Shown here: positions 1-64,000 of the stretch, piece by piece
Numbering within the stretch: the stretch's first letter is position 1
How the letters are laid out: the number at the start of each line of letters is the position of its first letter
Origin: Acetobacteraceae bacterium
GTDB taxonomy: Bacteria > Pseudomonadota > Alphaproteobacteria > Acetobacterales > Acetobacteraceae
Length of the DNA stretch: 64,000 nucleotides
Reading direction: 5' to 3'
NCBI GenBank assembly: GCA_027451405.1
Contig: DAIDJM010000014.1
Span: 1 to 64,000 of the forward strand
Notes under the pieces: generated by a model
Seen by the model: the letters and a program-made list of their open reading frames with translations, nothing else
What the model was told of the DNA's origin: nothing
Database searches by the model: none
Translations under genes and position numbers: made by a program

Positions 1-46
1 GATCCCGCAAATCCTGCGAGTAGGTTTGCCCGCGCCGCCAGCTCAT
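1..46 (-). mobile_element. IS630-like transposase, 5' fragment cut by window edge
   Basis: The minus strand from position 46 reads an ATG followed by about 15 codons beginning MSWRRGQTYSQDLRD, and then leaves the window. The YSQDLRD block resembles the extreme N-terminus of IS630-family transposases, where it leads into a helix-turn-helix. A short hairpin (CTCCGGT/ACCGGAG, 53-69) lies just upstream of the start. Only the N-terminus is visible, so family and integrity are inferred; the element would extend left of the window. Confidence 0.5.
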
Positions 47-153
47 CAGAACCTCCGGTGATACCGGAGACCTATGAATCACATCTCAGCACCGCGCCGG
101 AATCCCAAAAGCGATTCCACCCTCCGCGGCACCGCTCTAAAAAAAGAACAGTC
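47..153. other. intergenic stretch upstream of transposase fragment
   Basis: This is non-coding as far as can be seen. It holds the CTCCGGT/ACCGGAG hairpin and, near 133-149, a GCTCTA followed by an A-run just beyond the stop codon of the polyprenyl synthase gene. It may contain the end of the IS element, but no terminal inverted repeat can be confirmed without the other end. Confidence 0.3.
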
Positions 154-1209
154 TTACCTTCCCCGTCGCACAGTGTAATCCGCAACCTCGGCAAGACGCC
201 GCCGCGTCGGCGAATCCGGAAACACACCCAGCGCCGCCTTGGCGCGCGCGGCGAAGGATTCCGCGCGGCGCAGGGTAGCGCCGATCGCGCCGGTTTCGGC
301 CATCAGGCGCAGCGCGCGTTTCAGATCGGCGTCGGTATGCTCGCTTTCCTCGATCGTTCGCTGCCAGAAGGCGCGGTCATCGGGGCCACCGGCATGATAC
401 GCGACCAGGACAGGGAGCGTGATCTTACCTTCGCGGAAATCGTCGCCGACGGTTTTGCCGAGCGCCGCCTCGTCGGCAGCATAGTCGAGCGCGTCGTCGA
501 CGAGCTGGAAAGCCATGCCGATCGCGGTGCCGAACTCGGCGAGCGCCTGCTCCTCGGCGAGCGGCCGGTCGGCGACGACGGCGCCGACCTGGCAGGCGGC
601 GGTGAAGAGCGCCGCGGTCTTGCCCTGAATGACTTCCAGGTAGCGGTCCTCGTCGGTCGATAGATCGTTTTGCGTGACGAGTTGCAACACTTCGCCTTCG
701 GCGATCGTAGCAGCCGCGTCGGAAAGGATTTTCAGCACTTTGAGGCTGCCGTCCGCGGTCATGAGCTGGAAAGCCCGCGAGAAGAGGAAATCGCCAACCA
801 GAACCGAGGCTTGGTTGCCGAAGACCGCGTTGGCACTCGCGAGGCCGCGGCGCTTTTGGCTTTCGTCGACGACGTCGTCGTGCAGCAGCGTGGCCGTGTG
901 GATGAATTCCACGCAGGCGGCGAGATTGATGTGGCGGGTGCCGCCCGCGTAGCCGCAGAGGCGCGCGCTGGCGAGGGTTAGGATGGGTCGGAGCCGTTTG
1001 CCACCGGCGGCGACGAGATGCGCCGCGAGCTGCGGGATCAGGGCGACGTCGCTCTGCATGTGCTCGACGATCACGCGATTGCAGGCGGCGAAATCGTCGG
1101 CGACCAGGGCGGCGAGCGCGTTGAGCGCGTTTTCCGAGGTTTCGGTCGGCAAGGCGGCGGGCGATCCCGGCGCTCGGGTTTTCGTGGCTAGGCCCAAGCG
1201 GGGCTCCAT
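154..1209 (-). CDS. ispB: all-trans polyprenyl (octaprenyl-type) diphosphate synthase
   Basis: This enzyme adds isopentenyl units to an allylic diphosphate to build the long side chain of ubiquinone. The 351-residue product has the polyprenyl synthetase fold: a GGKRLRP block near residue 70, the first aspartate-rich motif DDVVD at 111-115, and the second, DDALD, at 238-242. An ATG six codons upstream (1227) is also possible. A much longer open frame reaches 1860 but overlaps the divergent DUF2007 and methyltransferase genes and has no family similarity there. Chain length (C40 to C50) cannot be read from sequence by eye. Confidence 0.9.
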   Translation of the reverse strand: MEPRLGLATKTRAPGSPAALPTETSENALNALAALVADDFAACNRVIVEHMQSDVALIPQLAAHLVAAGGKRLRPILTLASARLCGYAGGTRHINLAACVEFIHTATLLHDDVVDESQKRRGLASANAVFGNQASVLVGDFLFSRAFQLMTADGSLKVLKILSDAAATIAEGEVLQLVTQNDLSTDEDRYLEVIQGKTAALFTAACQVGAVVADRPLAEEQALAEFGTAIGMAFQLVDDALDYAADEAALGKTVGDDFREGKITLPVLVAYHAGGPDDRAFWQRTIEESEHTDADLKRALRLMAETGAIGATLRRAESFAARAKAALGVFPDSPTRRRLAEVADYTVRRGR

Positions 1210-1242
1210 CAGGTCTTGCGGCAGCATATCGGCGGCCTTTGA

Positions 1243-1482
1243 ATGACGGTCAAGGCAAGCGCCAGGGGGGCGAGGGTGGAGGTTCTGCTCGCGACGAACG
1301 ATCCGGTGCGGCTCAGTTTCCTGGTGGCGCTGCTGCGCGATGGTGGAGTCACGCCGGTGCTGCTGGACGAGCATATCAGCGCGGTCGAGGGCCGGATCGG
1401 CGCCTTTCCGCGACGGCTGGCGGTGGCGGAGAGCGAGGCGCGGCAGGCCCGGCGCATCCTGACCGAGGCCGGCGAGGTCTGA
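1243..1482 (+). CDS. DUF2007 domain protein
   Basis: This small 79-residue cytoplasmic protein resembles the DUF2007 (putative signal-transducing) family, whose short alpha/beta domain is of unknown role. The N-terminus EVLLATNDPVRLSFL and the following LLRDGGV...LLDEH segment match the usual 'moving between substrates' pattern of this family. It is divergent from the polyprenyl synthase (about 33 bases between starts) and lies 9 bases ahead of the methyltransferase gene, so the two are probably co-transcribed. This pairing with a TrmN6-like methyltransferase is common in alphaproteobacteria. Confidence 0.75.
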   Translation: MTVKASARGARVEVLLATNDPVRLSFLVALLRDGGVTPVLLDEHISAVEGRIGAFPRRLAVAESEARQARRILTEAGEV

Positions 1483-1491
1483 GGCCCACCG

Positions 1492-2232
1492 GTGACCGCC
1501 GAGCCAGCGCCGGACGTCACCGAGGGCAGCCTGCTCGGCGGACGGGTGCGCTACCGGCAGTGGCGGAGCGGATATCGCACCGGGATCGAACCTGTGCTGC
1601 TGGCAGCCGCGGTGCCGGCGCGAGCGGGGGAGCGTGTGGTGGAGGCGGGAACCGGCGCGGGGGCTGCCTTGCTTTGCCTGGCGGCCCGGGTGCCCGGCGT
1701 GATCGGGCTTGGGATCGAGCGGAATCCGGCGCTCGCGGCGCTGGCCCGGGACAATGTGGCGGCCAACGGATTCGACGGGCTCGCGATCGAGTCGGTGGCG
1801 CTCGAGCACTGGCGCAGCGCCGCGCCGTTCGACCATGCGCTGGCCAATCCCCCCTGGCATGCGGCAGAGGGCAGTCGCTCAGCGGCGGCTTTGCGGGACG
1901 AGGCGAAGGCCGCCGACGCCGGCCTGCTTGAGCGGTGGGTGGGTGTGCTGGCCCGGGCGCTGCGGCCGGGAGGGACGCTCAGCCTGATCCTGCCGGCAGC
2001 GCAGACCAGCCGAGCCATCGGGGCGCTGCGCGGGGCGGGGTGCGGCGGGATCGCGCTGCTGCCGCTCTGGCCGAGAGCAGGGACGGAAGCAAAGCTGGTG
2101 ATCGTGCGGGGGGCACGGCATTCCCGAGAACCGGACCGTTTGCTGCCCGGCCTTGAGCTGCATGACGGCGCGGGTGCCTTCACGGCAGCGGCCGATCGCA
2201 TTCTCAGGGAAGGCGCTGCCCTGCCGTTGTAG
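1492..2232 (+). CDS. TrmN6/YfiC-like SAM-dependent methyltransferase
   Basis: A 246-residue class I methyltransferase beginning with GTG. The SAM-binding motif I is EAGTGAG (residues 51-57) and the N6-adenine-type catalytic motif is NPPW (119-122). The leading region with RYRQWRSGYRTGIEPVLL is characteristic of enzymes that methylate A37 of tRNA1(Val) in Escherichia coli. Its family relatives act in the cytoplasm on tRNA. The exact substrate here is inferred from motif context only; a related small-molecule methyltransferase is the main alternative. Confidence 0.8.
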   Translation: MTAEPAPDVTEGSLLGGRVRYRQWRSGYRTGIEPVLLAAAVPARAGERVVEAGTGAGAALLCLAARVPGVIGLGIERNPALAALARDNVAANGFDGLAIESVALEHWRSAAPFDHALANPPWHAAEGSRSAAALRDEAKAADAGLLERWVGVLARALRPGGTLSLILPAAQTSRAIGALRGAGCGGIALLPLWPRAGTEAKLVIVRGARHSREPDRLLPGLELHDGAGAFTAAADRILREGAALPL

Positions 2233-2246
2233 CCGGCGCGGCTGGT

Positions 2247-2525
2247 TCAGCTTTCGCGGTGGCGGAGATGCCAGAGCCGTTCGTGCGCCGCGACCAGGCT
2301 TTCGAGCGTGCGGCGGCGGTTCTGCTCGGGTGGAACGCCGCGACGCATCAGCAAAGTTTCCAGCGTGCGTAGGAGCTGTTCGGCAACCAGCAAGTCTTGT
2401 GCATCGCAGGCATGATGGAACGCGACGAGGATCTTATCCGACAATCGCCGGCCGCGAGCGGCCGCGAGCGGGGTCGAACCTTCCGGTGTCTCGGTCAGGG
2501 TGGGCTCTTCCGCCACGTCTTGCAT
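2247..2525 (-). CDS. conserved small hypothetical protein
   Basis: A 92-residue protein without a signal peptide or membrane segment. The acidic, Thr/Pro-containing N-terminus is followed by a predicted mostly helical region (ILVAFHHACDAQDLLVAEQL and RRTLESLVAAHERLWHLRH). The codon pattern is G/C at third positions like its neighbours, and the frame is flanked by clean intergenic DNA, so it looks real. I do not recognise the family well enough to name a function. It converges with the methyltransferase gene, 14 bases apart. Confidence 0.6.
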   Translation of the reverse strand: MQDVAEEPTLTETPEGSTPLAAARGRRLSDKILVAFHHACDAQDLLVAEQLLRTLETLLMRRGVPPEQNRRRTLESLVAAHERLWHLRHRES

Positions 2526-2692
2526 GCCAACTCCGCCAGGCCCGATTAAGCCTTTGCAACACCGATGCTACAAACACAGGCGCGTGATTGCCAGGACAAA
2601 AAGCGCAATTACAGTGTGTTACTTACGTGTTCGGAAGGCGGCGCGCACGCGTCAGGCAGCGGTAAGGTTGGCCGCAAAGCGCGCGTCCAGCC

Positions 2693-3706
2693 TCAATCCG
2701 CCGTCCCCATCGGCACGGCCTCCGGCAACGGAGCCACGGGCGCGAAGGCTTCTTCCCAGGAGCCGCGGGTGGACGCACGGCTGTATTCGGTCGCACGGTT
2801 TTCGAAAAAATTGGCGTGCTCGACCGCGTTCAGCATCTCGTCGAGCCAGGGCAGCGGGTTCTTGTTGACGTGATAGAGCGGGTTGAGCCCGAGCTGCATC
2901 AGCCTGCGGTCGGCGATGAAGCGGATGTAGCGCTTCACCTGCGCGGCATCGAGTCCCTGCACGGGCCCGAGCTCGAACGCCAGATCGATGAAGGCGTCCT
3001 CGTGATCGACGATGGTGGCGCAGGTCACGTAGAGCTCGCGCTTGAGCGCTTCGGTCCAGATCTCGGGGTTTTCGGCAACGAAGGTGCGGAACAGCCGGAT
3101 GATCGAGAGGCAGTGCAGTGTCTCGTCGCGCACGGACCAGGAGACGATCTGGCCCATCCCTTTTAGCTTGTTGAAGCGGGGGAAGTTGAGCAGGATCGCG
3201 AACGAGGCAAAGAGCTGGAGCCCCTCCGTGAAGGCGCCGAACGCCGCCAGCGTCTTGGCGATCTCGTGTTTGCTATCCACCCGAAACGACTGCATGTAGT
3301 CGTATTTGTCTTTCATCTCCTTGAACTTGCGGAACGCCTGATACTCGATCTCGGGCATGCCGATGGTGTCGAGGAGATGGCTGTAGGCGGCAATGTGGAT
3401 GGTTTCGATATTCGAGAAAGCCGACAGCATCATCAGCACTTCGGTGGGTTTGAACACCTGGCTGTAGTGCTTCATGTAGCAATTGTTCACTTCCACGTCG
3501 GACTGCGTGAAGAAGCGGAAGATCTGCGTGACGAGGTTGCGTTCGGCGGGCGAGAGGTTCTTGTGCCAGTCCTTGACGTCGTCGGCGAGCGGCACTTCCT
3601 CGGGCAGCCAATGGACGCGCTGCTGGGTGAGCCAGGCTTCGTAGGCCCAAGGGTAGCGGAAGGGCTTGTAGACGGGGTTTTCGGTCAGGAGATCGAAATG
3701 GCTCAA
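2693..3706 (-). CDS. nrdB: ribonucleoside-diphosphate reductase, beta (radical) subunit
   Basis: The 337-residue R2 subunit of class I ribonucleotide reductase, housing the metal-radical cofactor used to make deoxynucleotides. The first-half ligands and radical tyrosine sit in the segment ETIHIAAYSH: D70, E101, H104 and Y108. This is exactly 14 residues offset from E. coli D84, E115, H118 and Y122, so a tyrosyl-radical enzyme is expected. A DETLH block carries ligands of the second half. The gene lies 40 bases after nrdA on the same strand, and is presumably transcribed from the NrdR-controlled promoter ahead of nrdA. Confidence 0.96.
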   Translation of the reverse strand: MSHFDLLTENPVYKPFRYPWAYEAWLTQQRVHWLPEEVPLADDVKDWHKNLSPAERNLVTQIFRFFTQSDVEVNNCYMKHYSQVFKPTEVLMMLSAFSNIETIHIAAYSHLLDTIGMPEIEYQAFRKFKEMKDKYDYMQSFRVDSKHEIAKTLAAFGAFTEGLQLFASFAILLNFPRFNKLKGMGQIVSWSVRDETLHCLSIIRLFRTFVAENPEIWTEALKRELYVTCATIVDHEDAFIDLAFELGPVQGLDAAQVKRYIRFIADRRLMQLGLNPLYHVNKNPLPWLDEMLNAVEHANFFENRATEYSRASTRGSWEEAFAPVAPLPEAVPMGTAD

Positions 3707-3746
3707 GGTGGCGACCCTCGATGATCGATGCGGACGCTGTCCGGCC

Positions 3747-5624
3747 TTACTGGCAGGACAGACATTCCTCGTAGTTGGTGGCCTTTGCCGCGGCGACCAG
3801 CGGCAGCGGCGCGATTTCCGCGTCGTTTGAGGGCGCCACCGGCTTCTCGCTCACCGCGTCGGCGCGCTGGATCGAAAGCGAGCGGCAGTAATAAAGCGAT
3901 TTCATGCCGCGCTTCCAGGCCAGCATGTGAATCTGGTGCAGGTCGCGCTTGTGCACGTTCGCGGGCAGGAACAGATTGACCGACTGGCTCTGGCAAACAT
4001 AGGGCGTCCGGTCAGCGGCGTGTTCGATGACCCAGCGCTGATCGAGCTCCATCGCCGTCTTGTAGACGGCCTTTTCCGCCTCGGTCAGGAAATCGAGATG
4101 CTGCACGCTGCCCTGATTGAGCGTGATCGAGCTCCAGATCTCCTCGGTGTCGCGACCACGCTCCGCCAGCAGCTTCTGCAGATGGCGGTTGCGTACAGAG
4201 AACGAGCCGGACAGCGTCTTCTGCAGAAACACGTTCGCGGCGATCGGCTCGATGCCGGGACTGGTGTTGCCGCAGATGATGGAGATCGAGGCGGTGGGCG
4301 CGATCGCGATCTTGTTCGAGAAACGCTCGGCGACCCCGTATTCTTCCGCATCGGGGCAGGCGCCGCGTTCCTCGGCCAGCAGCTTCGAGGCCGCATCGGC
4401 CTGGGCGCGGATGTGCTGGAACATGCGCCGGTTCCAGACTTTGGCGATGACGCTCTCGAACGGCACGTTCTGCGCCTGCAGGAACGAATGGAAGCCCATG
4501 ACGCCGAGGCCCACCGAGCGCTCGCGCATGGCGGAGTATTTCGCGCGTTCCATGCCGGGCGGCGCACGGTCGATGAAATCCTGCAGCACGTTGTCGAGGA
4601 AGCGCATCACGTCCTCGATGAAAAGCGGGTGATCCTTCCACTCCATCCAGGTCTCGAGATTGACCGAACTCAGGCAGCAGACCGCGGTGCGCATGCGGCC
4701 ATGCTGGTCGAGTCCCGTGGGCAGCGTGATTTCACTGCAGAGATTGGAGGTCTTGACCTCGAGGCCGGCCAGCTTCTGATGTTCCGGCCGCGCATTGTTG
4801 ACGTGGTCGGAGAAGACGAGATAGGGCTCGCCGGTCTCGACGCGGGCGGTGAGGATGCGGATCCAGAGAGCGCGCGCGGAGATCTGGCGCACGATCGAAT
4901 TGTCCTTGGGCGAGCGCAGCGCCCATTGCCCGTCTTCTTCGACCGCGCGCATGAAATCGTCCGGCACGAGCACGCCATGGTGCAGGTTCGGGGCCTTGCG
5001 GTTCGGATCGCCGCCGGTGGGGCGGCGGATTTCGATGAATTCCTCGATCTCGGGATGCGAGAGCGGCAGATAGACCGCCGCCGAACCGCGGCGCAGCGAG
5101 CCCTGGCTGATCGCCAGCGTCAGGCTGTCCATCACCCGGATGAACGGGATCACGCCCGAGGTCTTGCCGTTCTGCCCGACCTTCTCGCCGATCGAGCGCA
5201 GATTGCCCCAGTAGCTGCCGATGCCGCCGCCGCGTGAGGCGAGCCAGACATTTTCGTTCCAGAGACCGACAATGCCGTCGAGACTGTCGGAGGCCTCATT
5301 GAGGAAGCAGGAGATCGGCAGGCCGCGATCGGTGCCGCCGTTCGAGAGCACCGGCGTTGCCGGCATCATCCAGAGGCGGCTGATATAGTCATAGATGCGC
5401 TGCGCATGGGCTGCGTCGTCGCCGTAATAGCTGGCCACGCGGGCGAAGAGATCCTGATACCCCTCTCCCGGCAGAAGATAGCGGTCGTCGAGGGTGGCGC
5501 GGCCGAAATCGGTCAGTAAGGCGTCACGGCTACGATCCACGCGCACCTGATGGCGCCCACGCACTTGTACCGCGTCGTCCAGCAAGGGGGTCTCCTGAAG
5601 CTCACGATTCGCCATGCCGTCCAT
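3747..5624 (-). CDS. nrdA: ribonucleoside-diphosphate reductase, alpha (catalytic) subunit
   Basis: Catalytic subunit of class I ribonucleotide reductase (625 residues from ATG 5624; a second ATG lies at 5615). Visible landmarks are redox C106 (ISCF), the active-site N294-L-C296-S-E298, the second redox cysteine in AVCCLSS (316/317), the radical-transfer SLYYC pair, and the C-terminal CLSC tail that is re-reduced by thioredoxin or glutaredoxin. There is no N-terminal ATP-cone, so overall-activity inhibition by dATP through that domain is not expected. A longer frame to 5756 crosses the regulatory boxes and is rejected. Confidence 0.96.
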   Translation of the reverse strand: MDGMANRELQETPLLDDAVQVRGRHQVRVDRSRDALLTDFGRATLDDRYLLPGEGYQDLFARVASYYGDDAAHAQRIYDYISRLWMMPATPVLSNGGTDRGLPISCFLNEASDSLDGIVGLWNENVWLASRGGGIGSYWGNLRSIGEKVGQNGKTSGVIPFIRVMDSLTLAISQGSLRRGSAAVYLPLSHPEIEEFIEIRRPTGGDPNRKAPNLHHGVLVPDDFMRAVEEDGQWALRSPKDNSIVRQISARALWIRILTARVETGEPYLVFSDHVNNARPEHQKLAGLEVKTSNLCSEITLPTGLDQHGRMRTAVCCLSSVNLETWMEWKDHPLFIEDVMRFLDNVLQDFIDRAPPGMERAKYSAMRERSVGLGVMGFHSFLQAQNVPFESVIAKVWNRRMFQHIRAQADAASKLLAEERGACPDAEEYGVAERFSNKIAIAPTASISIICGNTSPGIEPIAANVFLQKTLSGSFSVRNRHLQKLLAERGRDTEEIWSSITLNQGSVQHLDFLTEAEKAVYKTAMELDQRWVIEHAADRTPYVCQSQSVNLFLPANVHKRDLHQIHMLAWKRGMKSLYYCRSLSIQRADAVSEKPVAPSNDAEIAPLPLVAAAKATNYEECLSCQ

Positions 5625-5655
5625 GCTGCGCCCGCCTCGGCTCAGGTCAAGGGTT

Positions 5656-5671
5656 TTACTATATATGGTCG
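5656..5671 (-). promoter_or_regulatory. NrdR-like box 1 (proximal)
   Basis: The 16-mer core CTATATATGG matches the NrdR box consensus (acaC-W-ATATAT-W-Gtgt) with one core mismatch. It lies 32 bases upstream of the nrdA ATG. In an otherwise GC-rich region this AT core stands out. It may overlap the -10 region. See the distal partner at 5688-5703. Confidence 0.72.
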
Positions 5672-5687
5672 GAACTCCGTGGCGCCA

Positions 5688-5703
5688 GCACAACATGCTG
5701 TGG
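5688..5703 (-). promoter_or_regulatory. NrdR-like box 2 (distal)
   Basis: An imperfect palindrome, GCACAACATGCTGTGG, keeps the outer CA...TGTG of the NrdR consensus but has a degraded TATA core. Its centre is 32 bp from that of box 1, i.e. three helical turns, the usual geometry for paired NrdR sites. The two boxes sit between nrdA and the divergent GH5-like gene. Confidence 0.6.
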
Positions 5704-5813
5704 TGCAGCGCAGCGCGGCCGGGATGTGGCGCTGGCTCACCGGAGGTGGTGCTCACGAGGTTGCGCGCAACCTATTGCCGCTCCAGCCTCAATGCGGCAG
5801 AGGGCGGGCCGGC

Positions 5814-7367
5814 ATGATCCCGTCCTCTGCATCCCCCCCGGCGCGGCGCGCCTCGGCCAGCGCGCGGCGGCGGCATAGGCGGGCCGCACGGCTCGCCCTC
5901 ATCGGGTGGCTGATGGCGATGCCGGCCCTCGCGCAGAATTACGACACCATGGCCGCGCAGCCGAACCCGCGGGATTTCGTCAAGCGCTCGGGCACCAGCC
6001 TGACGCTGATCGGCAATCCCTTCCGGTTCTCCGGGGTCAATCTGAGCTGGCTCGGGCTGCGGTCCGACAGCGGCAAACCGGCCGATGAACGCTATCCGAC
6101 GCCGTTTGAAATCGGCGACGGGCTGGCGACCGTGCAGGCGGTCGGCGGGTCTGCGATCCGCGTGCTTTCAGCGGGGGTGACCGCGGGCTGCGCGCGCTGC
6201 CTGATGCCGGCGCCGGGGCAGATCAACGAGGGTGCGCTGGCCCAGATCGATCTCGTGCTGAAGGCGGCGCGGGATGCCGGGCTCAAGGTCATCATCCCGC
6301 TCGCTGGGCCGGGCCGGGGCTGCGGACTGAGCGATCCCGATCCGGTGGCGGACACCGAGTGCCGCTTCGCGGCGTGGCGCGGCAAGTCCGCGGGGGATTT
6401 CTACACCGACCCCATGATCCGCGACGATTTCACGCGCGCGGCCCTCGCCTTGATCACCCATGTGAACAGCCTGACCGGCACGGCCTACAAGGACGATCCG
6501 ACCATCCTCGCCTGGGAAAATTGCGACGGCTGCGGACAGGGCGTGGCCGCCGACCGGCTGGCTGCCTGGACCGAAGCGCTGGGCCAGGCGATCAAGCGCG
6601 CGGACCCGCATCATCTCTACGAGAACGGCGCGTTCGCGGGCCGGATCGGACAGGGCCCAGCTCGCGCGAGCGCGGCGCAACTGGGGCTGGCGAGCGTGGA
6701 TATCCTGGGTGACCGGGTGGGGCCGAGCAGCGGGCCGAGCACCGTGCCGGCATCAGGCGTCGCGGACGCAGTCGATGCCGCGAACGCGGCGGGACGGGCC
6801 TACGTCATCGACGCCTATGGCTGGGCGCCGGTGGATTTTCCGAATCCTTCTGATCTCGAGGATTTCCTGGGGCAAATTGCGGAAAATCCGTCGATCGCAG
6901 GTGCGTTCGTAACGGAACTCCAGGGACATGCGGATCAGGGCGGCTATTTGCCGGGGGCGCAATGGGTCGGGGCACCTCCGCCGCTCTATTTCCCGGGGAT
7001 CGACACGAAGGCGGCCGATGCCGCCACGATGCAGGCGCGAGCGCGTATCGTTCGGCGCTTTGCGTACAAGCTGATCCATTTGCCGACGCCCGCCTTCCTG
7101 ACGGTGGATCAGCCCGATCTGCTCGATGCGAGCGGCGGTCGTTTGCGGTGGCGAGGGGCGGCAGGGGCGATCGCCTATTCGGTCGAGCGGACGAGCGACC
7201 CGACCGCGCAAGGAAGCTGGAAGACGGTCTGTGACCGGTGCGTAAACGACACGAAGGAGCCGTGGCGGGATCCGAGCATGCCGTCAGGTCCCGTCTGGTA
7301 TCGGGTCGTGCCGTTCAACGCGAATTATCACGCCGGGAACCCGTCAGATCCGAAGCCGGGTCGATGA
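5814..7367 (+). CDS. secreted GH5-like (mannanase/cellulase-fold) protein, catalytic residues altered
   Basis: A 517-residue exported protein with an Arg-rich n-region, a hydrophobic core and a likely cleavage after ALA-40. Residues ~55-430 follow the glycoside hydrolase family 5 barrel: GVNLSWLG, SAIRVLS, and ILAWENCDGCG at 231-241. In active mannanases the last block reads like ILAWELANEP and carries the acid/base Glu; here it reads NCDGC. The usual nucleophile strand (…EEFG) reads VIDAYGW (331-337). Three CxxC pairs (126-129, 237-240, 473-476) plus C170/C183 suggest disulfides. The C-terminal ~85 residues look like an FN3-type beta domain. The ATG at 5814 follows AGAGGG. Confidence 0.7.
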   Translation: MIPSSASPPARRASASARRRHRRAARLALIGWLMAMPALAQNYDTMAAQPNPRDFVKRSGTSLTLIGNPFRFSGVNLSWLGLRSDSGKPADERYPTPFEIGDGLATVQAVGGSAIRVLSAGVTAGCARCLMPAPGQINEGALAQIDLVLKAARDAGLKVIIPLAGPGRGCGLSDPDPVADTECRFAAWRGKSAGDFYTDPMIRDDFTRAALALITHVNSLTGTAYKDDPTILAWENCDGCGQGVAADRLAAWTEALGQAIKRADPHHLYENGAFAGRIGQGPARASAAQLGLASVDILGDRVGPSSGPSTVPASGVADAVDAANAAGRAYVIDAYGWAPVDFPNPSDLEDFLGQIAENPSIAGAFVTELQGHADQGGYLPGAQWVGAPPPLYFPGIDTKAADAATMQARARIVRRFAYKLIHLPTPAFLTVDQPDLLDASGGRLRWRGAAGAIAYSVERTSDPTAQGSWKTVCDRCVNDTKEPWRDPSMPSGPVWYRVVPFNANYHAGNPSDPKPGR

Positions 7368-7405
7368 CGCATCAGGCCTATGGGAACGGAGCGCGTTTGG
7401 GTTGA

Positions 7406-7541
7406 GGCGTGCCTCCGGCGGCCCGGGCTCTGCCCGGGATAAGCGTTGCTGGCGAACACGGATTTCTAAAGTGATGGGGTCTGGGGCCTTTCGGCCCCAG
7501 CGGAATGCAGAGGCGAAGCCTCTGCCCGCCGGAGGCACGCC
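7406..7541. repeat. structured dispersed repeat, copy 1 (full copy plus inverted partial)
   Basis: The full copy at 7468-7541 has a head AAAGTGATGGGGT, hairpin 1 with CTGGGGCC/GGCCCCAG (7481-7500), hairpin 2 with GCAGAGGC/GCCTCTGC (7507-7525), and the tail CCGCCGGAGGC. An inverted partial copy at 7406-7438 carries the tail sequence and a CCCGGGC/GCCCGGG hairpin. The outer ends form a perfect 16-bp inverted repeat (7406-7421 and 7526-7541). The element lies between converging genes and overlaps the 3' end of the FAD oxidoreductase gene. Confidence 0.85.
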
Positions 7542-9133
7542 AAGGCCACCGCCTCCGCCACTCTAATCCCATCCACAGCCGCCGAGAGGATGCCTCCCGC
7601 ATACCCGGCCCCTTCCCCCGCCGGGAAAAGCCCACGCGTGTTCACGCTCTGAAAATCCTCGCCGCGGCGGATGCGGATGGGCGAGGAGGTGCGGGTTTCG
7701 ACGCCGGTCATCACCGCATCGGGCAGATCGAAGCCGGGGATCCGGCGCGCGAAATGCGGCAGTGCCTCGCGAATCGCCTCGATCGCGAAACCGGGCAGGC
7801 AGTGCGCGAGGTCGGTCGGCGTGACGCCGGGTTTGTAGGACGGGAGGACAATGCCGAGACCCCGGCTCGGGCGGGCGGCGAGGAAATCCTCCACGCGCTG
7901 GCAGGGCGCGGCGTAGGTGCCGCCGCCCGCTTTAAACGCGAGGCTTTCCCAGTGGCGCTGGAAATCAATTCCAGCGAGCGGGCCACCCGGATAATCGGCC
8001 GGCGTGATGCCCACCACGATGCCGGCGTTCGCGTTGCGCTCGGCGCGCGAATATTGGCTCATGCCGTTGGTAACGACGCGGCCGGGCTCGGACGTCGCGG
8101 CCACCACGCTGCCGCCCGGGCACATGCAGAAACTATAGACCGAGCGGCCATTTGCACCGTGATACACGAGCTTGTAGTCGGCAGCCCCCAGGCGCTTGTC
8201 GCCGGCATGATCGCCGAAGCGGGCGCGGTCGATCAGCGATTGCGGATGCTCGATGCGCACGCCGATCGAGAAGGGTTTCCTCTCGATATGAACGCCGCGT
8301 TCGGCGATGGCGGCAAACAGATCGCGAGCGGAATGTCCTGGGGCGAGCACGAGCGCGTCGGCTTCGATCTCGGTGCCGTCCGCGAGTGTCACGCCGGCGA
8401 GGCGGCGGCCCTCGCCCTGCCCTTCGATGCGAAGATCGGTGACATGGGCGCCGAACCGATACTCGCCGCCGAGCGCCTCGATTTCGGCACGGATCGCCTC
8501 GACCATGGTGACCAGTCGGAACGTGCCGACATGCGGCTTCGCGGCCGTGAGGATTTCCTCGGGCGCACCGGCGCGGACGAAGATCTCGAGGACCCGGCGG
8601 CCGAGATGGGCCGGGTCCTTGATGCCGGAATAGAGCTTGCCGTCGGAGAAGGTGCCGGCGCCGCCTTCGCCGAATTGCACGTTGCTGCCGGGATCGAGCA
8701 CGCCGCGGCGCCACAGGCCCCAGGTGTCGCGCGTGCGTTCGCGCACGACACGGCCGCGCTCAAGCAGGATCGGCCGGAATCCCATCTCGGCCAGCGTGAG
8801 GGCGGCGAGCAGGCCGCAGGGACCGGCGCCCAGCACGAGCGGCCGGCGCGCGCCCTCGGGAGCGCGGGCCACATGCCGGTAGCGCATATCCGGGGTGGGC
8901 AGGATGTGGGGGTCGGCCGCGTGGCGGCGGAGCAGGGCCGCCTCATCGGCAACCACGGCGTCGATCGTGTAGACGAGCCGGATGGCGCGTTTGTTGCGCG
9001 CGTCGTGGCCGCGGCGGAAGACGTGGAAATCGGCCAGCGCCGCACGGGCAATGCCGAGCCGCGCGCAAATCGCTTCGGGCAGCGCGGCCTCGCCGTGCTC
9101 GAACGGGAGCGCGAGCTCCGTGATGCGGATCAA
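7466..9133 (-). CDS. FAD-dependent dehydrogenase (COG2509-like)
   Basis: A 555-residue flavoprotein of the large uncharacterised FAD-dependent dehydrogenase family. The N-terminal ~95 residues precede an FAD dinucleotide-binding motif GAGPCG (102-107). Further blocks are SNVQFGEGGAGTFSDGKL and, near the C-terminus, FPAGEGAGYAGGI, both typical of this family. The physiological substrate is unknown. The last ~22 residues (from about CLRRAEASP onward) are encoded by the dispersed repeat that overlaps the gene end, so the native C-terminus has probably been replaced. It is divergent from fumC. Confidence 0.82.
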   Translation of the reverse strand: MIRITELALPFEHGEAALPEAICARLGIARAALADFHVFRRGHDARNKRAIRLVYTIDAVVADEAALLRRHAADPHILPTPDMRYRHVARAPEGARRPLVLGAGPCGLLAALTLAEMGFRPILLERGRVVRERTRDTWGLWRRGVLDPGSNVQFGEGGAGTFSDGKLYSGIKDPAHLGRRVLEIFVRAGAPEEILTAAKPHVGTFRLVTMVEAIRAEIEALGGEYRFGAHVTDLRIEGQGEGRRLAGVTLADGTEIEADALVLAPGHSARDLFAAIAERGVHIERKPFSIGVRIEHPQSLIDRARFGDHAGDKRLGAADYKLVYHGANGRSVYSFCMCPGGSVVAATSEPGRVVTNGMSQYSRAERNANAGIVVGITPADYPGGPLAGIDFQRHWESLAFKAGGGTYAAPCQRVEDFLAARPSRGLGIVLPSYKPGVTPTDLAHCLPGFAIEAIREALPHFARRIPGFDLPDAVMTGVETRTSSPIRIRRGEDFQSVNTRGLFPAGEGAGYAGGILSAAVDGIRVAEAVALACLRRAEASPLHSAGAERPQTPSL

Positions 9134-9195
9134 GAAAGGCTCCTGAAGATCGGCGTCTTTTGGCGCCGGCCGCTTTGATATAATCGGTCGCGACC

Positions 9196-10596
<1,401 letters not shown>

Positions 10597-11598
10597 CCAC
10601 AACGGCCTCCTCGCGAGCCGCGCTGCCAAGACGTTCCTGCACGTAATCCACGAAAGCGCGAATCGCGGGCGACGCCTGGCGATGGCGCGGGTAGACGACG
10701 TGCACACCGCCTTCCTCGCAGGCCCAATCGGGAAGAATTTCGGTGAGCGCGCCGCGGCGGAGGCAATCCGCCACCAGGAATGCGGGTAGCCGGACGATGC
10801 CGAGACCAGCAACCGCGGCATCGCGCAGAATCTCGCCATTGTTCGAGCGCAGGCGGCCCGTCACCGTGACCCGTGCCTCGCCACCACCGCCGAACCGCCA
10901 TTCCGTGCTGCGCGCGAGATTGTAGATCAGGCAATCGTGCTGCCGCAGATCCGCCGGAGCGCCGGGGCTGCCGCGCTCCGCCAGATAGGCGGGACTGGCG
11001 CAAAGCAGCAGGCGCATGCCGTAGATCCGGCGTGCGACCAGCGAGGAATCGGCCAACCGCCCGAGCCGCACCGCCATGTCGTATCCTTCGCCGACCAGAT
11101 CGACCTGGCGGTCGTCGAGATCGATTTCCACGTCCAGCGCCGGATGGCGGGCGAGAAATCCGCCCAGGATCGGCGCGAGATAGAGCGTGCCGAACGAGAC
11201 CGGCGCGGAAATCCGCAACCGGCCGCGCGGAACCCCGGCGGCGTGAGCGGCGGCCGCTTCGGCGGCCTCGGCCTCAGCGAGGATGTGGCGGGCACGCTCG
11301 GCGAAATCGAGCCCGAGCTCGGTGGCCGAAAGCCGGCGCGTGGTGCGCTGGAGAAGCCGCGCGCCGAGCGCGGCTTCGAGTCCGGCGATGCGGCGGCTTG
11401 CCATCTGTTTGGAAAGTCCGAGCCGCGCGGCGGCGGCCGAGAGGCTGCCGCGGTCGAGCGTTTCGACCAGGATTTGCAGGTCCTCGAGCCGCAGCATTGT
11501 CCTCGCCTAATTGACGGTGATTGACCCGATCGTCCTATTCCTGGGCGCCTCCGCGGTCCATAGATTGTGCCGCGTTCTTCCAGCCCGGAGCGAGCGCC

Positions 11599-12207
11599 AT
11601 GACCAAAGTTCTGATCGCTTTCTATTCGCGGAACGGCAGCACCGAACGCCTGGCCCAGGCCATTGCAGAGGGCGCGCACGCGGCTGGCGCCGAAGTGCGG
11701 CTGCGCAGGGCGCGCGAATTCGTGAGCGCCGATGTCATGGCGAAGGCCCCGGGATGGGCCGAGAACGCGGCGCGCATGAACGCGCTCTATGAGGCCCCGA
11801 CCGAAGCGGACGCGGAATGGGCGGATGCGATCATTTTCGGCACACCGACGCGCTTCGGCGCAACGACGGCCGAATTGAAGGCCTACATCGATGGACTCGG
11901 CGGCCTGTGGTTCCAGGGCAAGCTCGTCGGCAAGGTGGGTTCCGTGTTCACCTCCACCGCGACGACCCATGGGGGTAACGAGAGCACGTTGCTTTCGCTC
12001 TATAACCCGATGGCGCACCTCGGATTGATCATCGTGCCGCTCGGCTATGGTGATCCGGTGATGTTCCGGGCGGGAACGCCATACGGCGCCTCGTCTGTTT
12101 CGGGACAGCAATCGACGCCGCCGACCGAGGACGATCTCGAAGTCGCGCGGTATCAGGGGCGGCGGGTCGCGCAGGTGGCGGCGGCGTTGAGGGCGGGGCG
12201 GTCGTAG
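11599..12207 (+). CDS. wrbA: NAD(P)H:quinone oxidoreductase, WrbA type
   Basis: A 202-residue flavodoxin-fold protein expected to reduce quinones by two electrons with FMN, protecting against semiquinone radicals. The phosphate-binding loop is FYSRNGSTERLA near the N-terminus, followed by GTPTRFGATTAELKAYIDGLGGLW, HGGNEST and GASSVSG, all characteristic of WrbA. ATG 11599 is preceded by GGAG; an open frame from 11521 adds 26 residues with no family similarity. It is divergent from a LysR gene, its likely regulator. Confidence 0.92.
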   Translation: MTKVLIAFYSRNGSTERLAQAIAEGAHAAGAEVRLRRAREFVSADVMAKAPGWAENAARMNALYEAPTEADAEWADAIIFGTPTRFGATTAELKAYIDGLGGLWFQGKLVGKVGSVFTSTATTHGGNESTLLSLYNPMAHLGLIIVPLGYGDPVMFRAGTPYGASSVSGQQSTPPTEDDLEVARYQGRRVAQVAAALRAGRS

Positions 12208-12210
12208 CAG

Positions 12211-12316
12211 CGCCTCGGGCGGGCAGGGGCTCTGCCCCATCCGGGCGCTCGCTCAGACCGATGGCGCGCACGCCCGGATCCCGCTGGGGCCGGAAGGCCC
12301 CAGACCCCGTTACTTT
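12211..12316 (-). repeat. structured dispersed repeat, copy 2 (inverted partner of copy 3)
   Basis: In minus orientation it reads head AAAGTAACGGGGT, hairpin CTGGGGCC/GGCCCCAG, a ~45-base internal segment with CCGGGCG/CGCCCGG ends, a GGGGCAGAGCCCC hairpin, and the tail CCCGCCCGAGGC. About 100 bases match copy 3 (12690-12796) with only some six differences. The head supplies the TAA stop of the DUF2945 gene, and the tail points at the 3' end of wrbA. Confidence 0.85.
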
Positions 12317-12522
12317 GCCGGTTTCAGCGACTCGGGTTTGTGGATGGCTTCCTTGCCGGATTTGTTGCTGCTTACCAGGACTTCGGGGTGTTCCTGGCTG
12401 GCCTTGGCGACGTGACCTTTCACGTGCGCTTCGCGGGTGACGATCTTCTCGACAGCGCCCTCTGTCTCGCCTTGCGGCGTGTTCCAGCGCACAGTCTCGC
12501 CAGGCTTCGGCGTGCGGTTCAT
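12310..12522 (-). CDS. DUF2945 (HVA1/TUDOR-like) small protein
   Basis: A 70-residue basic protein of the DUF2945 family, also called hypervirulence-associated TUDOR domain. The signature is a PGETVRWNTPQGETEG start, then EKIVTREAHVKGH, then VLVSSNKSGKEAIHKPESL. Function is not established; the fold is a small beta barrel of a type that often binds peptides or nucleic acid. Its stop codon lies within repeat copy 2, and the gene is bracketed by two inverted copies of that repeat, as if the segment were a cassette. Confidence 0.85.
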   Translation of the reverse strand: MNRTPKPGETVRWNTPQGETEGAVEKIVTREAHVKGHVAKASQEHPEVLVSSNKSGKEAIHKPESLKPAK

Positions 12523-12579
12523 CGGCGTGCTCCTGCGGACGAAAACGCCCGAAACACAAAACCCGTTGCCGGGTTTACC

Positions 12580-12627
12580 CCTAGAGCGGGTTCACTCTGA
12601 CTGTGGTCAGAGTGAACCCGCTCTAGG
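12580..12627. repeat. perfect 22-bp inverted repeat (hairpin)
   Basis: Arms of 22 bases (12580-12601 and 12606-12627) are exact reverse complements around a TGTG loop. The arms include TAGAGCGGGTTCACTC. No T-tract follows, so a simple intrinsic terminator is not evident. It lies upstream of the DUF2945 start and looks like an intergenic palindromic repeat unit. Confidence 0.85.
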
Positions 12628-12641
12628 CTCTTTGATTTGGC

Positions 12642-12688
12642 GAGCAACTTTATCACCCAGACCGATTCCGGTCTGGGTGATGTTGCTC
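12642..12688. repeat. long hairpin, second palindromic unit
   Basis: A 13-bp perfect stem (12652-12664 with 12669-12681, loop ATTC) is extended below a 3-base bulge by GAGCAAC (12642-12648) pairing with GTTGCTC (12682-12688). It follows the previous hairpin by 14 bases and ends just before repeat copy 3, so three structured units are stacked between the DUF2945 and aconitase genes. Confidence 0.8.
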
Positions 12689-12689
12689 T

Positions 12690-12796
12690 AAGGTGACGGG
12701 GTCTGGGGCCTTCCGGCGCCAGCCGGATCCGGGCGTGCGCGCCATCGGTCTGAGCGAGCGCCCGGATGGGGCAGAGCCCCTGCCCGCCGGAGGTGC
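12690..12796 (+). repeat. structured dispersed repeat, copy 3 (inverted partner of copy 2)
   Basis: Plus orientation: head AAGGTGACGGGGT, hairpin CTGGGGCC/GGCGCCAG with one mismatched pair, the same internal segment as copy 2, a GGGGCAGAGCCCC hairpin and tail CCGCCGGAGG. The tail ends three bases before the stop codon of acnA on the minus strand. Confidence 0.85.
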
Positions 12797-12799
12797 GCC

Positions 12800-15493
12800 T
12801 CAGGCGGCTTTCGCCATCCCCCGCAGCACGTAGGGCAAAATCCCTCCGTGCCGGTAATAATTCACCTCGTCGGCCGTATCTACGCGGCAGATCAGCTCGC
12901 ACTCGGCGGTCCCGCCGTCCGCGCGATGGATGCGCATGGTGAGCGTCATGCGCGGGCGTAATGCATCGAGACCGACGATGTCGATCACCTCGTCGCCGAC
13001 GAGTGCCAACGATTTGCGGGTGATGCCTTCGGGGAAGAGCAGCGGCAGCACGCCCATGCCGACCAGGTTGCTGCGATGGATGCGCTCGAAACTCTCGGCG
13101 ATCACCGCTTTGATGCCAAGCAGCGCGGTGCCTTTCGCGGCCCAGTCGCGGCTGCTGCCCATGCCGTATTCGCGGCCACCGAAGACGACGAGCGGGACGC
13201 CCTCGCGCTGATAGCGCATGGCCGCATCGTAGATCGGCAGGCGCTCGCCGCTCGGATAATGCCTGGTCTCGCCGCCTTCGGTGCCAGGCACCATCTCGTT
13301 TCGAATACGAATGTTCGCGAACGTGCCGCGCATCATCACTTCGTGGTTGCCGCGCCGGCTGCCGTAGGAGTTGAAGTCCTTTTGCAGGACCTGGTGCTCG
13401 CCGAGATATTCGCCGGCGGGGCTGGATTTACGGATACTGCCGGCGGGACTGATGTGATCGGTCGTGATGTTGTCGCCGAGCACAGCGAGAATGCGGGCAC
13501 CCGTGATATCGCCGACGGGTGGAGGCGTATCGGTCAGGCTTTCGAAATAAGGCGGGTTTTTCACATAGGTGGAGCCGTCGTTCCAGCGATAGGTTTCGCT
13601 GCCGGTCTCGACCCGCAGCCCCTGCCATTCCTTTGTGCCCTGCGTGACCATACCATAGCGCTTGCGGAACTGCTCGCGCTGCACGCTTTTGGCGACAATC
13701 TCGTGAATCTCGCGGTTGCTTGGCCATAGATCGCGCAAATGGACCGGCTTGCCGTCCGGCGTCTCTCCAAGCGGGACGGTGGTGATATCGTCGCGGATGT
13801 TGCCGAGCAGCGCGTAGGCCACGACCAGCGGCGGGCTCGCGAGATAGTTCGCGCGCACGTTTTGATGCACGCGTCCCTCGAAATTGCGGTTGCCTGAGAG
13901 CACGCTAGCGACGACGAGTTTGTCGCCTTCGATCACATCGGCAAGCGCGTCGTCGAGGGGACCGGAGTTGCCGATGCAAGTGGTGCAGCCATAGCCGACC
14001 GTGTCGAACCCGATCGCGTCGAGATCGGCGGTGAGCCCCGCGGCATCGAGATATTCGGTCACCACCTGCGATCCCGGAGCGAGCGAGGTCTTCACCCAGG
14101 GTTTGGGCTTGAGGCCGAGCGCGCGGGCGCGACGGGCGACAAGGCCGGCCGCAACCATCACGTAAGGGTTGGACGTGTTCGTGCAGCTCGTGATCGCGGC
14201 GATCACGACATCGCCGTGGCCGATCGTGAAATCATGGCCGGTCACCGCGTGACGCCGCGTGATCTCCGCCTCGCGGACGCTCTGTGCGGCCAGATCGGCG
14301 CGGAAGGCGCGCGATACTTCGTCGAGCGAGACCCGGTCCTGCGGCCGTTTCGGGCCCGCAAGCGAGGGCACCACCGTGCCGAGATCGAGTTCAAGCGTGT
14401 CGGTGAAGCGCGGCTCGGGGCTGCTGGCATCGCGGAACATGCCTTGCGCCCGCAGATAGGCTTCGACGAGCGCCACACGCGCCTCGTCGCGGCCGGTCAG
14501 GCGCAGATAATCAAGCGTCATGGCATCGACCGGGAAAAAGCCACAGGTCGCGCCGTATTCGGGGGCCATGTTGGCGATGGTGGCGCGGTCGGCGACCGGC
14601 AGATGGTCGAGCGCGGGGCCGTAGAATTCGACGAATTTGCCGACCACGCCTTTCTTTCGCAGCATCTGCGTGACGGTGAGCACGAGGTCGGTGGCGGTAG
14701 CACCTTCGGGCAGCGCGCCGATGAGGCGGAATCCGATCACGTCGGGGATCAACATCGCGATCGGCTGGCCGAGCATCGCGGCTTCGGCCTCGATGCCGCC
14801 GACACCCCAGCCGAGCACGCCCATGCCGTTGACCATCGTGGTGTGGCTGTCGGTGCCGTAGAGCGTGTCGGGATAGGCGAGCGTCTCGCCGCCCGGCAGT
14901 TCCGCGGTCCACACGGCCTGCGCCAGATATTCGAGATTGACCTGGTGGCAGATGCCGGCGCCGGGCGGGACCACGCGGAAATTGCGGAAGGCTTCCTGGC
15001 CCCAGCGGAGAAAAGCGTAGCGCTCGCGGTTGCGCTCGAACTCGACAGCGACGTTCTTGGCAAGACTGTCTTGAGTGCCGTAGAAATCCACCATCACGGA
15101 ATGATCGATCACCAGATCGACCGGCACGAGCGGGTTCACTTTCTGCGGATCGCCGGCAAGCCGCTTCATGCCGTCGCGCATCGCGGCGAGGTCGACCACC
15201 GCGGGCACGCCCGTGAAATCCTGCATCAAGATGCGCGCCGGGCGGAACGGCACTTCCTCGGTGCTGCTGCCTTTATCGAGCCAGCGCGCGATGCGGTGCG
15301 CGTCCTCGACCGTGTAGCTGGTTCCGTTCTCGAATCTCAGGACGTTCTCGAGCAGAACCTTGAGACTGACCGGCAGGCGGGAGAGGTCGCCGAGCACGCG
15401 CCCGGCGCGGGGGATCGAGAAATAGGTGTAGCGCCGGCCGCCCGCCTCCAGCTCCGCGCGGGTGGCAAGCGTGTCCTGGCCGGTCGGCGTCAT
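12800..15493 (-). CDS. acnA: aconitate hydratase (AcnA type)
   Basis: This TCA-cycle enzyme isomerises citrate and isocitrate using a [4Fe-4S] cluster. It is 897 residues, typical of the AcnA/IRP1-like family. The cluster cysteines are visible in SCTNTSNP and GCTTCIGNSGPL. The late blocks GREYGMGSSRDWAAKG and NLVGMGVLPL belong to the swivelling domain that holds catalytic residues. ATG 15493 starts MTPTGQDTL; an in-frame extension to 15553 is unlikely because it lacks similarity and approaches the divergent ccmA promoter. Repeat copy 3 abuts the stop codon. Confidence 0.95.
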   Translation of the reverse strand: MTPTGQDTLATRAELEAGGRRYTYFSIPRAGRVLGDLSRLPVSLKVLLENVLRFENGTSYTVEDAHRIARWLDKGSSTEEVPFRPARILMQDFTGVPAVVDLAAMRDGMKRLAGDPQKVNPLVPVDLVIDHSVMVDFYGTQDSLAKNVAVEFERNRERYAFLRWGQEAFRNFRVVPPGAGICHQVNLEYLAQAVWTAELPGGETLAYPDTLYGTDSHTTMVNGMGVLGWGVGGIEAEAAMLGQPIAMLIPDVIGFRLIGALPEGATATDLVLTVTQMLRKKGVVGKFVEFYGPALDHLPVADRATIANMAPEYGATCGFFPVDAMTLDYLRLTGRDEARVALVEAYLRAQGMFRDASSPEPRFTDTLELDLGTVVPSLAGPKRPQDRVSLDEVSRAFRADLAAQSVREAEITRRHAVTGHDFTIGHGDVVIAAITSCTNTSNPYVMVAAGLVARRARALGLKPKPWVKTSLAPGSQVVTEYLDAAGLTADLDAIGFDTVGYGCTTCIGNSGPLDDALADVIEGDKLVVASVLSGNRNFEGRVHQNVRANYLASPPLVVAYALLGNIRDDITTVPLGETPDGKPVHLRDLWPSNREIHEIVAKSVQREQFRKRYGMVTQGTKEWQGLRVETGSETYRWNDGSTYVKNPPYFESLTDTPPPVGDITGARILAVLGDNITTDHISPAGSIRKSSPAGEYLGEHQVLQKDFNSYGSRRGNHEVMMRGTFANIRIRNEMVPGTEGGETRHYPSGERLPIYDAAMRYQREGVPLVVFGGREYGMGSSRDWAAKGTALLGIKAVIAESFERIHRSNLVGMGVLPLLFPEGITRKSLALVGDEVIDIVGLDALRPRMTLTMRIHRADGGTAECELICRVDTADEVNYYRHGGILPYVLRGMAKAA

Positions 15494-15598
15494 GGGTCGG
15501 CGTCCTGATGCAATCGGGGTTGGCCGGGTTATAGACTGCCCCCCCTGCCCCACAACACCGCTTGCGCCGGGTCTGGCCAGAGGCTAGCGCGGCCCGCG

Positions 15599-16177
15599 AT
15601 GCGTCTGGTGGGCCAGGATATTTCGGTGTTTCGCGGCGAGCGGCTCGTGTTGCGGGGTGTCGCGTTCGCGGTGGCGGCGGGTGGCGCGCTGCTGCTGACC
15701 GGGCCGAACGGGGCCGGCAAATCGACGCTGCTGCGGGCGATCGCCGGGCTCAAGCGGCTCGATGCGGGGTCGATCACGTTCGACGGGGACCCAGAAATTG
15801 CCGGGCGGGCCGGGCTGCTCGGGCATCAGGACGCGATCAAGGTGGGGCTGTCGGTCGCGGAAAATCTCGGCTTCGAGGCGGACCGGGCGGGCTTGCCGAC
15901 GGGGCCGGCGCTGGAGGCGGTGGGGCTCGGCGCGCTGGCGCGGCTGCCGGCACGGCTACTCTCGGCCGGACAGCGCCGGCGTCTGGCGATCGCGCGGCTT
16001 TCACTCGGCGGCGCGCCGCTCTGGCTGCTCGATGAGCCGACGCTCGGGCTCGATGCGGCGTCGGTCGGGCGGTTCGGCGAGATGCTGGCCGCGCATCGCG
16101 CGCGCGGCGGCGTGGTGGTGGCGGCAACGCATCTGCCGCTGCCGCTGCCGGGGGCGGAGACCCTGGCGCTCGGATGA
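15599..16177 (+). CDS. ccmA: cytochrome c biogenesis ATPase CcmA
   Basis: ATP-binding subunit of the CcmABCD heme-handling complex of system I cytochrome c maturation, which acts at the inner membrane to release heme-loaded CcmE. It has 192 residues, with Walker A GPNGAGKST (35-43), ABC signature LSAGQRRR and Walker B LWLLDEPTLGLD. It overlaps ccmB by 4 bases (ATGA), so the two are translationally coupled. It is divergent from acnA, an arrangement common in alphaproteobacteria. A CcmC gene does not follow here. Confidence 0.93.
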   Translation: MRLVGQDISVFRGERLVLRGVAFAVAAGGALLLTGPNGAGKSTLLRAIAGLKRLDAGSITFDGDPEIAGRAGLLGHQDAIKVGLSVAENLGFEADRAGLPTGPALEAVGLGALARLPARLLSAGQRRRLAIARLSLGGAPLWLLDEPTLGLDAASVGRFGEMLAAHRARGGVVVAATHLPLPLPGAETLALG

Positions 16178-16839
16178 GCGGGTTTTTCGCGACCTTCCGG
16201 CGCGAGCTGCGGCTCGCGCTGCGGTTCGGCGGCGACACGGCGGGGCCGCTGCTGTTCCTGTTCGTGACGGGGGCGCTGTTTCCGCTGGCGATCGGGCCGG
16301 GGCCCTCGACGCTTGGGCGGATCGCGCCGGGGGTGGTGTGGGTGTGCGCGCTGCTCGCGGCGCTGTTGCCGCTCGAGCGGCTGTTCGCCGCGGATTACGA
16401 GGACGGATCGCTCGATCTGCTGCTGGTCTCGGGAGTGCCGGCGAGCCTGGTGGCGCTCGCCAAGGCCTGCGCGCACTGGTTGGTCACCGGGTTGCCGCTG
16501 CTGGTCGGCGCGGTGCCGCTTGCGGTGATGCTGCGGCTGCCGGATGCGGGGCTGCCGGCGCTGGCGCTCGGGCTGGCGCTCGGGACCGCGTCGCTGTCGC
16601 TGCTCGGGACCGCGGCGGCGGCCGTTGTGCTGGGGGCGCGGCGGGCGGGGGTTTTGCTGCCCATTCTGGTGCTGCCGCTGGTGACGCCGGTGCTGATTTT
16701 CGGGGCGGCGGCGGCGGATTCGGCGGCGGCGGGGCTGCCGGCGCAGGCCAATCTGTTGCTGCTGGGGGCCGTGTTCGCGGCCTGCGTGCCGCTTTGTCCC
16801 CTGGCGGCGGGCGCCGGCCTCCGGGCGGCGACGGATTAG
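16174..16839 (+). CDS. ccmB: heme exporter membrane protein CcmB
   Basis: Membrane partner of CcmA in cytochrome c maturation. It has 221 residues with about six hydrophobic segments (for example GPLLFLFVTGALFPLAIG near residue 27 and LPILVLPLVTPVLIFGAA in the C-terminal half). The C-terminus CPLAAGAGLRAATD follows the normal family ending (…AAALR), so the gene is intact. The stop codon lies immediately before repeat copy 4. It is co-translated with ccmA through a 4-base overlap. Confidence 0.92.
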   Translation: MSGFFATFRRELRLALRFGGDTAGPLLFLFVTGALFPLAIGPGPSTLGRIAPGVVWVCALLAALLPLERLFAADYEDGSLDLLLVSGVPASLVALAKACAHWLVTGLPLLVGAVPLAVMLRLPDAGLPALALGLALGTASLSLLGTAAAAVVLGARRAGVLLPILVLPLVTPVLIFGAAAADSAAAGLPAQANLLLLGAVFAACVPLCPLAAGAGLRAATD

Positions 16840-16935
16840 GGGGCTGGGGCCTTTCGGCCCCAGCGGGCTCGATATCGGTGCGCCATCGGTTCGAGCACCG
16901 ATGGCGAGGGGGCAGAGCCCCTGCCCGCCGGAGGC
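16838..16935 (+). repeat. structured dispersed repeat, copy 4
   Basis: Starts at the ccmB stop codon. It contains hairpin CTGGGGCC/GGCCCCAG (16844-16863), an internal hairpin CGCCATCGGT/ACCGATGGCG, a GGGGCAGAGCCCC hairpin, and the tail CCGCCGGAGGC ending at 16935. The spacer between the conserved ends differs from that of copies 2 and 3. Confidence 0.82.
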
Positions 16936-17000
16936 AACCCTTGCCGTGAGCCCCCCGAAGCCCATCATGTGGACTCTGTTTCAAGGAAGCGTCCCCAACC

Positions 17001-17636
17001 GTGAACAAGCTAGCCCCCCGGCCCCGCGCCGCGCGCGCGAGTGCCGCCCGACCCACCCAGGCCGAGGCCGAGGAGGCGATCCGCACGCTGATCCGATGGG
17101 CCGGCGACGATCCCGAGCGCGAGGGACTGCTCGACACGCCCAAGCGTGTGGCGAAATCCTATCTCGAGTTCTTCCGGGGCTACACCGAAGACCCGATGCA
17201 GCTGCTCGAGCGGACCTTCGAGGAAGTCGAGGGCTACGACGAGATTGTCCTGCTCCGGGACATCCGGGTGGAGAGCCATTGCGAGCACCACATGGTGCCC
17301 ATCATCGGCCGGGCGCATGTTGCCTATCTGCCGCACCATCGCGTGGTGGGCATCAGCAAGCTCGCGCGCGTCGTCGATGCGTATGCACACCGGTTGCAGA
17401 TCCAGGAGAAGCTCACGGCGCAGATCGCGAACACGATCAACGAAGTGCTGGCGCCGCGCGGCACGGCCGTGATTATCGAAGCAGCCCACGAATGCATGAC
17501 GACCCGCGGCGTGCACAAAACCGGTGTCTCCATGGTGACGAGCCGGATGCTCGGCGCGTTCCGCGATGATCCGGCGACACGGCGCGAGTTGCTGGCGATG
17601 ATCGGGCAGCGCGCGCCGGGGGCGATGGAGGCCTGA
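17001..17636 (+). CDS. folE: GTP cyclohydrolase I
   Basis: It converts GTP to 7,8-dihydroneopterin triphosphate, the first step of tetrahydrofolate synthesis. It is 211 residues, beginning with GTG behind AAGGA. The zinc and active-site motifs are clear: [10 protein letters not shown] (Cys and His ligands) and, later, [14 protein letters not shown] with the second zinc Cys. It belongs to the canonical FolE type (FolE1). It is 6 bases ahead of the DUF1877 gene, so the two may form an operon. Confidence 0.95.
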
Positions 17637-17642
17637 TCCGGC

Positions 17643-18146
17643 GTGGCCTTCGAGGCCGTCTTCTACGCGCTGACGCCTTCGGACCTGGAGCGGCTGATTG
17701 CCGATCCGGCGATCGCGGCGGCGCTGTTTGCCGAGGATGAGCCGCCGGTCACACCCTCCGACACGCTCGATATCGGCAACCACTGGCATGGCGTGCACTA
17801 TCTTCTCTGCGGGCAGCCCAAGGTCGGGCGCGAGGGGCTGAGCCGTGCGGTGCTGGGCGGCCTGCCGATCGGCGACGATCCGGCCGGCTTCACGGGCTTT
17901 GGTCCCGCGCGCTATTTTCCCGCCGATATGGTTGCGGAACTGAGCCAAGGCATGGGCGATCCGCAGGTCGAGGTGAAAGCGCGCGGCCGGTTCAGTCCGG
18001 ATGCGATGAACCGGCAGCGCATCCACCCGAGCTGGCGTCTGGCCGACGGGCCGGGTCTGATCGATTCGTTGCGGAAATTGCGCGCATTCTACGAAGCGGC
18101 GGCGACGCGTGGCGACGCGATCGTCACCTGCGTGCTGCCCGTGTAG
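17643..18146 (+). CDS. DUF1877 (YfbM-like) protein
   Basis: A 167-residue cytoplasmic protein of the YfbM/DUF1877 family, starting at GTG. Typical features are the N-terminal MAFEAVFYALTPSDLERL, the central DIGNHWHGVHYLL block, GPARYFPADMVAELS, and the C-terminal LIDSLRKLRAFYEAAATRGD. Function of the family is unknown. It follows folE by 6 bases and overlaps the converging TPR gene by 23 bases. Confidence 0.82.
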   Translation: MAFEAVFYALTPSDLERLIADPAIAAALFAEDEPPVTPSDTLDIGNHWHGVHYLLCGQPKVGREGLSRAVLGGLPIGDDPAGFTGFGPARYFPADMVAELSQGMGDPQVEVKARGRFSPDAMNRQRIHPSWRLADGPGLIDSLRKLRAFYEAAATRGDAIVTCVLPV

Positions 18147-20247
18147 CGAGCCAGCCACCCGCCAGCAGCAGCACGCCGAAGCTTCCGAGGACGAGCGGCT
18201 TGTGCCGGTGGATCGTGTCGCGCAGGGCGATCTGAACCAGACGCTGGCGCGTGCGGCGGAGCCGGGAAAAATCGGGGTCGGGGCAGACGCGGCCGAAAGT
18301 AGGCGCGAAGGGCACGGCCGCGCCATGCGCGACATATTGCCGCCAGAGCGATTTGACGTCGGCACCGGCATCGGGAGTCTGCGCCATCCAGCGTGCGGCG
18401 CGGCAGAGCATCGCCGCGTACGCCTGACTGCGGGCAGGAATTTCGGCGGCGGCAGCGCGCACGAGCTCCACTGCGGCGAAGCGGTAATGATAGCGCCGGT
18501 CGGGAACCGGCGCGCTGGCGCGATACAGCGCCGGCTCAGCCGCCACGAAGGTGCCTGGCTGCTTGAACAGCGAGCCGGAAGGCGGGCCGTAGCCGGACGG
18601 GTAGGCACCATCGAGCGCCGCCTCATCCGGCTCCGTTTCGGTGCCGGTGAGTTCCATGCCGCGCTCGCGCAGGCGCAGCGCAGCGCGCCAACCGGCGCTG
18701 GCACGATCGCCGGCCCAGAACGCCGATTGCGCGCGGGCGAGATCATCGCCGAGCGCACGGGCGGCGGGGCGGAGGTCGCTACCGTCGGGCGCCGCCATGG
18801 AAAAATAGGGGATAGCCTCCGCGTAGCGTCCGTCGCGCATCAGGCGGCGGCCGAGCAGATTGCGGATCCGGATCGGATCGATCTGCCAGGCCTCCGTGTA
18901 TTTCACGAGACCCGGTCGCGGCGGCACGTGCGCATCGACGAAGGCCCTGAGTTCGTCCGTCGTCAGGACCCGCTCGGCGAGATAGGCGACATCGCCCCAA
19001 TAGGTCGCGGCAACCGGCCATAACACCTGCATGGCATGCGGAAAGTCGCCGCGCATCAGCGTGAGCGCGCCACTCTCGCCTTGCAACAAATCCCGGCTGG
19101 ACGGTTCGAGACTGGGCAGTTGCGGGGTGTTGGCGAGCGCGCCGATCGCCTGCGCGTAATCCAGCTGCGCTTCGGCCCGGTCGCCACGCTGGAGCGCCAG
19201 CTTGGCGCGGACCCAGAGGGCGAGCGGCGTTTGCGTGCGCGCCGCCAGGCGAGCGGCGGTTTCGTAGTCGCCGAGCCGATAGCAAAGCGCCGCCAGGCGG
19301 TCGGTGCCGGCGGGCGCGCCCTCTGCCGCGATCGCGCTGGCCAAGGCGTGCAACGGCGACAGGTTGGGCGTGTCGCCGGTATCGGCGCCGGCGAGTTCCG
19401 CATCGGTGAGGTCACCGGGACGGGTGCGGAGATATTCGCCCGTACGCGCGAGCGCGGTGATCACGAGAAGGCGGGCCGTCAGCGGATCGCGCAGGTCCGC
19501 GCCGAGGTGATTCGGATCGGTCAGGAGCCTGAGCGCCTCGATCCGCAGCGATTGGACGGCGCTGGCCGATCCGGCGGCCGCCTGCTGCGCATAGAGCGCG
19601 ATGGCGGCCGGATGGTCGCCGGCGGCCCAGGCCAGACGCGCCTGCTCGCCCAGACTCGCCGCGGCCAGTCCAAGCGGATCGGGCGCGCCGGCTTCAGCGA
19701 GTGCGCGTGTTTGCGCGAAAGCGCGCGCCGCGCCCGCCGGGTCCCCGGTTCTGGCCAGCGTGCGGCCGAGCATGTAGGCGGCCCACACGATGCGGTCGCG
19801 CGCGTCGGATGCCGGCAACGCGAGCACGGCGCGGAATTGCGCGCGCGCGCCGGCCATATCGTCGTGCGCGAAGGCGACGGCGCCAGCCGTGTAGAGGCGG
19901 ATCGCGATGGGAAGATCGTGCGCCTGCGCAAGCGCCGCGGCTCGCGTCGGCGTGGCGCGCATGGCAGCAAGCGCTTGTTGCTGCGCGGGCGAGAGACCTG
20001 CCTGCTCGGCCCGGTCTCGGGCATTGTGATCGCCATCGTTCTCGCGCGGGACGATGGCGGCCTTGGGGGCTGCCACAAGATGCGCGGCCTCCCAGGCAAA
20101 GCTGTTCGCCGGCGTTTGTCTGAGCGTCTGGCGGCGATTGTCGAGCAATTGCCAAGGCGTGCCGATCACGCAACCGAGGGCGCCCGCAGCAGCGAGCAGA
20201 AGGAGCCCCAGCAAGGCGACCATTTTCGCGGATTCAAGGCGAGGCAT
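18124..20247 (-). CDS. membrane-anchored TPR-type repeat protein
   Basis: A 707-residue protein with an N-terminal hydrophobic segment (MVALLGLLLLAAAGALGC, residues ~9-26) and a C-terminal one (VLGSFGVLLLAGGWLATRAA), enclosing a long helical region. Blocks such as AAYMLGRTLARTGDPAGAARAF and GDHPAAIALYAQQA are TPR-like, so it is probably a periplasmic scaffold held by the inner membrane. The start ATG 20247 overlaps the end of the DUF3142 gene by 14 bases, so they are coupled. A start at the longer frame (20490) would cover the DUF3142 coding region and is rejected. Partner and function are unknown. Confidence 0.72.
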   Translation of the reverse strand: MPRLESAKMVALLGLLLLAAAGALGCVIGTPWQLLDNRRQTLRQTPANSFAWEAAHLVAAPKAAIVPRENDGDHNARDRAEQAGLSPAQQQALAAMRATPTRAAALAQAHDLPIAIRLYTAGAVAFAHDDMAGARAQFRAVLALPASDARDRIVWAAYMLGRTLARTGDPAGAARAFAQTRALAEAGAPDPLGLAAASLGEQARLAWAAGDHPAAIALYAQQAAAGSASAVQSLRIEALRLLTDPNHLGADLRDPLTARLLVITALARTGEYLRTRPGDLTDAELAGADTGDTPNLSPLHALASAIAAEGAPAGTDRLAALCYRLGDYETAARLAARTQTPLALWVRAKLALQRGDRAEAQLDYAQAIGALANTPQLPSLEPSSRDLLQGESGALTLMRGDFPHAMQVLWPVAATYWGDVAYLAERVLTTDELRAFVDAHVPPRPGLVKYTEAWQIDPIRIRNLLGRRLMRDGRYAEAIPYFSMAAPDGSDLRPAARALGDDLARAQSAFWAGDRASAGWRAALRLRERGMELTGTETEPDEAALDGAYPSGYGPPSGSLFKQPGTFVAAEPALYRASAPVPDRRYHYRFAAVELVRAAAAEIPARSQAYAAMLCRAARWMAQTPDAGADVKSLWRQYVAHGAAVPFAPTFGRVCPDPDFSRLRRTRQRLVQIALRDTIHRHKPLVLGSFGVLLLAGGWLATRAARR

Positions 20248-21394
20248 CGGCGATCCCCATGGCCGGCGCGCAGCGCGCCCAGCCCACGAACATTTCGGTG
20301 TGCGGCGGCAACAGGATCGTGCCGCGCGGCACGAGCGCATGATCTTGCAGCGAGAACGGTCCGGCACCATCCGCCTCCGGGCAGTGCGGCGGCAGATTCG
20401 TGCGAGCCGGGACCGGGCTGTCCACGTCGCCGCGATTGCGCAGGTAAAGGCGCACGAAACCGCGCCCATCCGATTGCGAGGCCAGATCAATCCGCGGCGG
20501 CGGCAGCGCGCCGCCGATCACCGCCCGCAGCGTCGCGAGATGCCAGGCCCGGCGGTCAGTCGCGACCGGCAAGCGGAACCAGACGATGCCGCGGAGCGTG
20601 GGCGGTGCCTCGGCACGCAGCCGCTCCAGGAAATCGGCAACGGTGCGCGGCGCCACGGCCTCCTCGATCCCGGGCTCGCCATCGAGCACCGGCGCCTCGC
20701 CTTCGACCGCGAGCAGGCGGCCCCGCGCATCCGCGACGACTCGCGCGCCATAGGCAGGCAGCGCGATCGCGAACGGCAGGGCGCTGCGGGCGGCCAGGCG
20801 CGCGATCCAGAGACGGGCCGCGGTCGGGTCGAACAAGCCGGTGCGCGGATCGCTGACGGAATGGAGTTGCAGCACCAGACCGTCGACGGCACCCGCCAAG
20901 GCCGGAAAGGAAGGCGCGCGCAACCAGGTCGGCAAAGCGGTCGCGGTCAGCCGCGTGCGAGGGCGGAGCGTCGCGCGCAGGTCGCGCAGGAAAGCGGCGT
21001 AATCGGCCAGATGCGCAGTCGCGGCGTCATGGTCGATCTCGAGCGTGGCACGCGCACGAACCGGCACGCGCGTGAAGGCGTCGCGCACGGCGCGCAGGAG
21101 CGCGTCACGGTTTTTGGGGCCGATCGGTGGCTCGATGCGGATGACCGGGACAGCGGCGCCGAGCGCGGTCCAATTCACCTCCGGAACGGAGAGCCTGGCG
21201 CCATCGCCGATTTCGCCGGCGAGGACGTGCCAGGCAGGGAACAGGTCGTGCGCCTCAGCGATGGCGTCATCGAGAGCGGGGGACCAGTGGCGCTGCCAGA
21301 TGAACGCGCTCTCGGTGCCGAGGCCGGGGGGACCTGCGTCGCCGATCAAGGCCAGGACAAGCGCGAGTGGCGCGAGTTTCACACGCGGCAGCAT
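20234..21394 (-). CDS. DUF3142 domain exported protein
   Basis: A 386-residue protein beginning MLPRVKLAPLALVLALIGDA, a probable signal peptide. It matches the DUF3142 family: VPVIRIEPPIG, TLEIDHDAAT with LEIDHD on a barrel strand, LDGLVLQLHSV-type region (here VDGLVLQLHS), and FAIALPAYG. The fold is expected to be a TIM-barrel related to glycosidases; no enzymatic role has been established. It is directly followed by the overlapping TPR gene, and preceded by a divergent repeat copy. ATG 21418 is an alternative start that would lie within the repeat. Confidence 0.78.
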   Translation of the reverse strand: MLPRVKLAPLALVLALIGDAGPPGLGTESAFIWQRHWSPALDDAIAEAHDLFPAWHVLAGEIGDGARLSVPEVNWTALGAAVPVIRIEPPIGPKNRDALLRAVRDAFTRVPVRARATLEIDHDAATAHLADYAAFLRDLRATLRPRTRLTATALPTWLRAPSFPALAGAVDGLVLQLHSVSDPRTGLFDPTAARLWIARLAARSALPFAIALPAYGARVVADARGRLLAVEGEAPVLDGEPGIEEAVAPRTVADFLERLRAEAPPTLRGIVWFRLPVATDRRAWHLATLRAVIGGALPPPRIDLASQSDGRGFVRLYLRNRGDVDSPVPARTNLPPHCPEADGAGPFSLQDHALVPRGTILLPPHTEMFVGWARCAPAMGIADASP

Positions 21395-21400
21395 AACGGG

Positions 21401-21484
21401 CCTGCCTCCGGCCATCACCTGGAGGATTTCAGGCCTTTCGGCCCCAGCTTGGTCCAGGGGCGACGCCCAGGCCGCCGGAGGCAG
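21401..21484. repeat. structured dispersed repeat, copy 5 (divergent)
   Basis: A decayed copy: hairpin GGCCTTTCGGCC is kept at 21432-21443 and the tail GCCGCCGGAGGC at 21472-21482, with GCCTCCGGC in the opposite sense at 21404-21412. The second hairpin is replaced by CAGGGGCGACGCCC. It lies between the phosphatase stop and the DUF3142 start. Confidence 0.6.
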
Positions 21485-21486
21485 AG

Positions 21487-22095
21487 CTAGAACATCTCAT
21501 TGACCGCAACGACCCGCCACCCCACCGGCCCTCGCTCCAATTGCGTCAGCGAAAGATTCTGCACCGAAAAATGCAGCGCCGAGCGAGCCCCCATCCCCGC
21601 CGCATGCGCGATCGCCGCGCGGATGGCGCCGCCATGGCTGACGGCGACCACATCCCCCTGCCCGGTCTCGGCTGCCAGACGCTCGAGCGACGTGCCGACC
21701 CGCCGCACGACATCCTCCATGCTTTCGCCGCCCGGCGGTGTTTCGGCGGCGCCAAGCGGCCAGAAGGCATGCGCGGGTTCCCGAAGCTGCGCCGGCAGAT
21801 CGGCGTGCGCCAGGCCGTGCCAGTCGCCGAGATCCTGTTCGATCAGACCGGGTTCGACGTGCAGGGTCACATCGATTCCCGCGGCACGTTGGATTGCTTC
21901 GGCGGTGCGGCGCGTGCGCGAGAGAGGCGTGACGATCCAATGGGCCGGGTGCGGCAGACGCGCGGCCAAAGCCGCGTAGCTCGGGCGCTGCGTGGCGAGC
22001 GAGGTTTCGCAGAGGGCTACGTCCATGCGGCCGTAGAGATAGGCGCGTGCGTTCTCCTCCACGATCGCGTGGCGGATCAGCCAGAAGCGGGTCAT
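21487..22095 (-). CDS. histidine phosphatase family protein
   Basis: A 202-residue phosphatase of the phosphoglycerate mutase superfamily. Catalytic parts visible are RHA near the N-terminus (usually RHG), a TPLSRTRRTAE block with the second Arg, the acid region LIEQDLGDW, and the second catalytic His in VSHGGAIRA. It resembles CobC/alpha-ribazole phosphatase-like members, but no cobalamin genes are nearby, so the substrate is left open. It is 4 bases after the ABC permease gene and probably in the same operon. Confidence 0.88.
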   Translation of the reverse strand: MTRFWLIRHAIVEENARAYLYGRMDVALCETSLATQRPSYAALAARLPHPAHWIVTPLSRTRRTAEAIQRAAGIDVTLHVEPGLIEQDLGDWHGLAHADLPAQLREPAHAFWPLGAAETPPGGESMEDVVRRVGTSLERLAAETGQGDVVAVSHGGAIRAAIAHAAGMGARSALHFSVQNLSLTQLERGPVGWRVVAVNEMF

Positions 22096-22099
22096 GCCG

Positions 22100-22900
22100 T
22101 CACTCGCCGATATTCATGAGCGCGCCATTGCGTCGCGCCGCCTGAAATTGTTGCCAGAAGAGAAGGGTGGCGCCGGTAAGCCAGGCGGCGTTCAAGCCGA
22201 AGGCCCAGGCGAGATGATCCCAGCGCACGACGCCGAACCGCACCGCCGCGCGCAGTCCCTCGAACACATGCGCGGCAGGCAGCGAAAGCGCGATCGCTTG
22301 CAGCCAATGCGGCATCACCGAGACCGGGTAGTAGACCGCGGCAAGCGGCGCGAGCCCCACGAGCATGGACCAGACCAGCGTCTCGGCGCCGCCGCCCTGT
22401 GCCAGGATCAACGAAATGCAGCCGAGCGCGATCCACCAGCCCATCATCATCAGGTTCGCGGCGAAGAGCACGATCACCGGACCGACGCTCAGCAGATTGA
22501 AATGATAGAGCAACGCCGCGAGCGTCGCGGCAGGCAGCACGCCGAGCAGCATGCGGATCATCGACATGGCCACCAGCGCCGCGATCAGTTCCCAGGGACG
22601 CAGCGGCGAGATGAAAATATGGCCGAGATTGCGCGACCAGATTTCCTCCATGAAGGTCACGGCAAAACCGAGATGGCTGCGCAGCGCCATCTCCCAAAGC
22701 AGCACGCCGCCGAGCAGGGCGGCAATGGTGATGCCGCCGGCGGAGGCACCGAGCCGGGCCGCGAAGAAGCTGCTCGTGAAACCCCAAATGCACATTTGCA
22801 GCACCGGCCAGTAGGCAAGATCGAGCAGCCGCGGCCAGGAGCGGCGGAACAGCGTCAGATGCCGGTACATCAGACCCCAGATGCGGCGCAGCGGGGTCAC
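22100..22900 (-). CDS. ABC-2 type exporter, permease
   Basis: A 266-residue integral membrane protein of the ABC-2 permease family with about six hydrophobic segments (for example SFFAARLGASAGGITIAALLGGVLL and LLGVLPAATLAALLYHF). The EEIWSRNLGHIFISPLRPWELIAA block is the conserved cytoplasmic region of YadH-type permeases. Its start overlaps the ATPase gene stop by 4 bases. Together they form an efflux-type transporter with unknown substrate; no duplication of the half-transporter is seen, so it would act as a homodimer pair. Confidence 0.88.
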   Translation of the reverse strand: MTPLRRIWGLMYRHLTLFRRSWPRLLDLAYWPVLQMCIWGFTSSFFAARLGASAGGITIAALLGGVLLWEMALRSHLGFAVTFMEEIWSRNLGHIFISPLRPWELIAALVAMSMIRMLLGVLPAATLAALLYHFNLLSVGPVIVLFAANLMMMGWWIALGCISLILAQGGGAETLVWSMLVGLAPLAAVYYPVSVMPHWLQAIALSLPAAHVFEGLRAAVRFGVVRWDHLAWAFGLNAAWLTGATLLFWQQFQAARRNGALMNIGE

Positions 22901-23634
22901 GCGGTGACCACCTGGCGGTCGCGCGCGATGTCGAGGAAGACGTCCTCGAGATCGTCGCGGTTATAGCGGGCGAGCAGATCGGAAGGCGTGCCGCGATCGA
23001 CGATGCGGCCGGCTTTCATCATCAGCACCTGGTCGCAGAGCCGTTCCACCTCCGCCATGTTGTGCGAGGCGAGCAGCAGGGTGCAGCCGCTTTGCGCGCG
23101 GTAGCGCTCGAGCCAGCTGCGCACGAGGTCGCCAGTGTCGGGATCGAGGCTGGCGGTCGGCTCGTCGAGCAGCAGCAGGCGCGGCCGATTGATCAGGGAT
23201 TTGGCCAGGGCGACGCGGGTTTTCTGGCCGGCGGAAAGCTTGCCCGCCGCGCGGTCGAGAAAACCGTGCAGGTCGAGCTCATCGGCGAGTTCGGCGATGC
23301 GGCGGTCGATCCCCGCCACATTGTAGAGATGGCCGTAAACGCGGAGATTTTCCGCGACCGTCAGGCGCGCGGGCAGCGCCACATAGGGCGAGGAAAAATT
23401 CATCTGCGCGAGCGGCGCGAAGCGGTCGCGGGCCATGTCGTGGCCGAGCACGCCGATGCGGCCGGAGGTGGGGACGAGCAGGCCGAGCAGCATGGCGATG
23501 GTGGTGGTCTTGCCAGCGCCGTTGCCGCCGAGCAGCCCGACCGTTTCGCCCTCGCGTACGGTGAAGGCGATCGCATCGACCGCGAGCGTTTCGCGGTAGC
23601 GCTTGGTCAGCGCCGAGACCTCGATGACGTTCAT
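22897..23634 (-). CDS. ABC-2 type exporter, ATPase
   Basis: A 245-residue ATP-binding subunit. Walker A is [10 protein letters not shown], the ABC signature reads LSAGQKTRV, and Walker B is [12 protein letters not shown], followed by an SHNMAE switch. It resembles YadG and drug or polysaccharide exporter ATPases. It begins the operon ATPase-permease-histidine phosphatase, and is divergent from rph with 77 bases between start codons. Confidence 0.92.
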
Positions 23635-23711
23635 CGTCGGGGCATATACAGGCCACCCACGCGCCGACCAGGGCCCTGGCCGACGGGGCGGCTCTTCGTT
23701 ATGCGGCGCGC

Positions 23712-24425
23712 ATGCGACCTTCCGGCCGAACCCCGACTGCCCTTCGCCCTGTCTCGATCGAGCCGGGCTTCGCCCGCCATGCGGAAGGCAGTTGCCTGAT
23801 CCGCATGGGCGGCACCGAAGTCCTGTGCACGGCGAGCGCCGAGACGCGCGTGCCGCCTTTCCTGCGCGGCCAGGGGCTCGGCTGGGTCACGGCCGAATAC
23901 GGGATGCTGCCGCGGGCCACCCACACGCGTGGCGATCGCGAGGCGGCGCGCGGAAAGCAATCGGGGCGGACGCAGGAGATCCAGCGGCTGATCGGACGTT
24001 CGCTGCGCGCCGTGGTGGACCGGCGGGCGATGGGCGAGATGTCGGTGACGCTCGATTGCGACGTGCTCAACGCCGATGGCGGCACGCGCTGCGCCAGCAT
24101 CACCGGCGCCTATGTGGCGCTGGCGCTGGCCTTCCGGCGGCTGCATGAGCGCGGCGTGCTGATGCAGAACCCGCTGCGTGCGCAAGTCGCGGCGGTGTCC
24201 TGCGGCATCCGCGAGGGCGTGGCGCTGCTCGATCTCGATTACGAGGAGGACAGCAGCGCCGAAGCGGACGCGAATTTCGTCCTGGCCGACACCGGAATCG
24301 TCGAAATCCAGGGCACCGCGGAGCAGGCCCCCTTCTCGCCGGCGCAATTCACCGAGCTGATGGCGCTCGCGCAGTCGGGGGTGGCCGCCTTGTTCGAGGT
24401 GCAACGCGCCGCGCTCGGCGCATGA
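23712..24425 (+). CDS. rph: ribonuclease PH
   Basis: A phosphorolytic 3'-5' exoribonuclease that trims tRNA precursors. It has 237 residues, normal length. Family blocks are [16 protein letters not shown] at the start, [34 protein letters not shown] and ITGAYVALA, carrying phosphate and active-site residues. It overlaps rdgB by 4 bases (ATGA), the usual rph-rdgB arrangement. Confidence 0.95.
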
Positions 24426-25036
24426 ACCGGCGGCTCGTGCCCGGCGACCGGCTGGTGGTCGCGACGCACAACCCGGGCAAGCTCGCGGAGATCGCCGAAC
24501 TGCTCGCGCCGCACGGGCTGGTGGCTGTCTCGGCCGGCTCACTCGGGCTCCCGGAACCCGAGGAAAGTGCGGAAGATTTCGCCGGCAATGCGCGGATCAA
24601 GGCGCGTTCCGCGGCTGAGCGCGCCGGATTGCCGGCGCTGGCGGACGATTCCGGCTTTTGCGTCGCGGCCCTGAACGGCAAGCCGGGCGTGCATTCGGCC
24701 CGCTGGGCGGGAGATGGGCGCGATTTCACTTCGGCCATGCAGCGCGTTCACGAGGCGGCGGGCAACGCCCCCGACCGCCGGGCCTGGTTCGTCTGCGCGC
24801 TCTGCCTCGCCTGGCCGGACGGGGAGACCGCCACTTTCGTCGGGCGAGTGGATGGCAGCTTCGTCTGGCCGCCGCGCGGCGCGCGCGGCTTCGGCTACGA
24901 TCCAGTATTCGCGCCGATCGGCGGGGCCGAGACCTATGGCGAGATGGAGCCGGCGCGAAAACATGCGACGAGCCATCGGGCCCGCGCCATGGCCCAGTTT
25001 GCGGCCTGGCTGGCGGAGGCGCCACCCAGCGCCTGA
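24422..25036 (+). CDS. rdgB: non-canonical purine NTP pyrophosphatase (RdgB/HAM1)
   Basis: Hydrolyses dITP, XTP and similar aberrant nucleotides, keeping them out of DNA and RNA. It has 204 residues. Typical features are [16 protein letters not shown] near the N-terminus, [24 protein letters not shown]-type substrate loop (partly quoted as [10 protein letters not shown]), and GFGYDPVF. The C-terminus [10 protein letters not shown] is the conserved KxxxSHRxxA block. Its last 103 bases are also the 3' coding end of the convergent acyltransferase gene, an unusually long antisense overlap. Confidence 0.95.
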
Positions 25037-25983
25037 CGAAGCGGGCGATCGATCCGGCGATCGACCCAGGCGCCGGCGGCGAGGCTCGCGGGCAGCGCCG
25101 CGAGCAACGCGGCGGGGGAGAGCGCAGCGAGCGCCGGTATGACGAAAGGGTGGGTGAGGTAGGTGGCGTAGGACGCGTCGCCGGCGGCGACGAGCGCCTC
25201 GGGGATTCGTGTGCCGAGGTGCGGTTCCAAGGCAAGCGCGCCCAGCAGGATCAGCGCGGCCGGGCCACCCCAGACCAGGCAGCGGAACGGTCCCGCCAGG
25301 GGCAGCGTCACGAGCAGGGCGCAGCCGACGACGGCGCAAACGGCGCCGATCCGGGGCGGGAGTGGCTTGCGGCGCCGCAGCGCCTCGGCGATGGCCATGC
25401 CGAAGGCGAACTCGAGCACCAGACCATTGGCGAGCGCGAGCGGCGCGGGCCAGGACGGGGTTCGAAACAAACCCACGAAGGCCAGAAGCGCGAGGATCGG
25501 GGCGAGGATCGGCAGCGGCCGCCGCCGGCCGGCAAGCGCCGCCGCGAACAACGCGTAGAACAGCATCTCGAAATTCAGCGTCCAGCCGACCGGCAGCACC
25601 GGGCGGATTTCGCCGGCCGCATCGCGGGCAGGAAGGAAGAGGAAGCTGGCGCAAACGTTCCAGAGATCGGGACGCGTGTGCGTGGCGAGCGAGGGTGCGG
25701 TGAGCGCGGCGCCAAGCTTGAGCGCGGTGAGCAGCCAGTAGAGAGGCGCGATGCGCAGCAGGCGGCGGCGCAGGAAACGGCGCGCCGGGTCGGGACGGCC
25801 GTTCAGACGCCGCGCCGAGGTCACCATCACGAACCCGCTGATGACGAAGAACAGGTCGACGCCGGCGCTGCCGTTCGGCCAGGTGCTGGCCAGCGCGGGC
25901 GAGCTGGCCAGCAACGTATGGTAGACGACGACGAGCGCGCAGGCCAGGGCGCGTAACGCCTGAACCGTGCGGAGTTCCTGCAT
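24934..25983 (-). CDS. acyltransferase 3 family membrane protein
   Basis: A 349-residue integral membrane protein of the acyltransferase 3 (OafA/NodX-like) family, which transfer acetyl groups to surface carbohydrates. It starts [19 protein letters not shown], where the His of YHT is the family's conserved first-helix residue, followed by [13 protein letters not shown] and about ten hydrophobic segments. ATG 25983 is chosen over 26025 because the family begins there. It lies opposite to and between rdgB and hemW, overlapping rdgB by 103 bases, so it looks like an insertion into an otherwise conserved cluster. Confidence 0.88.
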
Positions 25984-26059
25984 CGCGGTCTCACTCCGAG
26001 GCCGGAATAAGGGTAACGATATCAACTAAAGGTTGCAAGTGCGGCGGCCTTAGCGGCCA

Positions 26060-27247
26060 TTGCCGACACATCCCCCACCCGCCATCTGGGCGCACGTGAC
26101 CGAACCGCTCGCGCTCTACGTCCACTGGCCGTTCTGCCGCAGTAAATGCCCCTACTGCGACTTCAACAGCCACGTCCGGGACGCGCTCGATGAGCCGCGC
26201 TTCGCTCGCGCACTCATTGCCGAACTGGCCTGGGAAGCCGCCCGGCTCGGACCTCGGCCGCTGGCTTCCATCTTCTTCGGCGGCGGCACGCCGAGTCTCA
26301 TGTCGCCCGACACCGTCCATGCGCTGATCGAAGCCGCCACGCGCCATTTCCCGCCGCTCGATGGGCTCGAAATCACGCTCGAGGCCAACCCGACCAGCGT
26401 CGAGGCGGCGCGCCTCGCGGGCTACCGCGAAGCCGGGGTGAACCGGCTCTCGCTCGGGGTCCAGGCGCTCGATGAGCCGGCGCTCCGCTTTCTCGGCCGC
26501 CAGCACTCGGCGGACGATGCCCGCGCCGCGCTCGAACAGGCCCGCGCACTCTTTCCGCGGCTTTCCTTCGACCTGATCTATGCCCGACCTGGACAGACGC
26601 TTGCGGAGTGGCGCGCCGAACTCGAGCGGGCGCTGGCGATCGCGGCCGACCACCTCTCGCTCTACCAGCTGACGATCGAGCCGGGGACGACATTCGAGGC
26701 ACAATACCGGGCCGGGCGTTTCACATTGCCGGACGAGGAAGAGGCGGCCGCGCTCTACGATCTGACGGTCGAGCGGGCCGCCGCATCGGGCCTCGCCGCC
26801 TACGAAGTCTCCAATTTCGCGCAGCCCGGCGCCGAGAGCCGGCACAATCTCGCCTACTGGACCTACGGCGACTATGCCGGGATCGGCCCCGGGGCGCATG
26901 GGCGCCTCTCGCTCGGCGAGCGGCTAGTCGCAACAAGGCGGCATCGCGCGCCGGAACCCTGGGCCGAGCGCGTCGAGCGGGCGGGCCACGGCAGCACCGA
27001 GGAGGAAACGCTCAGCCCCCGCACCCGCGCCCGCGAAATGCTGCTCATGGGACTGCGGCTCGCGGGTGGCGTCGATCTGGCGCGGCTCGCACGGCGCACG
27101 GAGCTCGCCTTCGAGGCCTGCGTCGATCCGGTGATCCTGCGGGCTGCGCTCGACGAAGGATATCTCGTGCTTGAGGCGGAGCGGCTCAGCGCGACGGCGG
27201 CGGGGCGGCGGCGGCTCGATGCGCTGTTGCCGCGGCTTTTGGTCTAA
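26060..27247 (+). CDS. hemW: radical SAM heme chaperone HemW
   Basis: A HemW-type radical SAM protein (formerly CPO-like) that delivers heme. The [4Fe-4S] motif is CRSKCPYC with the following DFNSH, and GGGTPSLM and the EANPTSVE block are typical. The FANFAQPG-like segment (here VSNFAQPG) and C-terminal HemN domain are present. The first ATG-type start is TTG at 26060 (395 residues); a GTG at 26096, giving MTEPLALYVHWPFC, would match the usual family start better. It is followed by the AT-rich hairpin block and secD. Confidence 0.92.
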   Translation: MPTHPPPAIWAHVTEPLALYVHWPFCRSKCPYCDFNSHVRDALDEPRFARALIAELAWEAARLGPRPLASIFFGGGTPSLMSPDTVHALIEAATRHFPPLDGLEITLEANPTSVEAARLAGYREAGVNRLSLGVQALDEPALRFLGRQHSADDARAALEQARALFPRLSFDLIYARPGQTLAEWRAELERALAIAADHLSLYQLTIEPGTTFEAQYRAGRFTLPDEEEAAALYDLTVERAAASGLAAYEVSNFAQPGAESRHNLAYWTYGDYAGIGPGAHGRLSLGERLVATRRHRAPEPWAERVERAGHGSTEEETLSPRTRAREMLLMGLRLAGGVDLARLARRTELAFEACVDPVILRAALDEGYLVLEAERLSATAAGRRRLDALLPRLLV

Positions 27248-27249
27248 AC

Positions 27250-27375
27250 CATTCAAGAGTCTTCTTTTTCTGAAGAAAAGGAAGCAAAAGGACTTTTGCG
27301 GCTGGTCCCGGACCTGGTTAGGTCACGGTCAAACAGACGAAGGTTTTTTGGTTCTTTTTTCAAAAAAGAACATGC
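27250..27375. repeat. AT-rich palindromic block between hemW and secD
   Basis: Three small palindromes are strung together: a CTTC/GAAG unit with a T-run at about 27258-27281, GCAAAAG/CTTTTGC (27281-27296), and a perfect GTTCTTTTTT/AAAAAAGAAC unit (27351-27371). This is strikingly AT-rich compared with its surroundings. The first unit is followed by A-runs on one strand and preceded by T-runs on the other, so it may terminate hemW transcription. Confidence 0.7.
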
Positions 27376-27445
27376 TTCCGCCCCTCTGGCCGCCCCCCGC
27401 GCGCTCCCTGTATATCGCGCGCAAAACCGGAGCCCGCCCACTCCC

Positions 27446-29005
27446 ATGATGTATTTCAGCCGCGCGAGGACGATGCTGATCCTCGGCATCTGCGTGCTCG
27501 GCTTCCTGCTCTGTATTCCGAACTTCGTGCCGGCGCCGGTCTCCTGGCTGCCCTGGCGCCACGTCAATCTCGGACTCGATCTGCGCGGCGGCTCCTACCT
27601 GTTGCTCCAGGTCGACATGAATGCGGTCGAGCATGAGCGGCTCGACAGCCTGACCGACAGTGTGCGCAGCGCGCTGCTGAAAGCCCGCGTAGGCTACCAG
27701 GGCCTCTCGGCGCAGCCGGCGCAGCACCGGGTGTTCTTCCATTTGCGCGACCCGGGGCAGCATGACGCCGCACTCGCTGCGCTGCGGACCGTGAGCCAGG
27801 ACGTGGTCAACGAATACACGATCGACGATCTGGGTGGCGGTAACCTGGCGCTCACGCTGCTGCCGGCGGCGATGGCCACCCGGGCGAGCGCCGCGGTCGA
27901 GCAGTCGATCGAGATCGTGCGGCGCCGCATCGACGAGACTGGGGTCGCGGACCCGCAGATTTCGCGGCAGGGCAGCGACCGGATTGTGGTCGAGCTGCCG
28001 GGTATCGCCGATCCGGAGCGGATCAAGCAGCTGCTCGGCAAGACCGCGAAAATGACCTTTCACCTGCTCGACGAGAACTGGATCCCGGGCAATCCGGCGG
28101 GGCCGGACACCGAGATCCTGCCGATGCAGGACAATCCAAAGCAGCTTCTCGCGATCCGCAAGCATGTCGACGTGGACGGTGCCGATCTGACCAACGCGCA
28201 AGCCGGCACCAATCCGAACACCGGTGAGTGGAGTGTGAACTTCGCTTTCGACAGCGAAGGGGCGCGGCGGTTCGGTGACGTGACGCGCGCGAATGTCGGG
28301 CACCGGTTCGCGATCGTGCTCGACAACCAGATCATCAGCGCGCCGGTGATCCAGACGCCGATCACCGGCGGACGCGGCGAGATCACCGGACATTTCGATG
28401 CGTTGAGCGCTACCAATCTCGCCCTGTTGCTGCGCGCGGGCGCGCTGCCCGCGCCGCTTCAGGTGGTGGAGGAGCGCACGGTCGGGCCGGAGCTCGGCGC
28501 CGACAGCGTGCGCGCCGGCGCGCTGTCGCTGGCGGTCGGCTTCCTGCTCGTGATCGGCTTCATGGGCACGTTCTACGGGCTGTTCGGCTGGTACGCGAAC
28601 ATTGCGCTCGTCGTGAACCTCGTGCTGATGATCGCGATCCTTTCGCTGCTGCAGGCGGCGCTGACGCTGCCGGGCATGGCGGGGCTGCTGCTCACGCTCG
28701 GCATGGCAGTGGATGCGAACATCCTGATCAACGAGCGCATCCGTGAGGAGAGCCGCAACGGACGCTCGCCGCTGAATGCGATGGAAACGGGTTTCCGCCG
28801 CGCCTTCTCGACGATCCTCGACAGCAACGTCACCGCCTTCCTCGCCCATGTGATGCTCTTTGTCTTCGGCAGCGGACCCGTGAAGGGCTTCGCGCTCACC
28901 ATCACGATCGGCATCGTGACCACCCTGTTCACCGCGACCGTGCTCGCGCGGCTGATGATGGTGCGCTGGTATGCGGCGCGCCGGCCCGCGCTGTTGCCGG
29001 TCTGA
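27446..29005 (+). CDS. secD: protein translocase subunit SecD
   Basis: Inner-membrane subunit that, with SecF, uses the proton motive force to pull exported proteins through SecYEG. It has 519 residues from ATG 27446 (an adjacent ATG is at 27449), with a first membrane segment near residues 9-27, the large periplasmic P1 region, and the late block of five membrane helices with TLGMAVDANILINERIREE, where the DAN motif is the family's functional core. The longer frame to 27296 crosses the AT-rich block and is rejected. It lies 18 bases ahead of secF. Confidence 0.96.
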   Translation: MMYFSRARTMLILGICVLGFLLCIPNFVPAPVSWLPWRHVNLGLDLRGGSYLLLQVDMNAVEHERLDSLTDSVRSALLKARVGYQGLSAQPAQHRVFFHLRDPGQHDAALAALRTVSQDVVNEYTIDDLGGGNLALTLLPAAMATRASAAVEQSIEIVRRRIDETGVADPQISRQGSDRIVVELPGIADPERIKQLLGKTAKMTFHLLDENWIPGNPAGPDTEILPMQDNPKQLLAIRKHVDVDGADLTNAQAGTNPNTGEWSVNFAFDSEGARRFGDVTRANVGHRFAIVLDNQIISAPVIQTPITGGRGEITGHFDALSATNLALLLRAGALPAPLQVVEERTVGPELGADSVRAGALSLAVGFLLVIGFMGTFYGLFGWYANIALVVNLVLMIAILSLLQAALTLPGMAGLLLTLGMAVDANILINERIREESRNGRSPLNAMETGFRRAFSTILDSNVTAFLAHVMLFVFGSGPVKGFALTITIGIVTTLFTATVLARLMMVRWYAARRPALLPV

Positions 29006-29023
29006 TCCGTTCCGAGATCCCTC

Positions 29024-29992
29024 ATGCTCATGCGACCGCTTTTCCGTTTCGTCCCCGACAACACGCGCTTCAAATTCATGCGCGCGCGCTGGTTCGGGCT
29101 CGCTGGCTCGTTTCTGCTCTCGACGGCCTCGCTTGTGCTGTTCGTTTATCCCGGCCTCAATCTCGGCATCGATTTCAAAGGCGGCATCGTGATGGAGGCG
29201 CGCACCCAGGGGGCGGCCGACATCCCGAAGTTGCGCAGCACCTTCGCGCAGGCGCAGATTCCCGCGGCCGGCCTGCAGCGTTTCGGCGCGCCCGACGACG
29301 TGTTGATCCGGCTCGACGCCCAGCCGACGGAGGGTGCCAACCAGAAGCTTCAGGTGCGGGTGCGCGCGGCGCTCGAGCAGGCGCAGCCCGGGTCGCGCAT
29401 CATTCGCGCCGACGTGGTGGGCGCCTCGTTCAGCCGCGAGCTTTTCACCAACGGCATCCTGGCGCTGGTGATCTCGCTGGCGATGATCCTCGCCTACATC
29501 TGGTTCCGCTTCGAATGGCAGTTCGCGGTCGGCGCCGTGGTCACACTGCTGCTCGACATCACGAAGACCATCGGCTTCCTCGCCATCACGCGCATTCAGT
29601 TCGATCTGGTGATGGTGGCGGCGATCCTGACCGTGATCGGCTATTCCACGAACGACAAAGTCGTGGTCTACGACCGGGTGCGCGAGAATTTGCGCAAATA
29701 TAAATCAATGCCGCTTCGCGATCTGATCGATCTCTCGATAAATGAGACGCTTAATCGGACTCTCGGAACTTCCAGCACCGTCTTCCTGGCGAGCCTTCCG
29801 CTCGCCCTGTTCGGCGGGGAAACTCTGTCGGGGTTCGCTTGGGTAATGATGTTCGGCATCGCGGTCGGGACGGTCTCCTCGATCATGATTGCGGCCCCGA
29901 TCCTGCTGCTGCTCGGGGAGAACCGGCTGCGGCGCGAGGTCACGACAATCGCCAAACCACCGTCGGCCGCCGGGAAGATCGCGCAAAGCTGA
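29024..29992 (+). CDS. secF: protein translocase subunit SecF
   Basis: Partner of SecD. It has 322 residues: first membrane helix near 27-43, periplasmic domain with GIDFKGG, then five helices with ILTVIGYSTNDKVVVYDRVREN and LNRTLGTSSTVFLASLPL. The NDKVVVYDR motif is the SecF signature. It directly follows secD and precedes the EAL gene by 25 bases, so it probably shares the secD transcript. No yajC gene is present upstream. Confidence 0.96.
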   Translation: MLMRPLFRFVPDNTRFKFMRARWFGLAGSFLLSTASLVLFVYPGLNLGIDFKGGIVMEARTQGAADIPKLRSTFAQAQIPAAGLQRFGAPDDVLIRLDAQPTEGANQKLQVRVRAALEQAQPGSRIIRADVVGASFSRELFTNGILALVISLAMILAYIWFRFEWQFAVGAVVTLLLDITKTIGFLAITRIQFDLVMVAAILTVIGYSTNDKVVVYDRVRENLRKYKSMPLRDLIDLSINETLNRTLGTSSTVFLASLPLALFGGETLSGFAWVMMFGIAVGTVSSIMIAAPILLLLGENRLRREVTTIAKPPSAAGKIAQS

Positions 29993-30017
29993 GACGCGGC
30001 GCGCGGGACGCGCGCTG

Positions 30018-31148
30018 ATGCGGGACGAAACCGGGCCTGCGGCCCGACTCAGGCTTCTGTTCGTGGGCGACGCGCCCGAGTGGCTCGGCGCGGTCCGCCT
30101 GGCCGGCGGCTTGTTCGGCGCGGAAATAACGTCCGTGCCGACCGTCGGGGCAGCGATCCGGCACCTGCTGGGGCCTGGACAGGTTTACAGCCACGTGCTG
30201 GCGGCCGCGCCGCTTTCCGCGGCCGAAATCGAAACGCTTGCGGGCATGGCCGATGAGATCACCCACCGGGCCACGCCGCTGCTTAGCCTCGGCACGCAGC
30301 CGCCGCCTGGCGTCGATGCGACCCACATCCGGTGCCCCGAGCCTGCCCGGCTCGGCGAGGCGCTGCGACAAGCGGCGCCCTTTCCGGGCTCGGCGACCGG
30401 GGGCGCGCCCCTGACGAGCGAAGCGGTGCGGGACGGGTTGAATGCCGGCTGGCTCCGTCTCCGCTATCAGCCGATGGTCGATGCCAGGACGCTCGCTCCT
30501 GTCGCGGTGGAAGCGTTGGCGCGGCTGCACCACCCGGCGCATGGCATCCTGCATCCGCGGGACTTCGTACCGCAGGCCATCGCCTGCGGGCAGGAGCGGG
30601 TCTTCACGGGCATCATGGCCGCTCGCGCCATGCTGGAACTGCGTGGATTACCGCTCAAGGGACTGCGGTTCGGCATCAACATGCCGCTCCCGGTGTTCTG
30701 GTTTGAGCACGCAGTGGAGCGGGCCCTGGAACTTGCCTCGGTGAGCGGAATCGGCGCCGAGCGGATTGCCATCGAGGTGCTCGAGACGGAGGAGACCCCG
30801 GCCCTCACCCGGCTCGAAGCGGCGCTGCTGCGTTGGCGGGAGGCAGGCTTCGCGGTCTATATCGACGATGCCGGCCCGGCGATGCCGCATTGGCGGGCAC
30901 TGGCTGCGATGCCGTTCACCGGCATCAAACTCGATCGCTGCCTTGCGCACCAGGCGCAACAATCGCTGGCGGCGGAGATCGCCGAGGTTGCGCGGGAACG
31001 CGGGCTCCACATCGTTGCGGAAGGGATCGAGACCGCGGCGGAACTCGAGCGGGCGCGCGCGATCGGCGTGGATTGCGTGCAGGGATATTATATCTGCCGG
31101 CCGCTGCCGGGGCTGGCTCTGCCGGTCTGGCTGAACCAAAAGCGGTAA
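30018..31148 (+). CDS. degenerate receiver + EAL domain protein
   Basis: A 376-residue protein. The first ~92 residues look like a receiver fold (LRLLFVGDAPEW…SHVLAAAPLS), but the phospho-aspartate position holds Ala, so it would be a pseudo-receiver. Residues ~140-370 are an EAL domain: EAL 165-167, N221, E256, DD 283-284, K304, E335 and Q355 are present, matching catalytic and metal positions of cyclic-di-GMP phosphodiesterases. Loop 6 reads DDAGPAM instead of DDFGTG, so activity may be reduced. A longer frame to 29889 overlaps secF and is rejected. It converges on the Rieske gene. Confidence 0.82.
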   Translation: MRDETGPAARLRLLFVGDAPEWLGAVRLAGGLFGAEITSVPTVGAAIRHLLGPGQVYSHVLAAAPLSAAEIETLAGMADEITHRATPLLSLGTQPPPGVDATHIRCPEPARLGEALRQAAPFPGSATGGAPLTSEAVRDGLNAGWLRLRYQPMVDARTLAPVAVEALARLHHPAHGILHPRDFVPQAIACGQERVFTGIMAARAMLELRGLPLKGLRFGINMPLPVFWFEHAVERALELASVSGIGAERIAIEVLETEETPALTRLEAALLRWREAGFAVYIDDAGPAMPHWRALAAMPFTGIKLDRCLAHQAQQSLAAEIAEVARERGLHIVAEGIETAAELERARAIGVDCVQGYYICRPLPGLALPVWLNQKR

Positions 31149-31194
31149 AAGAATCGGTCTTCCGAAGCGAAGAAAGTTAAACGCTCTTCGGCTT

Positions 31195-31229
31195 TATGGG
31201 ACGAAGCGGTTGGACCGCCTCGTCCCATA
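31195..31229. terminator. bidirectional terminator-like hairpin
   Basis: TATGGGACGA (31195-31204) and GCGGT pair with ACCGC and TCGTCCCATA (to 31229) around TGG, forming a strong stem between the converging EAL and petA genes. A TTTT run follows on the plus strand, so it could end transcription from both sides. Confidence 0.7.
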
Positions 31230-31234
31230 CCGTT

Positions 31235-31891
31235 TTAGATCTGCACGACAGAGTTCAGATCGAAATCGCTGCCTTCCGGATTTTCGCCGATGCGCAGCAT
31301 GGTCGGGCTCATGACGCGATAGGGCGGAACCGGCAGGTTGTAAGGCGCCGGCACGCCCAAATAGACGCGTCCCGCCAGGTCGTATTTGGAGCCATGGCAG
31401 GGGCACAGATAACCGCCCGGCCAGTTCGGCGCGGGGTCGGTGGGGCTTGGGTTCGGGAAGAAACCCGGCACGCAGCCGAGATGGGTGCAGATCCCGACCA
31501 TGACCGCGAATTCGGGGAGGATCGAGCGGTGCCAGTTCTGCGCGTAGGTTGGCTGCTGCGCGACATGGCTGTTGGGATCGCTCAGAATGCTGAGCAGCTT
31601 CGGGCTCTGCAGCGTCTTGATGGCCTGAGGCGTGCGGTGAACCAGGAAGATGGGCTTGCCGCGCCACATCACGACGATCTGCTGACCCGGCGCGATCTTG
31701 CTGACGTCGACATCGAGCGGTTCGCCGGCGGCCAGCGTGTCCGCCGCGGGCTCGAGACTGTCGATGAAGGGCCACGCGACCGCAGCCACTCCCACGCCGG
31801 CGCCGGCCAGTGCCAGCAAGGTCAGGAAGTCGCGACGGGTCGTGCCCTGGAACTCGGCTTCCTGGTGGACGGGGACGGCGGTGGAGGACAT
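31235..31891 (-). CDS. petA: ubiquinol-cytochrome c reductase, Rieske iron-sulfur subunit
   Basis: The [2Fe-2S] subunit of the cytochrome bc1 complex, moving electrons from ubiquinol to cytochrome c1. It has 218 residues. The N-terminus TRRDFL (18-23) followed by a hydrophobic helix is a Tat-type anchor. Cluster motifs CTHLGC (135-140) and CPCHGS (163-168) are intact. The ATG at 31891 follows GGAGG-type spacing poorly but is the family start; the frame to 32116 is rejected. It is unaccompanied: petB and petC, normally adjacent, are not in the window. Confidence 0.95.
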   Translation of the reverse strand: MSSTAVPVHQEAEFQGTTRRDFLTLLALAGAGVGVAAVAWPFIDSLEPAADTLAAGEPLDVDVSKIAPGQQIVVMWRGKPIFLVHRTPQAIKTLQSPKLLSILSDPNSHVAQQPTYAQNWHRSILPEFAVMVGICTHLGCVPGFFPNPSPTDPAPNWPGGYLCPCHGSKYDLAGRVYLGVPAPYNLPVPPYRVMSPTMLRIGENPEGSDFDLNSVVQI

Positions 31892-31951
31892 GGCTGACCC
31901 TTTGCAGGATGGATCCGTGCTGCGGGCGCTAATTGGCGCGGTCCGCGGCTC

Positions 31952-33592
31952 TTGCAAAGACCCAATTGCGATTCCGTGGCACGGAAATCTCGGCGCTTGG
32001 TGCAGGAAGCAAGTTGTGGCAACCTTTGGTTGAAACACGGAGCCCGCCATCTGAGCGAGTTCGCCCCCTGGAACCTGCCCGAGCGCGCCCCGCCTTTCGG
32101 CGAGTTTCTGGCGCATGCCTGGGCGCGCCGCTGGCGCGGCGTCTGGATCTTCGCTTCCGTGTTCCTGCCGCTAGCCCTGGTCTCTGCCTGGCTTGCGCCC
32201 GCCTATCGCGCCACCGCGACACTCGCCGTCCTGCCGGCCCCGGAATTCACCGTGCGGCCGGATGCGGGCTCGAAGGACCAGAACGAGAGCGCGCTGGCGA
32301 TGGACCAGATCATGAAAGCCGAAACCGAGATCCTGGGCAGCGAGGCGCTGCATGCCCAGACGATCCGGGCCGTGGGACTGTCGACGCTCTATCCCGATCT
32401 GGCGCAGCCGGGGCGGTCGTGGTTGCGCCAGGCGCTGCGCTGGATCGTCAGTCCTTGGCTCGGGCCGGCGCTGTCCGGCCGCGAGCGCATGGAAGCGCGG
32501 GCGCTCGCGCGGTTCGACGCCCGGCTCAGGGTGCGGGCGACCAAGGACAGCAACGTGATCGAACTCGGCTTCGACGACGAGGATCCGGCGCTCGCGGCGC
32601 GAGCGCTCGGGGATTTGCTCGAAGGCTATGCGTCGGCGCGCAGCCGGCTCTATGACGATCCCCAGGCGCGGGTGGTGCGGCACGAGACCGAACGCGCCGC
32701 GGCGGAAGCCCGCGCGGCCGGGCAGCGGCTGGCGGCCTTCAAGGCGGCCAACGCGATTGCCGATCTGGACCAGCAGCGCGGACTGCTGCTCAAGCGGCTC
32801 AGCGATGCGCGACAGGCGCTCGCCGACGCGCGGACGGCCGAGGCTTCACAGGCAGCGCGGCTCGCCGCGCTCGGGGCGGCAATCCGGCAAACGCCGCCTT
32901 CGGTCGGGCTCTATCGCGAACAGGACACCGACGAGCGGCTACAGACGCTGGATGACGGGCTCGTGGCGCTGCGAGGCGAGCTGGCCGCGGCGCGCGTGCA
33001 TTACCGGGACACGAGCCGGCGGGTGACGGATATTGAGGGACAGATCGCGGCTCGCGAAGCGGAGCGGGCGCGCCTCGCGGCCGATCCGACCCCGTCGGTT
33101 GCGCGCGATGGCCGCGCGCCCGATCTCGACGCGCTGCAGCTCGACCGCGCGCAAGCCGAGAGCGACCGGGTGGCGGCAGCGAGCCGGGCCGCCTCTCTCG
33201 CGCAGCAGGTGGCCGCGCTGCGGGGCGAGGTCGCGACATTGACCGAAAAGGAGACCGCCCTGCACGATCTGGAGCGCGGACGGGCGATCGCCGAAGAAAA
33301 CTGGCGGACCGCGACGCGCGTCCTGGCCGAGCGGCGGCTGACCGAAGCCGAGGACGCCCTGCGCCTCGCGAATGTGCGGGTGATCGAGCCGGCGCGCGCG
33401 CCGGACCGACCGACGCTTCTGAAACCGCTGCTGCTGCTGGCGGGAGGACTGCTTGGCGCGGTCGCAGCGGCGGCCGCGCTGCTCTGGGAATTTCTGGCGA
33501 GGCCCACCTTCCTTACCGAAGCGGGCCTGGCGGAAGCGACGGGGCTGCCCGTGCTGGGGGTGTTCCGGGTGGCTGCGGAGGCCGAGGCTTGA
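31952..33592 (+). CDS. Wzz/GumC-like polysaccharide chain-length determinant
   Basis: An inner-membrane polysaccharide co-polymerase. It has a first membrane helix (VWIFASVFLPLALVSAWL) near the N-terminus, then the Wzz motif ATATLAVLPAPEF, a long alpha-helical coiled-coil region rich in Ala and Glu (about residues 230-470), and a second membrane helix (LLLLAGGLLGAVAAAAAL) near the C-terminus. No kinase domain is attached. It would set chain length and act with the separate kinase-like gene of this locus. The start is uncertain: TTG 31952, GTG 32000 and TTG 32030 are possible, and the family-like part begins near SEFAPWNLPERAPP. Confidence 0.85.
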   Translation: MQRPNCDSVARKSRRLVQEASCGNLWLKHGARHLSEFAPWNLPERAPPFGEFLAHAWARRWRGVWIFASVFLPLALVSAWLAPAYRATATLAVLPAPEFTVRPDAGSKDQNESALAMDQIMKAETEILGSEALHAQTIRAVGLSTLYPDLAQPGRSWLRQALRWIVSPWLGPALSGRERMEARALARFDARLRVRATKDSNVIELGFDDEDPALAARALGDLLEGYASARSRLYDDPQARVVRHETERAAAEARAAGQRLAAFKAANAIADLDQQRGLLLKRLSDARQALADARTAEASQAARLAALGAAIRQTPPSVGLYREQDTDERLQTLDDGLVALRGELAAARVHYRDTSRRVTDIEGQIAAREAERARLAADPTPSVARDGRAPDLDALQLDRAQAESDRVAAASRAASLAQQVAALRGEVATLTEKETALHDLERGRAIAEENWRTATRVLAERRLTEAEDALRLANVRVIEPARAPDRPTLLKPLLLLAGGLLGAVAAAAALLWEFLARPTFLTEAGLAEATGLPVLGVFRVAAEAEA

Positions 33593-33634
33593 GCTGGAGC
33601 ACAGTGAGACCCGCGCAGTCAGGCTGACTTTGCC

Positions 33635-34387
33635 CTACGGCGCGAGGGCGCTGCCGCGGACGAGGTCGCGCAGCACCGCGCCCGGGACGGCAACCAGGTC
33701 CCGGGCGTAGCGGAGACCGAGGCGGCGCGGCTCGCGGCGGAGACGCCAGAGCCATTCGAGGCCGAGCCGGCTGATCCGGGCGGGGGCGCGTTCGGCGAGC
33801 CCGAGTTCGACGCGGACCGCCTGGCCGACGCAGATTGCCCAGCATGGCGGAAGCACCGCGCGATGGCGGTGGAGAAAGATCTCGCTGACCGGGGCACCGA
33901 GCGTCATGACCAGCAGATCGGGCCGAAAGGCGCCGATCCTCGCAAGCAGATGACGCGACGCGGCTTGATCGAGCCGTAAATCGGGGGGCGCGATTTCCAC
34001 GGTCGCGATCAGCCCCTTCTCCCGCGCCCAGGCCTGGATGACGGCGGCCGAGATCAGGCTTTCCGCGACGAAAAACAACCGGCGGGCCCGGAGCGCCGGA
34101 TGTCGCGCCAGCCCGCGGAACAGGTCGCAGCCGGTGACGCGCCCGGGCAGGTCGAGGCCGCGCAGGGCGGCGTAGAGCAGGATGGGAAATCCGTCGACGC
34201 AAATGAGCGAGGCCGCCCCGTAGGCCGCGGCGAATTCCGGGTCGCGCAGGAGTCGCACATGATCGAGGTTGGGGGTCACCAGCAGCGAGAACGCGGTGGG
34301 TGGCGGGTCGAGGAGCAGCCGGCGCACCACCTCCGCCGTGGTGAGGGGCGCGGGCGCGAAGCCGAAGATCTGGTGCGGCTCGCTCAT
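33635..34387 (-). CDS. WecB/TagA/CpsF family glycosyltransferase
   Basis: A 250-residue GT26-family transferase, probably adding a sugar to a lipid-linked polysaccharide precursor. The family blocks are TPNLDHVRLLRDP, DGFPIL (usually DGxG), RVTGCDLF, and the C-terminal SRLGLEWLWRLRREPRR which anchors the enzyme to the membrane. It is the last gene of the minus-strand polysaccharide operon, overlapping the polymerase-like gene by 4 bases (ATGA), and converges on the Wzz-like gene. Confidence 0.92.
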   Translation of the reverse strand: MSEPHQIFGFAPAPLTTAEVVRRLLLDPPPTAFSLLVTPNLDHVRLLRDPEFAAAYGAASLICVDGFPILLYAALRGLDLPGRVTGCDLFRGLARHPALRARRLFFVAESLISAAVIQAWAREKGLIATVEIAPPDLRLDQAASRHLLARIGAFRPDLLVMTLGAPVSEIFLHRHRAVLPPCWAICVGQAVRVELGLAERAPARISRLGLEWLWRLRREPRRLGLRYARDLVAVPGAVLRDLVRGSALAP

Positions 34388-35637
34388 GCGCGGCGCAGCA
34401 CGGCGGCGGCCGCGACGAAGAGGAGAAGCAGCGGCGATTTGCGGCCGAGCGAATTGCTCGTCGAGATGGTCACCAGAAAGCTCGCGACGAGCAACGGGGC
34501 GCCGGGACCCCGGCGCCAGGCCCAGGCCATGAGTGAGGCGAAGCCCGCCGCGAACAGGGTGAAGCCGAAGAGTCCGAGGGTCGCGAACATCAGCAGCGCG
34601 AAATTTTCGATCACGCCGATGCCGCGATCGAGGCGGAGCGTCTCAAGATGGTCGAGCAAATCGGGCCGTGGCGCCCCGAACAGCCATTCGCTCGGATCGA
34701 AATCGAGCAGGATCCGCCACTCATCGAGCCGGGTCGAGGCGCTGGCATCCCAGACACCGTGGGCGATCAGCCGGTGGCCGATCCCGGCCGCGAGCAAAAG
34801 CGGCAGCGCGGCGGTGGCGAGCCCGAGGACACCCGTGGCCGCGAGCAGCCGCCAGCCGGAGAGACGGCGGCGGCGAAAGCTTTTGGCAAGCCGCGCAGCA
34901 AGCATGGCGGCGGCCACGAGAGCCGCGGCGAGCAAAGCGGCGCGGCCACCGAAGGCGATCAGACCGCCGGTGAGCAACGCCAGGTAAGCCCAACGGGTCC
35001 AACCGCCGGCCGGGGCGAGAAAGAGCCCGATCAGGGTCGCGGCGGCGCCGGTCAAGGGATGGTCGTAAAGCGCGAGCGGGCGGAAATCGGCCGCGAGTTC
35101 GGCGGCCTCCTGGCCGTTCAGATAGAGGGGCAGCAGGTGTGCGCCCGCGAACGCTTCGGCCAGCGCGAGCGCCGCGTTGGCGGCGAAGCCCGCTTGCAGC
35201 AGCGTGCGAAGCCGCAGGCGGGCGTGGTCGCCGGCTTCGGCGACCGCGATGCCAAGGCAGCCGGCAGGCAGAAAATTGTCGAGCAATACGATGAGGTTGC
35301 TGGTGCCGGTGAACAGGAGGGCGAAACCGGCGCAACCGGTCATGGCGGCCAGGAAAAAGGTGAGGCGGCGCTGGCGCCAGAGCCAGTCGGCGGCGTCGCC
35401 GTGTGCGGCGTGATCGAACCAGGCCAGTCCAGCCGCGAGATAGGCGAGATACGCGGCGGGGTGCAGTTTCTCGAGCAGCGTGCCGCCCTCGGAAACGTAG
35501 GCACTGCCGGCCAGCGTGAGCAGGTTGGCACCGACCAGGAGCGCCAGCGCGACCGCGGCGATGGCGGCAGCGTCGCCGCCGCGCCACGCACGTCCGCCGG
35601 AGGACGAAGCCGCGAATGGCGCGGCGGCCGCGGTCAC
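34384..35637 (-). CDS. VpsF/O-antigen-polymerase-like membrane protein
   Basis: A 417-residue polytopic membrane protein with 10-12 hydrophobic segments. The segments AYLAYLAAGLAWFDHA, a central FRPLALYDHPLTGAAATLIGLFL with DHPL, and STRLDEWRILLDF in the large loop near residue 300 recall VpsF-type and Wzy-like polysaccharide polymerases. The GTG at 35637 overlaps the upstream gene stop by 4 bases (GTGA), which fixes the start. Function is inferred from fold and operon context; it would join repeat units in the periplasm. Confidence 0.75.
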   Translation of the reverse strand: MTAAAAPFAASSSGGRAWRGGDAAAIAAVALALLVGANLLTLAGSAYVSEGGTLLEKLHPAAYLAYLAAGLAWFDHAAHGDAADWLWRQRRLTFFLAAMTGCAGFALLFTGTSNLIVLLDNFLPAGCLGIAVAEAGDHARLRLRTLLQAGFAANAALALAEAFAGAHLLPLYLNGQEAAELAADFRPLALYDHPLTGAAATLIGLFLAPAGGWTRWAYLALLTGGLIAFGGRAALLAAALVAAAMLAARLAKSFRRRRLSGWRLLAATGVLGLATAALPLLLAAGIGHRLIAHGVWDASASTRLDEWRILLDFDPSEWLFGAPRPDLLDHLETLRLDRGIGVIENFALLMFATLGLFGFTLFAAGFASLMAWAWRRGPGAPLLVASFLVTISTSNSLGRKSPLLLLFVAAAAVLRRA

Positions 35638-36272
35638 GCGCGGCCGGTCCTGACCAGTACGGTGCCGGCGAGTCGGCCGCCGGCGCCCACGATCATGCGG
35701 GCCGCGGTCTCGATCGACGCGAGCCGGGTGCGAAAGGCGGCCACGAGAAGAAGGGTGCCGCTCGCTAGCGGCGCGAGCGCCAGTGCCGCGGCACTGGCGC
35801 CCGGCGCCGCGCAATCGATCACGACGAGCCGGAAGGCATGGGAGGTTGCCTCGAGCTGCGCCGCGAACGGTTGCTCCGGTGCATGACGGTCGAACAGACC
35901 GCACGCGAAGCGGGCATGGTGGAGGGCCGGAACGAAAGGATCGCGCTCGGTCGGCAGCCGGGGATCGGCATCCTGGGGAAGCGGGGCGGAATCGGCGAAC
36001 CCGGCCTCGATGCGCAGCGTGCGGCCGAGCCGGGTCGCCCCAGCCAGCGCGAGGCCGAGCGCGATTTGTGGCGCGGCCTCCTGCGCGAGACAGGGCAAAA
36101 CCAGCACGACCGGCGTGCCGGCGACGCCGGTGCGCGCCAGCACCTGGTCCAGCAGCGCCTCAAAATCGCCGCTTCCCGAGCGGGCGGTCGCGCCATCGAT
36201 GCGGGCGCGTGGCGGGGCGGCCCGGGCCTCGCCGGCGAGAGGTGGCTCGAGGCTCCAGAGCGCGGCGCTCAA
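35634..36272 (-). CDS. CpsD/Wzc-like kinase relative lacking the P-loop
   Basis: A 212-residue protein that resembles the ATPase domain of bacterial tyrosine autokinases used in polysaccharide export. The late blocks match: RLVVIDCAAPGASAAALALA is the usual Walker B/switch stretch and VGAGGRLAGTVLVRTGR resembles the family C-terminus. Where Walker A (…GKS/T) is expected the protein reads VLPCLAQEAAPQIA with no Gly-Lys-Ser/Thr, so ATP binding and kinase activity are unlikely. There is no Tyr-rich tail. It starts at TTG 36272, overlapping the sugar transferase stop (TTGA). Confidence 0.62.
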   Translation of the reverse strand: MSAALWSLEPPLAGEARAAPPRARIDGATARSGSGDFEALLDQVLARTGVAGTPVVLVLPCLAQEAAPQIALGLALAGATRLGRTLRIEAGFADSAPLPQDADPRLPTERDPFVPALHHARFACGLFDRHAPEQPFAAQLEATSHAFRLVVIDCAAPGASAAALALAPLASGTLLLVAAFRTRLASIETAARMIVGAGGRLAGTVLVRTGRA

Positions 36273-37717
36273 TAGGCGTTCCGGCGCGAGAGGACCCGCA
36301 GCGGCGTCATGGCCACGATCCGCAGGTCGAACAGCAGCGACCAATGATCGATGTAGTAGAGATCGTGCTCGATCCGGGCGCGCAGATGAGCCGGATCGGT
36401 GGCAGCGCCCCGCCATCCATTGACCTGGGCCCAGCCGGTCATGCCGGGTTTGACCCGCTGGCGCCGGGCATATTCGGCCACCATCGCGAGACCCGCCCGT
36501 TCGCCGACATGGAGGCTGTCAGCGTGGGGCCGGGGGCCCACGAGCGACATGTCGCCGCGTAGCACGTTCCAGAGCTGGGGCAGCTCGTCGAGGCTCGCAC
36601 TGCGCAGGAAGCCGCCGACGCGGGTGAGCCGTGCATCGCGCCGCGCGGTCTGGCGCCGCGCCGACTCCTCGCCCGGCGCATGTTTCATCGTGCGAAACTT
36701 GTAGATGGTGAAGCTGCGTCCGCCCCAGCCGGTGCGGCGCTGCGGGAAGATCACCGGACCCGGCGAATCGAGCCCGATCAGCAGTGCGACCGCGGCCAGG
36801 AGCGGCGCGAACAGGAAGAGCAGCGCGGCCGCGCCGCTGCGGTCCAGCACCCCTTTGAGCAGCAGCTGCCAGCGCTTGCGCGGACGATCGGAGAGGATTG
36901 CCAACGGCACGCCGGAGAGGCTGCGCAATCCGGCCGGCGCATCGGACAAGCCATGCAGATCGGCCGAAAGCGCCACCTGAACCGGCATCGGTTGCAGACA
37001 TTCGAGGATCGGTGCGAGCGCCTCCGGATCTCCGGCGTTGGCCAGCACCACCGTGTCGATCCCACCCGCCTGCGCGAGACCGAGCATCTCCGCGATGGCG
37101 GGGGAGACCGGGTCCGCTTTCGCGCGCGCGAGGCCGCAATCGACCACCCGGATCACGTCGACCTCGGGGCCGAGGCGCGAAGCCAGCGGACCCGCCGTCC
37201 CCGCCATGCCAATCACCGCCACCGTCTCGCGGGCCCGCCCGTCGCGCTGCAGCCGGCGTGCGGCCCACACATAGAGCAGACGACCGGCGAACACCCAGAC
37301 CGCGAAGCCGGCGAACCAGCCTGCGAGCCAGAGCCGCGCCATGTCGGCAAGCGCGCCACTGGCCCAGCCTGCGGCCAGCAGCACCAGTGCGGATGCCGCC
37401 AAACGGCGGGTCAGCATCGCCAGCAGCGGTCCGGTGCGGAGCAGCGCCGGCTCGGTGGCGAGCCGCGCCTCGCGGAGCAGCAGCGCGGCGATCACGCTCG
37501 ACATGACCATTTCGTGCAGCATCGCCGGCGATGGCGAACCGGACGGTCCACCGCAGCAGCCGAAGTGCCGATAAGCGAGTTCCGCCGCATAGCCGATCGC
37601 GAAACCGGCGCAGCCATCCCAGAGCAGGAACAGATCGTTGAGGTAGAGAAGCACGTCGCGCGCACGCCGCGGCACGGGGCGCCGTCTGTCCTGCGCGGAG
37701 CAGGCTGAGGAGTGCAT
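36269..37717 (-). CDS. priming sugar transferase (polyprenyl glycosylphosphotransferase)
   Basis: It moves a hexose-1-phosphate onto undecaprenyl phosphate, starting exopolysaccharide repeat units. It has 482 residues: N-terminal membrane segments (near 20-180), a CoA-binding-like domain, then the bacterial sugar transferase domain with KRWQLLLKGVLDR, PVIFPQRRTGWGGR, FTIYKFRTMKH, SLDELPQLWNVLRGDMSLVGPRP, and KPGMTGWAQVNGWRG, all the usual catalytic and lipid-binding motifs. It is the first gene of the minus-strand polysaccharide operon, its promoter lying in the 143-base gap before prfB. Confidence 0.94.
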   Translation of the reverse strand: MHSSACSAQDRRRPVPRRARDVLLYLNDLFLLWDGCAGFAIGYAAELAYRHFGCCGGPSGSPSPAMLHEMVMSSVIAALLLREARLATEPALLRTGPLLAMLTRRLAASALVLLAAGWASGALADMARLWLAGWFAGFAVWVFAGRLLYVWAARRLQRDGRARETVAVIGMAGTAGPLASRLGPEVDVIRVVDCGLARAKADPVSPAIAEMLGLAQAGGIDTVVLANAGDPEALAPILECLQPMPVQVALSADLHGLSDAPAGLRSLSGVPLAILSDRPRKRWQLLLKGVLDRSGAAALLFLFAPLLAAVALLIGLDSPGPVIFPQRRTGWGGRSFTIYKFRTMKHAPGEESARRQTARRDARLTRVGGFLRSASLDELPQLWNVLRGDMSLVGPRPHADSLHVGERAGLAMVAEYARRQRVKPGMTGWAQVNGWRGAATDPAHLRARIEHDLYYIDHWSLLFDLRIVAMTPLRVLSRRNAY

Positions 37718-37860
37718 GTCGCCGACGTTTCAGCCAGGCAAACACTGCCAAGGCGATCCGAAATCTACAAAGAGGGCGCGAGAGAAGCAACCGTAAGTTG
37801 GTATGGCCGATGCGAAAAAGGGCTACGGCCGCAAGGCCCGCAACCGGCGGTTCCGATGAC

Positions 37861-38977
37861 TCAGGCTTCGACGCGGGTGGCTCCGACCCGTGCCGCGAGA
37901 GAGGCGGCCATGAACGCGTCGAGATCGCCGTCGAGCACCGCGGCAGGGTTGCCGGTCTCGACGCCGGTGCGGAGATCCTTCACGAGTTGATACGGTGCCA
38001 GCACGTAGCTGCGGATCTGGTGACCCCAGCCGATATCGCTCTTGTTCGCCTCGACAGTGGCGGCGGCGGCCTCGCGCTTCTGGAGTTCGGCCTCGTAGAG
38101 CTTGGCGCGCAGCATCTGCATCGCTGTCGCGCGGTTACGGTGCTGGCTGCGGTCGGTCTGGCACGCGACCACGATGCCGGTGGGCACATGGGTGATGCGG
38201 ATCGCGCTCTCGGTCTTGTTCACGTGCTGGCCGCCGGCGCCGGAGGCGCGGAACGTGTCGACCTTGAGGTCGCTTTCGCGCACCTCGATCTCGATATCAT
38301 CGTTGACGACCGGATAGACCCAGACGCTCGCGAAACTGGTCTGACGGCGCGCGTTGGCGTCGAACGGGCTGATCCGCACCAGCCGGTGCACGCCCGACTC
38401 GGTCTTGAGCCAGCCATAGGCGGACGGGCCGCTGATCTGCAGCGTTGCGGATTTGATGCCGGCCTGCTCGCCCTCGCTCGTCTCCAGAATTTCCACCTTG
38501 TAGCCGTGTTGCTCGGCCCATCGGCTGTACATGCGCTCGAGCATTTCGGCCCAATCCTGGGCCTCTGTGCCGCCCGCGCCAGCGTTGATTTCGAGATAGG
38601 CGTCGCGCCCGTCCGCCTCGCCCGACAGCAGGCTCTCGATCTCGCGGCGCTTGGCGTCCGCGGCGATGTCGCGAAGCGCGATGGTCAGCTCGGCGGCCGC
38701 GCCGACATCGCCCTCCGTCTCCGCCATGGCGATCAATTCGAGCGTGTCGGCGAAATCGGACTCGAGTTTGAGCAGCCCCTCGGTCTGGTTGGCGAGACGG
38801 TTGCGCTCACGCATGATGGCCTGCGCGGCTTCGGCATCGTCCCAGAGGCTCGGGTCCTCGACGCGAGCATTCAGCTCCGCGAGGCGGGCGGTTGCGGCAT
38901 CCCAGTCAAAGATGCCTCCTCAGCAGTGCGACCGACTGCTTGATCTGTTCGCCGAGTGCGTCCGATTCCGCCGACAT
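37861..38977 (-). CDS. prfB: peptide chain release factor 2, with programmed +1 frameshift
   Basis: Release factor 2 ends translation at UGA and UAA. The coding sequence starts at ATG 38977, runs 23 codons to an in-frame TGA at 38906-38908, and continues after a +1 shift from GAC at 38907 to the stop at 37861 (about 371 residues, normal length). Residues upstream and downstream join as SVALLRRHL + DWDAATARL, as in other alphaproteobacteria. The catalytic GGQ is in [10 protein letters not shown] and the UGA-recognising SPF tripeptide in [11 protein letters not shown]. It lies 31 bases after mrcA on the same strand. Confidence 0.94.
38905..38920 (-). promoter_or_regulatory. RF2 programmed frameshift site
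   Basis: On the minus strand the sequence is AGGAGG, CAT, CTT, TGA, C. This is the classic autoregulatory site: a Shine-Dalgarno-like AGGAGG three bases before CTT, and TGA followed by C. When RF2 is scarce the ribosome pauses at TGA and slips one base to read GAC. The E. coli site differs only in the spacer and one SD base. Confidence 0.93.
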
Positions 38978-39007
38978 GGGCCCGATGTGATCCTGCGAGG
39001 GGCCGGG

Positions 39008-41590
39008 TCAATACAGCCCGCCCACCCCGCTGTCCACGCCGGTCCCGGGAGGCGGCGGGGGTTGCGCGCCGGGGACCGCCGGCTGGGTCCCGCCGTTCGG
39101 ATCACCCGAGGCCGCATCGAGCATCTGTACCGACGGGCCGGCCGCGTCGCTGTTCTCGGCGGAGGGGCCGATACCGGCTGCACCGGGAATCTGGCCCGGC
39201 TTGAAGGCATCCACGCAATCGTGGGCGCCACAGGGCCAGCTCGCGATCGTCACCCCCTCGGGCGGGCGGAACTGCAGTACCGGGCTGTCCCCGAGAGCCG
39301 ATTTGACGAAATCGTGCCAGATCGGGCCAGCGACCGCGGCGCCGGTCTGCTTGTCGCCCAGCGTCTGCGGCTGATCGAAACCGACCCACACCACGACCAC
39401 GAGATCGGGCGTGAAGCCGGCGAACCAGGCGTCGTTGTAATCCTGGCTGGTGCCGGTCTTGCCGGCGATCGGCCGGTCGAGACCGGCCACCACGGGGACG
39501 CCGGTGCCGTGCTCGACGACGCCGCGCATCATCATGAGCACCTGAAACGCGCTGGCCGGGTCGGCCACCTGCTCGCGCGGGTCCATCAGCGTCGGCGGAT
39601 GCTGCGGGTCGGACGGCCCGAACACCAGCCCCTGGGGCCGCCAAACCACGTGGCCATCGCGGTCCTGCACGCTGTCGATCAGCGAGGGAACCACGACCCG
39701 GCCACCATCCTCGATCGACGAGTAGGCGCCGGCCTCGCGCAGCACGGTCGTTTCCACGGCGCCGAGCGAGGCCGGCAGCACGCGAGGCATCGAATCGTAG
39801 AGATGATAGGCGATCGCGGTCTTGGCGACCGCATCCATGCCGATATGCGCGGCGACGCGGACCGTGACCAGGTTCAGCGACTGCTCGAGCGCCACATGGA
39901 GCGGCGTGGGGCCGCCGGTGTTCAACTCGTAATTGTTCGGGTGCCAGTTGCCGAGCGAGAAAGGCTCGTCGAGGAAACGCGCGCTCGGCGAGATCCCCTT
40001 CTCCATGGCGGCCAGATAGACGAAAGGCTTGAAGGAACTGCCGGGCTGGCGCAGCGCTTGGGTCGCGCGGTTGAATTGGCTGGCATTGCCGCTCCAGCCA
40101 CCCGACATGGCGAGCACCCGGCCGGTATGCGGGTCCATCGCCACGAGCGCGCCTTCGACTTTCGGAATCTGTCGCAGAATCGGATGGTCAGGCGCCGCGT
40201 CACGCTCTTCGATCATCACGAGATCGCCCGGGCGCATCACATCGCTCATGCGGCGCGGGGCGGCGCCGATATCGCCGTCGGGCGAGACATGCCGGGCCCA
40301 GCCGAGATCGCCAAGGCGGATCGTGCCCATGCGGGCCTCGCCGCCGGGCGCCGGATCGAACCAGCCCAGCTTCGCGGCAGCCGCGGTTTCCTGCAGCACG
40401 AGCGCGAGGCGCCAGCCGGGCAGCATGCCAGGCGGGGCGGATTCCTTGGCGAGCACGTCCTGCCAGTCGTCGGTCGGTGCAACGGGGGCATCGACATGGC
40501 GGATCGGGCCGCGCCAGCCGCCATGGGAATGATCGTAGGCGAGCAGGCCGGCCTGGAGCGCCGCATCGGCGCGGGCCTGGAGCGCCGGATCGAAGCTCGT
40601 ATGCACGATGAGCCCGCCCTCGGTGGTCTGGTCGGGGCCGAAACGCTCAAGCAAGCGGCGCTTGACCTCGGCCATGAACCAATCGCTGCCGGGGACCGCA
40701 TCGGGGCGCCTGTAGGCCGATGGCAGCAGAGGCTCGGCCTGCGCGGCGGTTGCTTCGGCCTCGGTGATGGCGTGGGTATCGACCATGCGGCCGATCACCC
40801 AGTCGCGGCGGTCACGGGCCGCCTGGGGGAAGTGGAACGGGTTGTACTTGGTGGGTGATTTCGGCAGCGCGGCGAGCATCGCCGCCTCGGCGATGTCGAG
40901 CTGGTCGAGAGGCTTGTTGAAGTAGGTCTGCGCCGCGGCGGCGACGCCGTAGCTGCCCTGACCGAGATAGATCTGGTTCAGGTAGAGTTCGAGGATGCGG
41001 TCCTTGCTGAGCGTGCGGTCGAGCCGCAGCGCCAGGAGCGCCTCACGGACTTTGCGTCGGAAGGTCGGCTCGTTGGAGCCGAGCAACATGTTCCGGGCGA
41101 CCTGTTGGGTGATGGTGGAGGCGCCCTCGGGCCGGCGGCCAGAGCGGATGCGGTGCAGGTCGGCATAGGCGGCGCGCAGGATGGCCAGCGGATCGATGCC
41201 GCGATGCGAGTAGAAATTTTCGTCCTCGGCGGCAATGAAGGCTTGCCTGACGCGGTCGGGGATCGCGGTGAGCGGCACGAAAATCCGGCGCTCCGTGGCC
41301 AGTTCGGCCATCAGCCGATCGTCGCCGGCATAGACCCGGCTCATCACGGGCGGCTGGTAGGTGCGCAACCCGTCGAGCGAGGGGAGATCGGCCGCGTAGT
41401 GCTGATAGGCCGTGTAGCCGACCAGTCCGGCGACGCCGAGGCCTATCATGAACACGATAAAGGCGAAGGTGGAGACGCCGCGGACGAAGGCGAGCAGCCG
41501 GCTTTCGCGCCGGATTTTGCGCGGGCGGGCAGGGCGTTCGGGCTCGGCAGGCCGAGGGGCCAGGCGCTCGCTGGGGTCTGGGGCGTCCAT
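39008..41590 (-). CDS. mrcA: penicillin-binding protein 1A (bifunctional)
   Basis: A class A PBP that polymerises and cross-links peptidoglycan in the periplasm. It has 860 residues with a membrane anchor (about 37-60). The transglycosylase domain has EDENFYSHRG with catalytic E122 and the RRPEGASTITQQ block. The transpeptidase motifs are S518 in PGSSFKP, the SLN motif in EQSLNLVTVR, and KTGTSQDYND. The C-terminal tail is Pro-rich. It is the middle of amiC-mrcA-prfB, a conserved alphaproteobacterial order. Confidence 0.95.
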   Translation of the reverse strand: MDAPDPSERLAPRPAEPERPARPRKIRRESRLLAFVRGVSTFAFIVFMIGLGVAGLVGYTAYQHYAADLPSLDGLRTYQPPVMSRVYAGDDRLMAELATERRIFVPLTAIPDRVRQAFIAAEDENFYSHRGIDPLAILRAAYADLHRIRSGRRPEGASTITQQVARNMLLGSNEPTFRRKVREALLALRLDRTLSKDRILELYLNQIYLGQGSYGVAAAAQTYFNKPLDQLDIAEAAMLAALPKSPTKYNPFHFPQAARDRRDWVIGRMVDTHAITEAEATAAQAEPLLPSAYRRPDAVPGSDWFMAEVKRRLLERFGPDQTTEGGLIVHTSFDPALQARADAALQAGLLAYDHSHGGWRGPIRHVDAPVAPTDDWQDVLAKESAPPGMLPGWRLALVLQETAAAAKLGWFDPAPGGEARMGTIRLGDLGWARHVSPDGDIGAAPRRMSDVMRPGDLVMIEERDAAPDHPILRQIPKVEGALVAMDPHTGRVLAMSGGWSGNASQFNRATQALRQPGSSFKPFVYLAAMEKGISPSARFLDEPFSLGNWHPNNYELNTGGPTPLHVALEQSLNLVTVRVAAHIGMDAVAKTAIAYHLYDSMPRVLPASLGAVETTVLREAGAYSSIEDGGRVVVPSLIDSVQDRDGHVVWRPQGLVFGPSDPQHPPTLMDPREQVADPASAFQVLMMMRGVVEHGTGVPVVAGLDRPIAGKTGTSQDYNDAWFAGFTPDLVVVVWVGFDQPQTLGDKQTGAAVAGPIWHDFVKSALGDSPVLQFRPPEGVTIASWPCGAHDCVDAFKPGQIPGAAGIGPSAENSDAAGPSVQMLDAASGDPNGGTQPAVPGAQPPPPPGTGVDSGVGGLY

Positions 41591-41674
41591 TCCGCAATCC
41601 CGGTTCTATAAACGCCGGCTGGTCCGGCTCGTTCCGCCCTCTTGGCGATCGGCTAGGCCCGATGGCTCTAGGCT

Positions 41675-42472
41675 TCAGGCCTGCGTGAGATGAGGCGCTC
41701 GCGCGAAATACTCATCCACGGCACGCCTTACCGCGACGGCGACCGTTGCGTGAAGCCCTGGGCGGCGCAACTCAGCCTCGTCGCGCGGATTGGACATAAA
41801 GCCCATCTCGATCAGCACGCTCGGGATCGCCGGCGCCTTCAGCACGGCGAAGCCGGCATGGCGGGCCGGGTTGTCCAGCATGGGCAGCGAGGCGGCAAGC
41901 GAGGCAACCACGTGTTTCTGCAAGCGCGCCGACCCGAGCCTCGTCTCGTGCCGCACCAGGCTCGCCAGGATCGCCGCCACTTCCGGGGCGGCGGCTGGGA
42001 TGCCGCCATAGCGATCGGCGCTGTTTTCGCGGGCGGCGAGTGCTGCGGTCTGCGCATCCGACGCGGCGCCCAGCGTATAGACGCTGGCGCCGCGGATGGC
42101 GGGATTGTGGATCGCATCGGCATGCAGCGAGAGGAACAGGCTCGCGCCGGCAGCTTCGGCAATCGCGACCCGCTCGTCGAGCGGGATGAACATGTCCGTG
42201 CTGCGGGTGAGCGAGACCCGATACCGGCCACCTGCCTGCAAGTGGGCCGCGACCGCGCCGGCGGCCGCGATCGAAACTTGTTTTTCATAGAGACCGGTGA
42301 CGCCGATGGCGCCGGGATCTTTGCCGCCATGACCGGGGTCGAGCACCACGAGCGGCGGGGTCGAGGCCGGGCGGCGCGGCAGCCGGCCGCGCGCGATGGC
42401 CGGCAAGGCGAGCGCACTGCCGAGGCCGCCTGCGAGCAAAGTGCGGCGGGTGAGCGGTGAATCGACGTCCAT
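41675..42472 (-). CDS. amiC: N-acetylmuramoyl-L-alanine amidase (AmiC type)
   Basis: A zinc amidase that cuts the peptide off glycan strands, needed for cell separation. The 265-residue product has a Tat-type signal (TRRTLLAGG, residues 8-16, then a hydrophobic stretch). Zinc ligands are H48 in LDPGHGGKD and E63, with further ligand His in SLHADAIHN, and catalytic Glu in LIEMGFMSN. A longer frame to 42682 lacks family similarity. It is divergent from rne with a 350-base gap. Confidence 0.92.
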   Translation of the reverse strand: MDVDSPLTRRTLLAGGLGSALALPAIARGRLPRRPASTPPLVVLDPGHGGKDPGAIGVTGLYEKQVSIAAAGAVAAHLQAGGRYRVSLTRSTDMFIPLDERVAIAEAAGASLFLSLHADAIHNPAIRGASVYTLGAASDAQTAALAARENSADRYGGIPAAAPEVAAILASLVRHETRLGSARLQKHVVASLAASLPMLDNPARHAGFAVLKAPAIPSVLIEMGFMSNPRDEAELRRPGLHATVAVAVRRAVDEYFARAPHLTQA

Positions 42473-42822
42473 GGGGGGAAAGCTACCATGCCTTATCCGG
42501 AATGGGCGCTTGAGGCTTGATGAAGGCCGGTTCATCTGCCGGACCTTGCGGTTCGGCGCGCTTTGCGCCATGTCAAGTCGCGCGGCGTCATCGCCGCGCC
42601 GGGCACGCGTGGCGTGTCCCCTATCGCCGGCCATGAGCCGGCCCCTTCGCGAAGGCCGAATGGCAGAGACAAACCGCGCCACCCCCTCGATGAGCCGGAC
42701 TGTATGGTCCGCTCCTGGTGTCGCCGTGCCTGCCTGGCCGTTTTTTTCACCCTATTCTGCCGGAAAGTGCGCGCCCCAATCGGGCCGGCGCGCCCTGACT
42801 GGCGGCTGGAGTTCCACGCCTG
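42473..42822 (+). promoter_or_regulatory. long intergenic region: amiC promoter and rne 5' leader
   Basis: No supportable gene is seen. The plus strand holds several compact palindromes (GCCGGC...GCCGGC near 42627-42645, CCTTCGCGAAGG near 42643-42655) and a T-run (TTTTTTT near 42741). RNase E leaders in other bacteria fold and feed back on rne mRNA stability; that role is only inferred here. An 86-codon frame ending at the rne start was considered and rejected. Confidence 0.45.
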
Positions 42823-45471
<2,649 letters not shown>

Positions 45472-45485
45472 GCCGCAAGGGGGCG

Positions 45486-45507
45486 GGGCAGGCGGAGCCG
45501 CCTGCCC
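45486..45507. terminator. convergent terminator hairpin between rne and ilvE
   Basis: GGGCAGGCGG (45486-45495) pairs with CCGCCTGCCC (45498-45507) around AG. It lies 14 bases after the rne stop and 9 bases from the ilvE stop. There is no T-tract, so any termination may be Rho-assisted. Confidence 0.6.
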
Positions 45508-45516
45508 TGCCCTATC

Positions 45517-46416
45517 TCATGCGGCCAGCCGGGACTCCACGTCGGAAGGCGTCATCCGCACCAGCGCCTCGTAATCGTGCAGGAGGGTCTCGGTCAGCCG
45601 TCCCGGCGTGAAATGCAGCTCGCCGATCTGGCGCACCGGGGTGACCTCGGCTGCGGTTCCGGCCAGGAATACCTCCTGAGTGCGGCGCAGCTCTTCCGGC
45701 TTGATAATCCGTTCGACCACCTGAATCTGCCGCCGCCGCGCGAGCGCCATGACCGTGCGCCGGGTGATCCCGTCGAGGAAGCAGTCGGGCGTCGGCGTGT
45801 GCAGGGCGCCGTCGATCGCGAGAAACACGTTCGCACCCGTCGCCTCGGCGAGATCGCCCCGCCAGCTCAGCATCATGGCGTCGGCGAAGCCCTCGGCCTC
45901 GGCTTTATGCTTGCTGAGCGTGCCGATCATGTAGTTGCCGGTCGCCTTGGAGGCGGTGGGCGAGGTCGCCGGATCGGGGCGGCGCCACTCGGCCCAGCCG
46001 AGCGCGATGCCGGCCATACGATTTTCGAAATAGGCCGGCCACTGCCAGACCGCGATCGCGAGATGGATTTTCGTGCGCTGGGCCGAGACCGCCAGCATCT
46101 CGCTGCCGCGCCAGGCGATCGGCCGGACATAGGCATCGGCAAGGCCGCTCGCCGCCAGCGTGTCGAGACAAGCGCGATCGATCTGCTCGGCGGTCCAGGG
46201 AATCTCGAATCCGAGCAGGCGGCCCGAGTTGATCAGCCGGTTGGTGTGCTCGCGCAGCCGGAAGATATGGCCGCCATAGGCTCGCTCGCCCTCGAAAACG
46301 CCGCTCGCGTAATGAAGTCCATGCGTGAGCACGTGGAGCTTGGCGTCGCGCCAGGGCACCAGCTGGCCATCGTACCAGATGAAGCCGTCGCGATCGTCGA
46401 AGGGGGGGGTGGCCAT
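45517..46416 (-). CDS. ilvE: branched-chain amino acid aminotransferase
   Basis: A PLP enzyme making the last step of leucine, isoleucine and valine synthesis. It has 299 residues and the class IV fold: WYDGQLVPWRDAKLHVLTH-type N-terminus, GVFEGERAY, the PLP lysine in SKATGNYMIGTLSKHKA, and EATGANVFLAIDGALHTP. The late FLAGTAAEVTPV contacts the cofactor phosphate. It is divergent from a MarR gene with 95 bases between, and complements the leucine genes further right. Confidence 0.95.
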   Translation of the reverse strand: MATPPFDDRDGFIWYDGQLVPWRDAKLHVLTHGLHYASGVFEGERAYGGHIFRLREHTNRLINSGRLLGFEIPWTAEQIDRACLDTLAASGLADAYVRPIAWRGSEMLAVSAQRTKIHLAIAVWQWPAYFENRMAGIALGWAEWRRPDPATSPTASKATGNYMIGTLSKHKAEAEGFADAMMLSWRGDLAEATGANVFLAIDGALHTPTPDCFLDGITRRTVMALARRRQIQVVERIIKPEELRRTQEVFLAGTAAEVTPVRQIGELHFTPGRLTETLLHDYEALVRMTPSDVESRLAA

Positions 46417-46511
46417 GCGCGATCCTGCGAAACAAAATTGCTCACTTGAATGAAACGCATCGGCGCCCGAAAGATAAGGCAGAAGCTTTGTCCTATCGGG
46501 TCCGGTGAGCC

Positions 46512-47030
46512 ATGTCCGATGCGAAACCCTCCGCGGGCCAGAGCCTGCTGTTCCTGCGCGAGGCGCAATTGCGGGAGGCGCAGGACATGCTGTTCCTGGC
46601 CTGGCGGGATTTCTCGGCGAGCGTCGATCCGCTGCTGGCGGAACGGGGGCTGGGGCGAGCGCATCACCGGGCGCTGCACTTCATCGGCCGCCATCCCGGG
46701 CTGACCGTCACCGACCTGCTATCGATCCTGTGCGTGACGAAGCAGAGCCTGGCACGCGTCTTGTCGGCGCTGATCGAGAAGGGGCTGGTGTCGCAGACCG
46801 CCGGGCGGCGCGACCGCCGGCAGCGGCTGCTGGCACTCACCGAGACGGGTGCCGCGCTCGAGCGGGCGCTGTTCGAGCGGCAGCGGGAGCGGCTGCTGGG
46901 CGCCTACCGGGACGCCGGCGGACCGGCGGTGGACGGATTCCGGCGCGTGCTGCGGGGGATCATGGGACCTGGGGCGCGGCATATGCTGGATGCGCAGGAG
47001 AACGCGCAGAAGGCCCGTCGGGTCGGGTAG
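46512..47030 (+). CDS. MarR-family transcriptional regulator (PetP-like)
   Basis: A 172-residue winged-helix regulator. The recognition helix region is TVTDLLSILCVTKQSLARVL and the wing is TAGRRDRRQRLLALTETG, both MarR-type. It starts a three-gene set with a response regulator 9 bases on and a kinase after that; the same order next to ilvE is known as petP-petR in Rhodobacter. It may sense a small ligand and repress its own operon or ilvE. A region with CCCGA and TCGGG halves (46470-46500) could be its operator. Confidence 0.88.
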   Translation: MSDAKPSAGQSLLFLREAQLREAQDMLFLAWRDFSASVDPLLAERGLGRAHHRALHFIGRHPGLTVTDLLSILCVTKQSLARVLSALIEKGLVSQTAGRRDRRQRLLALTETGAALERALFERQRERLLGAYRDAGGPAVDGFRRVLRGIMGPGARHMLDAQENAQKARRVG

Positions 47031-47039
47031 GGAGGCGGC

Positions 47040-47729
47040 ATGGCGGATGAGGCGCACATCCTCGTCGTGGATGACGATCAGCGGCTGCGTTCGCTGCTCT
47101 CGCGCTATCTCGGCGAGAACGGGTTCCGGGTCAGCACTGCGAGCGATGCCGAGGAGGCACGCGACAAGATGCGCTTCCTGCAGCCGGATGCGCTGGTGCT
47201 CGACGTGATGATGCCGGGCGAGAGCGGCCTTTCGCTCACCGCCTCGCTGCGCGCGGCCGATGCAAGCGTGCCGATTCTGCTGCTGACGGCGCGCGGCGCA
47301 CCGGAGGACCGGATCGAGGGTTTCGAGTCCGGAGCCGACGATTATCTCGGCAAGCCGTTCGAGCCGCGCGAGCTTGTGCTGCGGCTGCGGGCGATGCTGC
47401 GGCGAACGGCACCGGCCGCCGATCCGCCGGGTCCGGTCCGGCTTGGGCGGCTGGAATTCGACACCGCGCGGGCGGAATTGATCGGACCGGATGGGCCCGT
47501 GCATCTCACCGGCGGCGAATCCGCGCTGCTCGCAGCGCTCGCGGCGCGGCCGGGCGAGGTGTTCTCGCGTGAGGAAATCGCAGCGGCGCTCGAAATGGAC
47601 GATTCGGGCGAGCGGGCGATCGACGTACAGGTGACCCGGCTGCGGCGCAAGATCGAGGCCGATCCGCGGGAGCCGCGCTTCCTGCACACGGTGCGCGGGC
47701 GCGGCTATGTGCTGAAGCCGGGGATCTGA
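47040..47729 (+). CDS. OmpR-family response regulator (PetR-like)
   Basis: A 229-residue two-component regulator. The receiver domain has VVDDD, phospho-acceptor D55 in LVLDVMMPGESG, T in LLLTA, and K in GKPFEP. The C-terminal winged helix (residues ~130-229) has GRLEFDTARAEL and DVQVTRLRRKIEADPREPRFLHTVRGRGY, OmpR/PhoB type. It pairs with the downstream kinase. By analogy with petR it could influence bc1 complex genes, but the only bc1 gene in the window is 15 kb away. Confidence 0.93.
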   Translation: MADEAHILVVDDDQRLRSLLSRYLGENGFRVSTASDAEEARDKMRFLQPDALVLDVMMPGESGLSLTASLRAADASVPILLLTARGAPEDRIEGFESGADDYLGKPFEPRELVLRLRAMLRRTAPAADPPGPVRLGRLEFDTARAELIGPDGPVHLTGGESALLAALAARPGEVFSREEIAAALEMDDSGERAIDVQVTRLRRKIEADPREPRFLHTVRGRGYVLKPGI

Positions 47730-47734
47730 CGCCG

Positions 47735-49054
47735 ATGGTGAGCTTCACCACGGGGCTCGAGAAGCCGATCCGGAAAATCCTGCCGCGCTCGCTGCTCGGC
47801 CGCTCGCTCCTGATCATTCTGATCCCGCTCGTGGTGACCCAGCTCGTGGCGCTCGGGATTTTCTATGGCAGCCACCTCGACCTGATCTCGCGCCGCCTCT
47901 CGAGCGCGGTGGCGGGCGAGATCGCGCAGACCGTGCGGCTGCTCGGGCAGGCCGAGGATTCGTACGACGAGGGGCTGCTGCTGCGCAGCGCCGCGCACGA
48001 TTTCGACCTGCGCATGTCGATCGATTTGGGCGCGCGTCTCAATCCCCGCAAACAGGTGAATATCCTGGGGCCCATGGACGACGATCTGGCGATCGCCATG
48101 CGCGAGAAGGTTGGCCTGCCCTTCACGATGGACTGGACGAGCGATCCGCAGTCGGTCCTGCTGGCGGTGCAGTTGCGCGACGGCGTGCTGCACGTGACCG
48201 CGCCGCGCAAGCGCCTCTACAGCAGCATGATTTATTTCTACGTGGTGTGGCTGGCGGGTTCAGCGTCGATCCTGTTCTCGATTGCCGCCCTCTTCATGCG
48301 CAATCAGGTGCGCGCGATCCGCCGGCTGGCTGGCGCGGCCGAGGCGTTCGGACTTGGGCGCGATACCGGCCCGATCCGTCCCGAAGGGGCGGCCGAAGTA
48401 CGGCAGGCGGCGACGGCCTTCAACCGGATGCAGGACCGGATCCGCCGCTTCCTGGCACAGCGGACCGAAATGCTTGCCGGTGTCAGCCACGATCTGCGCA
48501 CGCCGCTGACACGCCTGAGGCTCGCGTTGGCAATGCTGCCGCCGGGCGAGGATGTGGCGGCGATGACCGAGGATGTGGAGGAAATGGAGCGCATGATCCG
48601 CGGTTATCTCGCCTTTGCGCGCGGCGAGCAGGCGGAACAGGCCCAGATCGTGAATCTGAGCGCGCTGCTCGAGGAAATCGCGGCCGGCGCACGGCGTGCC
48701 GGTACGCGCGTAGGCCTCGACGTGCCCGCAGGCGTTTCATTACGGCTCAGGCAGGATGCGATCCGGCGCGCCATCACCAATCTGGTCGACAATGCGCGCC
48801 GTCACGCGCGCGCGGTCGCACTCGCGGCGAATAGCAACGGCCGGCTCGTGCAGGTGACGGTGGATGATGACGGGCCGGGGATTCCGCCGGAGCGGCGCGA
48901 GAGCGTGTTTCGGCCGTTCGAGAGCGGCTCGAGCGGCGGCACTGGGCTTGGGTTGACGATCGCGCGCGATATCGTGCGCGCTCATGGGGGCGAAATCGTG
49001 CTTGAGGACAGTCCGCTCGGAGGCTTGCGGGCACGGATACGGTTGCCGGTTTAA
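47735..49054 (+). CDS. sensor histidine kinase (EnvZ-like)
   Basis: A 439-residue membrane kinase. It has a first membrane helix (residues ~24-43), a periplasmic sensor domain (about 44-165), a second helix near 165-187, a HAMP-like linker, then H252 in the phosphoacceptor motif GVSHDLRTPLTRLR. ATP-binding blocks are NLVDNARRHA (N box), DDDGPGIP (G1) and GGTGLGLTIA (G2). It follows the response regulator by 5 bases, so it is most likely the partner kinase. Confidence 0.93.
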   Translation: MVSFTTGLEKPIRKILPRSLLGRSLLIILIPLVVTQLVALGIFYGSHLDLISRRLSSAVAGEIAQTVRLLGQAEDSYDEGLLLRSAAHDFDLRMSIDLGARLNPRKQVNILGPMDDDLAIAMREKVGLPFTMDWTSDPQSVLLAVQLRDGVLHVTAPRKRLYSSMIYFYVVWLAGSASILFSIAALFMRNQVRAIRRLAGAAEAFGLGRDTGPIRPEGAAEVRQAATAFNRMQDRIRRFLAQRTEMLAGVSHDLRTPLTRLRLALAMLPPGEDVAAMTEDVEEMERMIRGYLAFARGEQAEQAQIVNLSALLEEIAAGARRAGTRVGLDVPAGVSLRLRQDAIRRAITNLVDNARRHARAVALAANSNGRLVQVTVDDDGPGIPPERRESVFRPFESGSSGGTGLGLTIARDIVRAHGGEIVLEDSPLGGLRARIRLPV

Positions 49055-49130
49055 GGCGGGGTGCGTCTAGGTCATGCCCGGCCACTGCCCCCGTCACTTT
49101 GAACAAACGTGCCGATTAAGGCGACTCCCC

Positions 49131-49199
49131 AAAGTGATGGGGTCTGGGGCCTTTCGGCCCCAGCGGAGCGCAGAAGCGGAGCCTCTGCCCGCCGGAGGC
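49131..49199 (+). repeat. structured dispersed repeat, copy 6
   Basis: Head AAAGTGATGGGGT (49131), hairpin 1 CTGGGGCC/GGCCCCAG (49144-49163), hairpin 2 imperfect (CAGAAGCGGAGCCTCTG), tail CCGCCGGAGGC to 49199. A short inverted head fragment (CCGTCACTTT) lies at 49091-49100. Positioned between the kinase and leuB 3' ends. Confidence 0.83.
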
Positions 49200-49252
49200 A
49201 ACACGATTACGCGATGGAAACGCACCGATCGCGAGGCAAAGGCTTTCGTTTC

Positions 49253-50365
49253 CTAGGCAGCTGCGGCTTCGATTTTCTCGAGCTCGCGAAGGATCGATTC
49301 GCCCATCACGCTCGTGCCCACACGGGCGGCTCCCGACGACATGATGTCGGCCGTGCGCAACCCTTTGGCGAGCACGGATTCCACAGCGCGCTCGACGAGG
49401 GCCGCCTCGCTTTCCATGTCCAGCGAGTAGCGCAGCAGCATCGCGAAACTCAGTATCTGGGCGAGAGGATTGGCGATGCCGCGGCCCGCGATATCGGGCG
49501 CGCTGCCGTGGATCGGCTCGTAGAGCGCATGGCGCTTGCCATCCGGCTGCAATTCCCCGAGCGTCGCGGAGGGCAGCATGCCGAGGCTGCCGGTGAGCTG
49601 GCTTGCCAGATCGGAGAGCAGATCGCCAAACAGGTTCGCAGTCACGATCACGTCGAACTGGCGCGGTTCGCGCACCAGTTGCATCGCGCAATTGTCGGCG
49701 AGAACATGAGTGAGAGCGACATCGGGATATTCCCGGTCGCGAAGCGCCGTGACGGTCTGCCGCCAGAGCAGCCCACTTTCCATCACGTTTGATTTCTCGA
49801 CGCTCGCGACAGCGCCGCGGCGGCGCCGTGCCAATTCGAAGGCGACACGACCGACCCGCTCGATTTCGCTCGTCGAGTAGATTTCGGTGTTGACGCCGCG
49901 CTTCTGCCCGTCGGGCAGGGTTTCGATGCCACGCGGCTCGCCGAAATAGATTCCGCCCGTGCTCTCGCGCACGATCATGATGTCGAGACCACGGACGATC
50001 TCCGGACGCAACGGGCTGGCGCTGACGAGTGGGTCGTACACCGCCGCCGGACGCAGATTGGCAAAAAGGCCCAGCGATTGTCGCAGACCCAGGATGGCGA
50101 TTTCGGGGCGGCGATCGAAGCCGATATCGGCCCATTTCGGACCGCCGACGGCGCCGAACAGGACCGCATCGGCGGCCCGGGCCAGGGCGATGGTGGAGTC
50201 CGATAGCGGCATGCCGCGCGCGTCGATCGCGGCCCCACCCACCAGATCCTCTTCGATCTCAAACGCCAGACCACGGCGGCGCACGAACCAATCGATCAGC
50301 CGTTTCGCCTCGCGCATAACCTCGGGGCCGACGCCGTCACCCGGCAGGAGCAGCAGTTTCTTCAC
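49253..50365 (-). CDS. leuB: 3-isopropylmalate dehydrogenase
   Basis: Oxidises and decarboxylates 3-isopropylmalate in leucine synthesis. It has 370 residues, with [13 protein letters not shown] at the start, [10 protein letters not shown] near residue 70, the substrate-binding [17 protein letters not shown], the catalytic region [27 protein letters not shown], and [18 protein letters not shown] for NAD binding. It is the last of the minus-strand leuC-leuD-leuB set, downstream of ribosomal genes. Confidence 0.95.
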
Positions 50366-50384
50366 TGTTTCGTCTCCGGTGCGG

Positions 50385-51005
50385 TCAGGATGCGAGGCCC
50401 GGAATCCAGGGAGAAGCGGCGCGGTGCCGTCCTTCGAACGCGGCGATGGCAGAGGCGCGCTGCAATGTCTCGCCGATTTCGTCGAGACCGAGCAGAAGCG
50501 CCCGCTTGCGCGACGGATCGATGTCGAACGCTACCGTCTCACCGTTGGGCCGCGCCACGATTTGGCTCTCGAGATCGACCGTGAGGCGGGCATTCGGACC
50601 GAGGGAAGCGTCCGCGATCAGGGCGTCGCAGATCGCGCGCGAAAGCCGTACGGGCAATATGCCGTTCTTGAAGCAGTTGTTATGAAAGATGTCCGCGAAA
50701 TCGGGCGCGATGATGCAGCGGATGCCGAAATCGAGCAGCGCCCAGGGCGCGTGCTCGCGTGACGAGCCGCAGCCGAAATTCTCGTGCGCGATCAGGATCT
50801 GCGCGGCCCGGTAGGGCTCGCGATTGAGCACGAAATCCGGGCGCTCGGCACCGTGCTCGTCATAGCGCAGCGCGTCGAAGAGATGCACCCCGAGTCCCGT
50901 GCGCGCGATGGTCTTGAGAAACCTCGCCGGGATGATCTTGTCGGTATCGACATTGGCGAGCGGCAGGGGGGCTGCGATCGCGGTGAGCGATGTGAAAGGT
51001 GGCAT
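50385..51005 (-). CDS. leuD: 3-isopropylmalate dehydratase, small subunit
   Basis: The swivel-domain partner of LeuC for interconversion of 2- and 3-isopropylmalate. It has 206 residues and the family blocks [34 protein letters not shown] and [17 protein letters not shown] 51005 shares one base with the leuC stop (TGATG), implying coupling. The longer frame to 51368 is inside leuC and rejected. Confidence 0.95.
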
Positions 51006-52405
51006 CAGGCGAATTCCCGGACGTCGGCAAGCCGGCCCGCGACCGCCGCGGCGGCGGCCATGGCGGGCGAGCAGAGATGCGTGCGCCCGCCGGGTCCCTG
51101 CCGTCCTTCGAAATTGCGGTTGGAGGTGCTGGCGCAGCGCTGGCCCGGCGCGAGCCGGTCCGGATTCATGGCGATGCACATGGAGCAACCCGGTTCCCGC
51201 CACTCGAAGCCGGCTTCGGTGAGAATCCGATCGAGCCCTTCCGCCTCGGCCTGGCGCTTCACGAGGCCCGAACCGGGCACGACCAGCGCCCGCACGCCGG
51301 GCGCCACGCGCCGGCCGCGTGCCACGCGGGCAGCCTCGCGGATATCCTCGATCCTTCCGTTGGTGCAACTGCCGATGAATACGACGTCGATGGGCACTTG
51401 CGCGAGCGCCTGCCCAGGCGTGAGCGCCATATAATCGAGCATGCGCTGCATGGCCTGGCGGCGCGCGGGATCTTCCGCGTCGCGCGGATCGGGGACGGTT
51501 TCGTGGATCGGCAGGACCGCCTCGGGATTGGTGCCCCAGGTGACCATGGGCGCGACGGTGGCGGCATCGAGCACGATGGTCTTGTCGAAGACGGCGTCGG
51601 GATCGGAGCGTAGGCTGCGCCAGTGCTGCACTGCCGCCTCGAAAGCCTCGCCTTGCGGCGCGAATGGGCGCCCCCGCACATAGGCGAAAGTCGTCTCATC
51701 CGGTGCGATCAGGCCCGCGCGCGCGCCGGCTTCGATCGACATGTTGCAGACCGTGAAGCGGCCGGCCATGTCGAGCGCTTCGATCGCCTCGCCAGCATAT
51801 TCGATCACATGGCCGGTGCCGCCGGCGGTGCCGATGCGGCCGATGATCGCCAGCACGAGATCCTTCGCGGTGACGCCGGGGCTGAGCCTCCCATCGACCC
51901 GGACCAGCAGGTTTTTGGCAGGCTTCTGCAGCAAGGTCTGCGTTGCCAGCACGTGCTCGACTTCCGACGTCCCGATGCCGAAGGCGAGCGCGCCGAGCGC
52001 GCCATGGGTGGAGGTGTGACTGTCACCGCAGACGATGGTGGTGCCGGGCAAGGAAATGCCCTGCTCGGGGCCGATGATATGCACGATGCCCTGGCGCGTG
52101 TCGTGCAGCGGCAGGAACGGGACGCCGAACTCGGCGACGTTACGTTCGAGCGTTTCGATCTGCACGCGGCTGTCGGGCTCGGCGATGCCCTGGCTGCGAT
52201 CGCTGGTCGGCACGTTGTGGTCGACGACCGCGATGGTGGCATCGGGGCGACGAACCTGGCGTCCGGCCACCCGCAATCCTTCGAAGGCCTGCGGCGACGT
52301 CACCTCATGGACGAGGTGCCGATCGATGTAGAGGAGGCAGGTGCCGTCGGGCATCTGCTCCACCACATGCGCCTGCCAGATCTTCTCGAAGAGCGTGCGC
52401 GCCAC
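51005..52405 (-). CDS. leuC: 3-isopropylmalate dehydratase, large subunit
   Basis: The [4Fe-4S] subunit of isopropylmalate isomerase. It has 466 residues. Cluster cysteines are visible in [11 protein letters not shown] and [11 protein letters not shown], and the N-terminal [14 protein letters not shown] is the usual aconitase-family block. The start is GTG 52405 with AGGAGA seven bases upstream; the frame to 52570 overlaps rplS and is rejected. It lies 25 bases after the rplS stop, so the leucine genes may ride on the ribosomal transcript. Confidence 0.95.
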
Positions 52406-52430
52406 CTTCAATCTCCTGCTGTGGCCGCCG

Positions 52431-52811
52431 TTACTCGGCGGCGGCGGTGTTCTCGCGTCCCTTTTCCGCGATGCGCGCGGATTTGCCGCGGCGGCCGCGC
52501 AGATAATACAGTTTTGCACGACGAACGTCGCCGCGCCGCACCACCGTGATGTCGGCAATCGTCGGTGCATAGAGCGGGAAGACGCGTTCCACGCCCTCGC
52601 CGTAGCTGATCTTGCGGACCGTGAAATTGCTGTTCAGGCCCTTGTTGCTGCGCGCGATGCACACGCCTTCATAAGCCTGGATACGCGTGCGCTCGCCCTC
52701 GACGACCTTGACCGACACGCGCAGCGTGTCGCCCGGGGCGAAATCCGGCACCGGCCGCGCGGCGGCCAGCCGTTCGATCTCGGCGGCCTCGTATTTCTGA
52801 ATGACGTTCAT
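52431..52811 (-). CDS. rplS: 50S ribosomal protein L19
   Basis: A ribosomal protein at the 30S-50S interface. It has 126 residues with the L19 core: [49 protein letters not shown], and [16 protein letters not shown]. The C-terminal ~18 residues are a basic/acidic extension. It is the last of the rpsP-rimM-trmD-rplS cluster, here followed directly by leuC. Confidence 0.96.
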
Positions 52812-52835
52812 CGCGATGGTCCCTTCCCGCTTCGC

Positions 52836-53528
52836 TCAGGTTGCCGAGGCGCCGTGGGCCGCCCAGAGATCGGGCCGGCGGAGGCGCGTGATGGTTTCGG
52901 ATTGCGCGCGGCGCCAGGCCGCGATCGCCGCGTGGTTGCCGGAGAGCAGGACGGGCGGCACCGCCCGTCCCTGCCACTCGGCCGGGCGCGTGTAATGGGG
53001 ATATTCGAGCAGCCCCGACGAGAAACTCTCCTCCTCGGCGCTTTCCGCCGCGCCCATCGTGCCGGGCAGCAGCCGCACGCAGGCGTCGAGCAGAAGCATC
53101 GCGGGAATTTCGCCGCCCGAGAGCACGAAATCGCCGATGCTGATTTCCTCGGCGCCACGGGCGTCGATGACGCGCTGGTCGATCCCTTCGTAGCGCCCAC
53201 ACAAGAGAACGACGCCGGGCGCGGAGGCGAGCCGCGCGGCATCGCTCTGGCGGAAGGGTTTCCCACGCGGCGTGAGATAGACGAGCGGGCGGCCATCCTG
53301 CTCGGCCGCGATCGCCGCATCGACCACATCGGCGCGCAAAACCATGCCGGCGCCGCCGCCGAATGGCGTATCGTCGACGCTGCGATGCGGCCCGCGCGCG
53401 AAATCGCGAATATCGCGTGCGGCGAGCGACCAGAGTCCGGCTGTGAGCGCGCGCCCGGCCAGCGCCTGGCCGAGCGGTCCCGGAAACATTGCCGGGAACA
53501 GCGTCAGCACGGTCGCACGCCAGCTCAT
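52836..53528 (-). CDS. trmD: tRNA (guanine-N1)-methyltransferase
   Basis: Methylates G37 of tRNAs, preventing frameshifts. It has 230 residues of the SPOUT family. Visible: [53 protein letters not shown] with the trefoil-knot GRYEG, and [10 protein letters not shown]. It overlaps rimM by 4 bases and is followed by rplS after 24 bases. Confidence 0.95.
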
Positions 53529-54037
53529 GCGCGCGCCTCGATTTCGGGCGGCGGTACCACGACCGCGCGTCCCGCCTCGACCGCGATCTCGGGGACCGAG
53601 GCGCGCGTGAACGGCACGATCAGGATGCCGCCGCCATCGCGCGCGATCTCAAGGCTGCTTCCGGCGCCATAATCGTGCACCGCGGCGATGCGGCCGAGCG
53701 TCGCTCCGCGATCGGTTTCGGCGCGCAGCCCGATCAGGTCGGCGAGATAGAACTCATCCTCTCCGGCGTCGGGTAATTGCGCGCGATCGACGAAGAGCTG
53801 GGTATTGACCAGGCGCTCGGCGTCATTGCGACTCCGCAGCGGGACGCCATCCGCATCACGCAGCTCGGCCACGCCCTCACCGCGCCAGGTCAGCGACCAA
53901 GTGCGGCCACGCGAATCGCGAAGCGGCGCGTAGCGGGCAAGCGAGGCGGGATCGGCCGTGTAGGATTGCACATGCACGAGACCGCGCACGCCATGCGGCC
54001 GGCCGATCACGCCCATCAGGATTTGCCCGCGCGCCAT
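53525..54037 (-). CDS. rimM: ribosome maturation factor RimM
   Basis: Helps assemble the 30S subunit head. It has 170 residues: N-terminal [20 protein letters not shown], then the PRC barrel with ELLDLIG-like [13 protein letters not shown] and a C-terminal [25 protein letters not shown]. It lies between rpsP (12 bases) and trmD (4-base overlap). Confidence 0.94.
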
Positions 54038-54049
54038 GGCTTGACAGGA

Positions 54050-54388
54050 TCAGCCGGCAGCCGCCGCGGCCTTCGCACGCTCCTGCGCCTTCGCCTTCGG
54101 CGCGGACTGCTTCGGCTGCTCGCGATAAGACGGCTTCTCGATCACTCCGGCATGCCCGAGGAAGCGCGCGACACGATCGGTCGCGACCGCGCCCTCGCCG
54201 AGCCAGTGCTGGATACGCGCCTCAATCAGCCGCACGCGGTCGGCATGCTCGGCCGGCAGCATCGGATTGTAGCTGCCCACCTTTTCGATGAAGCGCCCGT
54301 CGCGCGGACTGCGGCTGTCGGCGACCACGATGTGGTAGTAAGGACGCTTCTTCGCACCGGCGCGCGCCAGTCGGATTTTCAGACCCAT
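54050..54388 (-). CDS. rpsP: 30S ribosomal protein S16
   Basis: It has 112 residues with the S16 core [24 protein letters not shown], then [14 protein letters not shown] and [20 protein letters not shown]. The C-terminal ~30 residues are Ala/Lys-rich. It is the first of the rpsP-rimM-trmD-rplS cluster and 28 bases after ffh. Confidence 0.96.
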
Positions 54389-54416
54389 GCTTCGGTTCCT
54401 GCTGTCGATTGCGTGA

Positions 54417-55808
54417 TCAGAACGGCCGCCGCGGATTGCCGCGGCCGCCCTGCTGGGCTTGCGCCATCAGCGCGGACAAGCCGCCGCGCATCAGGCCTTT
54501 CTGCCCCATCTTTCCCATCTTCTTCATCATCGTGCTCATATCGTCGAATTGCTTGAGCAGCCGGTTGACGTCGGTGACGCTGGTGCCGGAGCCCGCGGCG
54601 ATGCGCTTCTTGCGGCTGGCCTTGATGATTTCGGGCTGGCGCCGTTCCTGAATCGTCATGGACGAGATGATCGCCTGCTGGCGCTTGAAAACGGTCTGAT
54701 CGAGGTTGGCGTCCTCGATTTTCTGCTTCAGGTGACCCAGGCCCGGCAGCATGCCGACGATCGAGCCGAGCGAGCCCATTTTGCCGATTTGCTTGAGCTG
54801 CGCCGCATAATCCTCGAGCGTGAAGCTGCCCTTGAGCATCTTCTTCGCGAGCCGCTCGGCCTCGTCCTGGTCGATCGTTTCGGCCGCGCGTTCGACCAGG
54901 CCCACGATGTCGCCGAGTCCGAGAATGCGGCCGGCGACGCGTTCCGGATGAAACTCATCGAGCGCATCGATCTTCTCGCCCGATCCGGAGAACTTGATCG
55001 GCGCGCCGGTGACCTGGCGCATCGAGAGCGCGGCGCCGCCGCGCGCATCGCCGTCCATGCGCGTGAGCACGACGCCGGTGATGCCGAGCGCTTCGTGGAA
55101 GGCGCGCGCGGTGTTCACCGCATCCTGGCCGGTCATCGCGTCGACCACGAGCAGAGTCTCGACCGGGTTGGTGGCGGCGCGGATCGCGCGCACCTCGTCC
55201 ATCAGCGCCTGATCGATCGAGAGCCGGCCTGCCGTGTCGAGCAGCACGACGTCGTAGCCTTCGCGCCGGCCGACATCCATGGCGCGCCGGGCGATCTCGA
55301 CCGGTGCTTGTCCGGCGACGATGGGCAGCGAGACGACTTCCGCGCGCTCGGCAAGCTGCGCCAATTGCAGCTGCGCGGCGGGGCGCTGCGTGTCGAGACT
55401 GGCAAGCAGCACGCGGCGGCGCTCGCGCGTGCGAAGCCGGAGCGCCAGCTTGCCCGCGGTGGTGGTTTTGCCCGACCCCTGAAGACCCACGAGCAGGATG
55501 GGAATCGGCGCAGGCGCGTTCAGATTGAGAGGAACGGCGCCCGCGCCGCCGAGCGCCTCGACGAGCGCGTCATTGACGATTTTCGCGACCTGCTGGCCGG
55601 GCGAGACCGCGTCCAGCACCTCGGAGCCCACCGCCCGTTCGCGCACGCGGGCGATGAAATCCTTGACCACCGGCAGCGCGACGTCGGCCTCGAGCATCGC
55701 GAGGCGAACCTCGCGCAGCGCCTCGTTGACGTCGGCCTCCGAGAGCGCGCCGCGGCGGCGCAGCCCCTCGAAAATGCCAGAGAATTTGTCCGACAGGGCG
55801 TCGAACAT
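54417..55808 (-). CDS. ffh: signal recognition particle GTPase Ffh
   Basis: The SRP54-type protein that binds 4.5S RNA and brings membrane proteins to the translocon. It has 463 residues: N domain, then the GTPase with [19 protein letters not shown] (G1), [18 protein letters not shown] (G3), and [14 protein letters not shown] (G4/G5 region), followed by the Met-rich M domain with [16 protein letters not shown] and [12 protein letters not shown]. It precedes rpsP, as is common in this class. Confidence 0.95.
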
Positions 55809-55904
55809 CGGGTCGCTCCAAATGATTACGCGCCGCTGCGCGAACCCTCGCGGAGCGGCGATACCATCGGGCTAATGGTCGGATCGCGCGGGATAGTCAA
55901 CCGC

Positions 55905-55968
55905 GCCTCCGGCGGCCCGGGCTCCGCCCGGGACCCGTTGGGGCCGAAAGGCCCCAAACCCCACTACT
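55905..55968 (-). repeat. structured dispersed repeat, copy 7
   Basis: Minus-orientation copy with tail CCGCCGGAGGC at its right-hand reading end, a CCCGGGC/GCCCGGG hairpin (55914-55932) and a TTGGGGCC/GGCCCCAA hairpin (55939-55957). The head AGTAGTGGGG includes the TAG stop of the GT9 gene. Confidence 0.83.
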
Positions 55969-56857
55969 CCAGGAGGGCGGCTACCCGATGGACGGGCACG
56001 TCGGTGAGGGCGGGAGCGTGGAGCAGCTTCACGTTGCCGACCGGAGCGGCAAGCGCCGGATCGCTGAAGCGGGAATAGAGCGCAATTACCCGGCAGCCCA
56101 TGATCGCGGCGAGATGGATCGGACCGGTGTCGCCACCGAGCGCCAGATGGGCGCGGCTGGCGAGACCCGCGAGCTCCTGGAGCGAGGTGCGGCCGGTGAG
56201 GTCGATCGCGCCGTCGCAGCCCTCGCGGATCAGCGCCGCCGCTTCGCGATCCGCGCTGCTGCCGACCACCACCGGCGTGATCCCCCGCCCCGCGAGCAGC
56301 CTCGCGGTCTCGGCAAAACGTTCGATCGGCCAGCGTTTAGCGCCGCCATGGGCGCGGCTCGTGCCGGGCACCAGCAGCGCGTAAGGCGGCGGCAGCACGG
56401 GACCGCGGGTGCGAAGCCAGGAGAGATCGGGGCGAGCGATGTCGTGGATGCCGGCAAAGGCGAGCTGGTCCCGCTGCCGCGCCACCGTGTGCATCTCGTT
56501 GCGCCGCGGATTGGCGTGCGGATGCGAGCATCCCCAGGCGATACCCGACCAGGGCGGACAGCCGGCCAGCCAGAAATAGCGGCTGGAGCGCCCGGATGTC
56601 TGCAGATCGTAGACGAAATCGTAGCCGCGCAATTGCCGGCGCAGCCGCAGCACGGCCCGAAGGTCGAGCCAGGCTGGGCGCGTATCGGTCAGCACGCGGT
56701 CGAACCAGGGGCTGTCGGATGCGAGCGAGACGTAGGGCGCCGTGGTGAGCAACGTGACCGGCTCGCCGGGATGATGGGCCCGGATCGCCGCGAAGGCCCC
56801 GAAGGAGAGCGCGAAATCGCCGAGCGCGCCGAGGCGGATGACGAGGATGCGGCTCAT
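55964..56857 (-). CDS. glycosyltransferase family 9 (heptosyltransferase-like)
   Basis: A 297-residue enzyme of the GT9 family, mostly ADP-heptose:LPS heptosyltransferases. Features are the start MSRILVIRLGALGDFALSFGA with RxGALGD, the central VLVPGTSRAHGGAKRWPIERFAETARLL, and GGDTGPIHLAAIMGCRVIALYS near the C-terminus with the nucleotide-sugar binding GGDTGP. The stop is inside repeat copy 7. It overlaps the upstream GT4 gene stop by 4 bases (ATGA). It probably builds lipopolysaccharide core. Confidence 0.9.
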   Translation of the reverse strand: MSRILVIRLGALGDFALSFGAFAAIRAHHPGEPVTLLTTAPYVSLASDSPWFDRVLTDTRPAWLDLRAVLRLRRQLRGYDFVYDLQTSGRSSRYFWLAGCPPWSGIAWGCSHPHANPRRNEMHTVARQRDQLAFAGIHDIARPDLSWLRTRGPVLPPPYALLVPGTSRAHGGAKRWPIERFAETARLLAGRGITPVVVGSSADREAAALIREGCDGAIDLTGRTSLQELAGLASRAHLALGGDTGPIHLAAIMGCRVIALYSRFSDPALAAPVGNVKLLHAPALTDVPVHRVAALLE

Positions 56858-58002
56858 CCCGTGACCTCCCGATAGACGGCGAGCGTGGCGCGCTGCATGG
56901 CCTCCGTCGTGAAGCCCGCGAGCATGGCGGCGCGGGCGCGCGCGCCTAGGACCAGGCGCGCCTCCGGGCCCAGCGCCAGCGCCCCGGCGAGCGTGTCTGC
57001 CAGCGCCGCCGGATCGCGGGGCGTCACCCGCCACCCGGTTTCGCCTTCCATCACGGTCTCCACGGCTCCACCATGATCGGCCGCCACCACCGGCCGTCCC
57101 ATCGCCTGCGCCTCGATCACCGCCCGCCCGAACGGCTCGGGAATCAGACTGGGGCATGCTACCACATCGGCCAGCGCCAGCGCCGCCGGCATGTCGCTGC
57201 AATCCCCCGCGAGCCGCACGCGGCCGGCAAGCCCCAGCCGCTCTGCCGCGCTTTCGAGTTCGCGCCGGAACCGCCGCCGCCCCTGATCGCCGCCGACGAA
57301 CACGCCGAATACCTCGCCTCGCCACGGGGACGGCAGGCGGGCGAGCGCCTCGACCAGCAGCAAGCCCCCTTTCCAGCGCGTCAGCCGCGCCGGCAGCATC
57401 ACCACCGGCGCACCCGGCGGCAGACGCCATGCCTGGGCCAGCCGGTGCACCCGGTCGCCGGTGATCTGGTCGGGGTCGAAGCGCCGCGGATCGACGCCGC
57501 GATGGATGATGCGGAGCCTGTCCTGGCCGATTCCGTGCCGTTCGGCCAGCAGACCGGCCACGTAGCGGCTGATGGCGATAACCCGGTCACCGCGGGCCAT
57601 CACGCTGTTGTAGAGCCGCTTGCCGGGCAGGTTTTCGCTGTAAGCGCCATGCCAGGTCGTGATGAACGGACGTCCGGTCCAGCGCGCGGCCAACCAGGCC
57701 GACCAGGCCGGCGCGCGCGAGCGGGCATGCACCAGATCGACGCGCTCGGCGCGGATCACGGCGGCGAGCCGCCTCGCATTGACGAGCAGATTGACAGGAT
57801 CCTTGGTCATGAGCGGCAAGAGGAGGTGCCGGCCGCCGGCGCGCTCCACCTGCGGCACCAGGCGGCCGCCGGCGCTCGCCACGAGCGCGGTGCCGCCCGC
57901 GGCGGCGACCGCCTGCGCCATTTCGATCGTGCCCTGCTCGACCCCGCCGGTTTCCAGCGCCGGGAGCACCTGCAGAACGGTGAGGCCTAGGGGTTCCGGC
58001 AT
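56854..58002 (-). CDS. glycosyltransferase family 4
   Basis: A 382-residue retaining transferase with two Rossmann domains. Typical are VLQVLPALETGGVEQGT near the start, LVHARSRAPAWSAWLA, the second-domain opening VVMLPARLTRWKGG, and the donor-binding EPFGRAVIEAQAMGRPVV (the E-x7-E motif). It is probably involved in lipopolysaccharide or other surface glycan assembly with the GT9 gene that follows. It is divergent from the TauE/SafE gene. Confidence 0.92.
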   Translation of the reverse strand: MPEPLGLTVLQVLPALETGGVEQGTIEMAQAVAAAGGTALVASAGGRLVPQVERAGGRHLLLPLMTKDPVNLLVNARRLAAVIRAERVDLVHARSRAPAWSAWLAARWTGRPFITTWHGAYSENLPGKRLYNSVMARGDRVIAISRYVAGLLAERHGIGQDRLRIIHRGVDPRRFDPDQITGDRVHRLAQAWRLPPGAPVVMLPARLTRWKGGLLLVEALARLPSPWRGEVFGVFVGGDQGRRRFRRELESAAERLGLAGRVRLAGDCSDMPAALALADVVACPSLIPEPFGRAVIEAQAMGRPVVAADHGGAVETVMEGETGWRVTPRDPAALADTLAGALALGPEARLVLGARARAAMLAGFTTEAMQRATLAVYREVTG

Positions 58003-58077
58003 GGAAACGGGGTCTTAACCGTGTCGACGGCAGAGCGGGAGCCGCCGCGGATCGGCGTGAAGAGCAGAAAATCCTGT

Positions 58078-58112
58078 ATTTTATCGTGGTTTTTATATAA
58101 CCCGGATAAAAT
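58078..58112. promoter_or_regulatory. AT-rich inverted repeat, candidate operator
   Basis: ATTTTATC (58078-58085) and GATAAAAT (58105-58112) are perfect inverted repeats 19 bases apart, surrounding an AT-rich TTTTTATATAA. It lies between the divergent GT4 and TauE/SafE genes. It could be an operator or a promoter; no regulator is implied by position. Confidence 0.5.
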
Positions 58113-58180
58113 GGTTGTTCCAGTCGGGTTCGCGGCCGCGTTAGAGAAGCAGAAGCGTGCTTCCCATCGGAGTGGCTGAC

Positions 58181-58951
58181 ATGACCAGCCTCGCCTTTCC
58201 GCTCTCCGGCCTTCTGGTCGGCCTCGTCGTTGGGCTCACCGGCGTCGGGGGCGGGTCGCTGATGACCCCGCTGCTGCTTGCCTTCGGCATTCACGCGCAT
58301 ACCGCGGTCGGGACGGACCTTCTCTATGCCGCCGCCACGAAGAGTGTCGGCACGATCGTGCATAATGCGAGCAACACCGTCGATTGGCGGATCGTCCGGC
58401 GGCTTGCCGTGGGCTCGGTCCCGGCCACGTTGATCACGCTGTTGTTGCTCTCGCATGTCGGCGCGCAGAGCCCGGCCGTGACGCATACGATCACCCTGGT
58501 TCTGGGCATTGCGCTGCTGCTCACGGCCGCCTCGATTTTCGGCCGCCGGATGCTGATCGACTGGGTGAGCGCGCGCTTCGGGGAACCATCCGATGCCCGC
58601 GCTGCCTGGATGACGACGCTGAGCGGCGCAATCCTGGGTGTGCTGGTGTCGCTCTCCTCGGTGGGCGCCGGCGCGCTCGGCGTCACCGCGCTCATCATTC
58701 TCTATCCGCGCATCCGCCTCGCCAAGATCGTGGGCTCGGACATTGCGCATGCAGTGCCGCTCACGCTCATCGCCGGGGCGGGGCATTGGATCCTGGGCGA
58801 CGTGAACTGGGCCCTGCTCGGCTCGCTGCTGATCGGCTCCATCCCCGGTATCCTGATCGGTAGCTACCTGGCACCGCGGCTGCCCGAGAACGGGCTGCGG
58901 CCGGTGCTCGGCGCGATCCTTCTGCTGGTGGGCGGCAAGCTGGTTTTTTGA
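58181..58951 (+). CDS. TauE/SafE family membrane permease
   Basis: A 256-residue polytopic membrane protein of the TauE/SafE family, linked to sulfite, sulfonate or organic anion export. The two related halves begin SGLLVGLVVGLTGVGGGSLMTPLLL and SGAILGVLVSLSSVGAGALGVTALIIL, with the VGGG/VGAG loops typical of the family, and about eight membrane segments. ATG 58181 has a GGAG eight to twelve bases upstream; GTG 58157 would add eight residues. Substrate unknown. Confidence 0.88.
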   Translation: MTSLAFPLSGLLVGLVVGLTGVGGGSLMTPLLLAFGIHAHTAVGTDLLYAAATKSVGTIVHNASNTVDWRIVRRLAVGSVPATLITLLLLSHVGAQSPAVTHTITLVLGIALLLTAASIFGRRMLIDWVSARFGEPSDARAAWMTTLSGAILGVLVSLSSVGAGALGVTALIILYPRIRLAKIVGSDIAHAVPLTLIAGAGHWILGDVNWALLGSLLIGSIPGILIGSYLAPRLPENGLRPVLGAILLLVGGKLVF

Positions 58952-58972
58952 GCCGACCCTTCTGATTCCGCC

Positions 58973-59713
58973 ATGACGCCGCAACGTCTCGACCGCGGGG
59001 ACGGGATCGCGCTCGCCTATGCGCTTGGCCCGGGGTCGCGCTGTCCTTCCGTTGTGTTCTTGCCCGGCTTCATGAGCGACATGACCGGCGACAAGGCGAG
59101 CGCCGTCGCCGGCTTCTGCGCGGCCCAGGGACACCCTTGTCTGCGGCTGGACTATTCCGGTCATGGCGCGAGCGGTGGGCGGTTCGAGGACGGCACGATC
59201 GGGCGCTGGACCGAAGACGCGCTGTTCCTCATCGACCGGCTCACCGACGGGCCGCTGGTGCTGATCGGCTCCTCCATGGGCGGATGGATCGCGCTCCGGA
59301 TCGCGCTCGCCCGCCCTGGACGCATCGCGGCGCTGATCGGCATTGCCGCCGCGCCCGATTTCACGGCCACGATGCCGGAGGCGGCGCGGGCGGCGATCCT
59401 GCGGGACGGTGCGCTGCGCGTGCCGAGCCGGTATGGCGGCGAGCAAGTCTTCACCCGCGCGCTGCTCGAGGACGGCGAGCGGCAGAGCGTCCTGCGGGCG
59501 CCAATCCCGATCGCATCGCCGGTGCGGCTGCTGCAGGGGCAACGCGACGACGACGTGCCCTGGGAGACTGCGCTGCGCCTCGCCGCGCGGCTCGATGGAC
59601 CCGATGTGCGAATCACACTCATCAAGGACGGCGATCACCGGCTCTCGCGGCCCGCCGACCTGGCACTCCTACGCGCGGTTCTTGCCGAGTTCCTCGGCGA
59701 GAATGGCGCGTAG
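58973..59713 (+). CDS. alpha/beta hydrolase (ABHD10-like)
   Basis: A 246-residue alpha/beta hydrolase. The nucleophile Ser is in GSSMGGWIA, the acid is probably the Asp in QGQRDDDVPWE, and the catalytic His is in KDGDHRLS. FLPGFMSDMTGDKA and RLDYSGHGASGGRFEDGT resemble acyl-protein thioesterase-like ABHD10 relatives. The substrate is unknown. Its 3' end overlaps the convergent SDR-like gene by 45 bases. Confidence 0.85.
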   Translation: MTPQRLDRGDGIALAYALGPGSRCPSVVFLPGFMSDMTGDKASAVAGFCAAQGHPCLRLDYSGHGASGGRFEDGTIGRWTEDALFLIDRLTDGPLVLIGSSMGGWIALRIALARPGRIAALIGIAAAPDFTATMPEAARAAILRDGALRVPSRYGGEQVFTRALLEDGERQSVLRAPIPIASPVRLLQGQRDDDVPWETALRLAARLDGPDVRITLIKDGDHRLSRPADLALLRAVLAEFLGENGA

Positions 59714-60532
59714 CCCCTCGCGGAAGCTGGGATAGGTCCAGGGCCGGTGCAGCGCCTGCTGGGTCGCGGCGCTCAGCACGCGGCGGTTTTCGCTCCAGAA
59801 GCTCAGCGCCATCTCGCTCATCGTGGTGCGGGCCTGCGCGAACGGCACCACCGGGGGAGGCGTCACGCCGAGCAGCCTTGCGGCCTCCTCGAGTACGGCA
59901 GCGCTTTCGGCGGGCGTGTCGTCGCTGAAATTGAGAACGCGCACCGAAGGCGGGGGATGGGCGATCGCGGCGAGCACGCCGCCGGCGATGTCGTCGCGAT
60001 GGATGCGGCCGAAGAGGTGGCCAGGCTTGAGGATGCGGCGGGCGCGGCCGGAGCGAATCTCGTCGAAGGCCGATCGGCCGGGCCCGTAGATGCCGGCGAG
60101 CCGCATCAGGTCGAGCGGGCGGCCCGCGGCGGCTTCGCGCCAGCCCTGCTCCGCGGCGAGCCGGCGGCGCGAGCGGTCGAGCCCTGGCGCAGGCTCGGTG
60201 GTTTCGCTGACGGCGGCGCCGCCGCGATCCCCGTAGACGCCCGTGGTGGAGAGATAGCCGATCCAGCGCAGCGCCGGCGCCTGTCGAACCGCCTCTCCGG
60301 CGGCGGCGAGCACCGGGTCGCCGGCCTCGCCGGGGGGCGCCGTGATCAGAAGATGGGTTGCCTCGCGCACCGCCTCGAACAAGGCGGCGAACGGCACCGG
60401 GCGGAGGCCGGCCGGCCAATCGCCGGTTTCGCGACGGAACGTGGCCGCCACCCGCATGCCCGCCCGAAGCGCCTGTTCGGCCACGGCTTTTCCGGAATAA
60501 CCGAGCCCGACGATCAGCAGTTCGTTACGCAC
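59669..60532 (-). CDS. NAD(P)-binding SDR-like protein
   Basis: A 287-residue Rossmann protein of the extended SDR/epimerase group. The dinucleotide motif is LIVGLGYSGKAVAEQ (GxGxxG), followed by YLSTTGVYGDRGG and MRLAGIYGPGRSAFDEI. Similar proteins are annotated as NAD-dependent epimerases or YeeZ-like. The canonical Tyr-x3-Lys pair is not obvious, so enzymatic function is uncertain. It overlaps the alpha/beta hydrolase gene by 45 bases at 3' ends. Confidence 0.82.
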   Translation of the reverse strand: MRNELLIVGLGYSGKAVAEQALRAGMRVAATFRRETGDWPAGLRPVPFAALFEAVREATHLLITAPPGEAGDPVLAAAGEAVRQAPALRWIGYLSTTGVYGDRGGAAVSETTEPAPGLDRSRRRLAAEQGWREAAAGRPLDLMRLAGIYGPGRSAFDEIRSGRARRILKPGHLFGRIHRDDIAGGVLAAIAHPPPSVRVLNFSDDTPAESAAVLEEAARLLGVTPPPVVPFAQARTTMSEMALSFWSENRRVLSAATQQALHRPWTYPSFREGLRAILAEELGKNRA

Positions 60533-60574
60533 CTTCGCTCCCGCTTCTAAGCTTGTGACCCCTAGCCTACATGG

Positions 60575-61378
60575 ATGGTCATGATCCCGAGAGCGGCCGC
60601 GGCACTATGCCTCGCCTGGCTGGCGCTGACGCCGGCCCGGGGCGCCCCGGCATCCGCCGATGAAACGCTGCCCATCCCCCCGGTGCCGCCGCGCATCGTC
60701 GAGGACGCGCAATATGATCGCTGCCTCGACATGCTGCCGGATGACCCGAGCGGCGCCGACGCGGCCGCGGCGGCCTGGGAGCAGCAGGGGGGCGGCGAGC
60801 CGGCGCGGCACTGCCGGGCGCTGGCCGCGATCGCGCTCGGCAATCCGGGCGATGGGGCGGCGATGCTGGATGCGCTGGCGGCTCGCAGCCATGCGCCCGC
60901 GGAGGCGCGTGCCGAGCTGTACGGGCAGGCCAGCCAGGCCTGGACCATGGCCGGCGCCGAAGCGGCGGCCTACCGGAGCGCCGCAGCGGCGATTGCGCTC
61001 CTGCCCGAGGATCCGGATCTGCGGGTGACCCACGCGGCGGCAGCGATCGCTGTCGGTCGGTTCACCGAAGCGGTGGGCGATCTCGACCTCGCGCTCGAGC
61101 TCGATCCGAAGCGCGCCGACGCGCTGACGCTGCGCGCTACCGCGGAACGTAACCTGGGGGCTCTCGGGCGGGCGGCCGCCGATATCGAGCGGGCCGCGTC
61201 GCTCGATCCGCAGAGTGCGGAGACGCTGCTCGAGCGCGGGATCATCCGCCAGCGCCGGGGCGACCTGGCCGGGGCACGGGACGATTGGACGCGCGCCGAG
61301 GCGCTCGACGAAGATTCGGAAACCGGCGATCTGGCCCGGCAAAATCTGGCCCTGCTGGAGGCCGGGCCGGTCCAGTAA
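60575..61378 (+). CDS. exported TPR protein
   Basis: A 267-residue protein with an N-terminal signal peptide (AAAALCLAWLALTPARGAPA). The middle has TPR-like units: TEAVGDLDLALELDPKRADALT, RAAADIERAASLDPQSAETLL and DLAGARDDWTRAEALDEDSET. An N-terminal YDRCLDML block with a Cys and a later HCR could form a disulfide. It is likely a periplasmic adaptor or lipoprotein-like scaffold; partners are unknown. It precedes the DUF1223 gene. Confidence 0.8.
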   Translation: MVMIPRAAAALCLAWLALTPARGAPASADETLPIPPVPPRIVEDAQYDRCLDMLPDDPSGADAAAAAWEQQGGGEPARHCRALAAIALGNPGDGAAMLDALAARSHAPAEARAELYGQASQAWTMAGAEAAAYRSAAAAIALLPEDPDLRVTHAAAAIAVGRFTEAVGDLDLALELDPKRADALTLRATAERNLGALGRAAADIERAASLDPQSAETLLERGIIRQRRGDLAGARDDWTRAEALDEDSETGDLARQNLALLEAGPVQ

Positions 61379-61417
61379 CGCCGGTAACCGGACCGCGGGG
61401 CGGAGCGTAATCCGGCC

Positions 61418-62077
61418 ATGCGCCTGCGCGGTATCGGTCTGCTGGTTGGATTGGCGGTGACGACGCCGGCATTCGCCGGACCGCATGTGCTGGAGCTGTT
61501 CACCTCGGAATCCTGCTCGTCCTGCCCGCCGGCGGACCGGTTGCTCGGGGAACTCGCGACAGAGCGCAGCGACGTGCTCGCGCTCGCCTTTCACGTCGAT
61601 TACTGGGACCAGCTCGGCTGGCGCGACCGGTTTTCCTCGCCGGACGCGACGGCGCGGCAACGTGCCTACGCGGAGCGGCTAGGCACGGAGGTCTATACAC
61701 CGGAACTGGTGATCGATGGGCAGGCGACCGCAGTAGGCTCAGACCGGCAAGCGGTGCTGACAGCGCTGCAACGGCCCGCGCCCGGCGTGGCGCTCGGGGC
61801 GACGGTTGCGGCCGGCAGGGTGGCAATCGAGGTCGGAAGCGGCCGGGGCCGAGCCGCGATCGTTCTGGTGGGATACGATCCGAGACGCGAGACCGCGGTG
61901 GGCGGCGGCGAAAATGGCGGCCGGAAGCTGGTGGAGTTCAATGTCGTGCGCAGCTTCGCGGTCGTCGGCCACTGGTCCGGGCGTCCGTTGCAGTTGCAGG
62001 CGGCCGCAGGTCCCGGCGAACGCCAGGCCGTCCTCCTCCAGAGTGCCGACGGCGCGATCCTCGCCAGCACCCGGTAG
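61418..62077 (+). CDS. DUF1223 (thioredoxin-like) exported protein
   Basis: A 219-residue exported protein with a signal peptide (LLVGLAVTTPAFAG) and an ESCSSCPPAD motif just after it, typical of DUF1223 thioredoxin-fold proteins. Further blocks are FHVDYWDQLGWRDRFSS and VYTPELVIDG. Redox activity through CSSC is plausible in the periplasm, but the family function is unknown. Its stop codon is immediately followed by repeat copy 8. Confidence 0.88.
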   Translation: MRLRGIGLLVGLAVTTPAFAGPHVLELFTSESCSSCPPADRLLGELATERSDVLALAFHVDYWDQLGWRDRFSSPDATARQRAYAERLGTEVYTPELVIDGQATAVGSDRQAVLTALQRPAPGVALGATVAAGRVAIEVGSGRGRAAIVLVGYDPRRETAVGGGENGGRKLVEFNVVRSFAVVGHWSGRPLQLQAAAGPGERQAVLLQSADGAILASTR

Positions 62078-62141
62078 AAGGGTCTGGGGCCTTACGGGCC
62101 CAGCGGATGGCAGAGGCTGAGCCTTTGCCCGCCGGAGGCAC
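62078..62141 (+). repeat. structured dispersed repeat, copy 8
   Basis: Starts directly at the DUF1223 stop. Hairpin 1 has CTGGG...CCCAG (62084-62103) with a changed loop, hairpin 2 has GGCAGAGGC/GCCTTTGCC, and the tail is CCGCCGGAGGC. The loop change TTTC to TTAC creates the stop codon of the glycosyltransferase gene on the other strand. Confidence 0.82.
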
Positions 62142-63153
62142 GTATCCGCCCCAAGGCCGCCCGCGCCGGCCCGATATCGAACCGGCGGGCCCGCTCCTGG
62201 CCCGCCGCGCTCAGCGCAGCCCGCAACGCGGCGTCCTGGCCGAGACGCGTCATGGCCGCCTCGAGGGATCCCGGCACGTCCGGGTCCGCATAGAGCGCCG
62301 CTTCGCCCGCAACCTCGCGGAGTCCACCCTTGGCGCTGCAGATGAGGGCGGCGCCATTGGCCATGGCTTCGAGCGCCACGAGCCCGAACGGTTCGGCCCA
62401 GCGGCTTGGCACCACCATCACGGCGGCCCGCGCCATGGCCTCCATCACAGCGGCGCGCGGCCGGTAGCCGAGCATGCCGATGCCAGCTTGTTCCGCTTCA
62501 GGACGAAGTTTGCGCAGGAACGGGGTATCCGGCGCCTCGGGATGAAAGCGGTCGGCACCGATCATGGCGGCGCGCCAGCCCGGCAGTCCGCGGAGCACGG
62601 TCCGGGCAGCGCGCACGAATGCGTCCGCGCCTTTGTCGGACACGATGCGGCCCGCGAACAGGAAGAGCGGCTCGCGCAGCGGCGGGGGCAAAGGCGGTGG
62701 CAGCGCGGCGAGATCGATCGAATTATGGAGCAGGAGAGCGCCGCTGCCGATGCTGTCTGGCAGACCGCTCATGAAACGGGCGCGCAAATAATCGGAGACG
62801 CAGATGACCTGCGTGCGCTCGAGCAGGCGGGCCCGGTGGTCGGGACGGCGCGCGCCCCGCATCGATTGCGGATCGTTGTGGAGAAAGAGCGCCACGCTGC
62901 TGTGAGGCAGTACGGAAACGGCGCGGTGCGCGAGATCGGCGCGGTTGTGAATCTCGACCCTAGTGGGGCGGAGACGGCGCAGCGCGGCCAGGACGCCAGC
63001 ATAGTAACGCGCGACGGCACCGAACGGCGGCCAGAGCGGGTTCGGGACCGGCTGATAGTGGCGCCCCGCAAAGGGTTCGGCGGCAAGCCGCTTGCCGATC
63101 ACGAGATCGCCCGGATCGCCAAGCGCATGCACCATCAGCCCGACCGCGCCCAC
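62092..63153 (-). CDS. glycosyltransferase family 4 (start probably further upstream)
   Basis: A GT4 transferase, 353 residues from GTG 63153, with LFLFAGRIVSDKGADAF and the donor motif EPFGLVALEAMANG (E-x7-E). The usual N-terminal strand would be absent from this start; the in-frame upstream sequence LIAAVLPPREGFSPDA restores it, and begins with CTG at 63201 overlapping the GST stop (CTGA). No ATG, GTG or TTG exists before that. The last ~17 residues (ASGGQRLSLCHPLGP) are encoded by repeat copy 8, so the C-terminus is acquired. The GST gene lies just upstream. Confidence 0.85.
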   Translation of the reverse strand: MGAVGLMVHALGDPGDLVIGKRLAAEPFAGRHYQPVPNPLWPPFGAVARYYAGVLAALRRLRPTRVEIHNRADLAHRAVSVLPHSSVALFLHNDPQSMRGARRPDHRARLLERTQVICVSDYLRARFMSGLPDSIGSGALLLHNSIDLAALPPPLPPPLREPLFLFAGRIVSDKGADAFVRAARTVLRGLPGWRAAMIGADRFHPEAPDTPFLRKLRPEAEQAGIGMLGYRPRAAVMEAMARAAVMVVPSRWAEPFGLVALEAMANGAALICSAKGGLREVAGEAALYADPDVPGSLEAAMTRLGQDAALRAALSAAGQERARRFDIGPARAALGRIRASGGQRLSLCHPLGP

Positions 63154-63197
63154 CGCGTCGGGCGAGAAACCCTCACGCGGCGGGAGGACGGCCGCGA

Positions 63198-63854
63198 TCA
63201 GGCCGCTTCGTATTTTTCGAGCCGCCAGGCGAGGGGTTCGGCGGCGGCAAGCTCATACCAGCGTGCCACCAGCGGATGCGTGCGCACCGCATCGCAATAG
63301 GCCCGGGCGAGGGGCGAGAGCTCCGGCGCGTAGGTCAGGAAGCGGGCAGTAACGGGGGCGAACATCGCGTCCGCGGCGCCGAAATCGGCGCCAAAGAGAT
63401 AGGAGCCGCCAGCCCCGTAAGCGGCGCGGGTTTCGGACCAGATGGTTTCGATCCGCGCGATGTCGGCGAGGCAATCCGGGGTCCGGCCACGGCCCGCAGC
63501 CCCCTCGCGGTCGAGCACCATCGGCATGGCCATGCGAAGCGCCCGGAAGCCCGCGTGCATCTCGGCGGCGATCGCGCGGGCCCAGGCGCGGGCACGGCGC
63601 TCGCTGGGCCAAAGCGGCGCGAATTCCGCGCAATACTCACAGATCGCGATGGACTCCCAGATTTGGGCGCCATCATGCTCGAGATAGGGAACGAGGCCAG
63701 CAGGCGTGGCAGCGGCAATCGCGCTCGTGGGACCGGGCGCGATCGGGATCACCACGTCCTCGACATCGAGTTCGGCGAGCCGCACCGCGAGCCAGCCGCG
63801 CAGCGACCAGCTCGAGTAGCGCCGTGTCCCGATCACGAGCCGGCCCTTCGCCAT
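63198..63854 (-). CDS. glutathione S-transferase family protein
   Basis: A 218-residue GST-like protein. The N-terminal thioredoxin-like domain has LVIGTRRYSSWSLRGWLA and AGLVPYLEHDGAQIWESIAICEY, the latter the usual glutathione-binding region with Glu-Ser. The C-terminal helical domain includes GADFGAADAMFAPV. ATG 63854 follows a strong AGGAGG. The reaction is not predictable; the family includes isomerases and detoxifying transferases. Confidence 0.92.
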   Translation of the reverse strand: MAKGRLVIGTRRYSSWSLRGWLAVRLAELDVEDVVIPIAPGPTSAIAAATPAGLVPYLEHDGAQIWESIAICEYCAEFAPLWPSERRARAWARAIAAEMHAGFRALRMAMPMVLDREGAAGRGRTPDCLADIARIETIWSETRAAYGAGGSYLFGADFGAADAMFAPVTARFLTYAPELSPLARAYCDAVRTHPLVARWYELAAAEPLAWRLEKYEAA

Positions 63855-63944
63855 CGTGTTCCTCCTGCCGACGCCGTTGTTGCGAGACAGGCCGAGCCGG
63901 TCAACCGGATGGACAGGGCGCGCAGCGCAGGGCAGAGCGGCGGC

Positions 63945-64000
63945 ATGATCGCACCGCTTCGCGTGCCCTGGGCGTTGCGGCGGCTCGCACGGCCCCATGC
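63945..64000 (+). CDS. possible start of a gene cut by window edge
   Basis: ATG 63945 begins an open frame of 18 codons (MIAPLRVPWALRRLARPH) to the end of the window, with a weak AGAG-type ribosome site nearby. It is too short to identify; it may be spurious. Confidence 0.2.
   Translation, partial: MIAPLRVPWALRRLARPH

Follow-up and report, generated by a model that had tools for sequence, protein, structure and literature searches.

A stand-alone BY pseudokinase as a putative phosphorylation-independent scaffold for a convergent PCP-2 protein in an Acetobacteraceae genome

Known pseudokinase pairs and the locus

In the current model, PCP-2 proteins act through tyrosine phosphorylation cycles. 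The active BY-kinases Wzc, CapB and VpsO carry Walker A, A' and B motifs and a tyrosine-rich tail; the available sections of PMC12004946, which describe them, also describe stand-alone pseudokinase/PCP-2 pairs, namely EcpK/EpsV in Myxococcus xanthus and HfsB/HfsA in Caulobacter, and for EcpK both a need in EPS formation and binding to its PCP-2 have been demonstrated. The parts of PMC11340318 and PMC8517177 that were available hold nothing bearing on the pseudokinase question.

We analysed positions 1-64,000 of the forward strand of contig DAIDJM010000014.1 from Acetobacteraceae bacterium (GCA_027451405.1), a stretch of 64,000 nucleotides hereafter called the window. A four-gene operon on its minus strand begins with a polyprenyl-phosphate hexose-1-phosphate transferase of the WcaJ/EPS_sugtrans type (36269..37717, 482 aa; TIGR03025 340.9 bits against a cut-off of 295.55, PF02397 204 bits), a phosphoglycosyltransferase. 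It is followed by a stand-alone BY pseudokinase (35634..36272, 212 aa) whose TTG start overlaps the transferase stop, by a VpsF-family Wzy-type polymerase (34384..35637, 417 aa; NF038256 200.9 bits, above the curated cut-off of 150) and by a WecG/TagA/CpsF-type glycosyltransferase (33635..34387, 250 aa; PF03808 112.5 bits). The initial annotation had placed the operon at 34384-37717; its gene order stands, but its end does not, as the WecG-like gene is a fourth member outside that span. The four-base overlap claimed for every internal junction is exact at all three (TTGA at 36269-36272, GTGA at 35634-35637 and ATGA at 34384-34387). Plus-strand reading frames over the same bases (34648-35886 and 35783-36562) were rejected, as relatives conserve the minus-strand frame as protein.

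Convergent with the operon, and likewise outside 34384-37717, lies a PCP-2 (Wzz-like) chain-length protein gene on the plus strand (31952..33592; the frame opens at 31898 and the start codon is provisional). Its product matches TIGR03007 at 92.1 bits, under the cut-off of 278.85, and the GNVR and Wzz Pfam models below their cut-offs only. Two hydrophobic stretches are located near residues 63 and 493, and the protein ends about 35 residues past the second one, confirming that this opposite-strand partner is devoid of a kinase domain. These C-terminal 35 residues (33485..33589, plus strand, the first residue picked by eye) form a predicted cytoplasmic extension.

The arrangement resembles EcpK/EpsV, in which a stand-alone protein of BY-kinase fold, devoid of the Walker A and A' motifs and of tail tyrosine, is paired with a PCP-2 without kinase domain, both among Wzx/Wzy-type EPS genes; as far as the available sections of PMC12004946 go, EcpK differs in belonging to another phylum and in lacking Walker B, of which the window protein keeps a Walker B-like Asp. 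EcpK also has a Lys/Arg-rich C-terminal helix, whereas the C-terminus of the window protein is short, and the missing basic helix counts against a scaffolding role. HfsB/HfsA, likened to the window pair by its description as a stand-alone pseudokinase with a separate PCP-2 in the same sections, lies in a different gene cluster. Given these published pairs, the window pseudokinase is a further case of a described protein kind. Acidiphilium we take to be a member of the Acetobacteraceae. Its stand-alone pseudokinase/PCP-2 pair, ACMV_33070/33080, is named in the sections of PMC12004946 at hand and resembles the window pair as described there.

We consider it probable (roughly 0.75) that the stand-alone pseudokinase is a phosphorylation-independent scaffold for the convergent PCP-2. 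Against this, translation of its gene is coupled to that of the phosphoglycosyltransferase and not to that of the PCP-2, which is encoded on the other strand. The TTGA overlap with the transferase gene is repeated in three related genomes (letters and frames compared), which supports the TTG start at 36272, and it could also be taken to mean that the pseudokinase serves the phosphoglycosyltransferase or Wzy, e.g., as a cytoplasmic assembly platform. However, Wzc, CapB, EcpK and HfsB all act with PCP-2 proteins, according to the available sections of PMC12004946, and the window PCP-2 retains its C-terminal extension. In other family members, moreover, a Lys-less domain is fused to a PCP (locus L009) or is encoded by a gene overlapping the PCP gene (L003 and L005). 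A role confined to the operon mates is thus unlikely.

Motifs and predicted fold of the pseudokinase

Among the 212 residues of the pseudokinase there are 0 lysines and 0 tyrosines. Alignments place PCLAQEAAPQ (residues 60-69; 36066..36095, minus strand) where the canonical SALPxEGK(S/T) would be, and the claimed absence of both the Walker A GK(S/T) and the tyrosine tail is borne out. The Walker A' Asp, the second acidic residue of DxDxR, is a Gly in the corresponding column; among the BY-kinase-like domains that we collected, this Asp is present in 68 of 69 Lys-bearing domains vs. 7 of 27 Lys-less ones. A Walker B-like remnant, VVIDCAAP (residues 150-157; 35802..35825, minus strand), was identified by alignment, and its Asp is replaced by E, Q and E in three orthologues. 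The claim that the late ATPase motifs are kept therefore holds for the Walker B-like Asp of the window protein, but not for the Walker A' Asp, and the retained Asp is itself unconserved. As judged from these residues, the pseudokinase would have neither the parts for usual ATP binding and hydrolysis nor a tyrosine to phosphorylate.

The EX2RX2R motif of helix alpha2, the octamer interface of BY-kinases according to the available text of PMC3795738, is also absent, the helix reading DFEALLDQVLAR. Even the loose pattern E..[RK]..R is missing from 42 of the 69 Lys-bearing domains, so its loss discriminates weakly and was ruled out as a strong sign of a pseudokinase.

The AlphaFold2 model of the pseudokinase (pLDDT 75.9, pTM 0.76) was built on an alignment of seven rows, three of which are canonical BY-kinases. 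Its best structural match is Wzc (3la6_A; 204 residues superposed at rmsd 2.8, Z 20.9), followed by CapAB, Etk, BceF and VpsO (Z 18.0-20.6); the next fold after the BY-kinases is MinD/Soj (Z 13.7). A Foldseek search with the model gave a best value of 5.6e-9. Sequence profiles are less clear: an NCBIfam search returned a weak EpsG match (7.3e-4), no Pfam model matched up to E 1, and in a profile search against solved structures the active kinases Wzc, CapB and VpsO matched weakly. PslE chains were also among the matches of that search. The product of 35634-36272 (minus strand) is thus predicted to adopt the BY-kinase (Wzc/CapB) fold, and is set apart from Wzc, CapB and VpsO by lacking the Walker A motif, the A' Asp and the tail.

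Conservation in relatives and a survey of the family

The order phosphoglycosyltransferase, pseudokinase, Wzy, WecG is kept in three related genomes (G201, G071 and G098). A convergent kinase-less PCP-2 stands beside the operon in two of them, G201 and G098, where its C-terminus shares RP.F.T..GL...TG.PVL with the window PCP-2; in G071, no PCP match was found in the 18 kb covered. The pseudokinase is 34, 29 and 41% identical to its three orthologues over 160-205 aligned residues. In G201 and G071 no other compared gene is less conserved; in G098 the pseudokinase is close to the bottom, with Wzy below it at 38%. Constraint on the pseudokinase hence looks looser, which, like the missing PCP match in G071, speaks against the scaffold.

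This low identity in two of three relatives, together with the wholly missing glycine-rich loop, would fit a recently inactivated BY-kinase that is functionless and heading for loss. Yet the open frame, the place in the operon and the TTGA start overlap persist in four divergent genomes, window included, and 27 alignment columns are invariant among the four orthologues. All four also have the segment L-[YH]-H, which reads ALHHAR in the window protein (residues 116-121; 35910..35927, minus strand). The Walker A Lys is absent from the three closest orthologues and from further relatives carrying parts of the gene set (G176, G111, G114 and G085), as well as from a wider clade. The initial annotation would have read normal P-loops in orthologues as a sign of local decay; none of the three closest or the four further relatives has one, so that objection fails and the motif loss, as far as the compared sequences tell, is not local decay. 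That the protein is a decaying remnant is very unlikely.

The wider family was surveyed with a profile of six Lys-less and two canonical domains, run on 100 family genomes and supplemented with loci from other searches. Domains were taken non-randomly from the matches listed (at most 30 candidates scored per genome), chiefly high-scoring and stand-alone ones, leaving aside duplicates and domains scoring below 40 bits; a Lys-less, tail-less domain on contig C24 of the window genome falls among those left aside and is in neither count nor tree. Removing the partial L063 and L066 reduced 98 domains to 96, four of which (L004 and L148-L150) are from outside the Acetobacteraceae. The tail was defined as the residues past the profile match, or the first 60 of them where there were more than 100. 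Tyrosine occurs beyond the domain match in 69 of 69 domains with the Lys vs. 2 of 27 without it (P = 4.7e-21, Fisher's exact test, relatedness ignored). Counted more loosely, over the last 40 residues, at least one Tyr is found in 68 of 69 vs. 13 of 27 domains, which weighs against our reading, though the window protein is not among the 13; at least two are found in 67 of 69 vs. 2 of 27.

In a quick tree with the Walker A columns removed and seven long-branched rows, the window protein belongs to a four-row clade (SH-aLRT 98) nested in a 20-row Lys-less clade (SH-aLRT 93). The Lys-less rows need at least five changes, of which the starred branches force two, and the Walker A Lys has therefore likely been lost more than once. 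One row, L036, is labelled as fused on the tree and appears from its frames to be a stand-alone gene adjoining its PCP.

Other kinase domains and the proposed role

Profile searches of the assembly, which is 97.66% complete, identified three BY-kinase-like domains tied to PCP-2, in the window and on contigs C54 and C24, all without the Walker A Lys and a Tyr tail; the latter two are fused to their PCP-2 proteins and degenerate too. A canonical BY-kinase with Walker A and Tyr tail was not found in these searches. The window pseudokinase alone, used as query against a collection of genome contigs, retrieved no relatives. Nor did the genome match PF01451, the low-molecular-weight tyrosine phosphatase, or PF19567. 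At E 1e-4 the former is missing from 37 of the 100 genomes surveyed for the family, the window genome being one of them, and the latter model matches only 1 of 14 controls, so phosphatase absence says little and was dropped as support for a kinase-free state. There is thus very little chance that the PCP-2 is served by an active BY-kinase encoded elsewhere, with the pseudokinase as its adaptor or modulator, even though Lys-bearing and Lys-less domains occur together in several relatives (G002, G006, G081 and G098) and the available text of PMC3795738, on the Staphylococcus aureus kinase CapB1, considers the case of an active kinase that has an inactive partner. Of the two options offered by the initial annotation, chain-length control without a phosphorylation cycle agrees with the P-loop-less relatives, whereas a kinase elsewhere found no support.

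Gene order, motif loss, predicted fold, conservation in relatives and the lack of a canonical BY-kinase among the hits in this assembly all point to the scaffold, with the probability given above, and from them we infer docking, scaffolding and chain-length control. The pseudokinase would dock on the last 35 residues of the PCP-2, its short predicted cytoplasmic extension, and, by analogy with published relatives, might then scaffold the PCP-2 oligomer. Wzy-dependent chain growth and export would be set by binding and release, with no phosphorylation cycle. More tentatively, and at somewhat less than even odds, all three PCP-2 systems of this genome may run on BY-kinase-like domains unable to phosphorylate, BY-type tyrosine phosphorylation having been given up; in the window clade, the domain would have been reduced to a pure binding module with L-[YH]-H as a newly conserved segment, translationally coupled to the initiating transferase.

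The published pseudokinase pairs of M. xanthus and Caulobacter question the phosphorylation-cycle model for single pathways, according to the available sections of PMC12004946. What is mildly new here is the extent of active-site loss, and that all three systems of one genome are seemingly kinase-free. That the Walker A Lys and the Tyr tail go missing together may help annotators to separate pseudokinases from kinases in the family. Importantly, the loss in the window protein reaches zero Lys and zero Tyr in a gene kept in several genomes, and with no active partner found, the locus is a naturally occurring case for testing if phosphorylation is required for chain-length control.

The exopolysaccharide operon and its convergent PCP-2 gene

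The four-gene operon on the minus strand consists of a polyprenyl-phosphate sugar-1-phosphate transferase gene (36269-37717, Pfam and NCBIfam matches), the gene of the 212-residue stand-alone relative of bacterial tyrosine (BY) kinases in second place (35634-36272) and, by profile matches, genes of a VpsF-family Wzy (34384-35637) and a WecG/TagA/CpsF-type transferase (33635-34387). A gene of a Wzz-like chain-length protein (PCP-2) at 31952-33592 on the plus strand is convergent on it. The PCP-2 has two hydrophobic stretches and a C-terminal extension of about 35 residues, and an XrtA-type chain-length profile gives it 92.1 bits, well under the curated cut-off of 278.85. The initial annotation spanned the first three operon genes, with the WecG-type gene and the PCP-2 gene falling outside. 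The operon's 4-base overlaps are exact at all three junctions (TTGA, GTGA, ATGA), and the Wzz-like partner on the opposite strand indeed lacks a kinase domain. An OafA-like membrane acyltransferase gene (PF01757; 24937-26025, minus strand) lies about 7.6 kb away, and its product could be involved in polysaccharide decoration.

Motifs and predicted fold of the kinase relative

The kinase relative reads PCLAQEAAPQ at the Walker A place, compared with SALPxEGK(S/T) in canonical proteins, and its A' and B sites are RIEAGFAD and VVIDCAAP. Neither Lys nor Tyr occurs among its 212 residues. There can thus be no Walker Lys at a displaced position and no atypical Tyr site, and the initial reading of a protein with no GK(S/T) and no tyrosine tail is borne out. 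The Pfam search with this protein gave no match up to an E of 1, and NCBIfam gave only weak matches to polysaccharide tyrosine kinases over the C-terminal third (EpsG, 7.3e-4).

The top structural matches of the predicted structure (pLDDT 75.9, pTM 0.76; residues 1-33 and 128-133 under 50) are BY-kinases, from Wzc (3la6_A, Z 20.9) through CapAB, Etk, BceF and VpsO down to 18.0, and the next fold is MinD/Soj (Z 13.7). Three of the seven rows in the alignment behind the model are canonical BY-kinases, which may bias it toward that fold. Among solved structures, a profile of eight stand-alone proteins without the Walker A Lys ("Lys-less"), this one included, matched VpsO (2.9e-17) and CapAB (about 3e-11). 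TIGR01007, a model of tyrosine autokinases, matched seven of the eight at E values no higher than 0.1, the best being 7.4e-15. These searches independently point to a BY-kinase relationship apart from the structure model.

Conservation of the Lys-less state

A search for the operon with the Wzy protein gave matches at 1e-20 in 8 of 249 family genomes, counting the genome of the window itself. The order transferase, kinase relative, Wzy, WecG is the same in G201, G071 and G098 (by exact protein match PKZM01000135.1, CALMVI010000037.1 and CAJCIS010000151.1), and the TTGA overlap between kinase relative and transferase recurs in all three. The convergent PCP-2 is also found in G201 and G098; no PCP match lies within the 18 kb fetched around the G071 operon. 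The first two records are MAGs under the title Acetobacteraceae. The third is titled "Acidobacteria bacterium" yet is placed in the window's family with a syntenic operon, and the title looks wrong. G176 and G111 carry the same five parts on one strand in a different order, G114 has all but Wzy within the fetched stretch, and a short contig of G085 shows just Wzy and the kinase relative.

The initial annotation had held that orthologues with a normal P-loop would mean local decay. The kinase relatives of these seven genomes speak against local decay, since none has the Walker A Lys. The region reads SLGDAGAGRV, AGPTGPGTQM and GCIVTKQPSMV in the three close orthologues, the Lys of the last being off the Walker position, with Pro at that column, and GAGTS, GAGTT, GTGAS and GEGTT in the four further relatives. 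Judged from these motifs, it looks as if the P-loop was worn down in steps, Lys first and the glycines afterwards. The window protein shares 29-41% identity with its three close orthologues over 160-205 residues, and the four other genes share 38-57%.

Among 96 BY-kinase-like domains, a non-random sample, the Walker A Lys is present in 69, all with Tyr past the domain match; 25 of the 27 Lys-less domains have no such Tyr. At least two Tyr occur in the last 40 residues of 67 of the 69 and of 2 of the 27. In a tree computed with the Walker A columns removed, the window protein and its three orthologues form one clade (SH-aLRT 98), nested in a 20-row Lys-less group (SH-aLRT 93, not starred) in which stand-alone and fused forms are mixed. 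Further Lys-less domains sit outside this group, some amid canonical ones, and the Lys was therefore probably lost on more than one occasion. Lys-bearing and Lys-less domains co-occur in several genomes. G085 has three Lys-less domains (L036, L061:2379-3083 and L074:1640-2347). All three appear to be stand-alone, and two share a contig, where they lie next to a PCP gene. Four family BY-kinases with GEGK(S/T) and tail Tyr (L067, L068, L073 and L075; frames of 266-517 residues) form a separate clade (SH-aLRT 100); our guess is that they are XrtA-type.

Kinases elsewhere in the genome and relation to known systems

The genome was searched with TIGR01007 (8 matches, none above the cut-off) and with a profile built from six Lys-less and two canonical domains (10 matches at E up to 10). 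Three matches, the window gene and genes on contigs C54 and C24, are BY-kinase-like domains tied to PCP-2 proteins, and a chain-length profile at E 0.01 found the same three PCP-2 genes and none besides; the Wzz model found C54 and, weakly, C24. Both of the latter are fused to PCP-2 proteins (L152 and L153, open frames of 718 and 723 residues), read GPRGRSARAQ and GGRDVRYASD at the P-loop place, neither with the Walker A Lys, and have no Tyr tail at their ends. The weakest matches, on C9, C33, C40 and C61, reached at most 13.1 bits when rescored with the profile. Going by motifs, the remaining matches are Soj/ParA-, Mrp-, CpaE- and BchL/NifH-like. A kinase elsewhere, as the initial annotation had suggested, thus did not appear in canonical form among the matches whose motifs were read; the assembly has 67 contigs and is 97.66% complete, so a kinase gene may have been overlooked. 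Profile searches of this genome found no tyrosine phosphatase of two families (PF01451, PF19567), the first being likewise missing in 37 of 100 family genomes, this one counted. A product on C46 (L023:994-2292), presumably CpaE/TadZ-like, has the P-loop GVCGGVGATTI, with the usual Lys missing.

The EcpK paper proposes a third PCP-2 subfamily, in which a PCP-2 without kinase domain is paired with a stand-alone BY pseudokinase as scaffold, gives HfsB/HfsA as a second case and lists an Acidiphilium multivorum pair among further examples (PMC12004946); a later paper applies the same term to EcpK (PMC12802240). Beyond that Acidiphilium multivorum mention, the open-licence papers listed by literature searches included none on such a pseudokinase group in Acetobacteraceae. 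The window locus shows the testable features described for the EcpK/HfsB type (PMC12004946), and its protein lacks defining features of an active BY-kinase. The locus therefore belongs to an already published kind, and is a further case of a PCP-2 with a stand-alone BY pseudokinase.
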